From Paramacrobiotus metropolitanus (lineage: Eukaryota > Tardigrada > Eutardigrada > Parachela > Macrobiotidae), in contig NW_026570372.1 in NCBI RefSeq assembly GCF_019649055.1, positions 1 through 64,000 on the forward strand: a stretch of DNA of 64,000 nt, in the 5' to 3' direction. Positions 1 through 64,000 of this stretch are shown here, one piece after another. The notes under the pieces are model-generated. The model was not told the origin of the DNA. It worked only from the letters and a program-made list of their open reading frames with translations, and did not search any database. The position numbers were made by a program, and so were the translations under genes. Numbering within the stretch: the stretch's first letter is position 1; each line of letters starts with the position of its first letter.

Positions 1-3000
1 ACTTCCGCATAAACCACATGTACAAAGGTCAAGGAAGAACAATTATATTCCCAACAGGACTTGTACACGGTATACGAATCGGTGGTGGTATTCTGTAAAG
101 CACTCAAAGACGATAAAAGGAATTATCGGAGATAATGAATGTTAATTATGGCGAGCGGCATGATTTTGTCTCGCCTTTGACATTAATGTGCTGTCGCGGT
201 TGAGATTTATTGCTGGCCATCTGGGTGGTCCGATGGTATTCCTTGAGATTGCTCTGGTTTCATGCTGCCTTTAGCAGCTTTACATCTCAGTGTTCATTTG
301 CAAAGATTTTCACCAAGTGGTTGATTTGTAAAAATTTCTGGAAGAAATTCCATGTTGCTGTGCTTTAGTGTATCTGCTACTGCCATATGCTCCTGCATTA
401 TGTTATGGCGTAATCTCGTCCGCGGCATATCTTGTCTACAATTATTACGTCGTGTCTCTCATGATTTGTTTATAGCCGCTTGTGTTTCGTACATCAATTT
501 TTGGAGGTCCCTATTTACGTTTTCTTTATCGAGGATTAGTAATAATTTCCATTTTGCATAATATATTTGCTTTTTATTTGTGACTATCACCATATTGGCG
601 GTTGCCAGCCTTTTCAGCCCGGCATCTTGCCGGGTACAAAACGCCTAACTTCATTTGCTTGCATTCTGGCTACCATTCTAGAACGTGGACGGCCATATCT
701 CTGCACGTCAACATTTGTTAGGTCATTCTTTATATAATAATGAGCTTGTGTGTGCTCCTGATCTATTACATAGATTTTATATTTGTACATAGATATTAGT
801 ATATATATTAATTATTTTTATATTGTATACATGTTGTAGGCTTACATATTTGTGATATGTAATACAACATAAATTTTATTATTGGTTATTATGATTATAA
901 ATATTATTATTATATACATCATCATTAATATTGGTTATATATATTGTTATTATATATAATATTATCAATATCATTGTCATATTATTATTATATTGCTTGT
1001 ATCATTATATCACAATCTTCAAGGATTGATCTTAATATGTATAGATCTGTCATACTATTATTACATACCGTGTATGGTTTTACATTTCTAATAAAAGGTA
1101 TGTCAAACAAATTATTGATAGATTTTATGATATATTATGTTTTATTATTAATATATTTTATAGTATCGTATATTTTGTTATTTATTGACTTCAGTATCAT
1201 ATTTATTATTGACAATTTATTGTGTATATTGTGCACCTATTGTGCGTGTAAATATTGTTATGTGTATTATAATATATAATACAGTATTATTGGTATATGT
1301 ATTATAATATATATTATTGTATTGTGTTATTTTATCGTATTATTATATTGTATTATTAAACTGTACTACATTATGATGTATTATTACATTTTATTACTGC
1401 ATTGTATTCTATTGTATTGTATGCATACTTTATCTTATACATATTTGATATTTGTGTACAAAATTTTACCTTATTTTTATATATATTATTTATGTATTAT
1501 TATTATTATTATTTTATCATTGTTTGTTGTTGGTAATATTAAAGTTATTATTATTTTACCCTTCTTATTTTTATTTAAAACACTATTGTTATTATTATGT
1601 ACCGTTGCTCTTGCTGTGGTTATGATCGTTATTGTTATAATTGCTGTATTATCTTCCCGTTTTACGATTGTTTGTTGTTATAATTTTTATTCGTCCTGTT
1701 ATTGTTATCCCCATTGTTATCCCAATTATTTTTATCTTCGTTACCCTGTTATTTATTTCTCTATTTGTCATCCCTGATATTTGTTATCCGTGTGATAATT
1801 ATTGCAATTCTTATTCTTTCTCCCTGTTATTTCTATTCCTGTTGTTTGTTGCATCCCGGTTCTTATTGTTTGTATATCCTTATTTCTGTTATCCTTACAT
1901 CCCTGCTCTTGTTGTTACTTTAGAGCGTTCTATTTAAGTTCTCTTCATTGAAGTTTCAGTAAACGGTGTCTCTATAATTCGAAATCGGAGTAAATTTAAG
2001 ACTACCACCACATGGGCGATTGCCCTGTTCTTTCAGTCTGGAATATTGCTGGATTCATTTGTTCACGCTCTTTACTCTTGCAGTCTTATATGTGTTATTC
2101 ATTGTCATTTATTGTTACTGCTGTTATTTATTGTATCCTCATTTCCACTGTTGCTATAATCGTATTTTATTATCGCTGTTTTCGTTTTCCTGTTATTTAT
2201 TACATCTCTGTTCATATTCAGTATTATTCTTTTTCTTTTACGCCTCTCTTGAATTAATTTCACTGGTGCCATTAACGGTGTGTCCGTAATATATCTGTCT
2301 TGTATTTATCGTTGGATACTTATTACCAATATTTTCTGGTGGCCTTTGGTTAGTATTTCCAGATTTTACCGTGAAATGCGTTAACCAGCATCACATTTCC
2401 GTGTCTACGCAGAAAACGTTTCGGCGGCATATTCGGCGGCACCGCAGTTCTTATCTGTTTAATTTTATTTCATTGTGTCTCATTGTGTTTCAATGATTTT
2501 GTCGTTTGGTTCCGCTTGATGCCTCATAATCGCTTAATGCTTATATCCGTTGGTCACATGTGTTTAGTGGAAACCCGCATCATGATTCCTTTGTTGTCGT
2601 TTCGGTTCCCTTTGATGGCTTCTTATTCGGGTGTACAATATGCATTGCTTTCTGCTTGCATCTCAGTTCCCTTCATTTCTCAGTGATGACCATACTGTTC
2701 AGTTACGTAACTTGCCGCCTGATGACAGTCATAAGGTTCTCCTAATCGCTTTATACAGTGATTCGTAATTCTAAAATTGACCAGTTCTCTCGTCATTAAA
2801 CAGTTTTGTTCTTTAATCCTGCTGATCGATCTGGACATTTGTTGGATATCAAGTGCGTTCTCGTCTTGTTCGCGAGATATTATTTGCGTCCCATAATTCT
2901 GCTTATACAGTCCATCACCATGTATTGAGCCTATTGGCTATTCACGTCGAACGTCGAACTATTACAGTATATATTATATTATAGTATATATTATATTTCC

Positions 3001-4147
3001 ACTTTTCACTTGCGACTGCCAGCGTGTCAGCGGCTGCTCTGTTCTTTCAGTCCGGCAACTTGCCGGGTGCGTAAAAATTCTGATTTCAGTTGTTTGCGTT
3101 CTGACTACTTTGCATCTTTGCTCAGCTAATTTTGTGTTGTATTGCTTCCGTGGATTTTCACATCAAACATGACTTTTGATCGTTTTACGTTATCATCCCA
3201 GAGACTTAACCGTATCCGATTCGTTTTGGTGTTCTCAAATTTCTTTTTGATCCTACTGTATCTAACGCCTCGGATTAGCTGATTCGCAATGGGACGAGAT
3301 GGAAAGCAGTGGATATGCCGATCACCAAACCGGATCTCGCACGCCAACGTTATTCCCATTTAGTTCTTCGAATTTTACCTTCAGACATGTAATCCAGCAT
3401 CACATTTCTGTGTCCATGCCGAAAATATATTCCGGGGCACTGAGCCGCTTTCTGCAGTTCCTACATTTTCCACGTTGTGTTCCGTGGTTCATTAATGAAG
3501 CTGAAGTGTTTAATTTATCGTCCGTTAATACCGGTATGGGAACAAATATTCCCATGTTGCACTTACAGAAATCAGCGATTGGTTCCATTTGAATTCTTTG
3601 TTGGCCTATATCCCTGGATATCATCTGTGTTTTACTGAAACCCGCATTGCGGTTTCTTCATTGTCACACACCGTATCTGAATCCATTGTGTCTGAATTTG
3701 CGTTATCGCTCATTGATAAGTCATGACGATAATTTTCGTCATTTTACGGTTTTGCGATCATCAAGTTTCCCGTATAATCCTACTTTCCAAAACTGACCAA
3801 TTCTCTTATGGTTGTGCAGTATATTTTAATCCTGCTGATTCGTCACTTGTACAGTTTCTGTACTTATTTATTCTATATTCCTACTATTGTGTGTCAATTG
3901 ACATTTGGCGCTGATGCACATTTCTCTGCTTTATAATCGGTCACCGTGATTTTGGAATTATTTTGAGCGCAGTTTGCGTCGTCTGTTACCAGCATTGCCT
4001 TCCTTTCTACAGTTTCCGTATCAGTGCTGCAGTGCCACGTTGGTCATTGATTGGATATTCTTATGTTCCTGTTTGGGGGTTTGTTTGGGGCGTTTGTGCT
4101 TGTTGTTAGATCATTGTGTTTTTCGTTGTTGATTCATTGTATTCATT
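1..4147. repeat. AT-rich low-complexity DNA and degenerate ~1-kb tandem repeat
   Basis: No convincing gene. Bases about 780-1800 are very AT-rich, with runs of TAT and ATT that yield only spurious Tyr/Ile/Leu-rich frames. Bases about 2010-2940 and 3010-3970 are diverged direct copies. Shared landmarks are a TTTCAGTC(T/C)GG block at 2031 and 3045, a CCAGCATCACATTTC block near 2385 and 3394, an AAACCCGCAT block near 2570 and 3648, and a TTTAATCCTGCTGAT block near 2812 and 3834. A further partial copy of the TTTCAG...CCGGCA...TTGCCGGGT block lies near 610. The position immediately before the retroelement coding region suggests untranslated or LTR-derived DNA of that element family, but no terminal LTR pair was found. 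Confidence 0.6.
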
Positions 4148-6712
4148 GTGTATATCATTGTTTTCCCATTAAAATACCCGGCAAAACCCCGTCGTCGATC
4201 GGTTACAGCACACGCGAGCAACAGAATTAACTGGGAGATATTCGACAAATACTGGAGGAAATTTGAAGCGGAGATTCCAATATTCGACACAAAGGAGATG
4301 CGCGAATTACAAGTAACCCGGAAAAGAAGGTTACCGGGATTGATGGAGAAGAAAAAGGTGACCTTTGCACCAGATCCAGATGGAGTCGAATACCCAGAAC
4401 GAGGCGGTGATACATGGTTCATGTATGAAACGATTCCGAGTGATGACTGAGTCACCGAAGAGCTGATGGCAAATTGTGTCTTCGTTGGTCCCAAACGACC
4501 AAAAGGTTATGAAGCGGCCCAAAAAGAAACAGAGAAGGAAGAGCCAGCTAAAGAGATAGCTGAAGGAGGATCGAATGAGACAGAAGAATCGCACACATCA
4601 GCCTTCAACGTCGCACAGATGTTAACGGATAGAGGGGAGATGTGGAAGAAGTTTAAAATGGAGATGGAAAGGATATCGAATGAACAACAAAACCCAGTAA
4701 CTGAGGCAAAAAACGGGGAAAGGTCACTCGACAACGGTGAGGAATGTCCGCCGGTCGAGTCGACCGAAAAGCCATCAATGAGTCTTGAAGAAATTGACGA
4801 ACTGGAAAAGTTAAACCAGGAGGAACAAAGGTCAAACTCCGATCAATCAGAAAGGTCACCAACAAGAATACGGGTAGCAAGGAGTCATCCCAGAATCGTC
4901 GTACGAAATGGACGAAAGGCAAAGGAAGCGGACAAACCTCTGCTCAAAAAACCGAAAGCTAAAAAACTTAGCGATTCGCGAGAGAATGAAAGTGACCTTT
5001 CATCAGATGATGAAGGAGTTGAAGAGCGCCCACTTGAAAAGGCTGATAAAGGTCAAGCCGCTGCACAAGAATACGAGAGCAGCGATTCGGACTCGGAATG
5101 GACGAGTTCAAGCGATAACTCAACGACTTCGGAAGATTCAGGCGTAAGTGACCTTTCAGAACAAGAGGACTTACTGGACTTGGATGAAGATGACGAAGTC
5201 AACGAAGAGAAAGAAAAGGAGATAAAAGTCAGAAGACTCAGAATAGAGAAAGCAAGGCTTTCGAAAGATGTGATTAAAGTTTATAGTGACCAGCAAATCA
5301 AACTGAAACCGTCAAACTGCACACGGGTAAAGGTCAAGATGGGAAAATATGCACCGGCCCAAAACAAGTTGATGTTTACACCGGTCCCACAAGTTGAAAC
5401 TTATGTGCAACCGTTGGCAGGAGTGACGGACCACAGAGGAAAATACTTCGAAATCGTCATTGCGAACCACAGTAGCAAATACCAAATCGTGAAGAAAAAT
5501 CAACTTCTTGGCTACGTGGAACCGTATGAACATATGGAAAATGTAAAGGTCAACGCTGGGACAGTAAAGAACGTACTCGAAGACCCAGAGGTGTATGATA
5601 CGACGAAAGCCGAATTGACAAAGATAATTGGAAATCTGAAATTAGGACCTGACCTAACGGAGGAACAGAAGAATGACGTGTATAACGCGTTCTGGGAATT
5701 CTGAAAGGTCCTACCGACGTCCAAGAAACCATATGGGGATGTGAAAGGGGTTACTCACGTAATCGATACGGGAGATGCGAAACCAGTTAAATGTAACCCG
5801 GCCAGAACGAGTTGGACAGGCCGCGAATTCATTACGAAGCATATAGAAGAGATGTTGGCACAAGATGTGATTGAACCGTCGGATGCCGAGTGGAGTTTTC
5901 CAGTCGTGTTAGCAGTAAAGAAAAACGGCGACGGAACGATGGGAACCAGATTTTGTGTCAACTACATCATGTTGAATAAGTTAACGAGAAAGAACAATTA
6001 CCCGTTACCGAATCCGGACGAATTACTTGATGCGTGTGCAGGTAATAAATACTACGGAAAAATGGACCTGCAAAGTGGATTCTGGCAGATCCCAATGGAT
6101 CCAGCGTCAATCAACAAGACGACCTTTGTAACGCAAGATGGAATGTACCGGTTTAAAAGAATGCCATTTGGAGTCTGCAATGGACCAGCAACATTCCAAT
6201 TGTGCATGGATAAAGTACTTTCGAAAGCGAAAAGAAACGGTTGCGTTTTCGGGTACATTGATGACGTGATTTTCGCCGGAAAAACTTGGGCGATCTTCAT
6301 GCAGAATTTGAGAAATGTATTGATGAGCCTAGTCGAAGCAGGATTCACGATTAAACCGACGAAATGTGAATTCGGAATGAGAGAAATGGGATTCCTGGGT
6401 CACATACTCAGCGAAGACGGAATCAGAATGGATCCTGAAAAGGTCACCGCAGTATCCGAATTCAAACGACCTCAAACTGAACGGCAATTAAGGTCATTCC
6501 TTGGACTGGCGAACTATTACCGCAAGTTCATAATGGGATATCCACAAAAAACTTGCCATTTGTACGAACTGTTGAGACAAGATAAGCAAGTGAAAAAAGA
6601 CTGGACGAAAGTGCACGAAGACGAGTTCAACAGTTTGAAACAACTGTTGTGTGAAGGTCCAGTATTGGCAAAATTTGACCCCGCGAAACCGACCGTTATT
6701 GAATGCGAGTAA
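4148..6712 (+). pseudogene. Gag-like acidic region and reverse transcriptase (broken pol, 5' part)
   Basis: One frame interrupted by two TGA codons (4448-4450, 5702-5704). Bases 4466 to about 5240 encode a hydrophilic stretch rich in Glu, Lys and Ser, with no zinc knuckle or DTGA-type protease motif seen. Bases 5280-5700 resemble the segment that normally lies between protease and reverse transcriptase in Ty3/gypsy pol (motif QLLGYVEP). The reverse transcriptase follows from about 5750, with HVIDTGDAKP, RFCVNYIMLN, KMDLQSGFWQI and MPFGVCNGPATF. The catalytic box is YIDD near 6254-6265. The frame ends at a TAA at 6710 where the RNase H DAS motif should begin. This copy cannot make a full polyprotein without read-through and frameshifting. 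Confidence 0.85.
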
Positions 6713-7133
6713 AGAAGGAATCGGAGCAGTGTTGTCACAAGATGGCCATCCTATCGCATACGCGAGTCGCGTCTTACACTGAGCAGAGAGAAATTACGGT
6801 GTAACGGAATGGGAATGTCTGGCAGTAGTGTTTGCTGTCAGAAAATTCAAGCCATTTATCGATTATGCGGAATTCACCGTAAGAACGGATCACCAGGCGC
6901 TGACCAACTTATTGAGGTCGGAAACGAATAAAGTTGGAATGAACCCGCGTTTGACGAGATGGGCAATGGCGCTGCAAGGTCATCAGTTCAAAATCGAGTA
7001 TAAGCCAGGAAAGTATTGTGACAATGCGGACGCCTTATCAAGAGCGCCGATCGAAGGGCCAACGTGTCATGAAGAAGAATTCGACGAAATTCCAAATTTT
7101 GAAGATTACAAGAAAGAATTCGACACGAAATAA
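6713..7133 (+). pseudogene. RNase H domain of the retroelement (broken)
   Basis: The frame picks up directly after the shift near 6710 with SKEGIGAVLSQDG and AYASRV, then an in-frame TGA at 6780-6782, then NYGVTEWECLAVVFAVRKF and the characteristic TDHQAL with RWAMALQGHQF and DALSRAP. These are the usual Ty3/gypsy RNase H and tether landmarks. The first catalytic Asp, normally in a DAS motif, is lost at the deletion. A TAA at 7131-7133 ends this open piece. The downstream piece 7155-7373 is in the same frame and is probably the linker to integrase. Confidence 0.8.
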
Positions 7134-9212
7134 CCAGCAATCGAAATTGGACAGTTGTTCCTGCAGATGGCGGAACAGAGGGAGAAACGTTTAAAGGTCA
7201 CCTCGGCTACGGCGAATGAGTCGGCTGAGCCAGAAGTAAACGTGAACCGTGTAAAAAGTTGGTTGCCGAACGTTAGTGACTTAAGGGTCACCGGACTTGA
7301 AGCGGAACCCGAGGCTCAAAACGGAAAGGTCACGGGACTTCATGAAGCAACGGAAAATAGAGATGACCTTTGAGAAACGGACAAAGTGACACAGGCGTTG
7401 AACGAGTGCCCGATAAAGCTGTTGCGCTTCCCGAAACAGGTGAGATAGAGATATAAGCCATTACCACGCTGTAAGGTCATCAAAGATTGGAATGAACTCA
7501 GTACGGCGACAGTCCGGATTGTCAACTTGCAAGGCGATGAGGAAGAGGAAGACGACTCGAACTTGCAGTTGCGCAATAAACAGTTGAAAGATCCCCATCT
7601 GGCAATGATAATAGATGAATTGGAACATCTACCAGATGCTGAAACGAGATCGAAATTTGAAGTGCACTACCAGTTATGGAACGGCATACTATACCGAGTA
7701 AAGGATAAAAATGGTAAACTCGAAAGGTCATATGTGGTACCGTTGTCAATGCGAAGAGCGATAATCCACGCATTGCACGACGAGAAAGCGGCAGGACATT
7801 TGGGATTCGAAAAGACACTGTCAGCAATAAGATTGCGTTATTATTGGGATCGAATGAGTACCGATGTAAAGAATTACATACTGGCATGTCAAGGATGTCA
7901 ATTCCGCAAAACGCCAAGAAAATGCCCACCTGGAATACTGCAGGAGATTGAAGTGGGACATCCATTCTTCCGAGTCTACGCGGATCTGAAAGGACCGTTG
8001 TTACCAACGAAGAAACGAGGATACAAGTATATCGCAGTGTTTATTGATCAGCTAACGAAATACGTGATAGCAGTACCTATGAAGACGGCAACGGCCAAAG
8101 AGTTTGCAAAAGTGTTCGTAAAGCACGTGATATTGGTACACGGAGCACCGCATATCTTACACACGGATCGCGGACGGCACTTTACAGCTGAAGTACTGAC
8201 AAAGGTCACCAATGTGTTTAAGATCAAACACACATTCGGAACGGCGTATCATCCAGAAGGTCACGGCCAAGTTGAAAGACAGATGCAGACGATTGCAGAT
8301 GGCTTGGCGCAATACTTGAAAGCGGGAAACGAAAGAAAGTTCAACAAGTACCTCCCATACGTCATTTCGGCGATGAACAGAGTTGTACACGCAACGACCG
8401 GATACTCGGCATATTATATGCTACACGGCAGAGAAATGACAATGCCGGAAGATGTTGTAACAAAAACGAATATACCGGATGATTATGGGACTCCGGACGA
8501 ATGGGTTGAGACTATGAAAAAGAATTTGACCTTTGCTGAGGAAGTGGCGAGATGCAACATCAAAGACGCTTACGAAAAGAATGCGGAAATTTACAACAAG
8601 AGGAAATCGGAACCGAATTTTAAAGTAGGCGACTTGGTACTCATACGTCTCCCGACGGATACGAAACAAGGGAAGAAGGAAAACCAGTCCGACTTTAAAG
8701 CAAAATATGATAAAGTGTGGAAAATCCTTAGCTTTCCACGAGTAAACGAAGCAGAGGTTATCGAACAGAACCCAAAGAAGGAAGCGGACTTAAAGGTCGT
8801 CTCAATCGACCGCCTGAAATCATGGCATCCACCATTGCCTGATGAAAAGCTGGAAGGCGATCCTCAAAAAGAGATGGAATCAGAGCGAAGCCCTCAAAAT
8901 GATTTGAATTCCCAACGCAAATCATTTTTCGAACCACCTCTGCTATCCGAAAAAGAAAAGTCGGAAGAAGATGAACTCAGTGAAGCCGAGCGTGCTCCGA
9001 AAAATGGTACCAGTCAAATTTTCGAACCACGCTCTCTGTTACCTGACACAAGCGGAGATAAGCCAAAAAAGAAGAGAGGGAGACCGAGGAAAGAGGATAA
9101 AGATTTCGAAACAGCAGTTACAATTAAGTTAAACGCAGAAGCTGGAAATTTGGCAGAAAGGTCACTGGAAAAGGAGACCGAATCAGGTTCTAAAGTAGCA
9201 GGACTCTTTTGA
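7134..9212 (+). pseudogene. Integrase region with AT-hook C-terminal tail
   Basis: The linker 7134-7526 carries stops at 7371 and near 7447. The long open part 7527-9212 encodes 561 residues. A zinc-binding HHCC domain is seen (HALHDEKAAGHLG, later CQGCQF). The D,D,E core follows as YADLKGP, HTDRGRHF and HGQVERQMQT. The C-terminal part has the GDLVLIRLP motif common in gypsy integrases. No chromodomain is visible. The tail instead has a canonical AT-hook-like KKKRGRPRK near 9068-9095, and FEP(P/R) motifs recur in this open part (about 8928, 9020) and beyond its stop (about 9209, 9296). An AT-hook would favour minor-groove AT-DNA binding, a plausible targeting device, but that is inference. 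Upstream stops make the copy non-functional as a polyprotein. Confidence 0.85.
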
Positions 9213-9246
9213 ACCACGCACTGCTACCAGAGACACCGACGACCTT

Positions 9247-9543
9247 TTGAAACAGCAGACAGGCGCCGAGATATCAGAGCGCGATCCGAACTTTTTCGAA
9301 CCACGCACTGCTACCGGCAATGAGAATGACCTCATAAGAAAAAGAAAAGAGGAGATAGAAGCGGTCAAATCGAAAGCTGTACAATTGGGCCGCGACATAG
9401 CAAAAGCAATCGATGACCGAAAGGTCAAACAGAAGAAAAAGAAACTGACTCCTACAGAATTGTTGACCCAGAAAGGTGAAGTTGAAGATGCGGCCGACAA
9501 AGAACTCCTTGATCGGATAACTAAAGGACGCAAAGAAAATTAA
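9247..9543 (+). pseudogene. Short charged open frame downstream of integrase
   Basis: A 98-codon open stretch rich in Lys and Glu, in a frame different from the integrase. It begins inside the FEPRTATG repeat family shared with the integrase tail and ends with TAA at 9541-9543. It is probably the displaced C-terminal continuation of the integrase tail after a frameshift and not an independent gene. No domain recognised. Confidence 0.5.
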
Positions 9544-9599
9544 CCCACATAAATACGAATAAGGGGTTTTTACTTCACTAAAAATAGGAGTTGGGAAGG

Positions 9600-10330
9600 T
9601 GTAAAGGTCATACGCCACAAACCTGCTAATCGTTATCGTGTTCGATGTTAGTCGAAAGGTCACCAAACTCTGACGAAAAGTCATCAAAAACGTTAAAAGG
9701 TCATCGAAACAGACGTCAGAAAGGTCATCATGGATGAAAAGTCAACAGAAAGGTCCTCCAGTCGAAAGGTCATCAGACTCGGACTGAATCATACGAGAGA
9801 AGCGAAAGGTCATCGAAAAGTCGAGATACTCCGACCGAAATTCAAATGAAACAACAAAAAGGTCACGAAAGTCCGGAATCTTCAGAAATTATCGTCCAAT
9901 CGAAAGGTCATCGAACTCTGACTGAAGTACAAAATGATGTGCAAACGTCGATTGAAGCAAAACCGGAAGAAGGTAAATCAAAAGGTTAAGAGACTCCGGC
10001 AGAAATCCAAATGGAACAGCCAAAAGGTCACGAAAGATCTAGATCAGCAAAAATAAAAGGTCATCAGATGAGATTGTGAAGTCGGATCACCGAAAACCAT
10101 AAGGTCAAGTGACTAACGAACCAAAGGTCAAGCGCAAATAAACTTAAAGGTCAAATGTCAAGTGAACCAAGTGTCAACTGAAACGTCAAGTGACAGACCA
10201 ACTGAAAGGTCACGGGACTTGGTCAGAAAAAGACGAACAGTCTAAAGATCAAGAGACGTCTGGAACCGTGAAAGAGGAAGCGCAACCTAAAGGTCAAGAG
10301 AGTTCCGCGTCTACGGAACAACTGAAAGAC
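9600..10330 (+). repeat. Irregular array of AAAGGTCA-centred repeats, partly coding K-G-H/Q repeats
   Basis: Sixteen exact AAAGGTCA octamers occur here (9603, 9655, 9696, 9720, 9765, 9805, 9858, 9903, 10023, 10056, 10123, 10146, 10205, 10289 among them), with near-copies such as AAAGGTCC and AAAAGTCA in between. Spacing is irregular, about 23-120 bases. The surrounding words GAAAGGTCATC and CTCTGACTGAA or CTCTGACG recur. From about 9840 to 10330 the same words read as a degenerate peptide repeat (QQKGHES, QPKGHERS, QLKGHGT, QPKGQES). The array could therefore come from an old repetitive coding region, from DNA-level amplification, or both. Confidence 0.7.
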
Positions 10331-10790
10331 CATGAAATGTCGGAAGAAGGGGAGAAGGAAAAGGGCATGCTCCCCATGGAAAAAGCGCCAGCAGATGCGG
10401 AAACCGATTCGGCGCGTCAAGTGTTTCAGAAATCCTTGATAGAGGCTACCTGAACGGAGAAACCGAAAAGTCACGAGACCTTGCCGCAAGAAGAGAAGAA
10501 TAATCAGCCGAAATCGGCCCAGTCATCATCCGGATCGTTGGCGAAGTTGAAGATTGTTGAAACAGAGAGCCAGGAAATGGACCCAACGGACTCGGCATTA
10601 TCCCCCCAGAAACCGGATGCTAGCGGTATACCAGCGAAAAACATACCGGTGTACATACTACCGGGGCACAACAATAAAAATTCGTGGGGGCGGCCATAAC
10701 TGATGCGGCCATGGATATTATCGTCGGAACAAACGCAGTGACGTTGAATGACCTTTTAAACTGCATGGCTGTCTGACTTTGAAATGTTCA
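10190..10790 (+). pseudogene. Residual open frames in element tail, possible protease remnant
   Basis: Two short open frames (10190-10453, 10481-10699) encode hydrophilic Glu/Lys/Gln-rich sequence like the gag-like region upstream. Just after the second, in another frame near 10707-10770, MDIIVGTNAVTLNDLLN is vaguely like the hydrophobic core motif that follows the active site in retroelement aspartic proteases. If so, this stretch would be the front part of a second, related element and not the tail of the first. The support is weak; there is no DTG active site. Confidence 0.3.
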
Positions 10791-11065
10791 AACTGAATAT
10801 CGGAAAGGATGGGAAGTAAATCAGAAACTCTGTTGAATGTTTGATTAACGACGGAGCACTTGAACTGGCGTAAACGACAAAACGTAAAAGGTCACCGCGT
10901 TAGAATGAAGCAATTGAGCTTAATGATTTAACGAAAAAGGTCACGAAAGGTCATCAGAAGCGAATATCATGGTTAAGTATAAAGGTCACGTAACATGTTA
11001 ACTTAAACTGCATTCGTGTAATTGTTGTTTTCAGCATTTATAGCACAGAATCAGAAGAAAGAAAT

Positions 11066-11530
11066 CATGTGGAAAGTTTTTGGGGTTGAAATTGATTCGG
11101 TCTTTAAAGCCGGCCCCAATGGAGTTGTTGCGGCAGTTAGCCGGCTCTCCCTCTAAGCGATTCAGTGTTATAAATTCACAAGAGAAACTACGGTAATCAA
11201 GCCGGATCTCTTGAATACGAAAGAGGGTTACAAGCGGCGAAAAAGAGAAAGACAACAGGTGGAATTTTAATGGGGTGAACTTAATGCGGCAGCTAGCCGG
11301 CCTCATTAGAGTTGCTACGGTAAACAATGCCGGCCATCTCTAAGCGATTCAGTGTCAGAACTTAACGAGAGAAACTACGGAAATTCAGCCGGATCTCTCG
11401 AGACGAAGACTGGCCACAAGCGGCGAACAAGAGTGAAAGATGTTAAGTGGAAATTCATGGGGTAAATTTGATGCGGTAGTTGGCCGGCCCCATCAGAGAT
11501 GTTACGGTAAACCTTGCCGGCACTCTGGCC
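11066..11530 (+). repeat. 187-base tandem repeat, about 2.5 copies
   Basis: The word GCCGGCC(C/T)C occurs at 11109, 11296 and 11483, and CTCTAAGCGATTCAGTGT at 11151 and 11338: a constant period of 187 bases. Copies are diverged by point changes and small indels. Each contains the sub-words GAGAAACTACGG, GCCGGATCTCT and ACAAGCGGCGAA. No coding potential. It lies between the forward-oriented and reverse-oriented AAAGGTCA blocks of the element tail. Confidence 0.85.
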
Positions 11531-11579
11531 GCTCGAGGCATATTGAAGTTGGATGTGCGACGGAAAGGTCAACCTGAAA

Positions 11580-11960
11580 ATTTTACCAGGGAGGCAAGCA
11601 AAGAAATGCTTGAAGGCCGCAGATAATTGGCTAAGTTCCTCCATGACCTTTAATCGAAGTTTGAAGAGAAGTTGGATGACCTTTGGGATTATTACCGCCC
11701 AAGAGAGTCACCGTATTAGAATTTAAGTCGCATGACCTTTTGGGACCATTAACCCAAACGAGTCGCACATCCCGGATCACCTCAACAAAGGATGACCTTT
11801 ACCAGGGAGGAAGCGAACTACGCTTGTCTTTATTGACGTCCCTCCATGACCTTTATTGGATCTCATTTTTAAGTCGTACGATTGATACGCACCTTATTCC
11901 AAAGATGAAGCAGTATTTCTAAAGTCGTACATTGATACGCACCTGATTCTCAAGTGGATT
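11580..11960 (+). repeat. Short direct repeats around reverse-oriented TGACCTTT octamers
   Basis: ACCAGGGAGG(C/A)AAGC occurs at about 11582 and 11801, each followed some 50 bases later by TCC(A)TGACCTTTA. AAGTCGTACgATTGATACGCACCT occurs at about 11871 and again at about 11922 with one base missing. Five TGACCTTT octamers (11644, 11677, 11733, 11793, 11847) all point the same way, opposite to the main array upstream. Confidence 0.7.
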
Positions 11961-12060
11961 GTGATGAAGTCGCTTTACATATGCGCGGGATTGCTCAACA
12001 GAGCGGAATGAGCCAAAGTGCTGAAAACGGTGGACAGGACCTGTGACCTTTACGAGTCAG

Positions 12061-13683
12061 AAATGGAGGATCCTAGTCTACATTTGATTAATACTTTTGT
12101 TGATCTTTTAACTGTTGATCTGTTTTGTATTAGAATTGATATGGAATAGTATTTTGATACAGATCTCTTTAATTCACATTGTGTATTTGGAATTGATGTG
12201 ATAAACGGAATAAGAGAATTAGATGTTTTCGAGCATGCACAGACACCGGCGACCGTCTTTTCGTGGATTCGGGAGTGTGTCCAGCCTCAACGGAGCTCGG
12301 CATCCCCCAGAGGCATGTGAGACGAGGCTTCACTAGCGTTCACGTCCGTGGCGCTAGGCGCTACGCCTTTGGATTACGGTCTGTGTTGTGTCTCGCTCTG
12401 ATTGGCTTAAGTTGTGTCAGTGGGCGCGGCATAGCACGTGCTGCACACTTTGAATTTGGCTCCACGATTGACGATCGAGCTGTGCCGATCAGTATTGATT
12501 TTCTGTTGTCGGAACTTTCAATATTATTAAAGTTAGCAATTAGCGGTGCGACGTCTTGCGTTTCCGCATAGCTCGCAATACATATCGCATTGCTCGCTCC
12601 ACGGGATCTATTCCGTTTAGGTCGCCGTATCTGGATCACAGTTGGATCTAGCATTAGATCTCCATGTTGCCGGGTTGCCAATTTGTGCTGCCATTTTGAT
12701 TGTCATTATTAATAATGAAATACAACGACTAATTGCCGTAAGTATGGTAAACGAGTGGCCAGATCCACCACAATGTACAATACGAACAGCTCATAATTCG
12801 TCAAGTGCCGTGTACGTGACAAGCGTGTCATTGTTTCTTTACAATTAACTTTCGGAACAAGGTGTTCAGACTTCCGCGAAAGTCTTCTTGTTAGCAGTTC
12901 GCACAGAACAGGCAGGCAGAAGTTGTTAAAAAATGGCTTTATAGCGGCTACGGAAACAGCCATGTACACTTAGAAAACGTGTGTAGCTGAAAACTAATTA
13001 ACGCGTATAAGAGAAACGATTAAGTTTTGATCATATTTATTTGTGGGTATTAGAAATATGCCGGGAAACTTTCATAAGTTACAGAATGAATGTGATTACT
13101 AATTTTTTAATGTGAATGTGATTACTGAAAGTAATTTTATCATCTTATGCCAGTCATATTGTGTTTGGGTGTACGTTATCGGAACAACCTTCAATTCTTA
13201 TACATGTATGTAGTTTCTTTCCATTTATTACGAACTCGCTCAATCAAAACATCTGCAAAAGATTTCCCAGCAAAAGCTGCCATGCAAGCCTGCCAAATTT
13301 GTTTTCTACAAAATACAAATCACACCAAAAAGTCATTCCAAACCAAACAAATCCTCCACGCACAACCAGCAACCGCGTGTTCAGCGCAGGGATAAAAAAG
13401 TAAAAAATGGCAATGTACACATCAAAACTGGTGAATAAAGGCCGAAAAAAATGTTTAAATTATTGAAGCCAAATGTAAATCCGTGACAAGAACTGCCAGA
13501 AGCACACGCAAATCCTGTCGCATAACGTTCTAAACGTCAAAGTGCAAACAAGCAAAAAAACATGGTCCCAAAATCAAAACGAGGCACAGGAACAAATCAA
13601 AAAAGAAGGTCCAAGATGAATCCGGCGAAATATAGCGCAAAAGCCGCATAATAGTGACTATGACGAAGCCAGTTGACGTAAAT
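12061..13683. other. Intergenic, no gene recognised
   Basis: Bases 12240-12700 are more GC- and CpG-rich than their surroundings and contain a few short open frames on both strands without recognisable domains. They could be a promoter or an untranslated exon. The remainder is AT-rich, and A-rich from 13200 to 13680. Confidence 0.5.
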
Positions 13684-16600
13684 CTATGTTAGCATTTCCA
13701 CATTATTCGCCGGGAATAATCCGTACTGGCCACTGGGTGCCAATCCTTGATACCAACCTATACAAAAACCCGAAATCCAGTAAAACTTAATACTATCAAA
13801 TTAACTGACAACAGACAAACTGCTGACACAGATTTCACACTGGAACAAATCCAAAACTTTTTACTGCAATTTGAATAAAAGGAAATAACGAAAAAACCGG
13901 AAAACCAAAATTTAGTAAAAAAAGAATACTAAAAAATTTAACGACAAATTATATTAAAATTTTTAACAACAATAAATAAATTGATATTTTTTAATACAAT
14001 TTTGAAAGAAAAGCAAATCCTCCGAAAATCTCGTACACAACTCAACATATCCAAAAAAATGTGAAATTTTTACCTGGATCGATTTTGTCGACTTGCGTAA
14101 TGATATCGCCAGGATCAAAAGAAATTTCCGTTTCATCAGCTGCAATTAACAGCACAATCGTCAGCCTCACACCTTCGAAACCGTGAATAACAGCAACTAA
14201 AACCCGCGCCTGCAGCCCCTGATTCTGGCCGGAACTGCTAGCCCTCGTCAAAAAGTTTGTTATAAACCGTATCAACATACCTCAGATGTTAAGACGTTTA
14301 TCATAAAATGTGCCGACGGCATGATTTTAGCAGCAGATCCTATGTAATGATTTATATCAATATGAGAACGTATCGAAGTTACAAAATTTATTCGAAACTC
14401 GTGTCCGCGTCGATCAGCGCTGGCGAAGATCGGTATCTTCACAAGCACATGGGCGGTATTTTCCATGTGCGCGCGAACGTTCTGCAATACTAAATTTAAA
14501 TCGTTATTACCAAAAAATGACAATACTTACCCCGTTGCAAAAAATAGTACTTAATAGAGCCGATTTTTTTCTATAGAATTGAATGTTTCCTGTATTCCCA
14601 AGAATACCTTCTCCAAAAATCGCTGCTTGTTAATCAGATTAAAGTTATCACTGCTAAAGGCATATTATAACAGTGCCAACATCAAGATATTTCATTTAAC
14701 CTTTGTCGGCCGACCGACATTGATCGTCTTTTTAAACCTCAAAATCTTTTCAAATCTGTGTCGCCGTTATACAGAGCATTAAAGTTCTTCTACGAAACCT
14801 TGTTATGTAATTTGTTATCAAAATCACAATTTCTATGCAAAAACAAAAATCGATCCTTTAAAGGATCGGTCGTCTGTCAAGAATTGTTCTCAAAAAGAAA
14901 AATTGCAAAAATGAAAAAATTTCTCAAATCAAACGGCGCTAACGTGACAATTTGGAGGCAAAGCGTTAATGGCATCGCTCGAATGTGTGAAACTGCACGC
15001 GGGGTTGCTTCAGTACTTTGGCTACAGACTATGGTCACTAAAAGCTCCTTTTATGCTGCTCATGATTGGCTGTGGAGCAGTTTCATTGTTCACCACTAGT
15101 TTACGTTCAGCGCCGTTGCGCCCAATTTGATTTTGCCAGCTAGTTTCGGAAACGGGATTTCTCGACTGTTTTATAACAGCTTTCAAAACGATTTCTTAGA
15201 ATTTTGTTTGGATCTTTGACGTTGTTTTGTTTGGTGGCTGTCGACAGTCAGATTTCGTTCTAAAACATTAATACAAACACTGCTAGTGTTGATTATTATG
15301 CGTGGAACTGTGACGCACGGCATGTTTGTGGAAGAAAGTGCGACCTCCAATCCAGCCTGCAATGCTGCGAGGACCCACAGCAATTTTGGACTAGTTCTAG
15401 GGTAAGAGCTGATCGAATAGTTTCCAATTTACGCATCAAAAAGATAGTACGTGTCGAAATATTCTGTGCGCTTTTATTTCCAGATCCTCAGGAGGCAGTG
15501 CTCAGCTGGACAAATGTGCATGAAGACATGCAGTAAAGCAACAGGTAAACCAGTTGTGTAGTGGAGCGCTATTTTTAGATACAAAACAATAAAACGAATT
15601 TCGCTTTAAGGGGAATATTAGTCCTTTTTGTTACCTTAAGCATAAAAAACGAGCAGATACTAGATCTTTTTTAAAGAATTTTTCATAAGGTATTTAAAGT
15701 GCAGCAGCGACAAGTTCAACGTACTTATTAAATTTATGTTGATTTAAATCTTTCTAATCGCTTATTTGCATGTCGACATGCACGTCTTTTTTGTCGCTTA
15801 TTGCTTGTCGATATGCCTGTTTCAAAAGTGGCGGTCAGTGCGTAATTGGCGGTGCGTATATAAAGAGCATAATTTTCCATAAATTTGTTTTTGCCATTTT
15901 TTTGAATCTCTTCCAAATAATAAATTTTTAAAAAATAATAAATAATGTATTTAATGCGTTGTTGCTGCACTGTCCTGACCATTGCAGCTGGCTCGTGAAG
16001 ACAATACAGAATTTTTATATCAAAGTGTCGATTTTTCCATTCGTTTTATTTTATTGGCAAAATGCTCTGTTAACAAAAACAATAATTCTTAATTTAGGAT
16101 TTTTTGTTTGAAAATTGCATGTCGCCATGCATAGTAATTTTGTTGCTGGTGTATTAAAAGTCCTATCACGCAGCGCTTTTCTATAGCGAATGACCGTACT
16201 TGAATGCAGTAGATCTGAAATGCAGCATCTGTTGGGTTCATGTAAAACTTGAATGCAGTTATCGTGCAGCTGAAAATATCATATAGTAAATAAGTCAACC
16301 GTGCTGATGGTTTAAAATTTAAATGTTTTGCAGGGCAGATGGAGTACTGCTCTCCCGGTCCTTGGCCAGACGCGAATCCTTCGAGAAGTGCGTGGATGTC
16401 GACATCCACAATTGTGCTTGCCATCGTCGCGATAATTAACTTGTGCATTTAGTAGTCGCTAATGCTATCCATGCTGGTTCGTTTGTAATTTCTATCATTC
16501 TTGTCAGTTTTCCGTTTATGCTTCTGGCGCATTATCGAAATCTATTTTTGTATTTAATTATGTTGGTGTTTTCATGAGAAAGTATGTCTCGGATGCTGGT

Positions 16601-17254
16601 TTTTTATGCAAAACTTGTTATGTCGTATATGCCAAAATAAATACAAAATGGTATCTGATATCCATATCTAAATGTTTCATATTGGTAAGTTTTATATAAA
16701 AGAGGAGGTAATCTGTAATATCTAAGGCTAATTGAAAAGTAATCATTAAACTATATAACATTTCTGACGAGGGTAGCGCTGGACAGGGTCGGACTGGTTA
16801 CGCCTGGATGCGTTGTTTTCTCCGGCTCTGCAAAATCAAAAAACCGCATAAAAATAATTACCAGTTTTCAACACAATTTCGCAGAACAATAAAAAAATTC
16901 GGTAAATTTAGTTAAGGTTCAGTGGTATAGTAAAAATTTAGTTGTTCAGTAAAATTCTACTGCCAAAATTTTTATTCAACCCTAGCGCGGAAATCAAAAC
17001 CCATATGAAATGAAAATACAATAAATTCTAACACAATTCAGGAAAATAATAAAGTTCTACAAGAAACGTTTGCCGCTAAAATCTTCGCCCCGTTAAATCG
17101 CGGGAAAAAACGGACATACCATTCCATGCGTCTTCGTCATGCTCATGCTCATCATCACTCGGCGGGCGCACCGGCAATCCCTGTTTCCACGCATTCACCG
17201 CGTTTGTCGGGCTGACTTGCACATTGTCCATGGCTTTGTATCGGCATCGCGCAC
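13684..17254 (-). CDS. SH3-domain protein, cortactin/Abp1 (drebrin-like) type, 3' exons (partial model)
   Basis: The last two exons are well supported: 14074-14139 and 13684-13757. Joined in phase, they give an SH3 domain with ADETEISFDPGDIITQVDK, then GWYQG and QYGLFPANNVEM, and a TAG stop at 13684. The ETEISFDP and GLFPAN motifs are closest to the C-terminal SH3 of cortactin and Abp1/drebrin-like proteins, which link actin assembly to endocytosis. The domain start (AVIHGFEA, replacing ALYDY) is in an exon ending at 14173 that begins near 14209. Two further exons, 17120-17254 and 16760-16827, join in phase and encode an acidic, Pro/Ser/Thr-rich linker with EHEHDEDAW. Exons between 14210 and 16760 and the N-terminal part above 17254 were not resolved, so no ADF-homology or cortactin repeats can be claimed. 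Confidence 0.7.
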
Positions 17255-20200
17255 CTGCGTTCTGCCGCTGATCCGGTGGTATTCCTCGTGTTCCTCGTGC
17301 TTTGCCACTCCGTTATGCCCGTTAGTGTAGTAGTGCTCATGTTTGCCGTTTTCGTGACCACTATTCTGTCGTTCATATCGACCACTGCAAATACAAATCT
17401 GCATTCGTCGTAAAGAAAATAAATTCTCAAGATGAATTACTCGTATTTTAGTCGTCTCCTGATAAACACAAGATCATCACCATTCATCACAATCATACAA
17501 CGCTAACGTAAATTTGGAAATTCGCTCTTCATGGAGCGGTGCAGAATATTGCCGTACTTCTTAGAAGCAATTATGCACTAGAAACAAACATTTTCTAAAA
17601 ATCATTGCTCAAAAAATTATTTTATTTTTAAGTTTAACGTACAAACTACATTCTCTTTGGCAATGCTAAGCAATTATGGATGACCCCTTCACCACTAAAA
17701 CTGGGAAGATTAAAGGGTGCGACCACTGAACGGACATTGCTAACCACGTAATTAATCAATTTGTACAGCGTGATGTAACAAATTCCACTGTCAGCAAAGC
17801 AGCGGACAATGAACTATCAATTACAAAAACATAACAAAATAGCTTTCGTATATAAACAGAGGTCACAATGAAGGTTATTACTTACAAATTTGCCGGTGCC
17901 TGCAATCATATCGTGCAAATTATTTGGTTTTCGACACATTTCCACTTGCTTGTAGAAATTCGTAGCATCATAATAATTATTCAGGTAGAGAGACTGTTCA
18001 TTTTATGTGAACATTAGGAGTTTGTTTGCTAAAGAGGATTGCTCAGTCCTCATCTCGGTTTAGTTGAGGATTAATTTGCGCAGTCCTCATCTAAAACGAA
18101 AGCAAATATTCAGTTAGGCATTTGCATATTACCGCGGCTTTTTTCAAAATTAAAGAAGCGACGTAGGGTACTGCATTTATTCGTACAAGAACAGACGCAA
18201 TAGTACGGTACACAATAACTGTACAGTACTGATACTACGACTTGTGTCTATCTGAATTACGGATTAGTAATAAGAAACAATATTAAAATTTGTTTTTACA
18301 TAATTGTTGTGGTTGTACAGCAATATACGGCAGATATAAATATCGTATAAATGTAATTATAGACACTTACACCTACTAGTAAGTACAATTGTACCCAGGG
18401 TACTCGTACTAGCGCATCATTGACGAAATTATGTATCTCACTAATTTTGCTTCCGTTCGTCGACGACCATACTAGATGAACGATTCAAAATAAAGATCGA
18501 TAAACAATAGTGAAACCGGTCTTATGGCTATTTCCGGTTGTGCAGGTGAACAATGATAAAAGTCTTGCTAACAACTGCAAGTATTGTTCCATTTGGCTTG
18601 TGAGCAGTAGTCTTTAGTATTATTGGTACCTTTTACATTATAAACTTACATACATGGCGTAGTTACAGATATACCGACAGATAGACACATTGTACGAGTA
18701 CACTATTTGCACTAAATATCACTAAATATATTAAAAAGAGTTGATGAGGAGAGAAGTGGCAGTGAAAGAACTGATTTTTGAGGGAATACTGCGGTTAGTC
18801 GGATCGAAATAGCACCGGCTTCGCGATCTTTTGTTAGGCTAGTTCTTCATTAATAGTTAAAGTTCATTGGCTCTTAGATAACTCGGACAATACGTTCTTA
18901 AAAAAAACAATGTATCGTTGTTGTTTAACTCCAAATGGCAACCCGGCAACATGGGGAAAAACTTGGTATGTCCTTTGTAGTTCAAATCGCAAATAAGAAA
19001 AATTAAGATTCGTACGTATCTGCCCACCACACGTCCACTGTCCATGTCCTTGACCATCCAGTGTCCGTCCTCCATTTTGTCCTCGTCCATCCAATGTCCG
19101 TCCTGTCCAGCCGTCCGTCCGTCCGTCCGTCCACGTCCGTCCATGTCCGCGAAGTAGGAATACCCGTGACCGAGCTGTGTCACTACTGCCCAGTGCACAG
19201 AGTCCATTGGGTGAACGAGAGACCTAACTACTGGTATGCCGAAACGCCATGATGTCAGCCAAACTGTCGTTGTGTAAGTACTGTGTCTTATGATTGTCCT
19301 GTTCACCAGCAGGGCTAACGGTTTAATTTGAGTTGCCTCTGCCACTTTGCTGAGATTTCCTGAGAATACTGTCAGTTAAACCGGTGTTGTCACCAGAAGC
19401 GAAACGCGAATATCCAATAATAAACGTGGGTGGGAGGGGGTACTTATAAACACCAATTACATTATCCATGCTGATTCCTGCATGAACTAAATTTACTGGC
19501 GTTGTTAGCAAATACTGACTGATACGAGTATTTCAGCTTTTCAACCGATTTTTGTAACAAAATTACCGGCACGTTAATTGTGAAGTATACACAGGCTACA
19601 CTGCGTGCTGTGTTGCGGTCATTAGTTTTTACATGAAGATGTTTTTTTTAACAACCAAGTACTTGTAATTTTTATCATTTTACTATGGATCTATCATCAG
19701 AATTACGCGGTCCGGGGAAGCTCAGGTGATGACACATATTAAAGATCGCATACGGCAATATGTACTTCTATTGTATATAATTTGTTATACGGTACCATGG
19801 CAAACTAAATACCAGCCTCCCAAACACATTTCTCAAATTTAATTTGCCATGCTCGTAGCCTCTTTCAGACCTGTACACTCCGAGTCTACGACTGATCTCA
19901 CAAGTCAGTCGTTCTGTATACGTACTTCTGCAGCTAGACTGGTCTACGATTCGGCTACCGCCTGGAATCTGTCACATAACCTTGCCATTCTAATACGCAT
20001 AAACCGACGAATTATAGCAAGGTCGTTATCGTATGGTGTGGCACTTATGTACTGTACAATTAGGACTTCAATGTCGTTACCGTGATGCTTATATTAAAAG
20101 TGCTGACGTAAAGAGATATGCACATCTGTCCACATTGCGCAATGGCACCGGCATGCACTAAAATATCAGGCGTACATATCTTCTCGGATTTATAACGCGC

Positions 20201-20483
20201 AAGACTGACGTGGTAGTCCGGTATTCGGTCCGGTAGCAACTTTGCTAACCTCCTTCAGTGTCACACTCAGTACACTTCCAACATGCCATCAAAAACTCTG
20301 TCAAACACCACATTTTTCCCACCCAGAGAATTTCATTCGTCGCTTGTAATAAAACTGCATTAATTTTATTGATGTTCAGCCCATCTTTGGCCCGAAATGG
20401 CCAATAACAAAGGTTGCATAGCATTCAACCTTCATTCAACAATATTATTGCATTCAGTTAGTAACGCAATGATATTAATGGAA
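17255..20483. other. Intergenic or upstream-intron DNA with (TCCG)n simple repeat
   Basis: No gene resolved. A hydrophilic His/Glu-rich minus-strand open stretch at 17255-17404 adjoins the acidic exon of the SH3 gene and may be part of it. Bases 19021-19150 are a degenerate TCCG/TCCA simple-sequence tract with a clean (TCCG) run near 19111-19131, which produces false Gly/Arg/Asp-rich frames. The rest has only short unsupported frames. Confidence 0.5.
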
Positions 20484-21159
20484 GTGGCCCGGTACACGAT
20501 ACTAAATTTGCGTACATGCGAAAACTTTTACTTTCGAGCACTCCCAAACACATTTCTACTTTGTTTTATGACATTCTGCCGCTAGAATGATTTGTATACA
20601 TTGGCGTGAAAACCGTTGTGCGCGCAACATCCGGTTCGGGGGTTATGGTCGCAAAAAAAATTCCGAAAAGTTCAGATGCTCATTATACCAAAAGTCTCAT
20701 TATGGAACGACCGATCTTCTTTAAATTTTGCACATAAATGCATGGCAATATGAGCACTATGAAGATTGTTTTTACACCGAATCAGAGTTGCACCATTTTT
20801 TCAAATTTTAAAAAGAATTTCAAATTTTTGTAAATTCATTTTAAAATGAGAAAACAATGTCAGAAAGGTGGTTCGACAAAGACAATCTTCATGTGTATGT
20901 GCGTTTACGTACCAAATTTGAGGGAGATCGGTACATAAGGAGACTTTTGGTACGCTCGAATAGATTTAAACTTTATGGAATTTTCTTGCAGCCATAACTC
21001 CCGAACCTAATGTTACGCGCACAAACGGTTTTTACGCCAATGTATAGGAATCATCTAGCTGCAAAATGTCATAAAACAAAGCAAAAATGTGTTTGGGAGT
21101 GAGCGAAGGTGAAAGTTTTTGTTCATGTACACGAATTTGGTACCCGTGTACCGGGCCAC
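20484..21159. repeat. Long foldback (inverted-repeat) element, 676 bases
   Basis: The left end GTGGCCCGGTACACG (20484) is matched by CGTGTACCGGGCCAC at the right end (21145-21159). The arms can be followed inward as imperfect complements: left CACTCCCAAACACATTT (about 20540) against right AAATGTGTTTGGGAGTG, left GGTTCGGGGGTTATGG (about 20633) against right CCATAACTCCCGAACC, and left ACATTGGCGTGAAAACCG against right CGGTTTTTACGCCAATGT. The centre lies near 20820. There is no transposase gene. It resembles a non-autonomous hairpin or foldback transposon. A read-through transcript would form a roughly 300-base double strand. Confidence 0.85.
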
Positions 21160-23637
21160 GCAGATTTGAAAAACTACAAGGCTCAGCAGTAAGCGGAAAG
21201 GACGCACCAGTGAAAGCAATCGTCATGTTTCAAAAATATATGTAGAAGTTCTCGCCTGCAAAATGCTGTGCTGTCGTAGCATGTGGTCAAGGAAGTATTT
21301 GGTATTTTTCAGTTTTCGTTCGGAATGCATGCGGAAATTTTGCAGAGACATTTTACGTTAAGCGGAATTCAATGGGAAAATACTTAGTTCTCTTCATTTA
21401 TTTTTTAAGCTCGGTTGTGGTGTGCGTTTTTACGTTAAATGATTAGGTACTTTTGGTAGCTCTGTTTAAGCGGTCATCAGGAAACAGTCAGATCGGTTCA
21501 CTTTATGTGAGATAAAATGTTAGTTGCACAACTAATAGTCGAAGAAATTAGCTAATTTTCTAATATCTGCTCCAATGCTTTTTAATAAATCGTGGAAACA
21601 TATTTTGATCGTGGGCTAACTCTTTCTGAATTTCGACTGTTTCAGAATAACTGTTTCCGAAAAGTTGCATTTTCGAAACAAATTCAAATTTTAAGCATCT
21701 ACATATTAGAAACGCGGGCGAGCGAAGCGAGCCCGCTTGATTACGGCGTTTGCCGTTCTAACCCAGTACTATCGAAATTTAACGGTATCTGCAATACCCA
21801 GTTATTACCCACCAACCAGAGAATGGCCCTTGTGGCCACACAGTTTAAATTGATGCAAATTTAGTTAAAACTAGGAAAGTGCACCGCTGTTGGCCTGCAC
21901 TAAAAGACCGAAGCGAAGCGGGAAAAGAAGTATAATAAAATGTTTGGCTGGGTTTGATTTAAAACTGCTTCAAAAACTCATTTTTTTATGCAAAAAATAT
22001 TTTTTATTTAATGTTTCTGGGTGTTATTCTTCCATGTTTTTATTCAAAATTATTGAGCCGTGACCGACATGACCGACGTGACCGACGTGGCTGACAAAAT
22101 TCCTGTTTTCTTGAACATAGAAGACCTTCGCTTTGTTTCTGTCGATTAGACTGTGAACATTTTTTAAAATTTTCCTTCTCATTGCTGTTTTGCACTTTTG
22201 AGAGCCGTCCAGGAAAGTTTATTTTTGCCTTCTCTTTCGAAGCACGCGAAACTACTGTATATTGGTAGCAAATTTAAGTGCACTGTGAATCTGACATGAA
22301 CTCTGTAAAGCTTATAGTGCGGTTCGCTTGGGATAATATTACTACTTCGGCTTTTGGTCAGAGAGTTAAAATACAGAAAAACTGTAAATGCCATTAAATC
22401 CAGCTTGTTCCGATCACCGAGTAATGATCAAAGGGCGGTGGTACTCGTAATGTATGTTCTCACGGAATGGAGATCGTTCCCTTTATTCAGTAGGCTTGGT
22501 CGGTAGATTATGGATAGACGTCTGACCTTTTGTACGTTCGGTTCGTTTGACAGCTGAAGTATTAGCGCTGTGTTGGGCAATGATAACGGTTCCGCTCTTA
22601 TCTGGTCTACGCTGCTAACACTACAGCAATACGCTTCCTTCCCGTTACTTACAGAGTAGACTTTCGTTCACTCAGCAGACCTGATAATAATTATTATATC
22701 GGCGGTCACGTACGTTTCCTGTTATTCAGTAGGTGTGGACCGCTTGGTCAGTGGATACTGTGACGCTTTGCGCGGTTCTTTTATTCGACGTCTCAGCTAC
22801 CCTGTTAGCACCGAGGCCCATCTCATATGGTCTTAATTTCTGAAAGCAGTAATTAACAGGAGTTCGGGCAGTTCTGTAATTTCCGTTTAAATGCAACAGA
22901 AAGCATCGATGTGTAACATTTTAATTTTAACGAAGCAACAATTTCTTATAAGCTGGTGTCTTTAAATTAAACTTGATTTTGTCTGTGAATTAACTTGTTA
23001 CGCGGCGTAGGCGCGTAATTGATTGATAGTACTGTACTCTAGGAAAAATGAACGTTGAGCGGAGCGCAGCAGCTTTAGTTTGTACGAGTTATACCTTTTT
23101 TATTTACTACCAGTGGCACTCCTAGCGCACAAGTACAATAAGCATAAGTACGTACTTAATCGACCGGAGCGTAGCGAAGGTCCTCTATTTCAAGAGTAAT
23201 ACTTTCGTTGATTTCTGTCCGTTACGAAAGGTCGTTACGAAAGGTTGTTACGAAAGGTTGTTACGAAAGCCATTTAAAGAGTAAATGGAAGTGTTTATGT
23301 TGCTAGTCGTTTTGCATTAATTATTAAAGTGTATTATACATGCTGTACTCAACAGAAAATGCTGTGCCCGGTTCGCACAAATGCACGCCAACGTGCATTT
23401 TTCCTATAATTTTAACTTAGCAACAAAATAATTTCCACTTAGTGTCTTCTTGTAGTTGTGGAAATTCTTTCTTTACTGGGCGTAACGGATAAAAAATCGA
23501 CGGAAGCACTGCTTCTGAAACAGAGGACGCTGCACTTCGTTCGAGTATTAAAATAATTTCGATATAATATTATTTTAATATAAATATTTTATCCACATTA
23601 AAAGTAATTTGATATTAATAAGATTATCTAATAGTCT
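21160..23637. other. Intergenic, no gene recognised; small repeats
   Basis: Holds a GC-rich hairpin at 21714-21736 (arms GCGGGC/GCCCGC), a short GACCGAC(A/G)T repeat near 22062-22090, and a 13-base tandem repeat at 23221-23271. No open frame with a recognisable domain. Confidence 0.5.
23221..23271 (+). repeat. 13-base tandem repeat, 4 units
   Basis: The unit GTTACGAAAGGTT is repeated head to tail at 23221, 23234, 23247 and 23260, the first and last with one or two changes. Noncoding. Confidence 0.9.
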
Positions 23638-23841
23638 ACAGTTCGCTTTTGCTTCCCGGAACTTGGCTAAACGGGGCACCTAAGACATCTGACAGTTGCT
23701 GCATGTCCTTCGATCTGCTACCAAGCAATGCACAGAATACGTTATGGTCCATTCCTATTGCAGTATTTTGCATTAATTTACTGATATGGGCAGCAAGACA
23801 GTATGGTGACGCCTGCAGTATAATACGAAAACCGTATTCAG
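23638..23841 (-). CDS. Possible single exon resembling an annexin repeat (weak)
   Basis: On the minus strand a splice-acceptor-like TTGCAG precedes 23841, and a 68-codon open stretch follows to a stop or a GT donor near 23640. It contains HISKLMQNT..GMDHNVFCALLGSRS, laid out like the GTD..VF..IL..RS core of annexin repeat III. The usual GxGTD is GMD here, and no flanking repeats were found. It may be a chance frame or a decayed exon. Confidence 0.2.
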
Positions 23842-26700
23842 CTGCAACCACATCTGAGTTACATTGTCCGATGACGCAGACCTGGACCGTAAGTTGCAGA
23901 GCGGAATAATTTTAAGGTGAAGGCTCCATGTACGAGGACATTTGGGTGCTGTGAACATACCTCTTCACGATTAGGTGCGATGAACACCCGAGACTAACAC
24001 AGAAAATTTTATTTTGACAAAATGTTAATCTGCTTTTTAACTCGTCTGTTTTGGACAAATTTATCAAAAAATTATCGTATTCAAACCACTTTTGATCATA
24101 TCACAATTTTGTCAGAACAGAAATTCTCTGACATACTTGACTGCTCGTCCATACATTATAAATAAGCTCTCTAGATTCCATAGCTGATATTTTACAGTTG
24201 GATTTAGCACGTAGCAAATCAGAATAATTAGTGACAAACATCACTACAACATCTCAACAAGATACTGGAATAAATTGCGAGTAGTACTGTACTGATGCTG
24301 TGCGTTTTAAACTGATTTACATAAATTCCGACCGTGATGCCAGTAGTTATGAGCTGCAAGCAGTCGGGTGTTCATTGCTAACGTGAAGGGTATGTTCAGA
24401 CCAAATGGTACTACTTTTTTACCTCCCTGTATTCTCATACCACCTTCATATCACTTTTGTTCGATCTTTGTCACATCATTTTGACTCCGCCACCATTTGC
24501 TTCGTTCTTACAATTACATCAATATAATAACAGTTTGCGGAGTTGATCGATTTGCCGGCCGAAAGATCCATGAACCAACCGGAGAACCTCGATCTACGGC
24601 CTGTTGAGGCAGGATTTAAAGCGGTAGTTAGAGGAAATGCTGCAGCTGTTTTGGGAACACGAGTGCACGATCTAAGATCGCAAATGATTCTAACGATTTT
24701 GGGTGTTTTTTAATGTTTAAAATTTTATCATTTAAGTAGTGTAAATCTGCGCAAGCGTATCGATCCGTGCACTGGCTGTTGCCGAATAAAAAAGTAAATA
24801 TCAATAGATTCATATATCCTTACGTCCTTATTTTTTGGAAATTATCTCCTAAATCAAGATTGATTTTTCAATAAGTTGATATTTTATAAAATAGAGCATC
24901 GCGCAAACGTTCCTGCCTTCATCTTAAAAGAAATCTTAAGTTTTGGAGAAGGTCTAAAAAAAATTTTTAGAAGTTGCAGTACTTAAAGGTTATTAGTACT
25001 TAAAGGTTGTTCGTTTTGAAATTATCTCCTAATTCGAGATTCCATTTATGAGGCTTTTGATTATTTTATACAATCAAGCATCTTCTAAAGCTTCCTACCT
25101 GCAGCTTGAAAAAAATTTGGTTTCCAGAACGTTTTCAAAAACCCTTTCAAACTTTCAGTACTTAGCGTTTAAGTTCATAGAAATTTCCAGTAAATTCTAG
25201 AAACGTCTCGAATGAGCAAATACAAATTTCGCAACTTAGCAACCTAAACTATAGTTATTTAAAATTGCCAACCCCATCAAACTTATAATTTTTTTAAATT
25301 CTTGAAACCTTTAAGATGTTTTTAAATCTGTTTGAATACCTCAAAATAACTATGAATTTTTCGAAAGTCGGCTCCAAAGCTTTTACATTTCAAGAATCTC
25401 TAAATATTTTGACTGCTCGCGCAAAGGGGCCCTTACCTCTAATTTCTTGAGCCTCCAAAGTTTCGAAATTTAAAAATATCTAAAAATCTGACTACCTCAA
25501 TATCTCACGGTATAAATTGTCTAATTTTTTATATGTAATTTCTAAATATCTAAAAGCCAGCCCGCGGCTCGTTTACCGTATTCGCTCACATGGCGGCTCT
25601 GTGATACTGGTGGTAGCTTGGTATTCACTAACCTCAAAATCTAATAAATATGTATTTATTTTATTTTTATAAATACTCAAGAGCTCGACTGAACGGCTCA
25701 AAATCTTACAATTATTAGCTAAAGATGCCAAAGACCTTGGGCAACCGTTAACTGTTTCTCACAAGTTTTCATTAATCCTAAGCTAAAATATCGGTTGAAA
25801 TGATTTTTGTGAGCATCGCGTAAATGATCTTACTCCATTCATTTAATCACCGTTTAATATTATCGGTCGCGTGCAAAATATTCAGGTTTGCAGTTCGTTA
25901 GATCGGCAATATGAAGTTACATTAAAAACGTGAAAAGAAGCGTGAACAATGCAAACATTGTGGAGGCAAACCGTGAACAATGCAAAAATAAACATTGTGG
26001 AGGCTTTCACAGTTTTTATAACACTGGTCGAATTTAACCGGAAAGCTTGAAAATTGGTCCCATTTCTACATGTTGAAATATTTTCGTAGCTGGCCTCGCT
26101 GGGTTTCTGTACTTGAAATATTTTTCAAAATCATTGTTATTTCTGTACGAAGTATATTTTGTATTTGTTTAATTCTTCCATACCCAACTGGTCGCGCGCT
26201 AGCGCGACCGATACTTGTATATAATATTATTATGACTGATATTGGTTCTAAGGAAGTAATATCTGGGCGGCTGAATGATGTCCGTAAAATGTAGAGAAAT
26301 AAGAAATTCGGTGTTTACTATAAACAAAACAACCAGTCAACTAATACTGCATAGTTGCGGTAGAATCAGCGCTCTATCGCTACATTATATTATGCCATGA
26401 TACTGTAGTACTGCCGAAAAACGGGTTGCGCACGGATGAAAGGTAGTACCAAAACCCATTCCACCGAATGAAAGGTAGGGCAAAAGTTGTGAACGGAGTG
26501 GCTTCCTAAAATTAATTTTTTTCCAGTTATGATCTCAGGCAACTGCAGAACACTTTTTGAGTAATACAGAACAGTAAAGGCGCAGTCCCACATATGTACA
26601 TTTAGATAAAAATGTGAATTATTTCCTGAATCTGATTTTGTGCATTATCTACACTGAAGCTCAATTATACGGTATCGTGACATGATGTTATAAATTTTAG
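23842..26700. other. Intergenic, diverged tandem duplication, no gene resolved
   Basis: Bases about 24835-25010 and 25018-25165 are diverged direct copies (GAAATTATCTCCTAA at 24838 and 25018, AAGCTTCCTACCTGCAGCTT against ACGTTCCTGCCTTCATCTT). A GC-rich hairpin lies at 26191-26210 (GGTCGCGC/GCGCGACC). Upstream exons of the Ig-domain gene may lie in 26000-26700 but could not be identified. A short plus-strand frame from an ATG at 24571 has no recognisable domain. Confidence 0.5.
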
Positions 26701-27540
26701 TGGATGATATTATTCAGCAGTCGCTGGGCAGCCGTGAAGATGATAAAATCACTCTAAAATTTCCTCATCGAAAGGATAAGAAAATCGACCATAAACGTCC
26801 TTCCAAGAGCCAGCTAGTGTATCGACCACGAATTGGCGAAAATGTACTAGTAACGTGTGAAGCACCCTGAAAGCGCTCAAGCCATATCCTGGACACATCA
26901 TGGCATAGCAGTATTTGGCGAAGGAAAACGCCTTGTGGATGACGGAACCAACAATCAATTCTATAATATCTCTTACCGGGGTCGAATCTCAGTTTTTGGC
27001 GTACTGAACGTGTCCCTGCAATCCGAAGGTGAGGTCACGTGTGTAGAAGAATCGAGCCACCTCGGCTACAAGAGCATAGTCCCCATTAAACGTTTCCGCA
27101 TACTGCCTAAGGCTACTCTTGCCCGTGAAATTTTCGCGAAACCCATGGAAAACTTGTCAGTCAGGGAAGGCGAGAACTTAATTATCACTTGCAGTATCCG
27201 ACTCCCTCTTCCACAACACACAGTCAATAATTTTCACAACTCCATAATTTGGCGACTGAACGACGATACACATTGGGCACCTTACGAAGAACCTTACTGG
27301 ACGTATTACCTGCGCAAATTTCCAAGCCAGTCGGCTTTACCAAACCATACTATTGACAAAAATATCACTAACACTCATGGATCTACAATTGATTACGGAA
27401 TGCTCTTTCGTTTTTTACAACAGGAAGACAGCGGTGTCATCGAGTGCTGGTTCAGGCCCGATTTAACCAATCATGAGTGGATCGTGCAGTCAGCTCAAAT
27501 AAGTGTACATCCCCGAAAGAAAAACACTATATTCTCCTAG
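26701..27540 (+). pseudogene. Two-Ig-domain protein, terminal exon with a one-base frameshift
   Basis: The exon follows an acceptor (AATTTTAG) at 26700 and runs to TAG at 27540. Two immunoglobulin-like folds can be traced. The first has GENVLVTC, then AISWTHHG, then SEGEVTC. The second has NLIITC, then IIWRL, then EDSGVIECWF, the Cys-Trp-Cys plan of the fold. Several N-glycosylation sequons are present. The first domain is split: the frame carrying VLVTCEA hits TGA at 26868, while the rest of the domain continues in the next frame. One base too many in the CCC run at 26865-26867 explains it. This is either a broken gene or a sequencing or assembly error. No transmembrane segment is seen, so the product may be secreted. 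5' exons are unidentified, and the specific family is not recognised. Confidence 0.6.
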
Positions 27541-28717
27541 AATACTCTTTTAAGTTGCATCAAAAGTGGAGATCAACATGAACTTTCTGAAATGCGTATT
27601 TCACCCAAGAGGCTTTTACGCTACCTTAGTTGTATGTACTATGTACATTCAGTTCCGTTAACTGAAGTTCAAAGGTCATGTGATAATAAACTGTTAATAA
27701 ACATTTCTTTATCTCTGGTTTCCGCGTTTCTGCTTCCTAACATAATACATAAGGAAAGCAACACACTTTGGCAAAATTATATATTTTTGCAAACGCCCTC
27801 TGGGAAACTGTTTGTAAAGCTGGAAAGCATGCACGGCGAAACAATAAAATTGGACAAATGCAGTTGTACCAACTAGAAAGTACTGCACTACAGCCATACA
27901 ATTATTACTATAAGATCGGCAGTCACCCCTGATCTCACAATCAGATAAACCTAAATGGTACAGGAATTGTTGCACAAGCATAATACATATTTTGCGATGA
28001 TAGTATGAATGATTTCGGATCAGTTAGACATTTTCGTTTGACAATCTGAACATGCCTGTATTGTACAGGTTATTGTACAGGTTGCCTGCAAACTAGCGCG
28101 AGTGAATTTAATTACTTAGATACTACTTGGTATATGCCGTATAATAATAGGCAGGCATTTCGCCGAGGACAATTAGCCGCAGGACATCTGCTGATTCTGG
28201 TCGCGGACACTTCGCTGCTAGGATATCCCGCCGCGTGACATGTAGACGCGGGACATTTACGTCGCAAAAAACAACAAAATGAAACAAAATTTGCATTTAT
28301 TATGATGAGAAATGCAGTACAAGGGAAATTCATCTGTTAAGGAATGTAATATTATTCTTATTAGCGAAGAAATGATAATGACTTTAACCGGCACCACAGC
28401 ATAAAGTGAGATCCATTCCCAAGTACGGAAATGTCTTTTCTACATACACACGAACTGGTGTACCAACGCCCACCGAACGCCATAATTAATATTACGCAAC
28501 TGAACATCATGAGTAAAAATTCGCGGACATGCTGCAGAATGAACAAGATAGCGCACTTAGCGTACATTTACAAAAAGTAACGCACGATTGCCTAGCTTTT
28601 TGCATTCAGAACCATGGTTGTGCAGATTGTCTGTCACCCTGTAAAATGATTCCTCCCGATATGAGCTTATTCAATTCGGCACCGAGCGGATGATATATGG
28701 ATTGACCTTTTCATGAC
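27541..28717. other. Intergenic between convergent Ig and sulfakinin genes
   Basis: Probably holds the 3' untranslated regions of both convergent genes. Short frames (for example 27592-27876 plus) have no recognisable domain. AAAGGTCA occurs at 27671, and its complement at 28703, eight bases past the sulfakinin stop. Confidence 0.5.
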
Positions 28718-29050
28718 CTATCGGCCAAATCGCAGATGTCCGTAGTCGGTGAAGGAGGCTGAGGGTCCGCGGCGACCGAAGCGCATATGTCCGTAGTCGT
28801 TGCCGTATGAAGCGCGTTTCTCGTAGTACGGGGGAAAGTAAGGCGGCAGCATCATCATGTCGGGGTCAGCACGGCCAAAGCGCAGATGACTGTAGTCGTT
28901 GTTGAAGCCCTTCGTGAATTTGTCGCGTTTCTCCATATCGCCGGGTCCGTCATACACCTTGACAATGGTCTCATCTTTGCTGCACGAGACTACCGCAATC
29001 AGGGCGGCAGCCAGCAGAAGAAGCGCGTACATTGTTTGTGCTGGAGACAT
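28718..29050 (-). CDS. SK: Sulfakinin neuropeptide precursor (three peptides)
   Basis: A prepropeptide of 110 residues if translation starts at 29050; an upstream in-frame ATG at 29086 would add 12. A hydrophobic signal peptide ([16 protein letters not shown]) is followed by three copies of the sulfakinin core, each ending in Gly plus a basic cleavage site: [21 protein letters not shown] and [10 protein letters not shown], the last directly before the TAG stop. KR sites precede the first two peptides. Sulfakinins are the arthropod relatives of cholecystokinin (feeding, satiety, gut muscle). The Gly is normally converted to a C-terminal amide, and the Tyr after Asp is the usual sulfation site. 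DYGHMRF is the textbook core; the two HLRF forms are variants. The coding exon probably begins at 29097 after an ATTGCAG acceptor. Confidence 0.93.
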
Positions 29051-29097
29051 TTTGCAGTTCTTTATTGGAATCAATGATCTGCACAATCAAGAATGTA

Positions 29098-31178
29098 CTG
29101 CAATTAATGCCGCATATAAAGGATACGCTGATAATAATAATAATTCTCACGCCATTATTAACACCATGAATAAATTATGTATGCGCACATAATGCTTTGT
29201 TTTGTGTGTAAGCAAAATATTAATACTTTAGAGCAAATTTAGGTAGATCATAGCAAATTTTTCTATTTATTGTCATATTAACATATTACAACACATGCAG
29301 GGATACAATTTCTGTACTCTACTGCCGGGTTTCATAATTTCCATAGACATACGGTCACATACCTAGCCTGTTGTCTCAAAAGAGATCAGTTTAAATATTT
29401 TTTTTTATGCTCAATCATATTAGCTGATGTCATTCAAAATACAAACACAAATTTTCAAAAAATCTGCGGTACGTTTTGACTTTCAGAGAACGAAAAAATC
29501 ATCAACTATTGTAAGTTGTTGCTACTCTTCGTAAAATCTATATGCATCATAGTATAAATAAATCAAATGCTTCGATTAAGTGCTGAAATTAACGCATACG
29601 CAAACCGCTGTTGAATATTTTATTTAACTGTGCTTTTTACAAACTGTTATACAATAAAAACGCACTTCAGGCCAGAAGTCCCACAACAGATGAAGATGGA
29701 GTGGCATAAATATTTAATAAGCCGAGATATTTTAATGATTTATTTATGAAGTCATCTCATACTATTATTACGAAATTTATTAGTCTATCTGACGTCGCTA
29801 TTATTTTCGTCTACTTTCGCGTAAATGCTTTCGGGTGTAATGAGCAAAATTAAAATCACATCTTTTACTGTGGCAATTAAAATTAAAAATGGCGATAAAA
29901 TTGTCGTCGGTATTTATTCACGAGGTTATTGGTAAGACCCTAAAATATTCTACAGATATTCTATGTAATTATTTGCTTTAACCCGGCACCAAAGCTGATA
30001 TCGATCTTGCTGCGGCCTTTGACAAATAAAGGAAACGAGCTTCATCAGCGCCGTTGTGCGAAGGTGTCGACCGGTATACAGCAAAATCAGCCTTTGATTC
30101 TCATAATTTGGGAGAGAAGATCGGTGGCTGTATAAATCATCCGGGAAATGGTATTAAATTCTACCTCCTGATCCACGCATAATCGGCCAATTATCCCAGA
30201 CTCGTCATGATTCTGACAGAGGTTAATGGTGCCTCTTAAAAAATGTCACGTGTGACGCGTATGCGAAAGCTCAGATTGTGCAAAAACATCGCAAGAAATG
30301 TACAGTCGGAACGAAAACAACCTATTGACCAAAGGATTATAACACCTTATTTGCGCCGAATTGTTAAGAAAATTCTTTAAGCAGAACATCTCAGTTACGA
30401 GAAAACTCCACAGTATCAGACCTCTAAGGAATTAAATAACAAGGCTGCACGCCAAGTTCTCAATGGGAATTATAGCGGAAATAAAGCTGTATAATTACGG
30501 AATGGGTCTTCCGCGTCTCATTTTCAGAATCACTCACAATTAATAAAAATTGTATGTAAGTGCTCTCGAGCATAATATAATGTAAAATTCTCAAAATAAC
30601 GCCAGCAGTTTTTTTATAAGAATTTGTAGATTAGACTTTCTGCTTGCACACACTTATTTTTAGACAGGCATTTGCTATACAAGAAAATCATCCAACGAAA
30701 CCGCGTTTGCTTTAACCGAAACGTGCATTGATTAACCAAGTACTGCTTAAGTTACAGTTGTCGATAATTCAGTTAGTGGTCGATAATTTTTTGGCTAGCG
30801 GAGAATATACAGGCACATAATAAATGTATGAATAATTAAGTGAAATATGCCGTATATGTTAACAACCATTCTCATTGTAACGCCCTAGATATACCAATAT
30901 GTTCGGTTCAGAGTTACTGTACATACAGCTACGCAGATTGGTTCTCAGAAGAATTTGTATTACCACAAAAAACTACCTAGCAAAGATCAGTTGCCATCCT
31001 TAGGAAAACCGATAACGGTAACTGCGATTAAATACCAAAGACTATGCTACTTTAAATTATGCTTGTGACCTTTAAATAAAGCTAGCTGTATGTTGAAAAC
31101 AGTCACGGGTTGAGAACTTTCTATTACACATGCGTAACCTTTTATCTGCTGATTCTTTACGTACAGGAAATTACTTAC
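29098..31178 (-). other. Probable first intron of the sulfakinin gene
   Basis: No coding exon recognised in 2.1 kb on either strand. A good 5' splice site (CGGTAAGTAA on the minus strand, exon ending at 31179) and an acceptor (TTAATTGCAG, exon starting at 29097) would bracket it. The link is inferred from orientation and splice signals only. Confidence 0.45.
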
Positions 31179-31345
31179 CGGTCAGTGGTCGCAGCGTGAC
31201 AACCACCAGGAAATCCTCCAGACGATGTAATTCCTCAACTTCAACCGATAAATACCGGCTTTGGATTATGGGTACAATGAGCCTTAAGAAAAACTGCCGG
31301 CAAACGCGTATCCTCCAAGTCTCTCACAGCCAACACACTGATCCA
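31179..31345 (-). other. Probable 5' untranslated exon of the sulfakinin gene
   Basis: Lies about 30 bases downstream of a TATA box on the minus strand, contains no ATG and ends at a consensus donor. The start point is estimated from the TATA position. Confidence 0.45.
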
Positions 31346-31370
31346 CACTGGATCGCTGCAGGATCCCGCT

Positions 31371-31426
31371 ATATATACGCGCTGTACTGCCTCGTCGCCC
31401 CGCCCCCATCCCAGCTGATGACGTCG
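31371..31426 (-). promoter_or_regulatory. TATA promoter with GC box and CRE-like site
   Basis: Reading the minus strand, TGACGTCA-like sequence (CGACGTCATC, about 31416-31426) is followed by a GC box (GGGGGCGGGG, about 31399-31408) and by TATATATA near 31371-31378. This order and spacing is a classical RNA polymerase II core promoter directing transcription towards the sulfakinin gene. A CRE-type site would fit cAMP-responsive peptide expression, but that is inference. Confidence 0.55.
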
Positions 31427-34400
31427 AAGCCCCGCGCCAACTGTAAAAGTGACATCAATCCCGATTTATCAATAGTGTCCCTTAAGGGCATTCAATTCCT
31501 CTTTCAAGGCCAATCTGGCCCTGATGCTCCCAGCACCCTGGCTCCGATCTCTGTATGCGCTCCCAATCAGAGCTGACGACCATATTGAGCTAATAGTGTA
31601 GTCCGTCAAATGAGTCGTAAATTGTATGGTGGCGACACATTGCCGGCGTTTGTCTTTGGACATGATGCGTCGCGATGCGCTCATTGCTGCTATCGGTCTT
31701 ATGCGGATCATCATGCCGGCAGCGTGTGCCTTATTTTAATTACAATACTTCGTTTAAATTTCCATTGACACCCATCAACTTCCGCCTGTAATGAAGCTAT
31801 GAATGCCGGCATCACGCTGCATATGCTCCGGGATGTGGCTCCGGTGCGGGATGCAGATGGAGAAGGGCACTCAGCGTGTCTTTTCAAGAGGGGAATCTTC
31901 ATGCCGGCCTATTCCGGCTAAGAGTTAATTATCAGGGTCAAATAGATGTTATCCTTGAATTAAGGAGTGTCACTCTCAACAAGCTTCGTCGACAGTTCTC
32001 TACTGCCGGACTCGGTTTTACGTATAGGGCCTGTTATGGTATTTTCCAAAACGCTTATATTTGTTAAACTGCTTCCGTTACAGAAAGAAATGTATTTGTA
32101 AATTTCGAAGCAAATTTGCCGCCGTCAAACGGGAAACGGTGAATTAGTCGATGAAACCTACAGTCGTAAATCTTAACAAGTTGCACGGTATCGAGTATTA
32201 CGTGCTCCAGCAGACTGCTTAGGTGAGTTAGGTCTAATAACTGAAACAACTACAGGAGCTGTATAACAATCCAGATTTCTGTAGTTACTGTATATTGTTG
32301 TTTTAATAAATACAACCATGCCGATACTGGTTGCAAATAGACTCGCATCGTAAAGCTAGGTATAATTTCTACATGTTGATACGAACTACAGTACTTACAG
32401 TTGTTTGACTACAGAGTACAGAGTACGTCTATATACAGAGTACGTAGTGTAGTAACACAAAACGGTGAAGCGCACCATAATATACTGCCGCTTTCCCAAA
32501 ATGCTCATATTACGGTATACGGCTTAAATTTGATGTTGTAAAAATTGTTAACAGCGTGGAACAGACTTTTACGCTGTCACTATTGGTCTAATGGGCTTTT
32601 AGCGATTCTGCACCTTTTACATGCTCTTTAAATTAATATTTTCGTTTTGCGGTTTTTTGATGGTTTGGTTCTGTTAGCACTGGTTTAGCTCTAAATCATG
32701 AATTTTTGAACCCCGCCATTGTCCATGTTGTTATACAACAGATATTTCTGTAATCTGAAGTGAAAGAAACGGAACAAGAAAAAATTCTTAGCTTTGGGGA
32801 AATTCCATTCTGACGATAATTCAGTTAGAGAAATTAGAACTACGACCAGGGTTTTTAATATGACATGCTAGTTTATTTTAGATGGATCTTGATTACAGAT
32901 ATACAGAGTACATCAAATTTTAAGCTAAGCCGGCTGCACTTCATACTATTTTGCAGCATCAAGGGTAGTAGCTAAAAGACTGTATCAATAATACTAAACA
33001 GCAAAAACCGCCTTTTCGATCGGAAAATACTTGTGCTTTGTTGCAACGAGTGTTTGTCGCCCCAGTAAAAAGGTCAATCTTATTATAAATTAATTATCAA
33101 ACACTCAACCGAGTTCATCCTCTCTGCATTGTCGCCTCATGTTTGATATAGTGGTCCTGTGGCCTGCATAGAGCAATTCTCGCCTATTTTATATCGATTA
33201 TCTTTTAATAAATAAATATGATCTCAACCCGGAATGGTCTTTTCTAAGAGCCACAACAGCACGCACACAGCTTTTCACCCAGCCGGGCAGCCAAATCAAT
33301 AATCTGCACGACAAACATAAAAAGCGCAACCGTGTGCTGATTGTGCATTTAGCGCTGTGCACCGACATTTTTTTCTCCCTTTCAGAACACAGCCCGCTCC
33401 TACAAAAGCAGTATGACGTCGGCGCCTACTAATTATATGCGAATCAAGGCGCATGTGAAAAACACTGGCCGGCGCGCTAATGAATCAATTCGGCAAGCAA
33501 ACACGCCCCGAAAGGTCACCGCCCAGCTGAGCGTACAATGGACGCGTGTGTGTATGTGTGTGTCAATTACTGTTTGAGAAAAAGTAGCCAGCACTAAGTG
33601 TTCCCATACAGGCATTTCGATTTACACTCGCACCCCATGGAGCCTCGAATAAGGTACACACGCACATCGTACTAAGTGGCCTTTTACATGCTGATTACAT
33701 TGCAGCGCTCCAAAGACACATAGTCTCCATTCAATCCGTCCATCACGATTATGTTTAGACCATTCATTGGGAGCTTCTGTTTCATTTTCCAGGCTATTCA
33801 TCATTCGTCTTATCTGATTTAAACCCGTATGTTGCCAACTGTCGTGATGTGCCGGTTTAATTGCAGGAATGACGTTTTCGCATATACATAACGTAACTGT
33901 ATTGTACAGGGGTTGGGGTAGTGAGTTGTGCCCTACGCTAGGTGGGCCAACGCACTCGGCCACAGCGACACGTAGTATTTCCGGTACTGGGGAATGTTTC
34001 TTCCGGTTTGGCGATAATGTTGCGGTGCGGGGCTTAGCACGCGAACGGCGCCCCGGAACGATTGCATGCGGGACTGGGAATATGCGTTTTACACTTAATG
34101 CCGGATATTTACGATAAACTCCGTTGCTCTTAATATTTTCAATAGAGGTTTCTTAGTGCTCTTAACATTTCTTCGGAAGTTTCGTAGCCGACTCGAATTT
34201 CTTAGGTAAATTTAAGATCGTAATAGGCTATAATGATAACCGGTGGTGGAGTAGGTAAGTAAGCAAATTTCCTCCATAACATGCGAAAAAGTAGGATACT
34301 CAAGTAAAACAAGAAAAGACCCTCGGAACGCGCTAAAAATAAGCTATCTATGGCTAAAGGTTAACATGAATCATTTGAGCAGGTTGCCGGCGTAAAAACA

Positions 34401-36063
34401 TTCCATGTTTCCGTAAAACACTGACGTTTGCAGACCACCTGGACTTTCACGTTGACACAAAACCGTTTCCATCTGGATAAATTAGCGTATGCCGGCGTAA
34501 GGCGACAGAAGGACACAAGATGCCATTGCTTTTTTAGCAGCGTATTGCGCACGCAAAGAGCCAGTAATTTCAGCCGGATGCCGGGACAACGATTTGAAAA
34601 CGCGGCGAACGTTACAAGCATTTTATTCAAATCAAAGCAAGGTGCCAATACATTCACACACCTAGGTCGGAAAGGATAATACACTTAGACTAAGTAAAAG
34701 GCAAACACCTATTCCAACTAAAACAACTATAAGTTCGGCAAACAAGCGATACAATGCGTAGTTGAGTGGTCCATATTGCTCATCTAAATCTGGGATGTTG
34801 AACGACAGCTTGTATCATAGCAGTTCAGTTGCTGTTCCCCAGCAGACTTCCTCGAACCATAATAATTTTTCCTAGCTCGACCCAGCAGAATTAAATTCGA
34901 TCTTATAGAAAACGCTGGGATATTTCGATCGCTCGAGCTCGGCTTCTATGCAGCGCCTGTAACAGTTGAGCTATGTCTGCGGGTGCGGGAAAAGCAAATT
35001 TTACAGACTGACCAGAAGATAAATGCCTAAAAGAATACATTAAATAAAAGTTACTAAAAATAAATTGTATACGAGGTACTACTCGTAGACCGTGTAGACT
35101 ATCAGCCTACGAGCCTATGTTAAAACTTCCTTTGAACATACGCATTGATAATCCTCCTGAGAATACACTATACGTACACACAGTCTTTGCATTCCAAAAT
35201 AGGACTGTTAAAAGTATAAAAAAACCGATGAATTAAACTGGAATAAAACTTTTAAATCGGGATAAAGCATGGCTAGTTTATTTAGCGGGTAGTAATACTT
35301 CTGCATGCACAAATGCAAACGCGATACAAATTCAGGGAAATTTGTGTAATATACACTCTGCACATAGAGTGAACGAAACGTAAGAAATATGTTTGTCCAT
35401 TTAATTAATTTAGCCATAACACAGCACCAAATCAGTGAAAAACCCTATAATTGTTTTAGAATTTTTAAAACGATATAGAGCCTGTAGACGTCAGTAGTGA
35501 TCGCTTAATTTGTAGTCTTATTTTCCCATCCCCCTTATTTATAGCACGTTTAAACTGCCCAGAACACATATGATCTTTCGATTAATACAAGTCATATCTG
35601 TCACCACCCATGCGTAACTGAAGTACACAAGGCAAATTATAATCATTATTATTTTAGACTGTAATCATTCTTGAATAAGCGTACTGCGCAAAAGACGATC
35701 ACCCCACTAGTGTGTAACGGTTTGCATGAATATCGACCATGTCCAGATAGTACGTGGTTTGATGATTGTCCTCTTAAACAAATAATTTAAGAAATCGCTT
35801 ATATCGCAACAAAGCATTAATCACTACCGAACTGATAACATACCGGACTGCAAAACATGCGCGCAGATGCCGATGTACTGTACCAACTACATGTACATTT
35901 TGAGAGAAATGAGAATCCATAGCCAGAATTGTCGCTATGCGTTTGTCGGAACCAAATCGAAACGACTATATAGTGTTTTATATGGCCGTTCAATATTACT
36001 AACTGATCAGTTTTTAGAATATCCAGCAGTGTCTCTCAAATTTTATATCAAGATTTTACAAAA
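31427..36063. other. Gene-poor intergenic region
   Basis: No gene resolved in 4.6 kb. Bases 31600-32060 and 33250-34120 are relatively GC-rich with short open frames on both strands but no recognisable domain. They may contain promoter or regulatory DNA or unrecognised exons. A short TG-rich tract lies near 33544-33562. AAAGGTCA occurs at 33069 and 33511. Confidence 0.5.
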
Positions 36064-37509
<1,446 letters not shown>

Positions 37510-38192
37510 TTAAATAGAGACACCCGAGCGACTATTAATTGGTTTCATGGTTGACTTTTACCATTTATATGAGAAACATTGGTACTGTTTGTTGAGCAGC
37601 GTGTAGAATTTAATGCATCGAAGTTAGTTACTGCATCTTTCACTGTCTGCAACGCGTTATACACGAACAGTAGAAAAATTTGTAATAAAATTTTCGAAAT
37701 GGGTACTTCTGCCGACTTTCACAACACGTGCGAGTACCGCAAACAATTTGTGGAGTCCTGACTATCACGCATTGTTCCTTCGTTAATCGTTATCAGAAGA
37801 AATCTCAGATATGGCACGGTACGTATGTAAGTACAGTATTCAGATCGCACCGGAAGTCAGGAAAACAAACATAACGTAATCTAACCGCTTTTCTGGCTAC
37901 CGCTTACGAAAGCGGGTTACTAATCAAAATCTGGTTTCGCACACGGGACCGCCCCTGGGAGACAGCTAGCCGGGTGTTACTGTTATCGTCGTCAGGCAGC
38001 GAGCAATCAGCTGCTGTTTGACTCTGCGTACGCTGATCCTTTTAGGGAGCATCGTGTTTTCCAGAGACCTTGACTTATTCCTGGACTGGGATACGTTCCT
38101 GAACCCCGACCATATCGAGGCGGTTTAGCCACTTTCTAGAATAATTTTTCTCGGTGTATTACCCTGTACTATCTATCGTAGCGTGTGCAGAC
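37510..38192. other. Spacer between GTPase and mutase genes
   Basis: Expected to hold the GTPase 3' untranslated region and the mutase promoter. A small plus-strand open frame (37579-37761) has no recognisable domain. No TATA box stands out near 38193. Confidence 0.5.
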
Positions 38193-41100
38193 ATGGCTGA
38201 TGTGAAAGTGTGTTTGATTGTGATCGATGGTTGGGGTCTGTCAGACGAACAGAATGGTAAAACAACTCCTCCATGATATTGCTCTGTTTGCAAAATAACA
38301 GGAGTGTGTGTGGAGTCAAGCCGTGTTGTGCTGCAGGCAACGCCATCGCCCACGCGCAGACGCCCGTGATGACGGCGCTGTCGCAGGATAAGGAGCGCTT
38401 TCTCACTCTGGACGCATCGGGTCTGGCGGTGGGTCTTCCCAAAGGACTCATGGGCAACAGTGAAGTGGGCCATCTCAATATTGGCGCTGGCCGGCCCGTC
38501 TTCCAGGTAAAGTTGACTTTGCATCGGAAAGTTTCCAATTCAACAATAATTCTTTTATTGTATCCAAATGGCTGTGATTGGTTTACCTATCATGTTGCAT
38601 TATTTTTACCATGCTTTATTTGCATGCTGCATGCAGCATGATGATAAAAACATTTTAAAAATAAAGTGCTTCTACTTAAAAAACTGTAGCCTTTAATATT
38701 TTTTATTTAGTTAATCTTTTACAAATGAATTGTGAATGTCTTAATTTCTGTGTATGATTAAACTTTTATTAAATTGCGCACGATTTTTTAGATAACTGTA
38801 ATTAATATTGCAGCGAGTGATATTTCGAGTTACGCCCAAAGTCTCGATTACTGATTATAGTTGCTGCTGTCATTTTTAGGATATTGTCCGCATCAATTTG
38901 GACATGGAGAATAAAAAGTTGGGTGCTAATCCGAGATTCTTGGAAGCATGTGAGAATGCCAAGAAGAACGGTGGACGCTTGCATCTTCTTGGCCTGGTAA
39001 GTGTTTTCTGTTTGCTTACACATTGCTACTAGTTTCTGTGCCATGTTTTATGGTAATAGTTTGGTATTTCTAATTTCTTTATCGCAGTTTTCTTTGTGAA
39101 ACTGAAAAGTAACATTCTTGACCGCCTTACCCGATTCTATCAGGAATTCAATTTGAAGTTAATGATGTTTCACTAACACCATAAAATCGTAGTAGAGTGG
39201 CTTGATAGTATTCTTGAATGCGGGCTTATCAGCCGTAACAGTTCTTGATATTCCATTGGTAGTTTTGCATTACTTTTCTTTTTTCGTAATCAGATTTTTG
39301 GGAGGATCCCTGATTTAAAAAAAAAATTATGTGGTGTACCGTGTACTACCTTTTTTAGAACATTTCCTCGTTTCCATGATGGATGTTTTTAAGTAATCGT
39401 CGGACTTTGTAGGTGAGCGACGGAGGCGTACATTCGCACATCGACCACTTATGCGCTCTCTTGGAAGGTGCCAAAGCAGCGCATGTACCCAAAACGTTTG
39501 TGCATTTCTTCGGCGATGGCCGAGATACCAGCCCTACAAGCGCAGGTAAAGCTGCAATTTTTTTGGACGCTGTATTACTCTCTTCCCTGGATCTGGGGAT
39601 TGTTGGCACATATATGTAATATTTTTGTCGTCGAGCGACGATTATGCCACGTCGGGACGCTAATATTTTTTAACACTGTTAAATACTTCCGCTGATCCAC
39701 AACTGTAAGACGCTCCGAACTTCTTTTTCTCGGGACTTCTTTTCGTAAAACATATCATGCTTTGTCGCTGAATAATCGATTGATTTTTTGACTTTCTTTT
39801 CGAAACGCGTCGTTATAATTGCAGCGGGTTATTTGGATCGTCTCCTGCAACACATGGCCGCCATTCAGTATGGTGAATTAGCCGACATCACCGGACGTTA
39901 TTACGCCATGGATCGGGACAAGCGCTGGGAACGGATAAAAGTGGCTTATGATGGATTAGTGGCCGGCGCGGGAGAGACGGTGGAAAATGCCCAGGAAGCC
40001 AGAAATGTGGGTGATTGTTCGTAGAATGTCTGCAGACTTTGCACAACTGAGACTTTTTCATAATACCTTTAACCCATTTGTCTCTCTTACTGCAGTTAAT
40101 AGATAAACGCTATAACCTACCGGAAAATCAAGGCCGGGAAACCGATGAGTTCCTGAAACCGATTATTGTTAAAGGGCTGGGGCGAATTCAAGGTATTATT
40201 ACGCTGATACTATGCTGATATTATGCTGATACTGGCCGCTTTTCACAGCAGCGTTCTTGAAAAATTTCTCGAGTGGTATATATTACCATTTTTCTTACTT
40301 TGTCGTCGCATTTCGTAGACAATGACACCCTCGTATTTTTCAATTTTCGTTCGGATCGTATGCGCGAAATTGTTGAGACATTCGGCGTGAAAAGGAATTT
40401 TGAAACCGACAATTTTCCGAAAAATCTGGTTAGCATCCACAGCTTCTCAAGATTGTGCAGTGATTCCATATTTTATAATACGATGATAAAAATTTAATTA
40501 ATAACCGTCTCATTGTTGCAGTATGTAGCTTGTATGACGCAATATAATCAAGCCTGGACGTTTCCGTTGCTTTATCCACCCGCCAATACGGAAAACACCC
40601 TGTCAGAATGGATATCTCATAAGAAATTCGCCCAGTTCCATTGTGCTGGTTAGTGAATTTTGGCAGTCTTGAAATAGTAACCTGAGATCAGATAATTGGG
40701 ATTTTTCGCCTACCAAGCCAGTTTTCGTTAATTTGCCAAATTATGGCGTCGTAACATAAAAAATAGTTAATTTAAGAGCAGTAGGTTTTTGGTTTGAAAA
40801 GTAAAACGGAAAAAAGACTAGCGTAAATATGGGCTAACGTTGCATGATTCCTTTTCACAGAAACGGAGAAGTACGCTCATGTAACATTTTTCTTCAATGG
40901 TGGAAAAGAGACGCAGGTGGAAGGGGAAGAACGCTGTATGGTGCCGTCACCCAAAGTGCCCACCTATGATCACCAACCGGAAATGAGCAGTGCTGGCGTT
41001 GCTGATAAGGTAAGTGGGCGTCTGATAGTATAATCTTATAGTGTAATCTTTTGGACTTCCTTTGAAGCTCGCTGTTAATCCTCTTTCACACTGGCGAAGT

Positions 41101-42327
41101 GTTTGACATTGCGTTATTTATTCAATGATGGGTATATGAATGTTGCGGGTGTGATATGTTTCATTCAAATTCATTGACATACGAAAATGCTTAAGAACAG
41201 CGACACAGTCCATATGTGGGATGTTATCGTAGTGCAATGACTCAATGAGTGAGTGATGGTTGATGGTTAGTAATTTTGTGTTCTTCGTGAAATTATTAGA
41301 TGCAACCTACGGTATCGGTTTGTATAGTAGAGCAGTAGTCATTTTCACGATCGTTATGTTTTCGTTCGTTTTTTCATTAGTATTCGTTGCAGATGATAGA
41401 AGCTATTGGTTCTGGGAAATACAAATTCGTCATGTGTAATTTCGCCCCGCCGGACATGGTGGGCCATACCGGCGTCTACGAAGCGGCCGTCAAGGCGGTC
41501 ACTGCTACTGGTACGATCTGCCATTCTTCAGTTCTGCTGGTAGCTTGCCAAACCTCGCAGTCATAACGATCCTTCGTTTTTCTTATCTGGAAGCGGCGTT
41601 GTGTTAAAGCATACGGCGTAATGTTTATTGTGGTTTTTGCATCAGACCGCGGTGACGCTGTCATTTTGTAGATATTGCGATTGGGCGCATCTCGGAAGCG
41701 TGCAAACAACATAACTACGTTCTGCTAATTACGGCTGACCATGGTAATGCCGAGCAGATGCTCGCCCCGGACGGCCAACCTCATACTGCCCACACCACTA
41801 ACCGAGGTCAGTTGGGTGATACAGTTAATTTTAATGATAATTTGTTGAATGGAGAAAAATTACTTGATGCGTCAATTAATTGTAACAACGGACTGCTGAC
41901 GCATTATTTTTTGGCAAACCAAACTTTCCCGGAGCGATGCAGCTATAACATTTATTTTGTTTATGGTTAATCATTGGGCGACGCCTTTTATCGTTTTGTT
42001 TGTTATAGTTTGACCCATTTTTCAGTGATGTTGGTATGCTATGAAAGATAATTTTGAAATGGGACTATCGTCCGACAAAGGGAATAAAAATTATTTTATT
42101 ATTAATTTATTGCACGTGATACAACTTTGTGCAATCTGTATTTCATGAGACCCACTGCTTATGGTGAATTCGTTTTAGTGCCGTTCATAATGGCGTTTAC
42201 GTCGCGGAAATTCCTGCAGCCGTCTCACAATGCTGCATTAGCGGATGTTGCTCCCACCGTACTGGACTTGATGGATCTTGGTAAACCGAACGAGATGGAC
42301 GGTCAGAGTCTTCTGGCGCCGGCATAG
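38193..42327 (+). CDS. ipgm: 2,3-bisphosphoglycerate-independent phosphoglycerate mutase, 12 exons
   Basis: Exons 38193-38256, 38337-38506, 38880-38996, 39413-39545, 39825-40006, 40096-40192, 40319-40428, 40522-40648, 40861-41009, 41393-41510, 41672-41806 and 42179-42327 join in phase to 516 residues, the usual full length. The enzyme interconverts 3- and 2-phosphoglycerate in glycolysis and gluconeogenesis in the cytosol, with two divalent metals (typically Mn). Metal and catalytic landmarks of the alkaline-phosphatase fold are all present: VIDGWG (Asp12), [10 protein letters not shown] (phosphorylated Ser63), [42 protein letters not shown] and HTTN. It is unrelated in fold to the cofactor-dependent enzyme of vertebrates and insects. 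The ATG is the first in the exon and gives the conserved N-terminus. The stop is TAG. Confidence 0.97.
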
Positions 42328-43542
42328 TCGAGCAAGCTGGAGCGTTTTGTCGTACTATACACTCTTGTGTCTGTAGTCTCTCTGCCCTGTGACAAATCAA
42401 AGTGTCTATGAAAACTTCATTAGTTTAAATGACGATAATAATTTACCGGTTGTTGTTTTGTTACCGTTGTGTCTGTTGATTGTACAAGTGTGCGAAATTT
42501 GTGATACAAAAGAATGGCCAGCCGTTACGCAAATACAGGCATATAGGCAATTCGAGTAACTGCAAATTTAGTCTTTTCCTGAGTAGGCGACCTTTCAGAT
42601 GTATGCTAGTAAACTTGTTTGTTGCAGACTTTGTTTCGTGAGCACTAATACTATGTAACTCTTAATGTTTTTTTTGCAGTTCACGAGTTTGTCCGTTTTC
42701 TGTTCGCACAGCACAGTAAATACTATTAAGAACTGAGTAATCGCAGCTAGCATGAGTATGGCAATTCAAATTTGCGGAAATGGATGGACGCAGTTTACAT
42801 TAGAATGAGCTCAAGTAGGAGCGGCTGTAGCGCGGCAACTGGCGTAAGAATTTTTTGAATTTTAAAAATTAAACCAACTTTCGCTGTTTAACTTTGATTA
42901 GGATTAACTCCTGAACGAAGTATTTCAGAGCAGTTTTCAGTGCAGGTAATTTTTGCATAACTGCTGTACACGTGAACAACGAATGTTGCGGAATAATGAA
43001 TACGGAGAGCTTAAACTGATACCGGTATCTGACATTGCAGTTGTTTGCTTGCTGTTGCGGTTTTGTATTGCAGCAACTTTGTAAAACCATTTCATACGGT
43101 TGGGAGCTCAAATTTTTTCAGGCAGGTACAATCACCACGAATCTAAATCAATCCGTTTTTGCCGCTTATGACCGCCTACAGGGGCTTGCGTGCTGCTGCA
43201 AGCGAGACAAAATGTCCGGTATTTGTGCAAGCTGCACATTAAAAATTACAGCAACAGGAGAAGACATTATGACACATCCGGCAGCTGGTTAGACAGTTTG
43301 ACAGTGTGTCCGCGAGGACTTTTCAAATTGGTGATGGGACCCGTTACTTATTTAAATATCGGCAAATTTTCGCAAACCAGACAAGCTTCTTGTTCAAGCA
43401 TGTTAATAGCGTCATCTGTCCATAATTACAAAAGCATAAGTATATAATTTCAAGTTTCACAAACGTCGATTGCACTCCAACCCACTGCGATTGTTGCGCG
43501 CCGTTTCTTTTCGCCAGTTGCACCGATTGTTTCGGTAGGATT
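42328..43542. other. Spacer between mutase and chemoreceptor-like genes
   Basis: No gene resolved. An open plus-strand stretch at 43035-43292, rich in Cys and preceded by an acceptor-like TTGCAG, has no recognisable domain and could be an untranslated or missed upstream exon of the next gene. Confidence 0.45.
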
Positions 43543-45338
43543 ATGGAAACCCCTGCAAAACAAAGACTGCTCAGGCTCTTACGCTTTCAATATCGAACAT
43601 GGCTTTGTATAATGCATATTTGTGGTTACTTCTGCTATCCGCTTTGCAAAGTGGGACCAAAATATCGAGTATGTCTAAACATCCTAATGGTCAGCTATAT
43701 ACTGTTGGAGTTCACGGTCTCTGTAAAAGACGCCCTTATCGATGTTCCTGTAAAAAGTGCTACACTAGCAGGAACACTGTTGATTGCCCCTGCGTATTCG
43801 TATTGTTTTGTGCGTTTCTCGTGTGCCATCCAGATGGTGGATGGACAAATGTCTACCGTCGCTAGTGCTGACAACAGTTGACCTTTTGGAGACTAGTTTA
43901 TCATCATTTCAAATTGTCACTTTACTGGTTTTTGGAGCGGCTTTATTTCTGGGTTATCTGTGTCAGTTCGGCTTACAATTGATAAACAGTGTTACAAATG
44001 AACAAAGATTAGCGATCAGCAATTCCGATTCGTATTCGGTTATGGCAATAATAGTTTTACGGTCCATTGCCAATGTGTCCCTCCCGATGTTGTGTGAGGC
44101 GGGTTTTATTTGCGTACAATGTTTCATAACTATTGTAGCCTTAATGCTGTCGATGGGCTTTGGTTACTTTTCGCGTGACCTTTTGCGCGGAAATGTCGCC
44201 AATCGAAAAGCTCTCTTACGGTGTCTGGATAACCACCGAAAGCTTAAAACGATATCTAGGATATTTTGTAAACATTTCTCTTTTACCAACTTGGTGAACT
44301 GCTTTAGCCTGGTGTTCTACATAACTCAAATGCTTCAAACTGTGATCGAAACCGCTGTTATAAACGATTATATTGGCGTAGTATTTTTAGCAACAACTTG
44401 TGTTGTTTCTGCTCTTTACATAATCTGCCTTGCGCGACTTACCGAGCAGGTACGTTTTCACTTACTGAGCAGTTTCTAAACGGAAATATGAAATAACAGA
44501 AATGAAACGGCTTGACAGGAAACAGCGTTCATATTGTCAATGAAGAGCGTCCTCAGTCGAAACCTGTTGCCGGATCCGTATCGAGCAATGGTGGCCAGAC
44601 ATTATAATTACTTCAAAAGCGTAAAACCTGGAATTTTAATGGGCGGTGTGGTAATAACCCGACAAACCTGTGTAACGGTAAGGCAGTACTTAGCGCACTA
44701 CTTACCCCCCCCTTCGGTCAACTCATTAATTTACCAAAAAGTCTACCAAAGTCAACTCATTAACTTACAAATCTTATTTCTGTCGAGATTTGAAATATGT
44801 TGTCAGTATTCGGTCAGCAAATGCGGTACCTGATATGTCACCGTCAGTCAAATAGCTGCAAATAGGCCAATGACAATGACCACTCGCACTTCGGGCAAGA
44901 ATAGCCTGAACGACAGTTTGTACATATATAAATTTCAGTCAAGATTGTACTCAAGGGGCTTTCTAGTATACGTACAGTACGAGTATACAGAAACCCTTGA
45001 ATACAGTTTTGTTTCAGTGCACCGCGCGACTGGTCGTTCACTGTCCGACCCATTCAGTGTCCGGTGTCTTCTTCATTCTCGCATTTGAGACATGCTTTAT
45101 TCTGAAAGCTTCCTCCTCACCATTGAATGAAATTTAACTACTAAAGATGACTTAGACAGATATACAGTACTTTGTCACTTTGTAGATTTCTTCCGCACTC
45201 TTCGGTTATGGCCTCATGTCGGCGCAGTTTAACGACAAACTTTATTTGTCAAGGTCCGCAATCGGCAGCATGTCCGTGAAATACATCGAGGAAATAATAA
45301 AGACATACTACTACCGGAACCACTCTTCAGTTGCTTAA
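43543..45338 (+). CDS. Gustatory-receptor-like seven-transmembrane protein
   Basis: Pieces: an open stretch from ATG 43543 to about 43840 and a second in another frame from about 43850 to 44449, then exons 44546-44677 and 45186-45338 (TAA stop). The last three are in phase. Multiple hydrophobic helices are evident (for example IVTLLVFGAALFLGYLCQFG and FITIVALMLSMGFGYF). The C-terminal exons give the short last helix and tail position (ISSALFGYGLMSAQFNDK) typical of the insect-type gustatory receptor superfamily. Those receptors are ligand-gated channels with an inverted topology. The first two pieces need a one-base change or an unusually short intron (about 40 bases, with candidate donors near 43795-43833 and acceptors near 43836 or 43876) to connect. 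Family assignment rests on layout and is moderate. Confidence 0.6.
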
Positions 45339-45710
45339 ATTAGAGTAACCTCGTTAAACGGTTTATTGCCGCGGAAACGGTTTTCCGTCTTGTTATCAGT
45401 TTGCGCCACTGATGTGGTAAGCATGCAATAAAACTAGTTCCTGTTTTGAGTTTTTCATGTAATATGCATGAAGCTGCCAGTTTGCCGAATACAATTTAGA
45501 TTCTATATTACAATATTTCAGCTACCGGAGTTGATCTTTAACGCCATTGGGATCTGCTGCTTCCAGATTTGTTATTGTTCAATAACGCGATCGTTAAATT
45601 AAAGCTCGGTTAATTATGTAGCATTCTTTCGATCGCAGCAGGACCTCCTTGAACGAAATCACATTTTTCATCAGTGCGTAATAACATACATAGCCTATGT
45701 TCGAAGAAGG
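45339..45710. other. Short tail-to-tail spacer
   Basis: Lies between the stops of the convergent chemoreceptor-like and GPCR genes. It should contain both 3' untranslated regions. No feature recognised. Confidence 0.6.
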
Positions 45711-46866
45711 TCAACCGCTATGAATTTTACGGTTGGTCAAGCCCAATACGCTTTTTATGGCACGCTGCATGCTAGGCAAATTAAAATGGTAAATCAACGG
45801 ATGAAATATGCAGTTAAGGTAACGCAGGGATAAAATTACGACATAAAGCCTTGCATCCCAGTAGTAATCCAGGGTTATGGCTAGAAAAAAGACGATTTCC
45901 GGAACGTATCCGATGAACATACAGACAACGATGCAGAGAAATAGTCTAAACCATCGTTTTTCATTCAGTCGTTCCGCATCTTTTGTAGAGTTTCCACTGT
46001 TTGCACGCGAAAGACAAACATGCTGAGGACTTGCCGGAAGGACCGCGACGGTTTTCATTTTGTGAGCTAACCCTAAAACCGACGTTTCGTAAGTCCTTTC
46101 AATAGACCTTCAAACGCATTTTCTAACAAATGTTTCTCGAAATAAAAGTGAAAGGTAAAGATCAGTCAGCTAAGCTCCAGTACTTTAACTGACCTTTCAG
46201 AGATTTATATCGCGATCGCCTGTAAAGCTTGATAAAGATAGCAACGTAACTGCAGAGCACAAATACGGGAGGCGCGTCAAATACAACAAATTCGATGATT
46301 AGAGAGTACGTGTACTGTCCACTGTAGCTGACAGTACACGGGAGTGAGTGAGTATTATGCCACACCGCGTCCATGACGATATGAGGAGCATCAAAGATCA
46401 TTAGATAAACCCACGATACCAAGCACAATTTCAACGACAAGGTGCAGGAGCGGTCATGCTTGTAACTGAACGGAAAAAACACGGACCAAAGACGATCTAC
46501 GCTGATCAGCATTATGCAGTGAGCTGTCCCTGCCGAAAGTACTTTGTCCAGGAAAAGATAATATGGACAGTATTCGGGACTGGATGCCGGTGACAGTGTA
46601 TACCAAATGAATCCGGTCATACTGAATACCGCCACACCGAGGTCACACAGTGATAAATTTAGGATGTAGTAGGAGAATGGATTGCGGATCGTTGAATCCT
46701 TAACGAAAGCCAGCACGATTAAAGAATTATATAAAAACGTAATAAGCGCTATTATGCTGACGGCTGTGGCCAAAATGTAAGCTTCCGTCGATAACGAGTA
46801 ATTCTCGGCCTGAGTAATGTTGAAAAAATCAGGGGTGTTGTTCTTGAACGTTGTATTGCTATCCAT
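45711..46866 (-). CDS. Rhodopsin-class (class A) G-protein-coupled receptor, orphan
   Basis: Exons 46194-46866 and 45711-46072 join in phase to 344 residues. The start is taken at 46866 (MDSNTTF); an in-frame ATG at 46947 would add 27 non-conserved residues. Four N-glycosylation sequons lie before the first helix. Landmarks: Asp75 in helix 2 (NLSLCDLGV), the disulfide pair Cys100 and Cys177, and a helix 3 end DRLWSVFFP where most receptors have DRY. Helix 6 is MFIGYVP without the usual CW, and helix 7 is HPLIYHF in place of NPxxY. The plan resembles biogenic-amine and muscarinic-type receptors, but the ligand-binding Asp of helix 3 is not evident, so the ligand is unknown. The donor of exon 1 overlaps a TGACCTTT octamer. 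Confidence 0.85.
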
Positions 46867-47027
46867 CACGCAAATTCTTATCCAATTTCCCAAATCAATA
46901 CGTGAACCAATTCTAGTACAAACTAGGAAATTACAAGTGGTAAACAAAATTTACAGCTAAGCTTTCACACAGTGCATACTTTGAACATTGTACAATATGC
47001 TCGTTCTCTGGAGTGAGAAGAGCATCG

Positions 47028-47035
47028 CTTTTATA
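47028..47035 (-). promoter_or_regulatory. TATA box of the GPCR gene
   Basis: Minus-strand GGTATAAAAGCG lies about 160 bases upstream of the start codon. A start site near 47000 would leave a short unspliced leader. Confidence 0.55.
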
Positions 47036-48452
47036 CCTGCTTCCTAATTGTTAATGGCGTGATTCATGCACAAGAACGGCTAATCACGACGCCTGTACTA
47101 ACTCGGGGAATCCATTACGCCATGTGCCACAACAATTTAAACCATCTGGTCAAAAGAATAATGAGCATAATTAATAAATCTAAGTGATTTGGAAACCGGA
47201 AACTTGCGGAAGCACGATTGGAGATGGATGTCTGTTGACCTCGCTAACAACTTCGCAGCGACGTTGTATAACGATTTCTTGGCTTTGCTTCTGCACATAG
47301 AGTACGATTTACCTACTCGTGCATTAGCGTCTGCATATTATCCTGAATCTCCACATCAGTTGGGAGATTAAAGTAAGCGTAGGTAATTTGTCATGTTCTG
47401 CCTGACCGGCGCAGTAGCAGTTTTATTATCCTAATGAATTTCTTATGGAAGTATTCGAGACATGCCGTACTTGGTTGTACTTCGAAGTATTGTTTTCCTA
47501 CTGACTAAAGAGTCAAAGGGACACAGCACCATACGAATATTTAAAGAAGCGCAATGTTTATACTCGTATGAACGCAATAGTAAGACGCAAAGAGGCAATC
47601 ACGCACAATTATACAGAGTAAATAAGGCACCATGATGGATAGATGCAGAAGAAAAAACGGTTGTAATCGTAACCTCCTCCGTCCAGTGCTCACAGTTACC
47701 GGTATCATCAGATGCGTTTTGACGCTGCCAAATTCGAACTGCTTTGTCAAAATGCGGTGTCTAGTGAACCGAGCTACCACTCTGTGAGTGCAAAGATTCG
47801 TTTTAGATGTGACCACCCACTACTGTCCACTGACGACTCCGTTGTGACTAGTGACGAGTTACCAGCACTTCTGCATAATGCCGTTAGGTACTGGGTGACC
47901 GAGCGGCAAACTATAGTTACAGAGTCTTTAGTGTAGTATGACCAAACTGCAATATTACTGAGCAAAATAGAGCAGGGCCTGCTAAGTTCTTAAGCGACCT
48001 ATCTAGCACCACTGTCCAGTCTTAGCGTCCTTTTGAAGTGATGTGATAACTCAAAGTGATTAGATGCAGTAAGAAAATTAACAAAAATTTCGTAAATTAG
48101 TAAGTTCGATCGAAACCAAAAATGAGCTTTTTATAAAGGTTATGGTCTGAATCTAAGTTAACAATCGTAAACCGGCCAAGGAGTTTAAGATACTACGCGT
48201 ATTAAGAGGCTGTATCAACACAATTTGCTGCTGGACGTAGTACTACTACTGTAGTACTATAACAGACAGCTGACCAAAAGTGTACTTAGTCAGGTACTCG
48301 TACATCAGCAGCAGTGTGTATGAGTTAACTTCTTTACACAAGCAAAATGATTGTCGGGGGAAACTGCAATGATTTCAAGTTTGAACTTTCAGTGTGGTTT
48401 ATTGAGATGACTGTAATAAGCTAATATCACATACAATACAATCGTGTAGTTT
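47036..48452. other. Intergenic, no gene recognised
   Basis: Only short frames without domains on both strands (for example 47189-47371 plus, 47541-47816 minus). Likely GPCR upstream DNA and the 3' flank of the esterase-like gene. Confidence 0.5.
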
Positions 48453-51400
48453 TCATTTTAATAGCTTTATGGCTAACAAAACACTAACCATATATTTGGT
48501 TAAACCAAGGATCGAAGTATTCAAAACTCTTATCAACGAACAGCTGTTAATTTTAACGCACGGCTCCGCATGCTGGGCTCTGCTGTCCCAGAACTGGAAA
48601 ACCTCCCGAGGTTTCCCGTCTGTGATACTGTTCCAGTGTCCAGTCTGATTCATTTGCAGGTACTCACCATTTACCTGATAAGACGAACCTTTCATTTGCC
48701 TGCAATGAGTTAATTTGATCAGTCCGTTTGATACGCGGTACTCACAACCAGCTGCTTACCCGTTGTGAACCACCTGCCGCAACATGTCACGCAAACCTTC
48801 AACGTATTCTGGAGAAAATTCCATAGCAGTGGAACTCCCAAAAATTGGGCTGGATAGCTGCATGACATTGGGAGAATATGATCCTGTTTTTTGGATTAAT
48901 CGTTAATCAGTGCTGTAGCAGTGCTTGGCATTTATTCATAGTGTTCTAATAAGTGTACAAATAGTGATATCCTTGTTTGGACACAATCATACTTTTAGCA
49001 CCCATGAAGCGAAATGCAAGCGGTTATACTGTTCTACACACCGAATCCATCCAGTTCATGATCATAGTCGATCCGAAATAGTTGAGCGTTTCTTGAATTG
49101 ATCCTCAATGCTTCCCTCACCGAAGGATAGGCATACCGCGAATCCGTAATTAGCTGCACCAATAGATTTCACGAAGTTGTGAATTACAGCAGATGACCTT
49201 TCTGATTATTGGCTATTAAATCAATGACTCTGTACCTGCAGTAACTTGCTAAGCGTATCATTGCGATCTTGAGGATTCCGAATGGTGTAGCGCTGCATAG
49301 GCCCTTGAGCAGCATCACTAGTGTACGTTGTACAGTTAGCTAAACCGCCTTTTGTCTCCACAGCAGACCACCGGGCAACGAGATCCCGCAGTCTCTCCAG
49401 TTTCAGGGGTGTTTTTTGATCAAATAATTCGGGTCGTGCATCTGTTGGCAGAAAGGCCTGCACACATACCTCTCAATAATAATCTTATGCAAAGGTTCGA
49501 GTACATTTCAGCAGTGATTCCACGTTTTTCCGGGAATAACCGGTGAGAATATAACCAGACGGTTGACCGCGAAGCGGAGCTGTGAACGGAGTGTCGATTA
49601 GGAAGCTCTTGTCGATTACAAGACCGTACGGTACTGTCTGGAAAACATCACAGTTACATCACGGTAGTTTACAATTCAGTGAAACCCTTATCATTCCGTT
49701 TTTATATATTATACGGGATTTTGAAGCTGACCGGTTGTTACCGAAATCCGCTACAGAAGGCATATAATCGATACAACACGTTATATACTATAAAAGGTCA
49801 CCCTTGAATTCTTCCTAACCATACCGGTTCGCTGACATTCCAGACGGCATATCTGATAATTTCCGAGAATTTTTTATAACGGAACATCTGGTAGGCCACA
49901 TAGGCAACTGAAGTCTGACTGTTCACGCTGTGGCCCGTTCGTCTGGCCAGCTCAAAAGTGTCATGTTCCGGGTCTGGTCGGTACAGAGAATCACTCAGCA
50001 CACTGCCCCCGAGCATAATCGCCGAGCGAAATAAAGCTGTTCACATAAAACTTGTTTGATGTTGCACATAATTTGAGGAGATTTAGAGGAAACCAGCCAT
50101 TCCGTGACCTGCCGACGGCGGTGACGGTCGTGAGGTCAACAGCAGTGTTGACAATAAAGCCGCTCCGGCGCCCTCTCCCATCACGGTCATGGCGCTTGCG
50201 TTACCACCAAAAAGATGAATTTGCGATGAAACCCATGTAATGGCTAACTTACAGTCTCCCAGCCCATAGTTCCCTTGTTGGTATTTGGGGGAAGTACGTA
50301 AGAAACCTATAACCGAACGACAGTTAATGGGAATAATGGCCTTCCGTACTTAACTGTCACACATACTCCCTTATGGAAAAGCGTTGTTTAATAAAAATGG
50401 GCATATGTTGTTGAATCTTGGGGATGGCACCAAGCCACCAACCGTTAAATACGGTGTATATTATTAATTTTATTATATGAATACTAACTAAGTAACAAGG
50501 GTCCTCGACACTTTGCCGTTGTACTCAATGTTCTCCCGTTCTACACATCCAATCTGCACGCTCTAAAGTTCTACAGAATCCTCTCAGTGTCGAGAGTAAT
50601 CCTGCATCTTCAAATTTCTGGAAAGCCCAATCCCTACAGTCCAGTGGTCACTCAAAAGCTTGTTACCATGGTGGCCATTATCTTAACATAGGCTGTTTGT
50701 AAATTCCCAGATTGTTACTATGTGTTATTATATCGAATTGTCATTGGAAATTAGCGAACTGCGAATTAGCAAAAATAACAGGTTTTGCTCACGCCTGTTT
50801 ATTTTGTTCGTGCCTCCTTATTGTAATAAACATCGTGCCATTATTTAATACATATACAGTTAACCTTTTAACATGCTCGAAATCCTAAGACAGTATTCAT
50901 CCGTGCTGGGCTTGTATATATATATTTATAATATTTATTTAAATATTATGCTTTTTACTTAATTTTTATTCTTACCAAAAGCGCCCACACGATAATTAAT
51001 GACTACTACAATGGCGTTGATGTCCGCGGCTAGAGATGACCCATTGTAGAGATCTTTTGTACCCACTATTCGCAAAACGTAACGTTGGTTAATAGTTTAA
51101 TTTTGTAGTGTCATTATGAATAGTAAATTCTGTCAGCATTTCAACGTAGTGAACCTTGTAGCTCTCCGCCATGAATATATATAAGTACGGGTAATGGTTG
51201 CCTAGAAGAAGAACCGGAAGTCGAATTCGCTGTAGTAACCGGTGGAACGTAAATGTCCAAGAACAGGCAATCTTCCGACATGATTTTTCCGCCCATTCCT
51301 TGCACAGGCAGTGTAGCATTTTGTGGACAAACCATACCCAGTTGCGGTCTGGTTGCGTTTTTCAAATAGGCGAAATCAGAATTTACGGTTGCATGCTGCA

Positions 51401-51699
51401 ATTGAACGAGGTATGATTATTGGATACAGCACTATCAAAAGGTCAAAACGAACGCAATCGCGGTGACGCACATAAAAACGTTGTGCAGTCCCATAGCGCA
51501 GGCCGTAATAAGCATAACCACATGCGCCATTCTTGCAGCAACATGTTTCCCCTGTGATACCGACATTTCCCGGGCCCGGGAAATAGACTGCTCCGCTTTG
51601 TGCACCAGTACAAGGGAAATAATTCAGTAAAAGAATAGTAATTATTAAAAACAGAGCTCTGTAACTGCATAGAAAAGGTCTCTCTTTGTCAGGCATCAT
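48453..51699 (-). CDS. Carboxylesterase-fold protein lacking the catalytic serine (cholinesterase-like adhesion type), 10 exons
   Basis: Exons, 5' to 3': 51472-51699, 51155-51395, 50976-51065, 50109-50306, 49825-50036, 49524-49637, 49236-49457, 49042-49153, 48760-48883 and 48453-48699. All join in phase to 595 residues, the normal size of the family. A signal peptide (LFLIITILLLNYFPCTGAQ) starts it. Family landmarks are SEDCLFLDIYVP, VLIYIHGG, IVVVINYRVGAFGFL, QQGNYGLGD and FGGNASAMTVMGEGAGAA. The nucleophile elbow is normally GESAG. Here it is GEGAG, with GGC at 50170-50172 giving Gly232. The acidic and His positions are also not recognisable. Such dead relatives (neuroligin, gliotactin, glutactin, neurotactin) act in adhesion. 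The C-terminus (YMVSVLLAIKLL) is hydrophobic and may be a GPI-anchor signal or membrane helix. The exact subfamily is unclear. Confidence 0.88.
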
Positions 51700-53385
51700 C
51701 GCGTAAGGCCAAAATACCGACTGATAGTAAATATTGAAAGATTCAGTTTTTCGGTTGATTCACTGGCTTTCGCGTTCTTTTAACTGATAGAGTGCTATCT
51801 ATTGCCTTGCTACGGGGGTTTGGTCCGATTTTGCGAGATATTTAAACAGCGCACCCAAGGTTATCAGAGATAAATGGCGCGCTTATCAGACAGGATGGCC
51901 CCGTTGATAAGAGGACACAAACAGGTACGAGTACAATACATGTTTGCATTTTGCACAGCGTTTCGTCTTTTCCGCTACAAGCAGGGGAGAGGGAGGTGAC
52001 ATGTCAGGAGTTTTTGAGAAGCTATACCGATCTGCAACATTTGCAACGTCTTTAACTCTTTATATAGCATTCAGTGTACTTACTACTGAAATTTTTTTGT
52101 TGCGAATAATTATACGAGCGCAACAATATGCAATCTAATCTTGCAAAAATGACGAAAGAACCTACGGTTGCTGCATGATATGACCTTATCGTTCATGTTA
52201 GCGACTGAGATGGCCAATGCACAAAGTAAATATCGGAGTCGGAGGTCAATGTTTGCTTTATAGTGCCTTTATTAACAATTGTGGTGATGTTATACATATA
52301 TAACATGTTATATATGTCCTGTTTCCCCTTTTTACAATATAACTGGAGAAACCTACTTATAAAGTATGGTTGCAGTTATTTGCCATACATAGTGTTCTTG
52401 GATTTTTCCTGTGGTGAAAAAGTACTTACTACAATTAAGTATAATTTAAAAGCATAAAGCAATCCAAAAAGTTCCGTACTGACGTACGGGGCCCAAAATA
52501 CTGTAACTGCAGTCGATTCTATTGTTCTGCAAATCTGCAAAAGTAACTGAGTTATTGACTATTGCTCAAATGTATCTACCGAAGTACGAGTCGTATTTGA
52601 CCATTCTAACAAAAGATGTTTGTCAGAAAGAATTTTTCTCATTTTTGCCTTGGTGTATTAATTGTTGCCTGGTAAATACTGCTAGTAGGGATGATATAGG
52701 ATGGCGTTTATTAGAAACTTTGCATGTACAGAGGTGCTCGAATGTGAACCTGACAGGAATATATAAAGGTGGCAAAAGTTTTAGAAATAATATTCCGTAA
52801 GGGATTTTACTCTTTTACAGTAAACTTCGATACGATGCTAAATCAATAATTTCTGGTACCGCTTTTACTGCAACATTTTTCAGATGTGAGAAAGAGTAAT
52901 CCAATAAATCGTACAAGACACAGAACGTGACCGGCAACGCGATCCATTAACAAGTCAGACATATCCAAAATAACACCGGGACATGTCGCGCCTTACATAA
53001 CGGAGCAATGTACCGCGGAAAAAGCTTATGTTAATAGAAAATAAGCACAGATTACACAGCATATATTTCGTTAAGCAACGCAGAAATAGTTCCGGTAAAA
53101 TGTCGTAATCAAGAGCATAACATGAACAATCCTGATAATTCAATTCTGCCAGACGTCGTTATGGAATCCATTTTTAGCCAATGCATTTCATTCATGATGA
53201 TCGGCCTGAACACTCTGCAACGTAGAGATCTTGAGGGAACCGTTACACAAGTGCGGAATACTAATTTATTATCATTGCTTCAAAGTAATAATTAATAAAG
53301 TAGTTTTTTTTAATTTATGGAACGTTTTAACATTTAGTCAATAAGCTCCTTAAGTTATAAAAAAGATTGCCAACTTACAGTGAAC
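51700..53385. other. Intergenic, no gene recognised
   Basis: Upstream flank of the esterase-like gene and 3' flank of the next minus-strand gene. Short frames only. No TATA box stands out immediately upstream of 51699. Confidence 0.5.
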
Positions 53386-56300
53386 TCATTTGTAAATAAT
53401 GCGTTTCATTTCAACCAGCTCGAGTTCTGCTACCACCCGGTCGGTCATTTCTTGTGACCGCTGCAAATATGGCCGTTGAGCTGATGCAGCTGCGGCATTG
53501 TTATCAGGCTCCTACAAGTTAGTTTAACTTGTTATTAATAATTCTCGACACATAAATTCACGCAATACTATGTAGTCAGTTCCAGAATTAAGTTTAGTTT
53601 ATTAGTGAAATTGTGCGTCAACGGCAGACAAATTAGATTTTCGGTAACGATGCACGTACAAACTCGTGAAGCACAGTCATGTCAGTTAAAACAAAAACCG
53701 GGTGGTAGCAATCGAGTTCTAAAGGGGCAATTATTAAAAATTATAGTCGGTCCGGTAATATATTTAGTAAATAACGTTAAAGTGTTTAATTAAAACCAAG
53801 TGTTAACTTGATAACCGCTTTTAACGCGGTCGATCCAAAATGCTTGTGAAATGAAGTAATACTCGTTATTTTGTCAGCATCGCAGTGTGCTTTTCTTATT
53901 ACTTATAAAAATGTAGCCGGCAACTTACCGTTCGCGATTTTGGCTTGGGAGTTTTGCTCTTCTTCTCCTCCTTCTTGGCTTTCCTTTCGAATTTCTCCTT
54001 CATTTTACGGGCTTTACACGCGGCAACCTCAATGTCCTGGTCGTTTTGTTTCTGTTCTGCGTTGGATAATAATTCTTCCTGCAACGTACGCCAATTACTA
54101 TCTATGCATTATTATATCAGCTTTACCACTCTGAATAATTTACAATGGTACAATATTTTATAAACCTTGTTCATATAAACTATAAATAAAAAGTACATAA
54201 TTGTGCACGTGAATTTATTTAGCCACAATTTTTTCATAGCTAAAGAATATGCATATACTTAATCTGTAATTTTGACTGTGACCAAATTATAAGATATTGA
54301 ATGTTCGATTCGATGTGAGACAAACCGGTTTTTCCCATTTGGCGTTGACTCCCGATACTGCACTGCGGTTTTTGAGCTCCTTCAGTTCATCCTGCAGGAA
54401 AGAAATAAACGAACGTCAAACTTGGTTACATAGATTGAAAACTTGAAATTATAATAATTTTCATCCTAATAATTTTTAAATTTTTAAACCGTGCCTTCTC
54501 TTCGTGCTGGTTATCGTTGTTTACTAGTCCCTGTTCGAAACGGTTTTTTGTTCCCTTAATGTTGGCTTGCTTTACGATATCCAGACCGAGGTCACTCTGA
54601 ACGGCGCCTAAATGGCAAAAAGTAATGATAAGAATATTATGGTTTGTATTAAACTACACATAAGGTAATATAACTGTGGCTACAATACATGCACGTGCGG
54701 ACTCAGTAATTATAATCGTGTTGTGCCTATCATGAACTCGCCTCTGATAACGTCCGAAGCTGTCGCTTCCGGCTCATTTTCAGCCGCAACTGCAAAAAAT
54801 ACGACAAAGATAGACAACTCACTACGTACATACATGCAAATCGATGAACCGTCGTTCAATCTGTTCAGTACCTGCAAGTTCTTTGAACAACGGTACGGTT
54901 TAATTTTTAAAAAAAACGGCTGTTTATTTCTCCAACGAAGTCAAGGTCAAAATCATTCGACGCATTAAATATGCATAACTTAATTCATCTGTATAGAAGA
55001 AAATTTATCGTAAACGTATTAGTTAATCAAATTACAATACGGGTAGTAGGAGCTATAGTAATTTACTAATTCGCTAATTTTAAACTGGTTTATTTAACCT
55101 AGCCAAGCCTAAATCCTTACCGCATTCTTGCGTAGCAGCCGTGGCTTCTTTGACCTCACGCTTAAACTCTTCTGCATCATAACCTTTTTTGATCTGCTGT
55201 CTGGCTTGATTATCTTGCTGAAAGGCAGCTTTCTAGGGAAGAAAACAAACGCCATATCATTTTGCCATTAGTTGTGTACAGTATATACCGATGAGCGCTC
55301 TCAACTGCCATAAATGCTCAACATAACTTGGGTTTGATCGTCATCAGCTGTCGCCTGACGACATTACAGTTCACAGTACCCAGAACTGTATACTAGTTTA
55401 CATGATACACTGATGCACAGAACGTACAATGGCGGAAAGGCTGACGCCAACATCTATCTTTTTGGCTTTGACCCGCTCCGATTCGGATTCGGAATCAGAA
55501 TAGTCGGACTCGTCAGATGATGCTTCCGATGATTCATCTGAATCTCGTTGTTTACGCGTGTTTGTTGTCGTGTGCAACGGTTTAGGGGGAGCGGCGGCGG
55601 CTGCAGGCGGTTCTTCCTTTACCGGCTACAAATCAGCATTGTGTATATTATCATAATGCTTTAGCGCATTCACGGAGCTTTTTACGGAAATCATCTATGA
55701 CGTAACGGTAAAAAAATGTTTTTTAGTATACAAAAATTATATGTGCTTCTGAATGTAATTAAGTAGCTTGCAATCAAAGTCGTCTAACAGTTTTGGTTTC
55801 CAAAGCCAGCTCTATATAATGGATTTACAAGGCTGAGTACAGTGGTCGTGTAATTTTTTAAAGGAATCACTAGAAAACCATTACAATTTATTAATTTATT
55901 ATCAAAATTCAGTTAATTACCTATGTCGGTCACATTCGGCGGTTTTAACATAGAAATGTTTGCTTATACTTCACCTACACAACAGACATGAATCTTCCCT
56001 AAATTAACATGATTATTACGAATTATAATATCTCCAACAAACCCTTTGGCCCTAAGCTAGTGTTAAAACTGGGGCGTAAATAACAGGCCGACAGTAGAAA
56101 TTCAGATAATAAAAAAATTCAGAAGCGTCACGAAAACTTTTTATCCGTGATACGAGCTGTCAAGAAATCCATGAGGAAATGGAAACGTCCGGGCCATTTC
56201 GAGACGCGCGCTATAATATGCATGCTTATTGCTCATACGGTCCAACTCAAATAAGCTTCCGTGAGCGTAAACAATGACACAACCCTCGACTGTGCTATAA

Positions 56301-57158
56301 TTGCTCCAAAATAACTTTTCGGTAGACGGAAAACGCTAAAAGCCGTTCTTATATCAAAATGTTGTACATTTTTTACGTTTGATGTACTCTGTACTTGAAG
56401 GACTGCGTAGTGCACGCATTGATATGCCAGCAGGAATAACAACATTGTGCAAAATATTGTCTTTAAGCAACAACAGAACTAACAGTTTTCGTATTATTTT
56501 TATATAAAAGATGTCATTTTTAGAATAACAAATTACAACAATAACGATATTTGGGAAATCCTTTTACTTAATTTTTCCTTTATCTGGCTGAGATGGAAAT
56601 GTGTCGGATGCCCCCGTTGCCCCGCCACTATACTACAAGTTTCATATTTTTTCCAGTTATGTTCGTGTATAGTGCCTGAAAAGTCGACAACTAAGAACAC
56701 TTAAAAGTTTCTGGGGCCGGAAAATTCGAAAAATATCTAAGAAAGGATGATTCAAATACCTCAAGCAGAACACGATTTGTACATACGACTAACCACAGGA
56801 ATTCTCAATTATTACAAAATTAATCAGTATCTTTCTACAAAAGTTGTATCAGTTTTTGTTACGTTCGTTTCCTGAATTGGCTTATGAATTTTCCTTACTG
56901 TACCTCTTTTGCTGCCGGTGCGCCTTTTCCCGCTGTAGCAGGCGCTGCTGCGGCAGTTTTGGCTTTGGGATCAGCAGCGGGGGCATTCTCCTTCTTCTCC
57001 CCATTGGCAGCCGCAGTTTTAGACGCCGGCTCGGGTTTCGCCGGTTCCGCCTTAGCGGCAGTAGCGGGCGGAGCAGCCCCGCCCCATGCTGCCTTGGCGG
57101 CAGCCACGTTCTTGGCTCCCACGGGAGAGACAAACGGTTTCTTTCCCTTATCCGCCAT
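53386..57158 (-). CDS. Unrecognised Ala/Pro/Lys-rich then charged 321-residue protein, 7 exons
   Basis: Exons, 5' to 3': 56904-57158, 55452-55625, 55121-55232, 54525-54607, 54326-54391, 53929-54078 and 53386-53511, all in phase. The start is at MADKGKKPF (57158); an ATG six codons upstream is less likely. Layout: residues 1-85 are rich in Ala, Pro and Lys. Residues 86-143 include PPAAAAAPP and an acidic Ser stretch (DESDYSDSESESE) of casein-kinase-2 type. Residues from about 144 are charged and helix-prone. One block (VKQANIKGTKNRFEQGL) recalls the short K..FE.G helices of some actin- or LIM-associated proteins, and KAKWEKP-like and KKEEKKSKTPKPKSR segments follow. No catalytic domain or membrane segment. 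Consistent splice phase makes the gene credible; function is unknown. Confidence 0.8.
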
Positions 57159-58549
57159 GATTATACACGGGAACACACGACAAATCTATTTTCCAACTGA
57201 CACTATCACAGTGACCTTTTTGTACAATGCGCTTTAAGAAGATAAACACACACACACACGAATCAACTAATAAGAACAAACAAGAAAAATGGACGTGTTT
57301 ATGCCAAAACAAGTGGAAAGAAGTTCCATGCACGATGTGGGAGGAAAAGCTGTCGAGTGAAAGAGAGAGAGACTACTGGCAAACACACCAAGTGATCGTA
57401 AAAGAATCGTTTGGGTAAATTTCGCTTCCACATCCGCCTTTTCTCGATAGCCGTGTTCGCTGTGTGAGCAGTATACGTTGTACCGTCAACACATACACAG
57501 AAAATACGAGGCATGCGCGCTCCAGAAGAGGGGAAGTACACTTTTGTATAATATTATCATCACGGATCAGCGGAAAAACTTCTCTTACGAGTCAAAGTTA
57601 TATTTTTAAAGTTTGTCTAAATTTAGCAACGCATTTCTCTGGGTGCTGCGCAGTTGGTGTTTGTATGCATTGCCATTCGTACGGTATTATGCATGTGCCG
57701 TTATACTAAGGCAATGGTAATGGGCCCGGCACATAAAGTGATGTGTTCTGGCTGACTGGAATGTTCTTGAATTTCTGCTTGAAAGATTTATCATCCATTG
57801 CGCACAGCAAAACGAAACTGCCGGTTTTTGGTTTCTGCCGGCGTGAATTTCTTACTGGATTACTGAGCCGATTAAGCAGTTCAAAGTTGGTCACTATTTA
57901 CGAATTTCGATTTACCATTTAATTGTGCTCGGCTAGTATTCTGCCACACAGGTACAGTATGGTTTCGCTGTAAATTATGCACGTAATATTGGGTAATTCA
58001 TAGCATTACAATAAATAAACAAAACTTTTAGGTGATACCAGCCGCTGATTTTTGTGCCAACCGATAATTTTGGAAAATTTGTTCTTTAGTTTTATTTTGC
58101 GTGCATTGTTTTGTGATTCGTCCTAATAAATCAGCTTTTATTCAGTAACTTTTTTTACCGGAATTATCTGCTGGATTTAAGCAGTTGATCGAACTGCAAC
58201 AAACTTCGCTATAGTAGTATTGCATGCCAGCAGTGCAAAGTACAATAATTTATGAGCAGTAACACGGCAAACCGATTTTATCATCTGGGCATTCTGACGC
58301 GTTCTGAGTAATTTTGATTTGCTTAAATGAGAGTAAAAGAGCAATCACACTGATCTTTTAAAAGGCACTCCAGATTGGCGGAAAGGAACAAAAAACCGAC
58401 AGAAAAGATCACAATTTCTTTGGATTGGCAAAAATGTCAACGCTGCATCGTGCTTGAATCCGTACCGGTCAACATGGCGCTCGCAAAAATTTATGCGCCG
58501 ATAAAAACCTATATTAATAAATCAAACTGCAGCCTGAATTGAGCTTCCG
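57159..58549. other. Promoter-side flank of the Ala/Lys-rich gene and 3' flank of fringe
   Basis: Contains a (CA)n tract at about 57246-57258 and a TGACCTTT octamer at 57212-57219, 54 bases upstream of the start codon. No coding exon recognised. Confidence 0.5.
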
Positions 58550-61500
58550 CTAATTCAACCCTTTAATTTGTTTATCTATCACTGAATTATTGCAAAATTT
58601 GTAGTGATTACAATTGAAAAAATCCACAAACCTTGTGGGATCGGTGTTCTTTGGCAGGAGAACGTCCGGTGGAAGAGAGACGGTGTTTTCGTAACTCCGA
58701 TATTTTGTATAGCTAAGAGTAACCTTAAAAAAATTAATGGAACCACATTAACACTTTGCATGTTCTCTTGCAGAGATCTTTCTTGTATTAGAAACTGGAC
58801 ATCCCAGTTATTTGTACAATGGAGTTTGCCTCACTTTCACGCCAAAGCACCACGTTACTACGTACTATAGCTAATTTTATTGTTAGTAATTTACAGTGGC
58901 TTACCGCTTCTCGAATATCTTGTGTGGACAGCGTCGACAACTTCTCCAAATGGGAATGGAATTGCGGCATCTGCATCAGTGTAATGTTGTAATAACCTGA
59001 AAACCAACATCGCGTATACTGTTGCATGGTAAAACCAAAACTGGAAACACTTCGGTAATGAAATACAGAGTACTACAAATTCGAAAGCAAAAATCACCCA
59101 GGAAGGTAATCAAAATAAAATTATTAATGCATCGGAATTTAAACGCATCTTTGCAGATTTTCTCTGGTGTTATAATACCTATCTGCAAAATACTTCGATA
59201 AATAATAAAACTAAATATCGGAGCACAAGAACAAAAATATCAAAACAAAATACTGGCAAAATTAAAATACAAAGAGGGAACAAAATTTTGAGGAACAACT
59301 TTAAGTATTTTTACGGAAAGAATGTTCGTACAAAATCAGAAGAATGCAAGCTGGAAAAATTACCGGTAATATATCCAATAGCCACATCATCGGCTAAACC
59401 CGACATCTTCCGGCACAATGCCTCCAATCCTGCTCCTCCATACTGTTTGCTGATTTTTGATTTAATTCGGCGTACCGCAACGGAACTTAAACAGAAGCCA
59501 GCTCCACCGGTAGCGAAGCTGAATGTTATATACGGCGTTGTGGCCTACAATACGCAGAAATTAAAGGCGAAAGATCTATTTTGCATAACGATCTCGGGAG
59601 GTGTAAAAACAAGATCCGACCCGAAGGCATGATTTCGCGCGATCGTGCAGCGAGCAGAAACGGATACAGATTTCGAGCACCCAGCGGATCGCTTGGCGAT
59701 TGACCAAAAATGATTAATTCAAAATGGCCATAACTTTGTTCAGCCATTATGCGCCATTATGCGCGACAACAGCTTTGGTATCGAAAATCTTCCCAAATTT
59801 TTCTTCATCTTTTGAAGCTTTGGTTGGTATATCTCATGAACCAGATCCTGCAATAACAGGAGATTTGATCCAGAACCAGATCCTGGTAATATGGGATCTC
59901 GTTCTGGATAAAGTTTGCAAACCAAGGCGTCAAAAGATGAAGAAACATTTGGGAAGATTTTTGATACCAAAAAGTTGCCGCGTATGATAGCTGGAAAAAA
60001 GTTATAGCCATTTTGAATTAATCAGTTTTGGTCAATCGCCAAGCGATCCGCTGGGTGCTCGAAATCTGTATCCGTTTCTGCTCGCCGCACGATCGCGCGA
60101 AATCATGCCTTCGGATCGGGAGAGAGAAGGTAAGTAATTAATGTAAATTGGCCCCTGTGTATCTAATTCTACACACCTTTCTGGTGTTTACATAAAAAAG
60201 AAAAATTTGTATCGAAATGTACAATACAAAAAATTCCTTATAGTTGTATTTACCCGTCCCCATATAGGCAGCGGTAGCACAGATAAAGAATCTTTTAGTT
60301 TTGTTGGGCCTCTCGAGCTTTTTCCTATGTACAGCGGCACGCTGGAGTCCAGTTTTCGCAGGTGTTTTAGCAGATTAAAGATGTTTACGTAGTTGTCGTC
60401 ATCCACATGGCAAAACCACCTGCATCCGTACCCGTAATGTCATTTATTCTGATTAACTGCGAAGGTTTTATAATTGCAAAGTGCTCGTGAGAGTCTATTG
60501 ACGAAAAGACGTTAACATTTTTGAAATTAGACTCAAGTATTCGTTTAAAGAATACTAACTGTGAAGACTTCTTCTCGGCTAGGTACAGATCAAATTCCGC
60601 GGCCATTTTGCAGCACAGATCGGTTCTGAAAATACGGAATTTAAGCAGAGGATTTTATATTGTATACGGAAGTCAGCAAGGAATCGCAGCAGGAACAAAA
60701 GTAGATTTGATTACTTGTTATGGGAACTGGGACAGCTGGTCTTTACCATTCGTCCACCTAAAAACATGCACAAAAGCTTATAATTTTACTAAATGACAAA
60801 TTACATTTTCTCAAAACTGGTCACATGCAGCAAAGATATTGTTAACTCATATCGAAAAATTACCGCAAAATTACCCTCACAAAGATTTATGCATCAACCG
60901 ACAACATTAGCGGTACACATCGGAGGAAAAACCAGGTACCTATTGTGTCTACTTACTAAACGCAGCAAAATCGACTTACCAACGTTAATGTTGTGTAAAG
61001 AGTCCACCGCATCCGAAACAAGGGAAACCTTAAAGAATCCCGTATACCAGGTATATATATATATATTGTAGTCAATACACAAGTATTGATACTTGAAGTA
61101 AATGAAGTTACTGCACTTAATGTCAACCATATTCATACTGTACATAATACGATTATCTATATCTGTATTAGACTATATCTATATTAGAATCTTTGCTCTG
61201 GCGTGGAGTACTATGAGGCGCGAGATTTAAAATATGGCTTAAAAGCTTAAGTGCGAAAATCAACGGTAGAAACAGCGTGTAAAATCGCAACTCTGTTGAC
61301 GTGAATTACGGGACGTGTTTACTAGATTACAAAGCTATTGAAACAACAACAGCGTTCAGATTTTCACAATTCTTATTAACCGAATTAGGTGCGTGATTAT
61401 TATATTTGAATTGATCGGCAAATATTTTCGAAATACATAATCAAAATAATATCTATGCTCATGAGCATTTCCTTGTCATCGTTGCAAGATAAACAGAGCA

Positions 61501-61886
61501 AGCAGACTTTCAATGAATGTGCACTGCACCAACTGCATGTACACTATACCAGCTGCACTAACCTTGACCAGGCTCTCGTTGTTTTTCCCGCGGATGGATA
61601 GCGCCAGCGGAACCCACGTCTGCATCTGCCATTTAATCCGGTTGGCATGGTTGGCCGCCGTGGTCTTCACCGTTACATAGACGAAATTCCCCGGCCAGTC
61701 GGCGAAATCCCCGGGGCACTGGCCCACGGGAGCCAATCGCCTGGCCGCCGTCACCCGCTGCCCGAGCACTTCGTCCATGAAGAAGCCAAACTGTACCGGC
61801 CCGAAGAACTGCCATGGCACGGTGATGAAAAAAATAAACGCGATAATGCCTGCCACCAGCACCCGACCCACATATTTCCACCGCAT
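58550..61886 (-). CDS. fng: Fringe-type O-fucosylpeptide beta-1,3-N-acetylglucosaminyltransferase, 8 exons
   Basis: Exons, 5' to 3': 61563-61886, 60980-61028, 60715-60757, 60569-60625, 60254-60419, 59364-59544, 58905-58996 and 58550-58723, all in phase, giving 361 residues. A type II signal-anchor lies at residues 7-25. Landmarks follow the fringe family in order: VYVTVKTTAANHANR, SLVSDAVDSL, KTSCPSSHNKTDLCCKMAAEFD, WFCHVDDDNYVN (metal-binding DDD 164-166), LYIGKSS, FATGGAGFC, DDVAIGYIT, FHSHLEKL and VTLSY. Fringe adds GlcNAc to O-fucose on Notch EGF repeats in the Golgi and so tunes ligand choice. The C-terminal exon keeps the Cys pair (FNCNHYKFC). The 709-base intron 59545-60253 contains a foldback element. 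The stop is TAG. Confidence 0.96.
59616..60119. repeat. Foldback (inverted-repeat) element inside a fringe intron, 504 bases
   Basis: The left arm begins CCGACCCGAAGGCATGATTT (59616) and the right arm ends with its complement, CCTTCGGATCGG (60119). Matching continues inward: AGCACCCAGCGGATCGCTTG (about 59678) against CAAGCGATCCGCTGGGTGCT, and TCTTCCCAAATTTTTCTTC against GAAGAAACATTTGGGAAGA. The centre lies near 59868. The outer 100 bases of the arms are nearly identical, so this copy looks younger than the element at 20484. No gene inside. Confidence 0.9.
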
Positions 61887-62155
61887 AATTTATTATTCGG
61901 TAGCAGCAGTCAGCTCGCTGTTTTGCAGAAAAACAGAAAGGAAACCTGTTCAGCAGCGTGCGCTCATTCCAGACACTGGTGCAGCTACTGAATGTCGATC
62001 GATCGCTGCAGACGGATGTTGTACCGTCAGATAGCTGTTTGTATTTGCCATAATGGCCATTACGCAGCTGCACTGTATCTCTCTGTAGTGGTGTACGTTA
62101 AGTGTTAACTTTGAGCTCTGATTTGATTAGAATCAGCTGAAGGTGTTCAAATTTA
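61887..62155. other. Fringe upstream region
   Basis: Expected promoter and leader of the fringe gene on the minus strand. No TATA box recognised. CGATCGATCG at about 61997 is a short palindrome. Confidence 0.4.
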
Positions 62156-62251
62156 TCAGCTTGTCCCAGACAGGAAGCAGCCGCAATAGTACACCAGCGC
62201 CGTGATAGCTGTTGTTAAGGAATTGACCGTGACCGGGTACATGGCACCAAA
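62156..62251 (-). CDS. Possible last exon of a membrane protein
   Basis: A strong minus-strand acceptor (TTTTTGTGCAG) is followed by 31 codons to a TGA stop, encoding one hydrophobic helix (VNSLTTAITALVYYCGCFL) preceded by FGAMYP. The short terminal helix resembles the ends of chemoreceptor-type seven-helix proteins, but no preceding exons were identified in the 1.7 kb upstream. Confidence 0.25.
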   Translation of the reverse strand, partial: FGAMYPVTVNSLTTAITALVYYCGCFLSGTS

Positions 62252-64000
62252 CTGCACAAAAATTTTCGTTGTCGTGCACCCCAAAAAAGCGTTTCGTTGA
62301 TTTCTGACATTGTATAGCCAAATGATTTTAACGCGAACATTGTCGTACGTTACCGTGAAAATCGTTCGTGTGCGCAAAATTCGGTTGGGGAGATAACGTT
62401 AATCCTAAATCGCTACGAAGTTGGTGGTTATTGTAACAGAATCCGTATTAGTAAAAATGAAAAATATCCCCTAGTGCGAGAGGTATTTTTCGATAAGAAA
62501 GCTGCCAGCGGAAGATCGAGATACCATGTTTTCTTAGCTTCGGTAATTATACTATTAGCTTCGGTAATTATACTAGTCGAGGAGGCGTCTTTGATTAACT
62601 GTTGTTCTGTCCGCAACTGAAAATTTACTGGTAACTTAAAATGACCTTTAATGCTACATACATTAAAAGAGAGCGTAGCGGAAGACGCTCCTTTTTTTGC
62701 GGACACTGCATAATCGAAGCGTATATACGTAGCGGCATACTCATAAAATGACTTTATTCAACACTTGTTCATCCGCTTTGTAATACACGTTTCGTAGTTT
62801 GGTATGCTTAATATATATTATCTAACTGGTCCGACCTTCCAAAAAAGTAAATACTGTAATATAATTTGTTATAATCATATACTTCTAGCGGTATTAGGTA
62901 TTTATGATCTTACACTTAAGCACGCAACTGTAAGTAAGCACCGATCTTACAAAAACATTAATACAGATTCAGATCTATATAATTATCTGTAGATGAGTTG
63001 CCACAGGGGATCTCTGATCGCGTGAAAAAAATAGATGGACCGGAAACGATTTCGCCCGTATGTCGCAACGCTAAACGGCCCATGTTCGTACCTTTATTTG
63101 CTTGCTTTCAGAGCTGAGTTTTGACAAGCGAATTGTGCCAAAATAATTAAAATACTGGGATAATTTGCATAAGAGGAACGTAAAAGCACAGATTTCTACA
63201 GCACCAAAGTTATAGCTATAAGCGATTTTTCCAGTAACCCTTGCTGTCTCTCATTTCCGGTTAAAAAATGCCTACATTTGGAGCAGTTGATTATTTCTGT
63301 TGGCGCTTCGGGTAATTTCGCTGTCGGTTTTTCCACGGTTCCGCTTTTTTTCCGGTTCGTGACGTCACGAGCTCTGGCAACTCATCTTATTGTTAGTCAT
63401 CTATTGCCAGGTATGGGAATATTATATTCCGAATGACATAGTCGAAACCCGATCAGATACTATTCGTTTTTTCTAAAGCCGCTCCCGTTTAATTTCAAAC
63501 ACCCAAGCGGATTCTATTCTGTCCGGTGTGCTTTAAATTAGCTTGATTTGAGCCGGGTTATTCTTTCGTATCATTAGTTATTGTGCCAGACAATTGTATA
63601 CGAATAAGAGAACTGAATCGCAAAAATTAACGACTTTGACGCAAATGACTCAATCGACAGATACGTGATACCTGTAAATATGAGTTCTATCGCCACCCCG
63701 TCAGTAATTTTGCAGGAAACAACGAAAATGTTATCGCTGCTCTAGGTAGATATGTAGGTTAAGTAGAAACGACCATTTTCAGTCAACGCAGTCGGTAGAA
63801 GTACTGTTGCAAGTGGTTTTATGTAACGCAGATGGATGATACTAAAAGACTCGCAACAAACAAAAACTGATGAGAAATGACTTTAATCAACTAAAAATCC
63901 AATGAGAAGAGCCCCCTTTTGGCAGCGTCGCAGCGCTTATAATATGCTATAAGTTTGAATTAACACCGGGAACAGCTGGTTGAAGCAGCATATATTTATA
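62252..64000. other. Intergenic to window end, no gene recognised
   Basis: Contains a 21-base direct duplication at 62534-62575 and otherwise short frames without domains. A GC-richer patch near 63300-63370 includes GTGACGTCACGAGC (CRE-like) and could be promoter DNA of a gene beyond the window. Confidence 0.45.
62534..62575 (+). repeat. 21-base perfect tandem duplication
   Basis: A 21-base unit (TTAGCTTCGG followed by TAATTATACTA) occurs twice head to tail without mismatch. Confidence 0.9.

Follow-up and report, generated by a model that had tools for sequence, protein, structure and literature searches.

A recurring octamer matching the NR4A site in coding and non-coding parts of a giant Ty3/gypsy retroelement of Paramacrobiotus metropolitanus

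The window analyzed here is the stretch of 64,000 nucleotides at positions 1 to 64,000 of contig NW_026570372.1 of the tardigrade Paramacrobiotus metropolitanus, read on the forward strand. The element at its beginning, judged from its sequence, belongs to the Ty3/gypsy retroelements and is a giant one, with a length of about 24 kb. The contig start falls inside this element, and the window matches at 1 to 116 and from 4229 onward adjoin in the full-length relative C103. The parts of the copy are as follows.

1..116, plus strand: 5' fragment of the element copy, part of ORF2 (84.7% match to positions 6799-6916 of L011), with an octamer at 24
117..4228, no strand: unrelated 4.1-kb insertion splitting the element copy (L011 positions 6916 and 6915 adjoin across the jump from 116 to 4229)
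4229..5701, plus strand: ORF2 stretch upstream of the reverse transcriptase (RT), acidic and of low complexity (translation, homology), with octamers at 4359 (minus), 4719, 4827, 4851, 4993 (minus), 5048, 5149 (minus), 5329 and 5545
5741..6709, plus strand: RT (RVT_1, Pfam PF00078, E = 5e-26) and start of RNase H, with an octamer at 6439
6783..7130, plus strand: remainder of RNase H, frame shifted (translation, tblastn from C103)
7449..9209, plus strand: integrase (H2C2 zinc finger, rve core) and C-terminal tail (Pfam)
9603..10296, plus strand: densest sense-strand octamer cluster, 14 copies, in the remnant of the 3' ORF region
11151..11521, plus strand: 187-bp direct duplication in the 3' non-coding part (TRF)
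11644..12051, minus strand: antisense octamer cluster of the 3' trailer (11644, 11677, 11733, 11793, 11847, 12044)
12316..12659, plus strand: 3' LTR (84% match to the 359-bp LTR of C109)

No match was obtained between 117 to 4228 and the element pieces compared, and an exact count found no octamer there. The octamer at position 24 was assigned to the same element copy as those at 4359 to 12051 because window 1 to 116 matches C103 beside the match that begins at 4229. A Pfam scan of 7527 to 9212 returned Integrase_H2C2 (E = 2e-20) and rve (4e-12), residues 1293 to 1450 of ORF3 matched window 10181 to 10612 in tblastn, and position 12658-12659 is the window end point of the matches for most of the 40 scored relatives. 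The trailer of C103 has a similar arrangement of antisense octamers.

Two relatives, C103 and C109, were read end to end and carry 91 octamers each, which corresponds to a mean of one per about 270 bp across the full-length element. The order of the Pfam domains in C103 and C7 is gag-asp_proteas, RVT_1, RT_RNaseH, Integrase_H2C2 and rve, the protease-RT-RNase H-integrase order of Ty3/gypsy elements, and two near-identical LTRs are present. Those of C109 (359 bp) agree at 358 of 359 positions and contain no octamer; this LTR identity marks C109 as a recent insertion. The LTR copies of C103 have 127 bp in common with no mismatch and an 8-bp gap, the remainder of the 5' copy being unmatched. Env-type matches were absent from the downstream ORFs of C103 and C7 as scanned with Pfam only. 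Within open frames whose limits were bounded by us, 71 of the 91 C103 octamers were located (67 aligned to C109 and 4 unaligned). The C103 leader between 5' LTR and ORF1 holds ten antisense octamers at element positions 1060-1461, and eight of the leader octamers belong to tandem repeats, one of 29 bp and one of 43 bp.

A first-pass annotation of the same DNA had counted 44 exact copies of one octamer in 7.7 kb with fewer than one expected, and the recount gave the same 44 in 4359 to 12051 (AAAGGTCA or TGACCTTT, 32 on the plus and 12 on the minus strand) versus 0.7 expected when the same DNA is modeled as a second-order Markov chain. The readings ERS, QRS, KGQ, VKV, SDLS and VTF given for the octamer in that annotation were all present in the translations. 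Each of the 24 one-mismatch neighbors of AAAGGTCA occurs at most four times in the window element, so that AAAGGTCA is an exact word. At 5.7 per kb, its density in 4359 to 12051 exceeds the genome mean of 0.25 per kb about 23-fold. The octamer might have been equally dense outside the element; it is far denser inside, but host DNA is enriched as well, with 14 octamers at window positions 12052 to 64000 versus 1.5 expected, making it the top 8-mer of that stretch. Genome-wide, elements included, AAAGGTCA was counted 42,584 times; the reversed word reached 15,540, and three one-mismatch words together reached 22,938. It is favored in non-element host DNA, clustering at a low-copy host gene family. 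Arrays of TTAGGC/TTAGGG or of GATGGGTTTT were not found in host DNA.

Relatives of the element differ in octamer content: C103 and C109 have kept the word, whereas lineage B is almost without it, with 0 to 3 octamers per 2.77 kb in 14 of 14 copies. Octamers are therefore not essential to this element type. Lineage B copies have an RT identity of 89 to 92%, nearly alike pol proteins and many open frames; k-mer enrichment and conservation scans for an alternative motif in this lineage yielded only weak words. A further group C (L031-L036) was set by an RT identity of 80 to 88%, and the tree sets L031 apart from it, beside A+C. Rooting of A, B and C with the neighboring gypsy integrase as outgroup gave 2 shared changes for A+B, 0 for A+C and 1 for B+C, from too few informative sites to favor a root.

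The number of octamers in coding DNA can be compared with a synonymous-codon shuffle, the null model suggested in the first-pass annotation. In all seven ORF stretches the observed number exceeded the shuffled mean: 37 versus 3.7, 6 versus 0.2, 10 versus 0.7 and 5 versus 0.5 in four stretches of C103, and 8 versus 0.5, 1 versus 0.1 (here shuffles reach one octamer, too) and 4 versus 0.2 in three stretches of the window. At homologous sites, 612 of 672 8-mers were identical within lineage A compared to 0.40 for the control, and 342 of 576 from A to C compared to 0.08. Third positions within octamers that encode the same amino acid were identical in 1,220 of 1,247 cases for A-A (0.733 expected), in 438 of 454 for A to C (0.503 expected, lineages about 70% identical) and in 407 of 412 for C to A (0.479 expected). 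Antisense octamers were retained in 8 of 9 coding and 13 of 15 non-coding cases, control words at 0.24 and 0.46, respectively. Third-position identity and antisense retention both support the claim that selection acts on the octamer as a DNA word, coding parts included, whichever frame or strand is concerned.

This outcome of the codon test, conservation against synonymous drift, contradicts the idea that a mutational or copying bias such as slippage or gene conversion amplified the octamer without any function. Some octamers indeed reside in local tandem repeats, in the C103 leader and in L072 with its in-frame octamer spacing of 18/24 bp. The flanks of the octamers in 4359 to 12051, however, are unrelated among copies, short spacings are scarce, and retention from A to B (0.095) is at the control rate (0.106). 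Copying bias is thus an extremely improbable source of the array.

Sense octamers are in excess, 67 of 91 in C103 and 58 of 91 in C109, as would be expected if the octamer acted in the genomic transcript as an RNA signal for packaging, export or processing. In the A-rich L011 and L012, the strand bias of 39:4 and 24:2 is nevertheless near the prediction from base composition, about 11 and 9 to 1, and antisense octamers are equally conserved, leaving a function in RNA very unlikely.

Neighboring octamers are seldom very close to each other. Distances of 8 to 17 bp were observed neither in C103 nor in C109 (4.4 expected in each) and once among 218 in the pooled set, which leaves out C97 (12.1 expected). 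Taken separately, the deficit is weaker in the window (1 versus 3.1 expected) and in C97 (3 versus 7.7), with a spacing of 10 bp once in the window and of 8, 12 and 15 bp on C97. The octamer distances contained no helical period of 10 to 11 bp, and with distances cut at 200 no meaning can be given to the value at 147 bp; a period-3 signal fits the coding frame. A pattern of octamer pairs was seen at 7 places, from which nothing further was gained. The base following the octamer was G in 0 of 44 cases in the window element, 0 of 91 in C103 and 1 of 97 in L002-L008; group C gave 4 of 59 and the host DNA of the window 2 of 14. To our knowledge, a 3' flank other than G is not a described rule for NR4A sites.

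The word AAAGGTCA has been published as the NBRE, the site of NR4A receptors, and its copies in the window element agree exactly with it. The host encodes an NR4A receptor (exons in L103) with a canonical P-box, CEGCKG, and a canonical A-box, RTDSLKGRRGRLP; the best PDB match of this receptor is NGFI-B (1cit, E = 4e-22). Other AGGTCA-type receptors are also encoded by the host, among them what we take, by recognition, to be EcR-, E75-, HR3-, FTZ-F1-, ERR- and RXR-like proteins, a repertoire that suggests a molting animal. Of the two site types named in the first-pass annotation, the NR4A element stood, but the FTZ-F1/ERR-type extended half-site TCAAGGTCA is not a saturating word, because it was found 0 times in 4359 to 12051 and once in the whole window.

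The octamers may thus be double-stranded DNA sites for a monomeric nuclear receptor of the host, most likely NR4A, with the array keeping the element active, an explanation that we give an even chance. One receptor monomer would occupy each octamer, and neighboring sites would rarely be close enough for monomers to collide. The array spans the leader, the ORFs and the trailer but not the LTR, and the 24-kb template might be kept by it in open, transcribed chromatin in cells where the receptor is active. Several observations speak against the NR4A explanation: lineage B manages with few octamers, the octamer-free LTR is unusual for a plain promoter device, some short spacings exist in the window and C97, and G follows the octamer at times in group C and host DNA. 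Other AGGTCA-type host receptors, or another factor reading the same word, are candidates, too. A little more tentatively, and just short of an even chance, the coding sequence might have been shaped into a continuous, strand-independent NR4A strip, in which the word outranks codon choice and perhaps amino acids, with lineage B almost without it.

A protein of the element itself might read the octamer instead. Tandem winged-helix, linker-histone-like domains are encoded at the 3' ORF end of the elements (AlphaFold model, pLDDT 78), and VIA-align, on which the alignment to winged-helix chains rests, places linker histone H1.4 on the second domain over 71 residues at Z 9.1. Foldseek produced no match for the model at E 0.001 or better, and phmmer against PDB returned nothing useful. 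Pfam Linker_histone exceeded the cut-off of 22.4 bits in two of five proteins scanned, both from group C (L049, 25.2; L050, 23.8), and did not match the other three, an A copy among them. These domains are candidates for an octamer reader that would shield the element from silencing in a VANC-like manner; according to excerpts of PMC5735166, VANC21 reads a short motif, the density of which sets specificity. The tandem repeats of the C103 leader would also agree with such a reader. Lineage B, however, encodes the same domains while nearly octamer-free, the winged-helix domain is only 33 to 38% identical between C103 and five C copies, yet A and C have exact octamers in common, and the octamer is favored in unrelated host DNA. 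An element-encoded reader is therefore considered unlikely.

Alternatively, a host architectural or insulator protein that is not a nuclear receptor could bind the octamer and insulate the element in a Su(Hw)-like manner. Placement of ten C103 sites between 5' LTR and ORF1, like that of the gypsy insulator, and sites that occupy both strands and are seldom very close would agree with this possibility. It is judged quite unlikely, since the word is the exact NR4A site, NR4A is present in the host, and the sites run through the ORFs across 24 kb.

If the coding sequence is such an NR4A strip, the element would have hijacked a host transcription factor along its entire body, with a DNA signal written over protein. 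The system opens a test of whether a parasite can cover its body with a host receptor and in this way keep a long template active, with lineage B, almost octamer-free, as a ready natural control. The trade-off between DNA-level and protein-level selection could be studied in one sequence, and the case shows that the word of a transcription factor site is recoverable from genome sequence alone via its conservation against synonymous drift.

Host-factor sites in the LTRs or leaders of retroelements are already known. MMTV is likewise a retroelement with nuclear-receptor sites, hormone response elements in its LTR promoter, while the LTR here has none. In titles and abstracts of the openly accessible literature, the search for AAAGGTCA in retrotransposons gave no on-topic match, and giant, linker-histone-encoding, receptor-site or site-saturated retroelements like this one were not found. 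The planarian Burro elements are also giant Ty3/gypsy elements with very long ORFs and an internal region of up to 25 kb; their accessory domains are others, the excerpts mention no word saturation, and “histone” and “winged” do not occur in that review (PMC6431247). The Arabidopsis VANDAL/VANC system resembles the present one in a dense short motif, partly in tandem-repeat arrays, and in lineages that differ in motif content. VANC motifs are, as far as the excerpts of the report go, mostly non-coding and read by an element protein (PMC5735166), whereas here the word is favored in the host and fills coding DNA, too, as the share of C103 octamers in open frames indicates. Drosophila gypsy is, as here, a Ty3/gypsy element with a cluster of host-protein sites between 5' LTR and first ORF, a 5' leader cluster that C103 possesses. 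The gypsy insulator comprises 12 Su(Hw) sites in 340 bp of the 5' untranslated region (excerpts of PMC2374998), unlike the 91 sites of another word over 24 kb and in ORFs. Here, about ninety copies of one word are kept across 24 kb, in ORFs and on both strands alike, and the codons bear a signature of selection on the DNA.

The octamer AAAGGTCA and its antisense form TGACCTTT occur 38 and 21 times, respectively, in the window. An exact count between positions 4359 and 12051 gave 32 AAAGGTCA and 12 TGACCTTT, in agreement with the first-pass annotation, which had claimed 44 copies and a chance expectation below one; a second-order Markov model of this region gave 0.7. Each one-mismatch neighbor was present there at most four times. 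The base following the octamer was never G (0/44), and comparison of the flanks in the region revealed no other common sequence.

The region is part of a Ty3/gypsy copy with reverse transcriptase (RT), RNase H, and integrase domains (Pfam), which is interrupted by stops and frame changes in translation and divided by a 4.1-kb insertion at 117-4228. The genome search, covering 169.8 Mb on 533 contigs, yielded at least 124 RT matches with 80 to 100% identity (124 scored among 1,567 candidates). A relative of about 24.4 kb on contig C103 contains a 3,124-residue frame including PR-RT-RH-IN and a downstream frame of 1,633 residues; its 5' LTR copy matched the 3' LTR only partially, over 127 mismatch-free bp with an 8-bp gap. 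The LTRs of the relative on contig C109 (about 24.2 kb) agree at 358 of 359 positions, indicating recent insertion. Despite these near-identical LTRs, its pol (L104 to L106) contains several frame changes, which may be either assembly indels or a sign of mobilization in trans.

Three lineages were distinguished: A, which includes the window copy, and C (L031 to L036) are octamer laden, and B is nearly octamer free. Over 969 bp of RT, the window copy differed from seven relatives at 6 to 16 first, 0 to 1 second, and 69 to 94 third codon positions. Divergence in clade A is thus almost confined to third positions, which indicates a replicating lineage under strong protein selection. The octamers had been expected to persist in relatives of the element, and C103 and C109 contain 91 each, 67 sense and 24 antisense in C103 (the first ten all antisense, at element positions 1060-1461) and 58 sense and 33 antisense in C109. 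The C109 LTR and the C103 3' LTR contain none. In a homologous 2.77-kb stretch, 10 to 14 octamers were found in each of eight A copies (the window copy and its best matches, L002 to L008), 7 to 12 in each of six C copies, and 0 to 3 in each of 14 B copies, the 20 B and C copies being picked from the list of 124 to cover lower identities. No octamer was present in 19 kb around a B copy on contig C7 or at 191500-198097 on C103, ahead of the element, where integrase-like frames of another gypsy element reside. Octamer content is characteristic of the lineage; lineage B, in which the octamers were either lost or mostly never present, shows that the device is dispensable.

At aligned positions, the octamer was unchanged in 612/672 cases between A copies (other 8-mers, 0.40), in 200/295 between C copies (0.32), and in 342/576 from A to C (0.082), but from A to B only at the control level (128/1,344; 0.106). 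The reverse value, 128/144 from B to A, is high because the few B octamers lie mostly at two sites also occupied in A and C (columns 602 and 746 of the alignment, present in 7/14 and 9/14 B copies); within B, octamers were kept scarcely better than other words (116/234 versus 0.42). Third-position identity at equal amino acids, with the same codons outside octamers as expectation, was 1,220/1,247 within A (0.733 expected), 438/454 from A to C (0.503), and 407/412 from C to A (0.479), which bears out selection on the DNA word, proposed earlier with amplification as the alternative. The excess was smaller within C (124/128 versus 0.847), within B (286/330 versus 0.762), and from C to B (192/373 versus 0.383) and close to nil from A to B (542/1,077 versus 0.465). 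Amino acid identity at octamer codons was 0.93 from A to C (elsewhere, 0.76) and 0.56 from A to B (elsewhere, 0.84). Either the word dictates the residues or the octamers occupy sites where the protein is free, and both readings mean that the DNA word is kept and not the protein. The synonymous-codon shuffle proposed as a check supported this: four C103 ORF stretches contained 37, 6, 10, and 5 octamers versus 3.7, 0.2, 0.7, and 0.5 after shuffling, and two C7 stretches contained 0 versus 0.6 and 0.1. Between C103 and C109, sense copies were kept in 45/58 coding and 3/5 noncoding cases and antisense copies in 8/9 and 13/15 (control words, 0.24 coding and 0.46 noncoding; four coding octamers unaligned), which speaks against the octamer being an RNA signal.

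Neighboring octamers were 8 to 17 bp apart in only 1 of 218 cases in C103, C109, and the window pooled (C97 left out), while jittered positions gave a mean of 12.1, with 0 of 2,000 trials as low. Individually, such distances numbered 0 in C103 and in C109 (4.4 expected, P = 0.007 each), 0 in L002 to L008 (4.1, P = 0.009), 0 in group C (2.6, P = 0.065), 1 in the window (3.1, P = 0.15), and 3 in a stretch of contig C97 (7.7, P = 0.04); these copies are related, and the tests are hence nonindependent. The deficit fits separate protein molecules on the sites.

The word is also frequent elsewhere: AAAGGTCA occurs 42,584 times genome-wide, element copies included, compared to 15,540 for the reversed octamer and 22,938 for three one-mismatch words together. 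No other 8-mer in the rest of the window is as overrepresented as this word (14 versus 1.5 expected), and none of these 14 lies within stretches matching the element pieces compared. Likewise, no match to these pieces was found at any of 16 loci chosen from the initial 100 octamer positions in the contig C1 listing. One of these 16 loci, L062 (C1:277308-278115), and the cluster locus L069 (C1:331700-332300) are paralogues of a low-copy, secreted-protein-like host gene (five matches at four genomic places), with five octamers each in and around the gene start. A word favored in host DNA without element match makes a host factor likely that reads it independently of the element. An RS-rich ORF (L072:1181-1999; C1:202300-204300) contains 12 octamers, mostly spaced 18 and 24 bp in frame, which looks like an expansion of the word within the reading frame. 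L067 and L068 have one octamer each within ORFs that we take to resemble a Polinton-type DNA polymerase and packaging ATPase. The palindrome TACTCGTA is likewise overrepresented at window positions 12052-64000 (12 versus 1.6), and a 7tm_1 GPCR exon at 46162-46947 on the reverse strand (E = 1e-21) has an octamer at 46190. An assembly-wide exact-array search found no four-unit TTAGGC or TTAGGG and no two-unit GATGGGTTTT array.

Concerning the reader, A, B, and C share a conserved 3' ORF end, which AlphaFold modeled (mean pLDDT, 78) as two domains:

L012:6430-7131 and L039 to L052, end of the 3' ORF: tandem winged helix, the second linker-histone-like

The first domain aligns to many winged helices, including SAMD1 and KAT6A, and the second to linker histone H1.4 (Z = 9.1, 71 residues); Pfam Linker_histone was above the cutoff in two C copies (five proteins scanned). 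In the window, only the 3' ORF stretch preceding these domains was found (10181-10612). As B copies also have this region, and identity between C103 and C copies is only 33 to 38%, it is not the favored octamer reader, but its presence suggests that the element manages chromatin.

The genome contains 63 zf-C4 exon matches. At a C45 locus, CEGCKGFFK, a second finger, and RTDSLKGRRGRLP follow in successive open stretches, and the second finger matched NGFI-B (1cit, E = 4e-22) and other NR4A members best in the PDB. The host presumably also has FTZ-F1-like and two ERR-like receptors, judged by recognition of their sequences, whose extended sites differ from the word seen. The FTZ-F1/ERR-type site itself, TCAAGGTCA, was present once in the window and not in the region. 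The published NR4A site, bound by monomers or homodimers in the part of PMC6912296 consulted, is AAAGGTCA, and from this match we infer NR4A as the candidate reader.

Best supported is a body-wide platform of octamers that would be bound by a host monomeric receptor, putatively NR4A by sequence, and would keep the long template of the element transcribable. By analogy, the nearest kinds of system are the gypsy insulator, where 12 Su(Hw) sites lie in the leader (excerpt of PMC2374998), and VANDAL/VANC, with short motifs, mainly in noncoding DNA, read by an element protein (excerpt of PMC5735166). Unlike in both, the octamers here extend over the ORFs, the scale of the array differs, and the word is also favored by the host itself.
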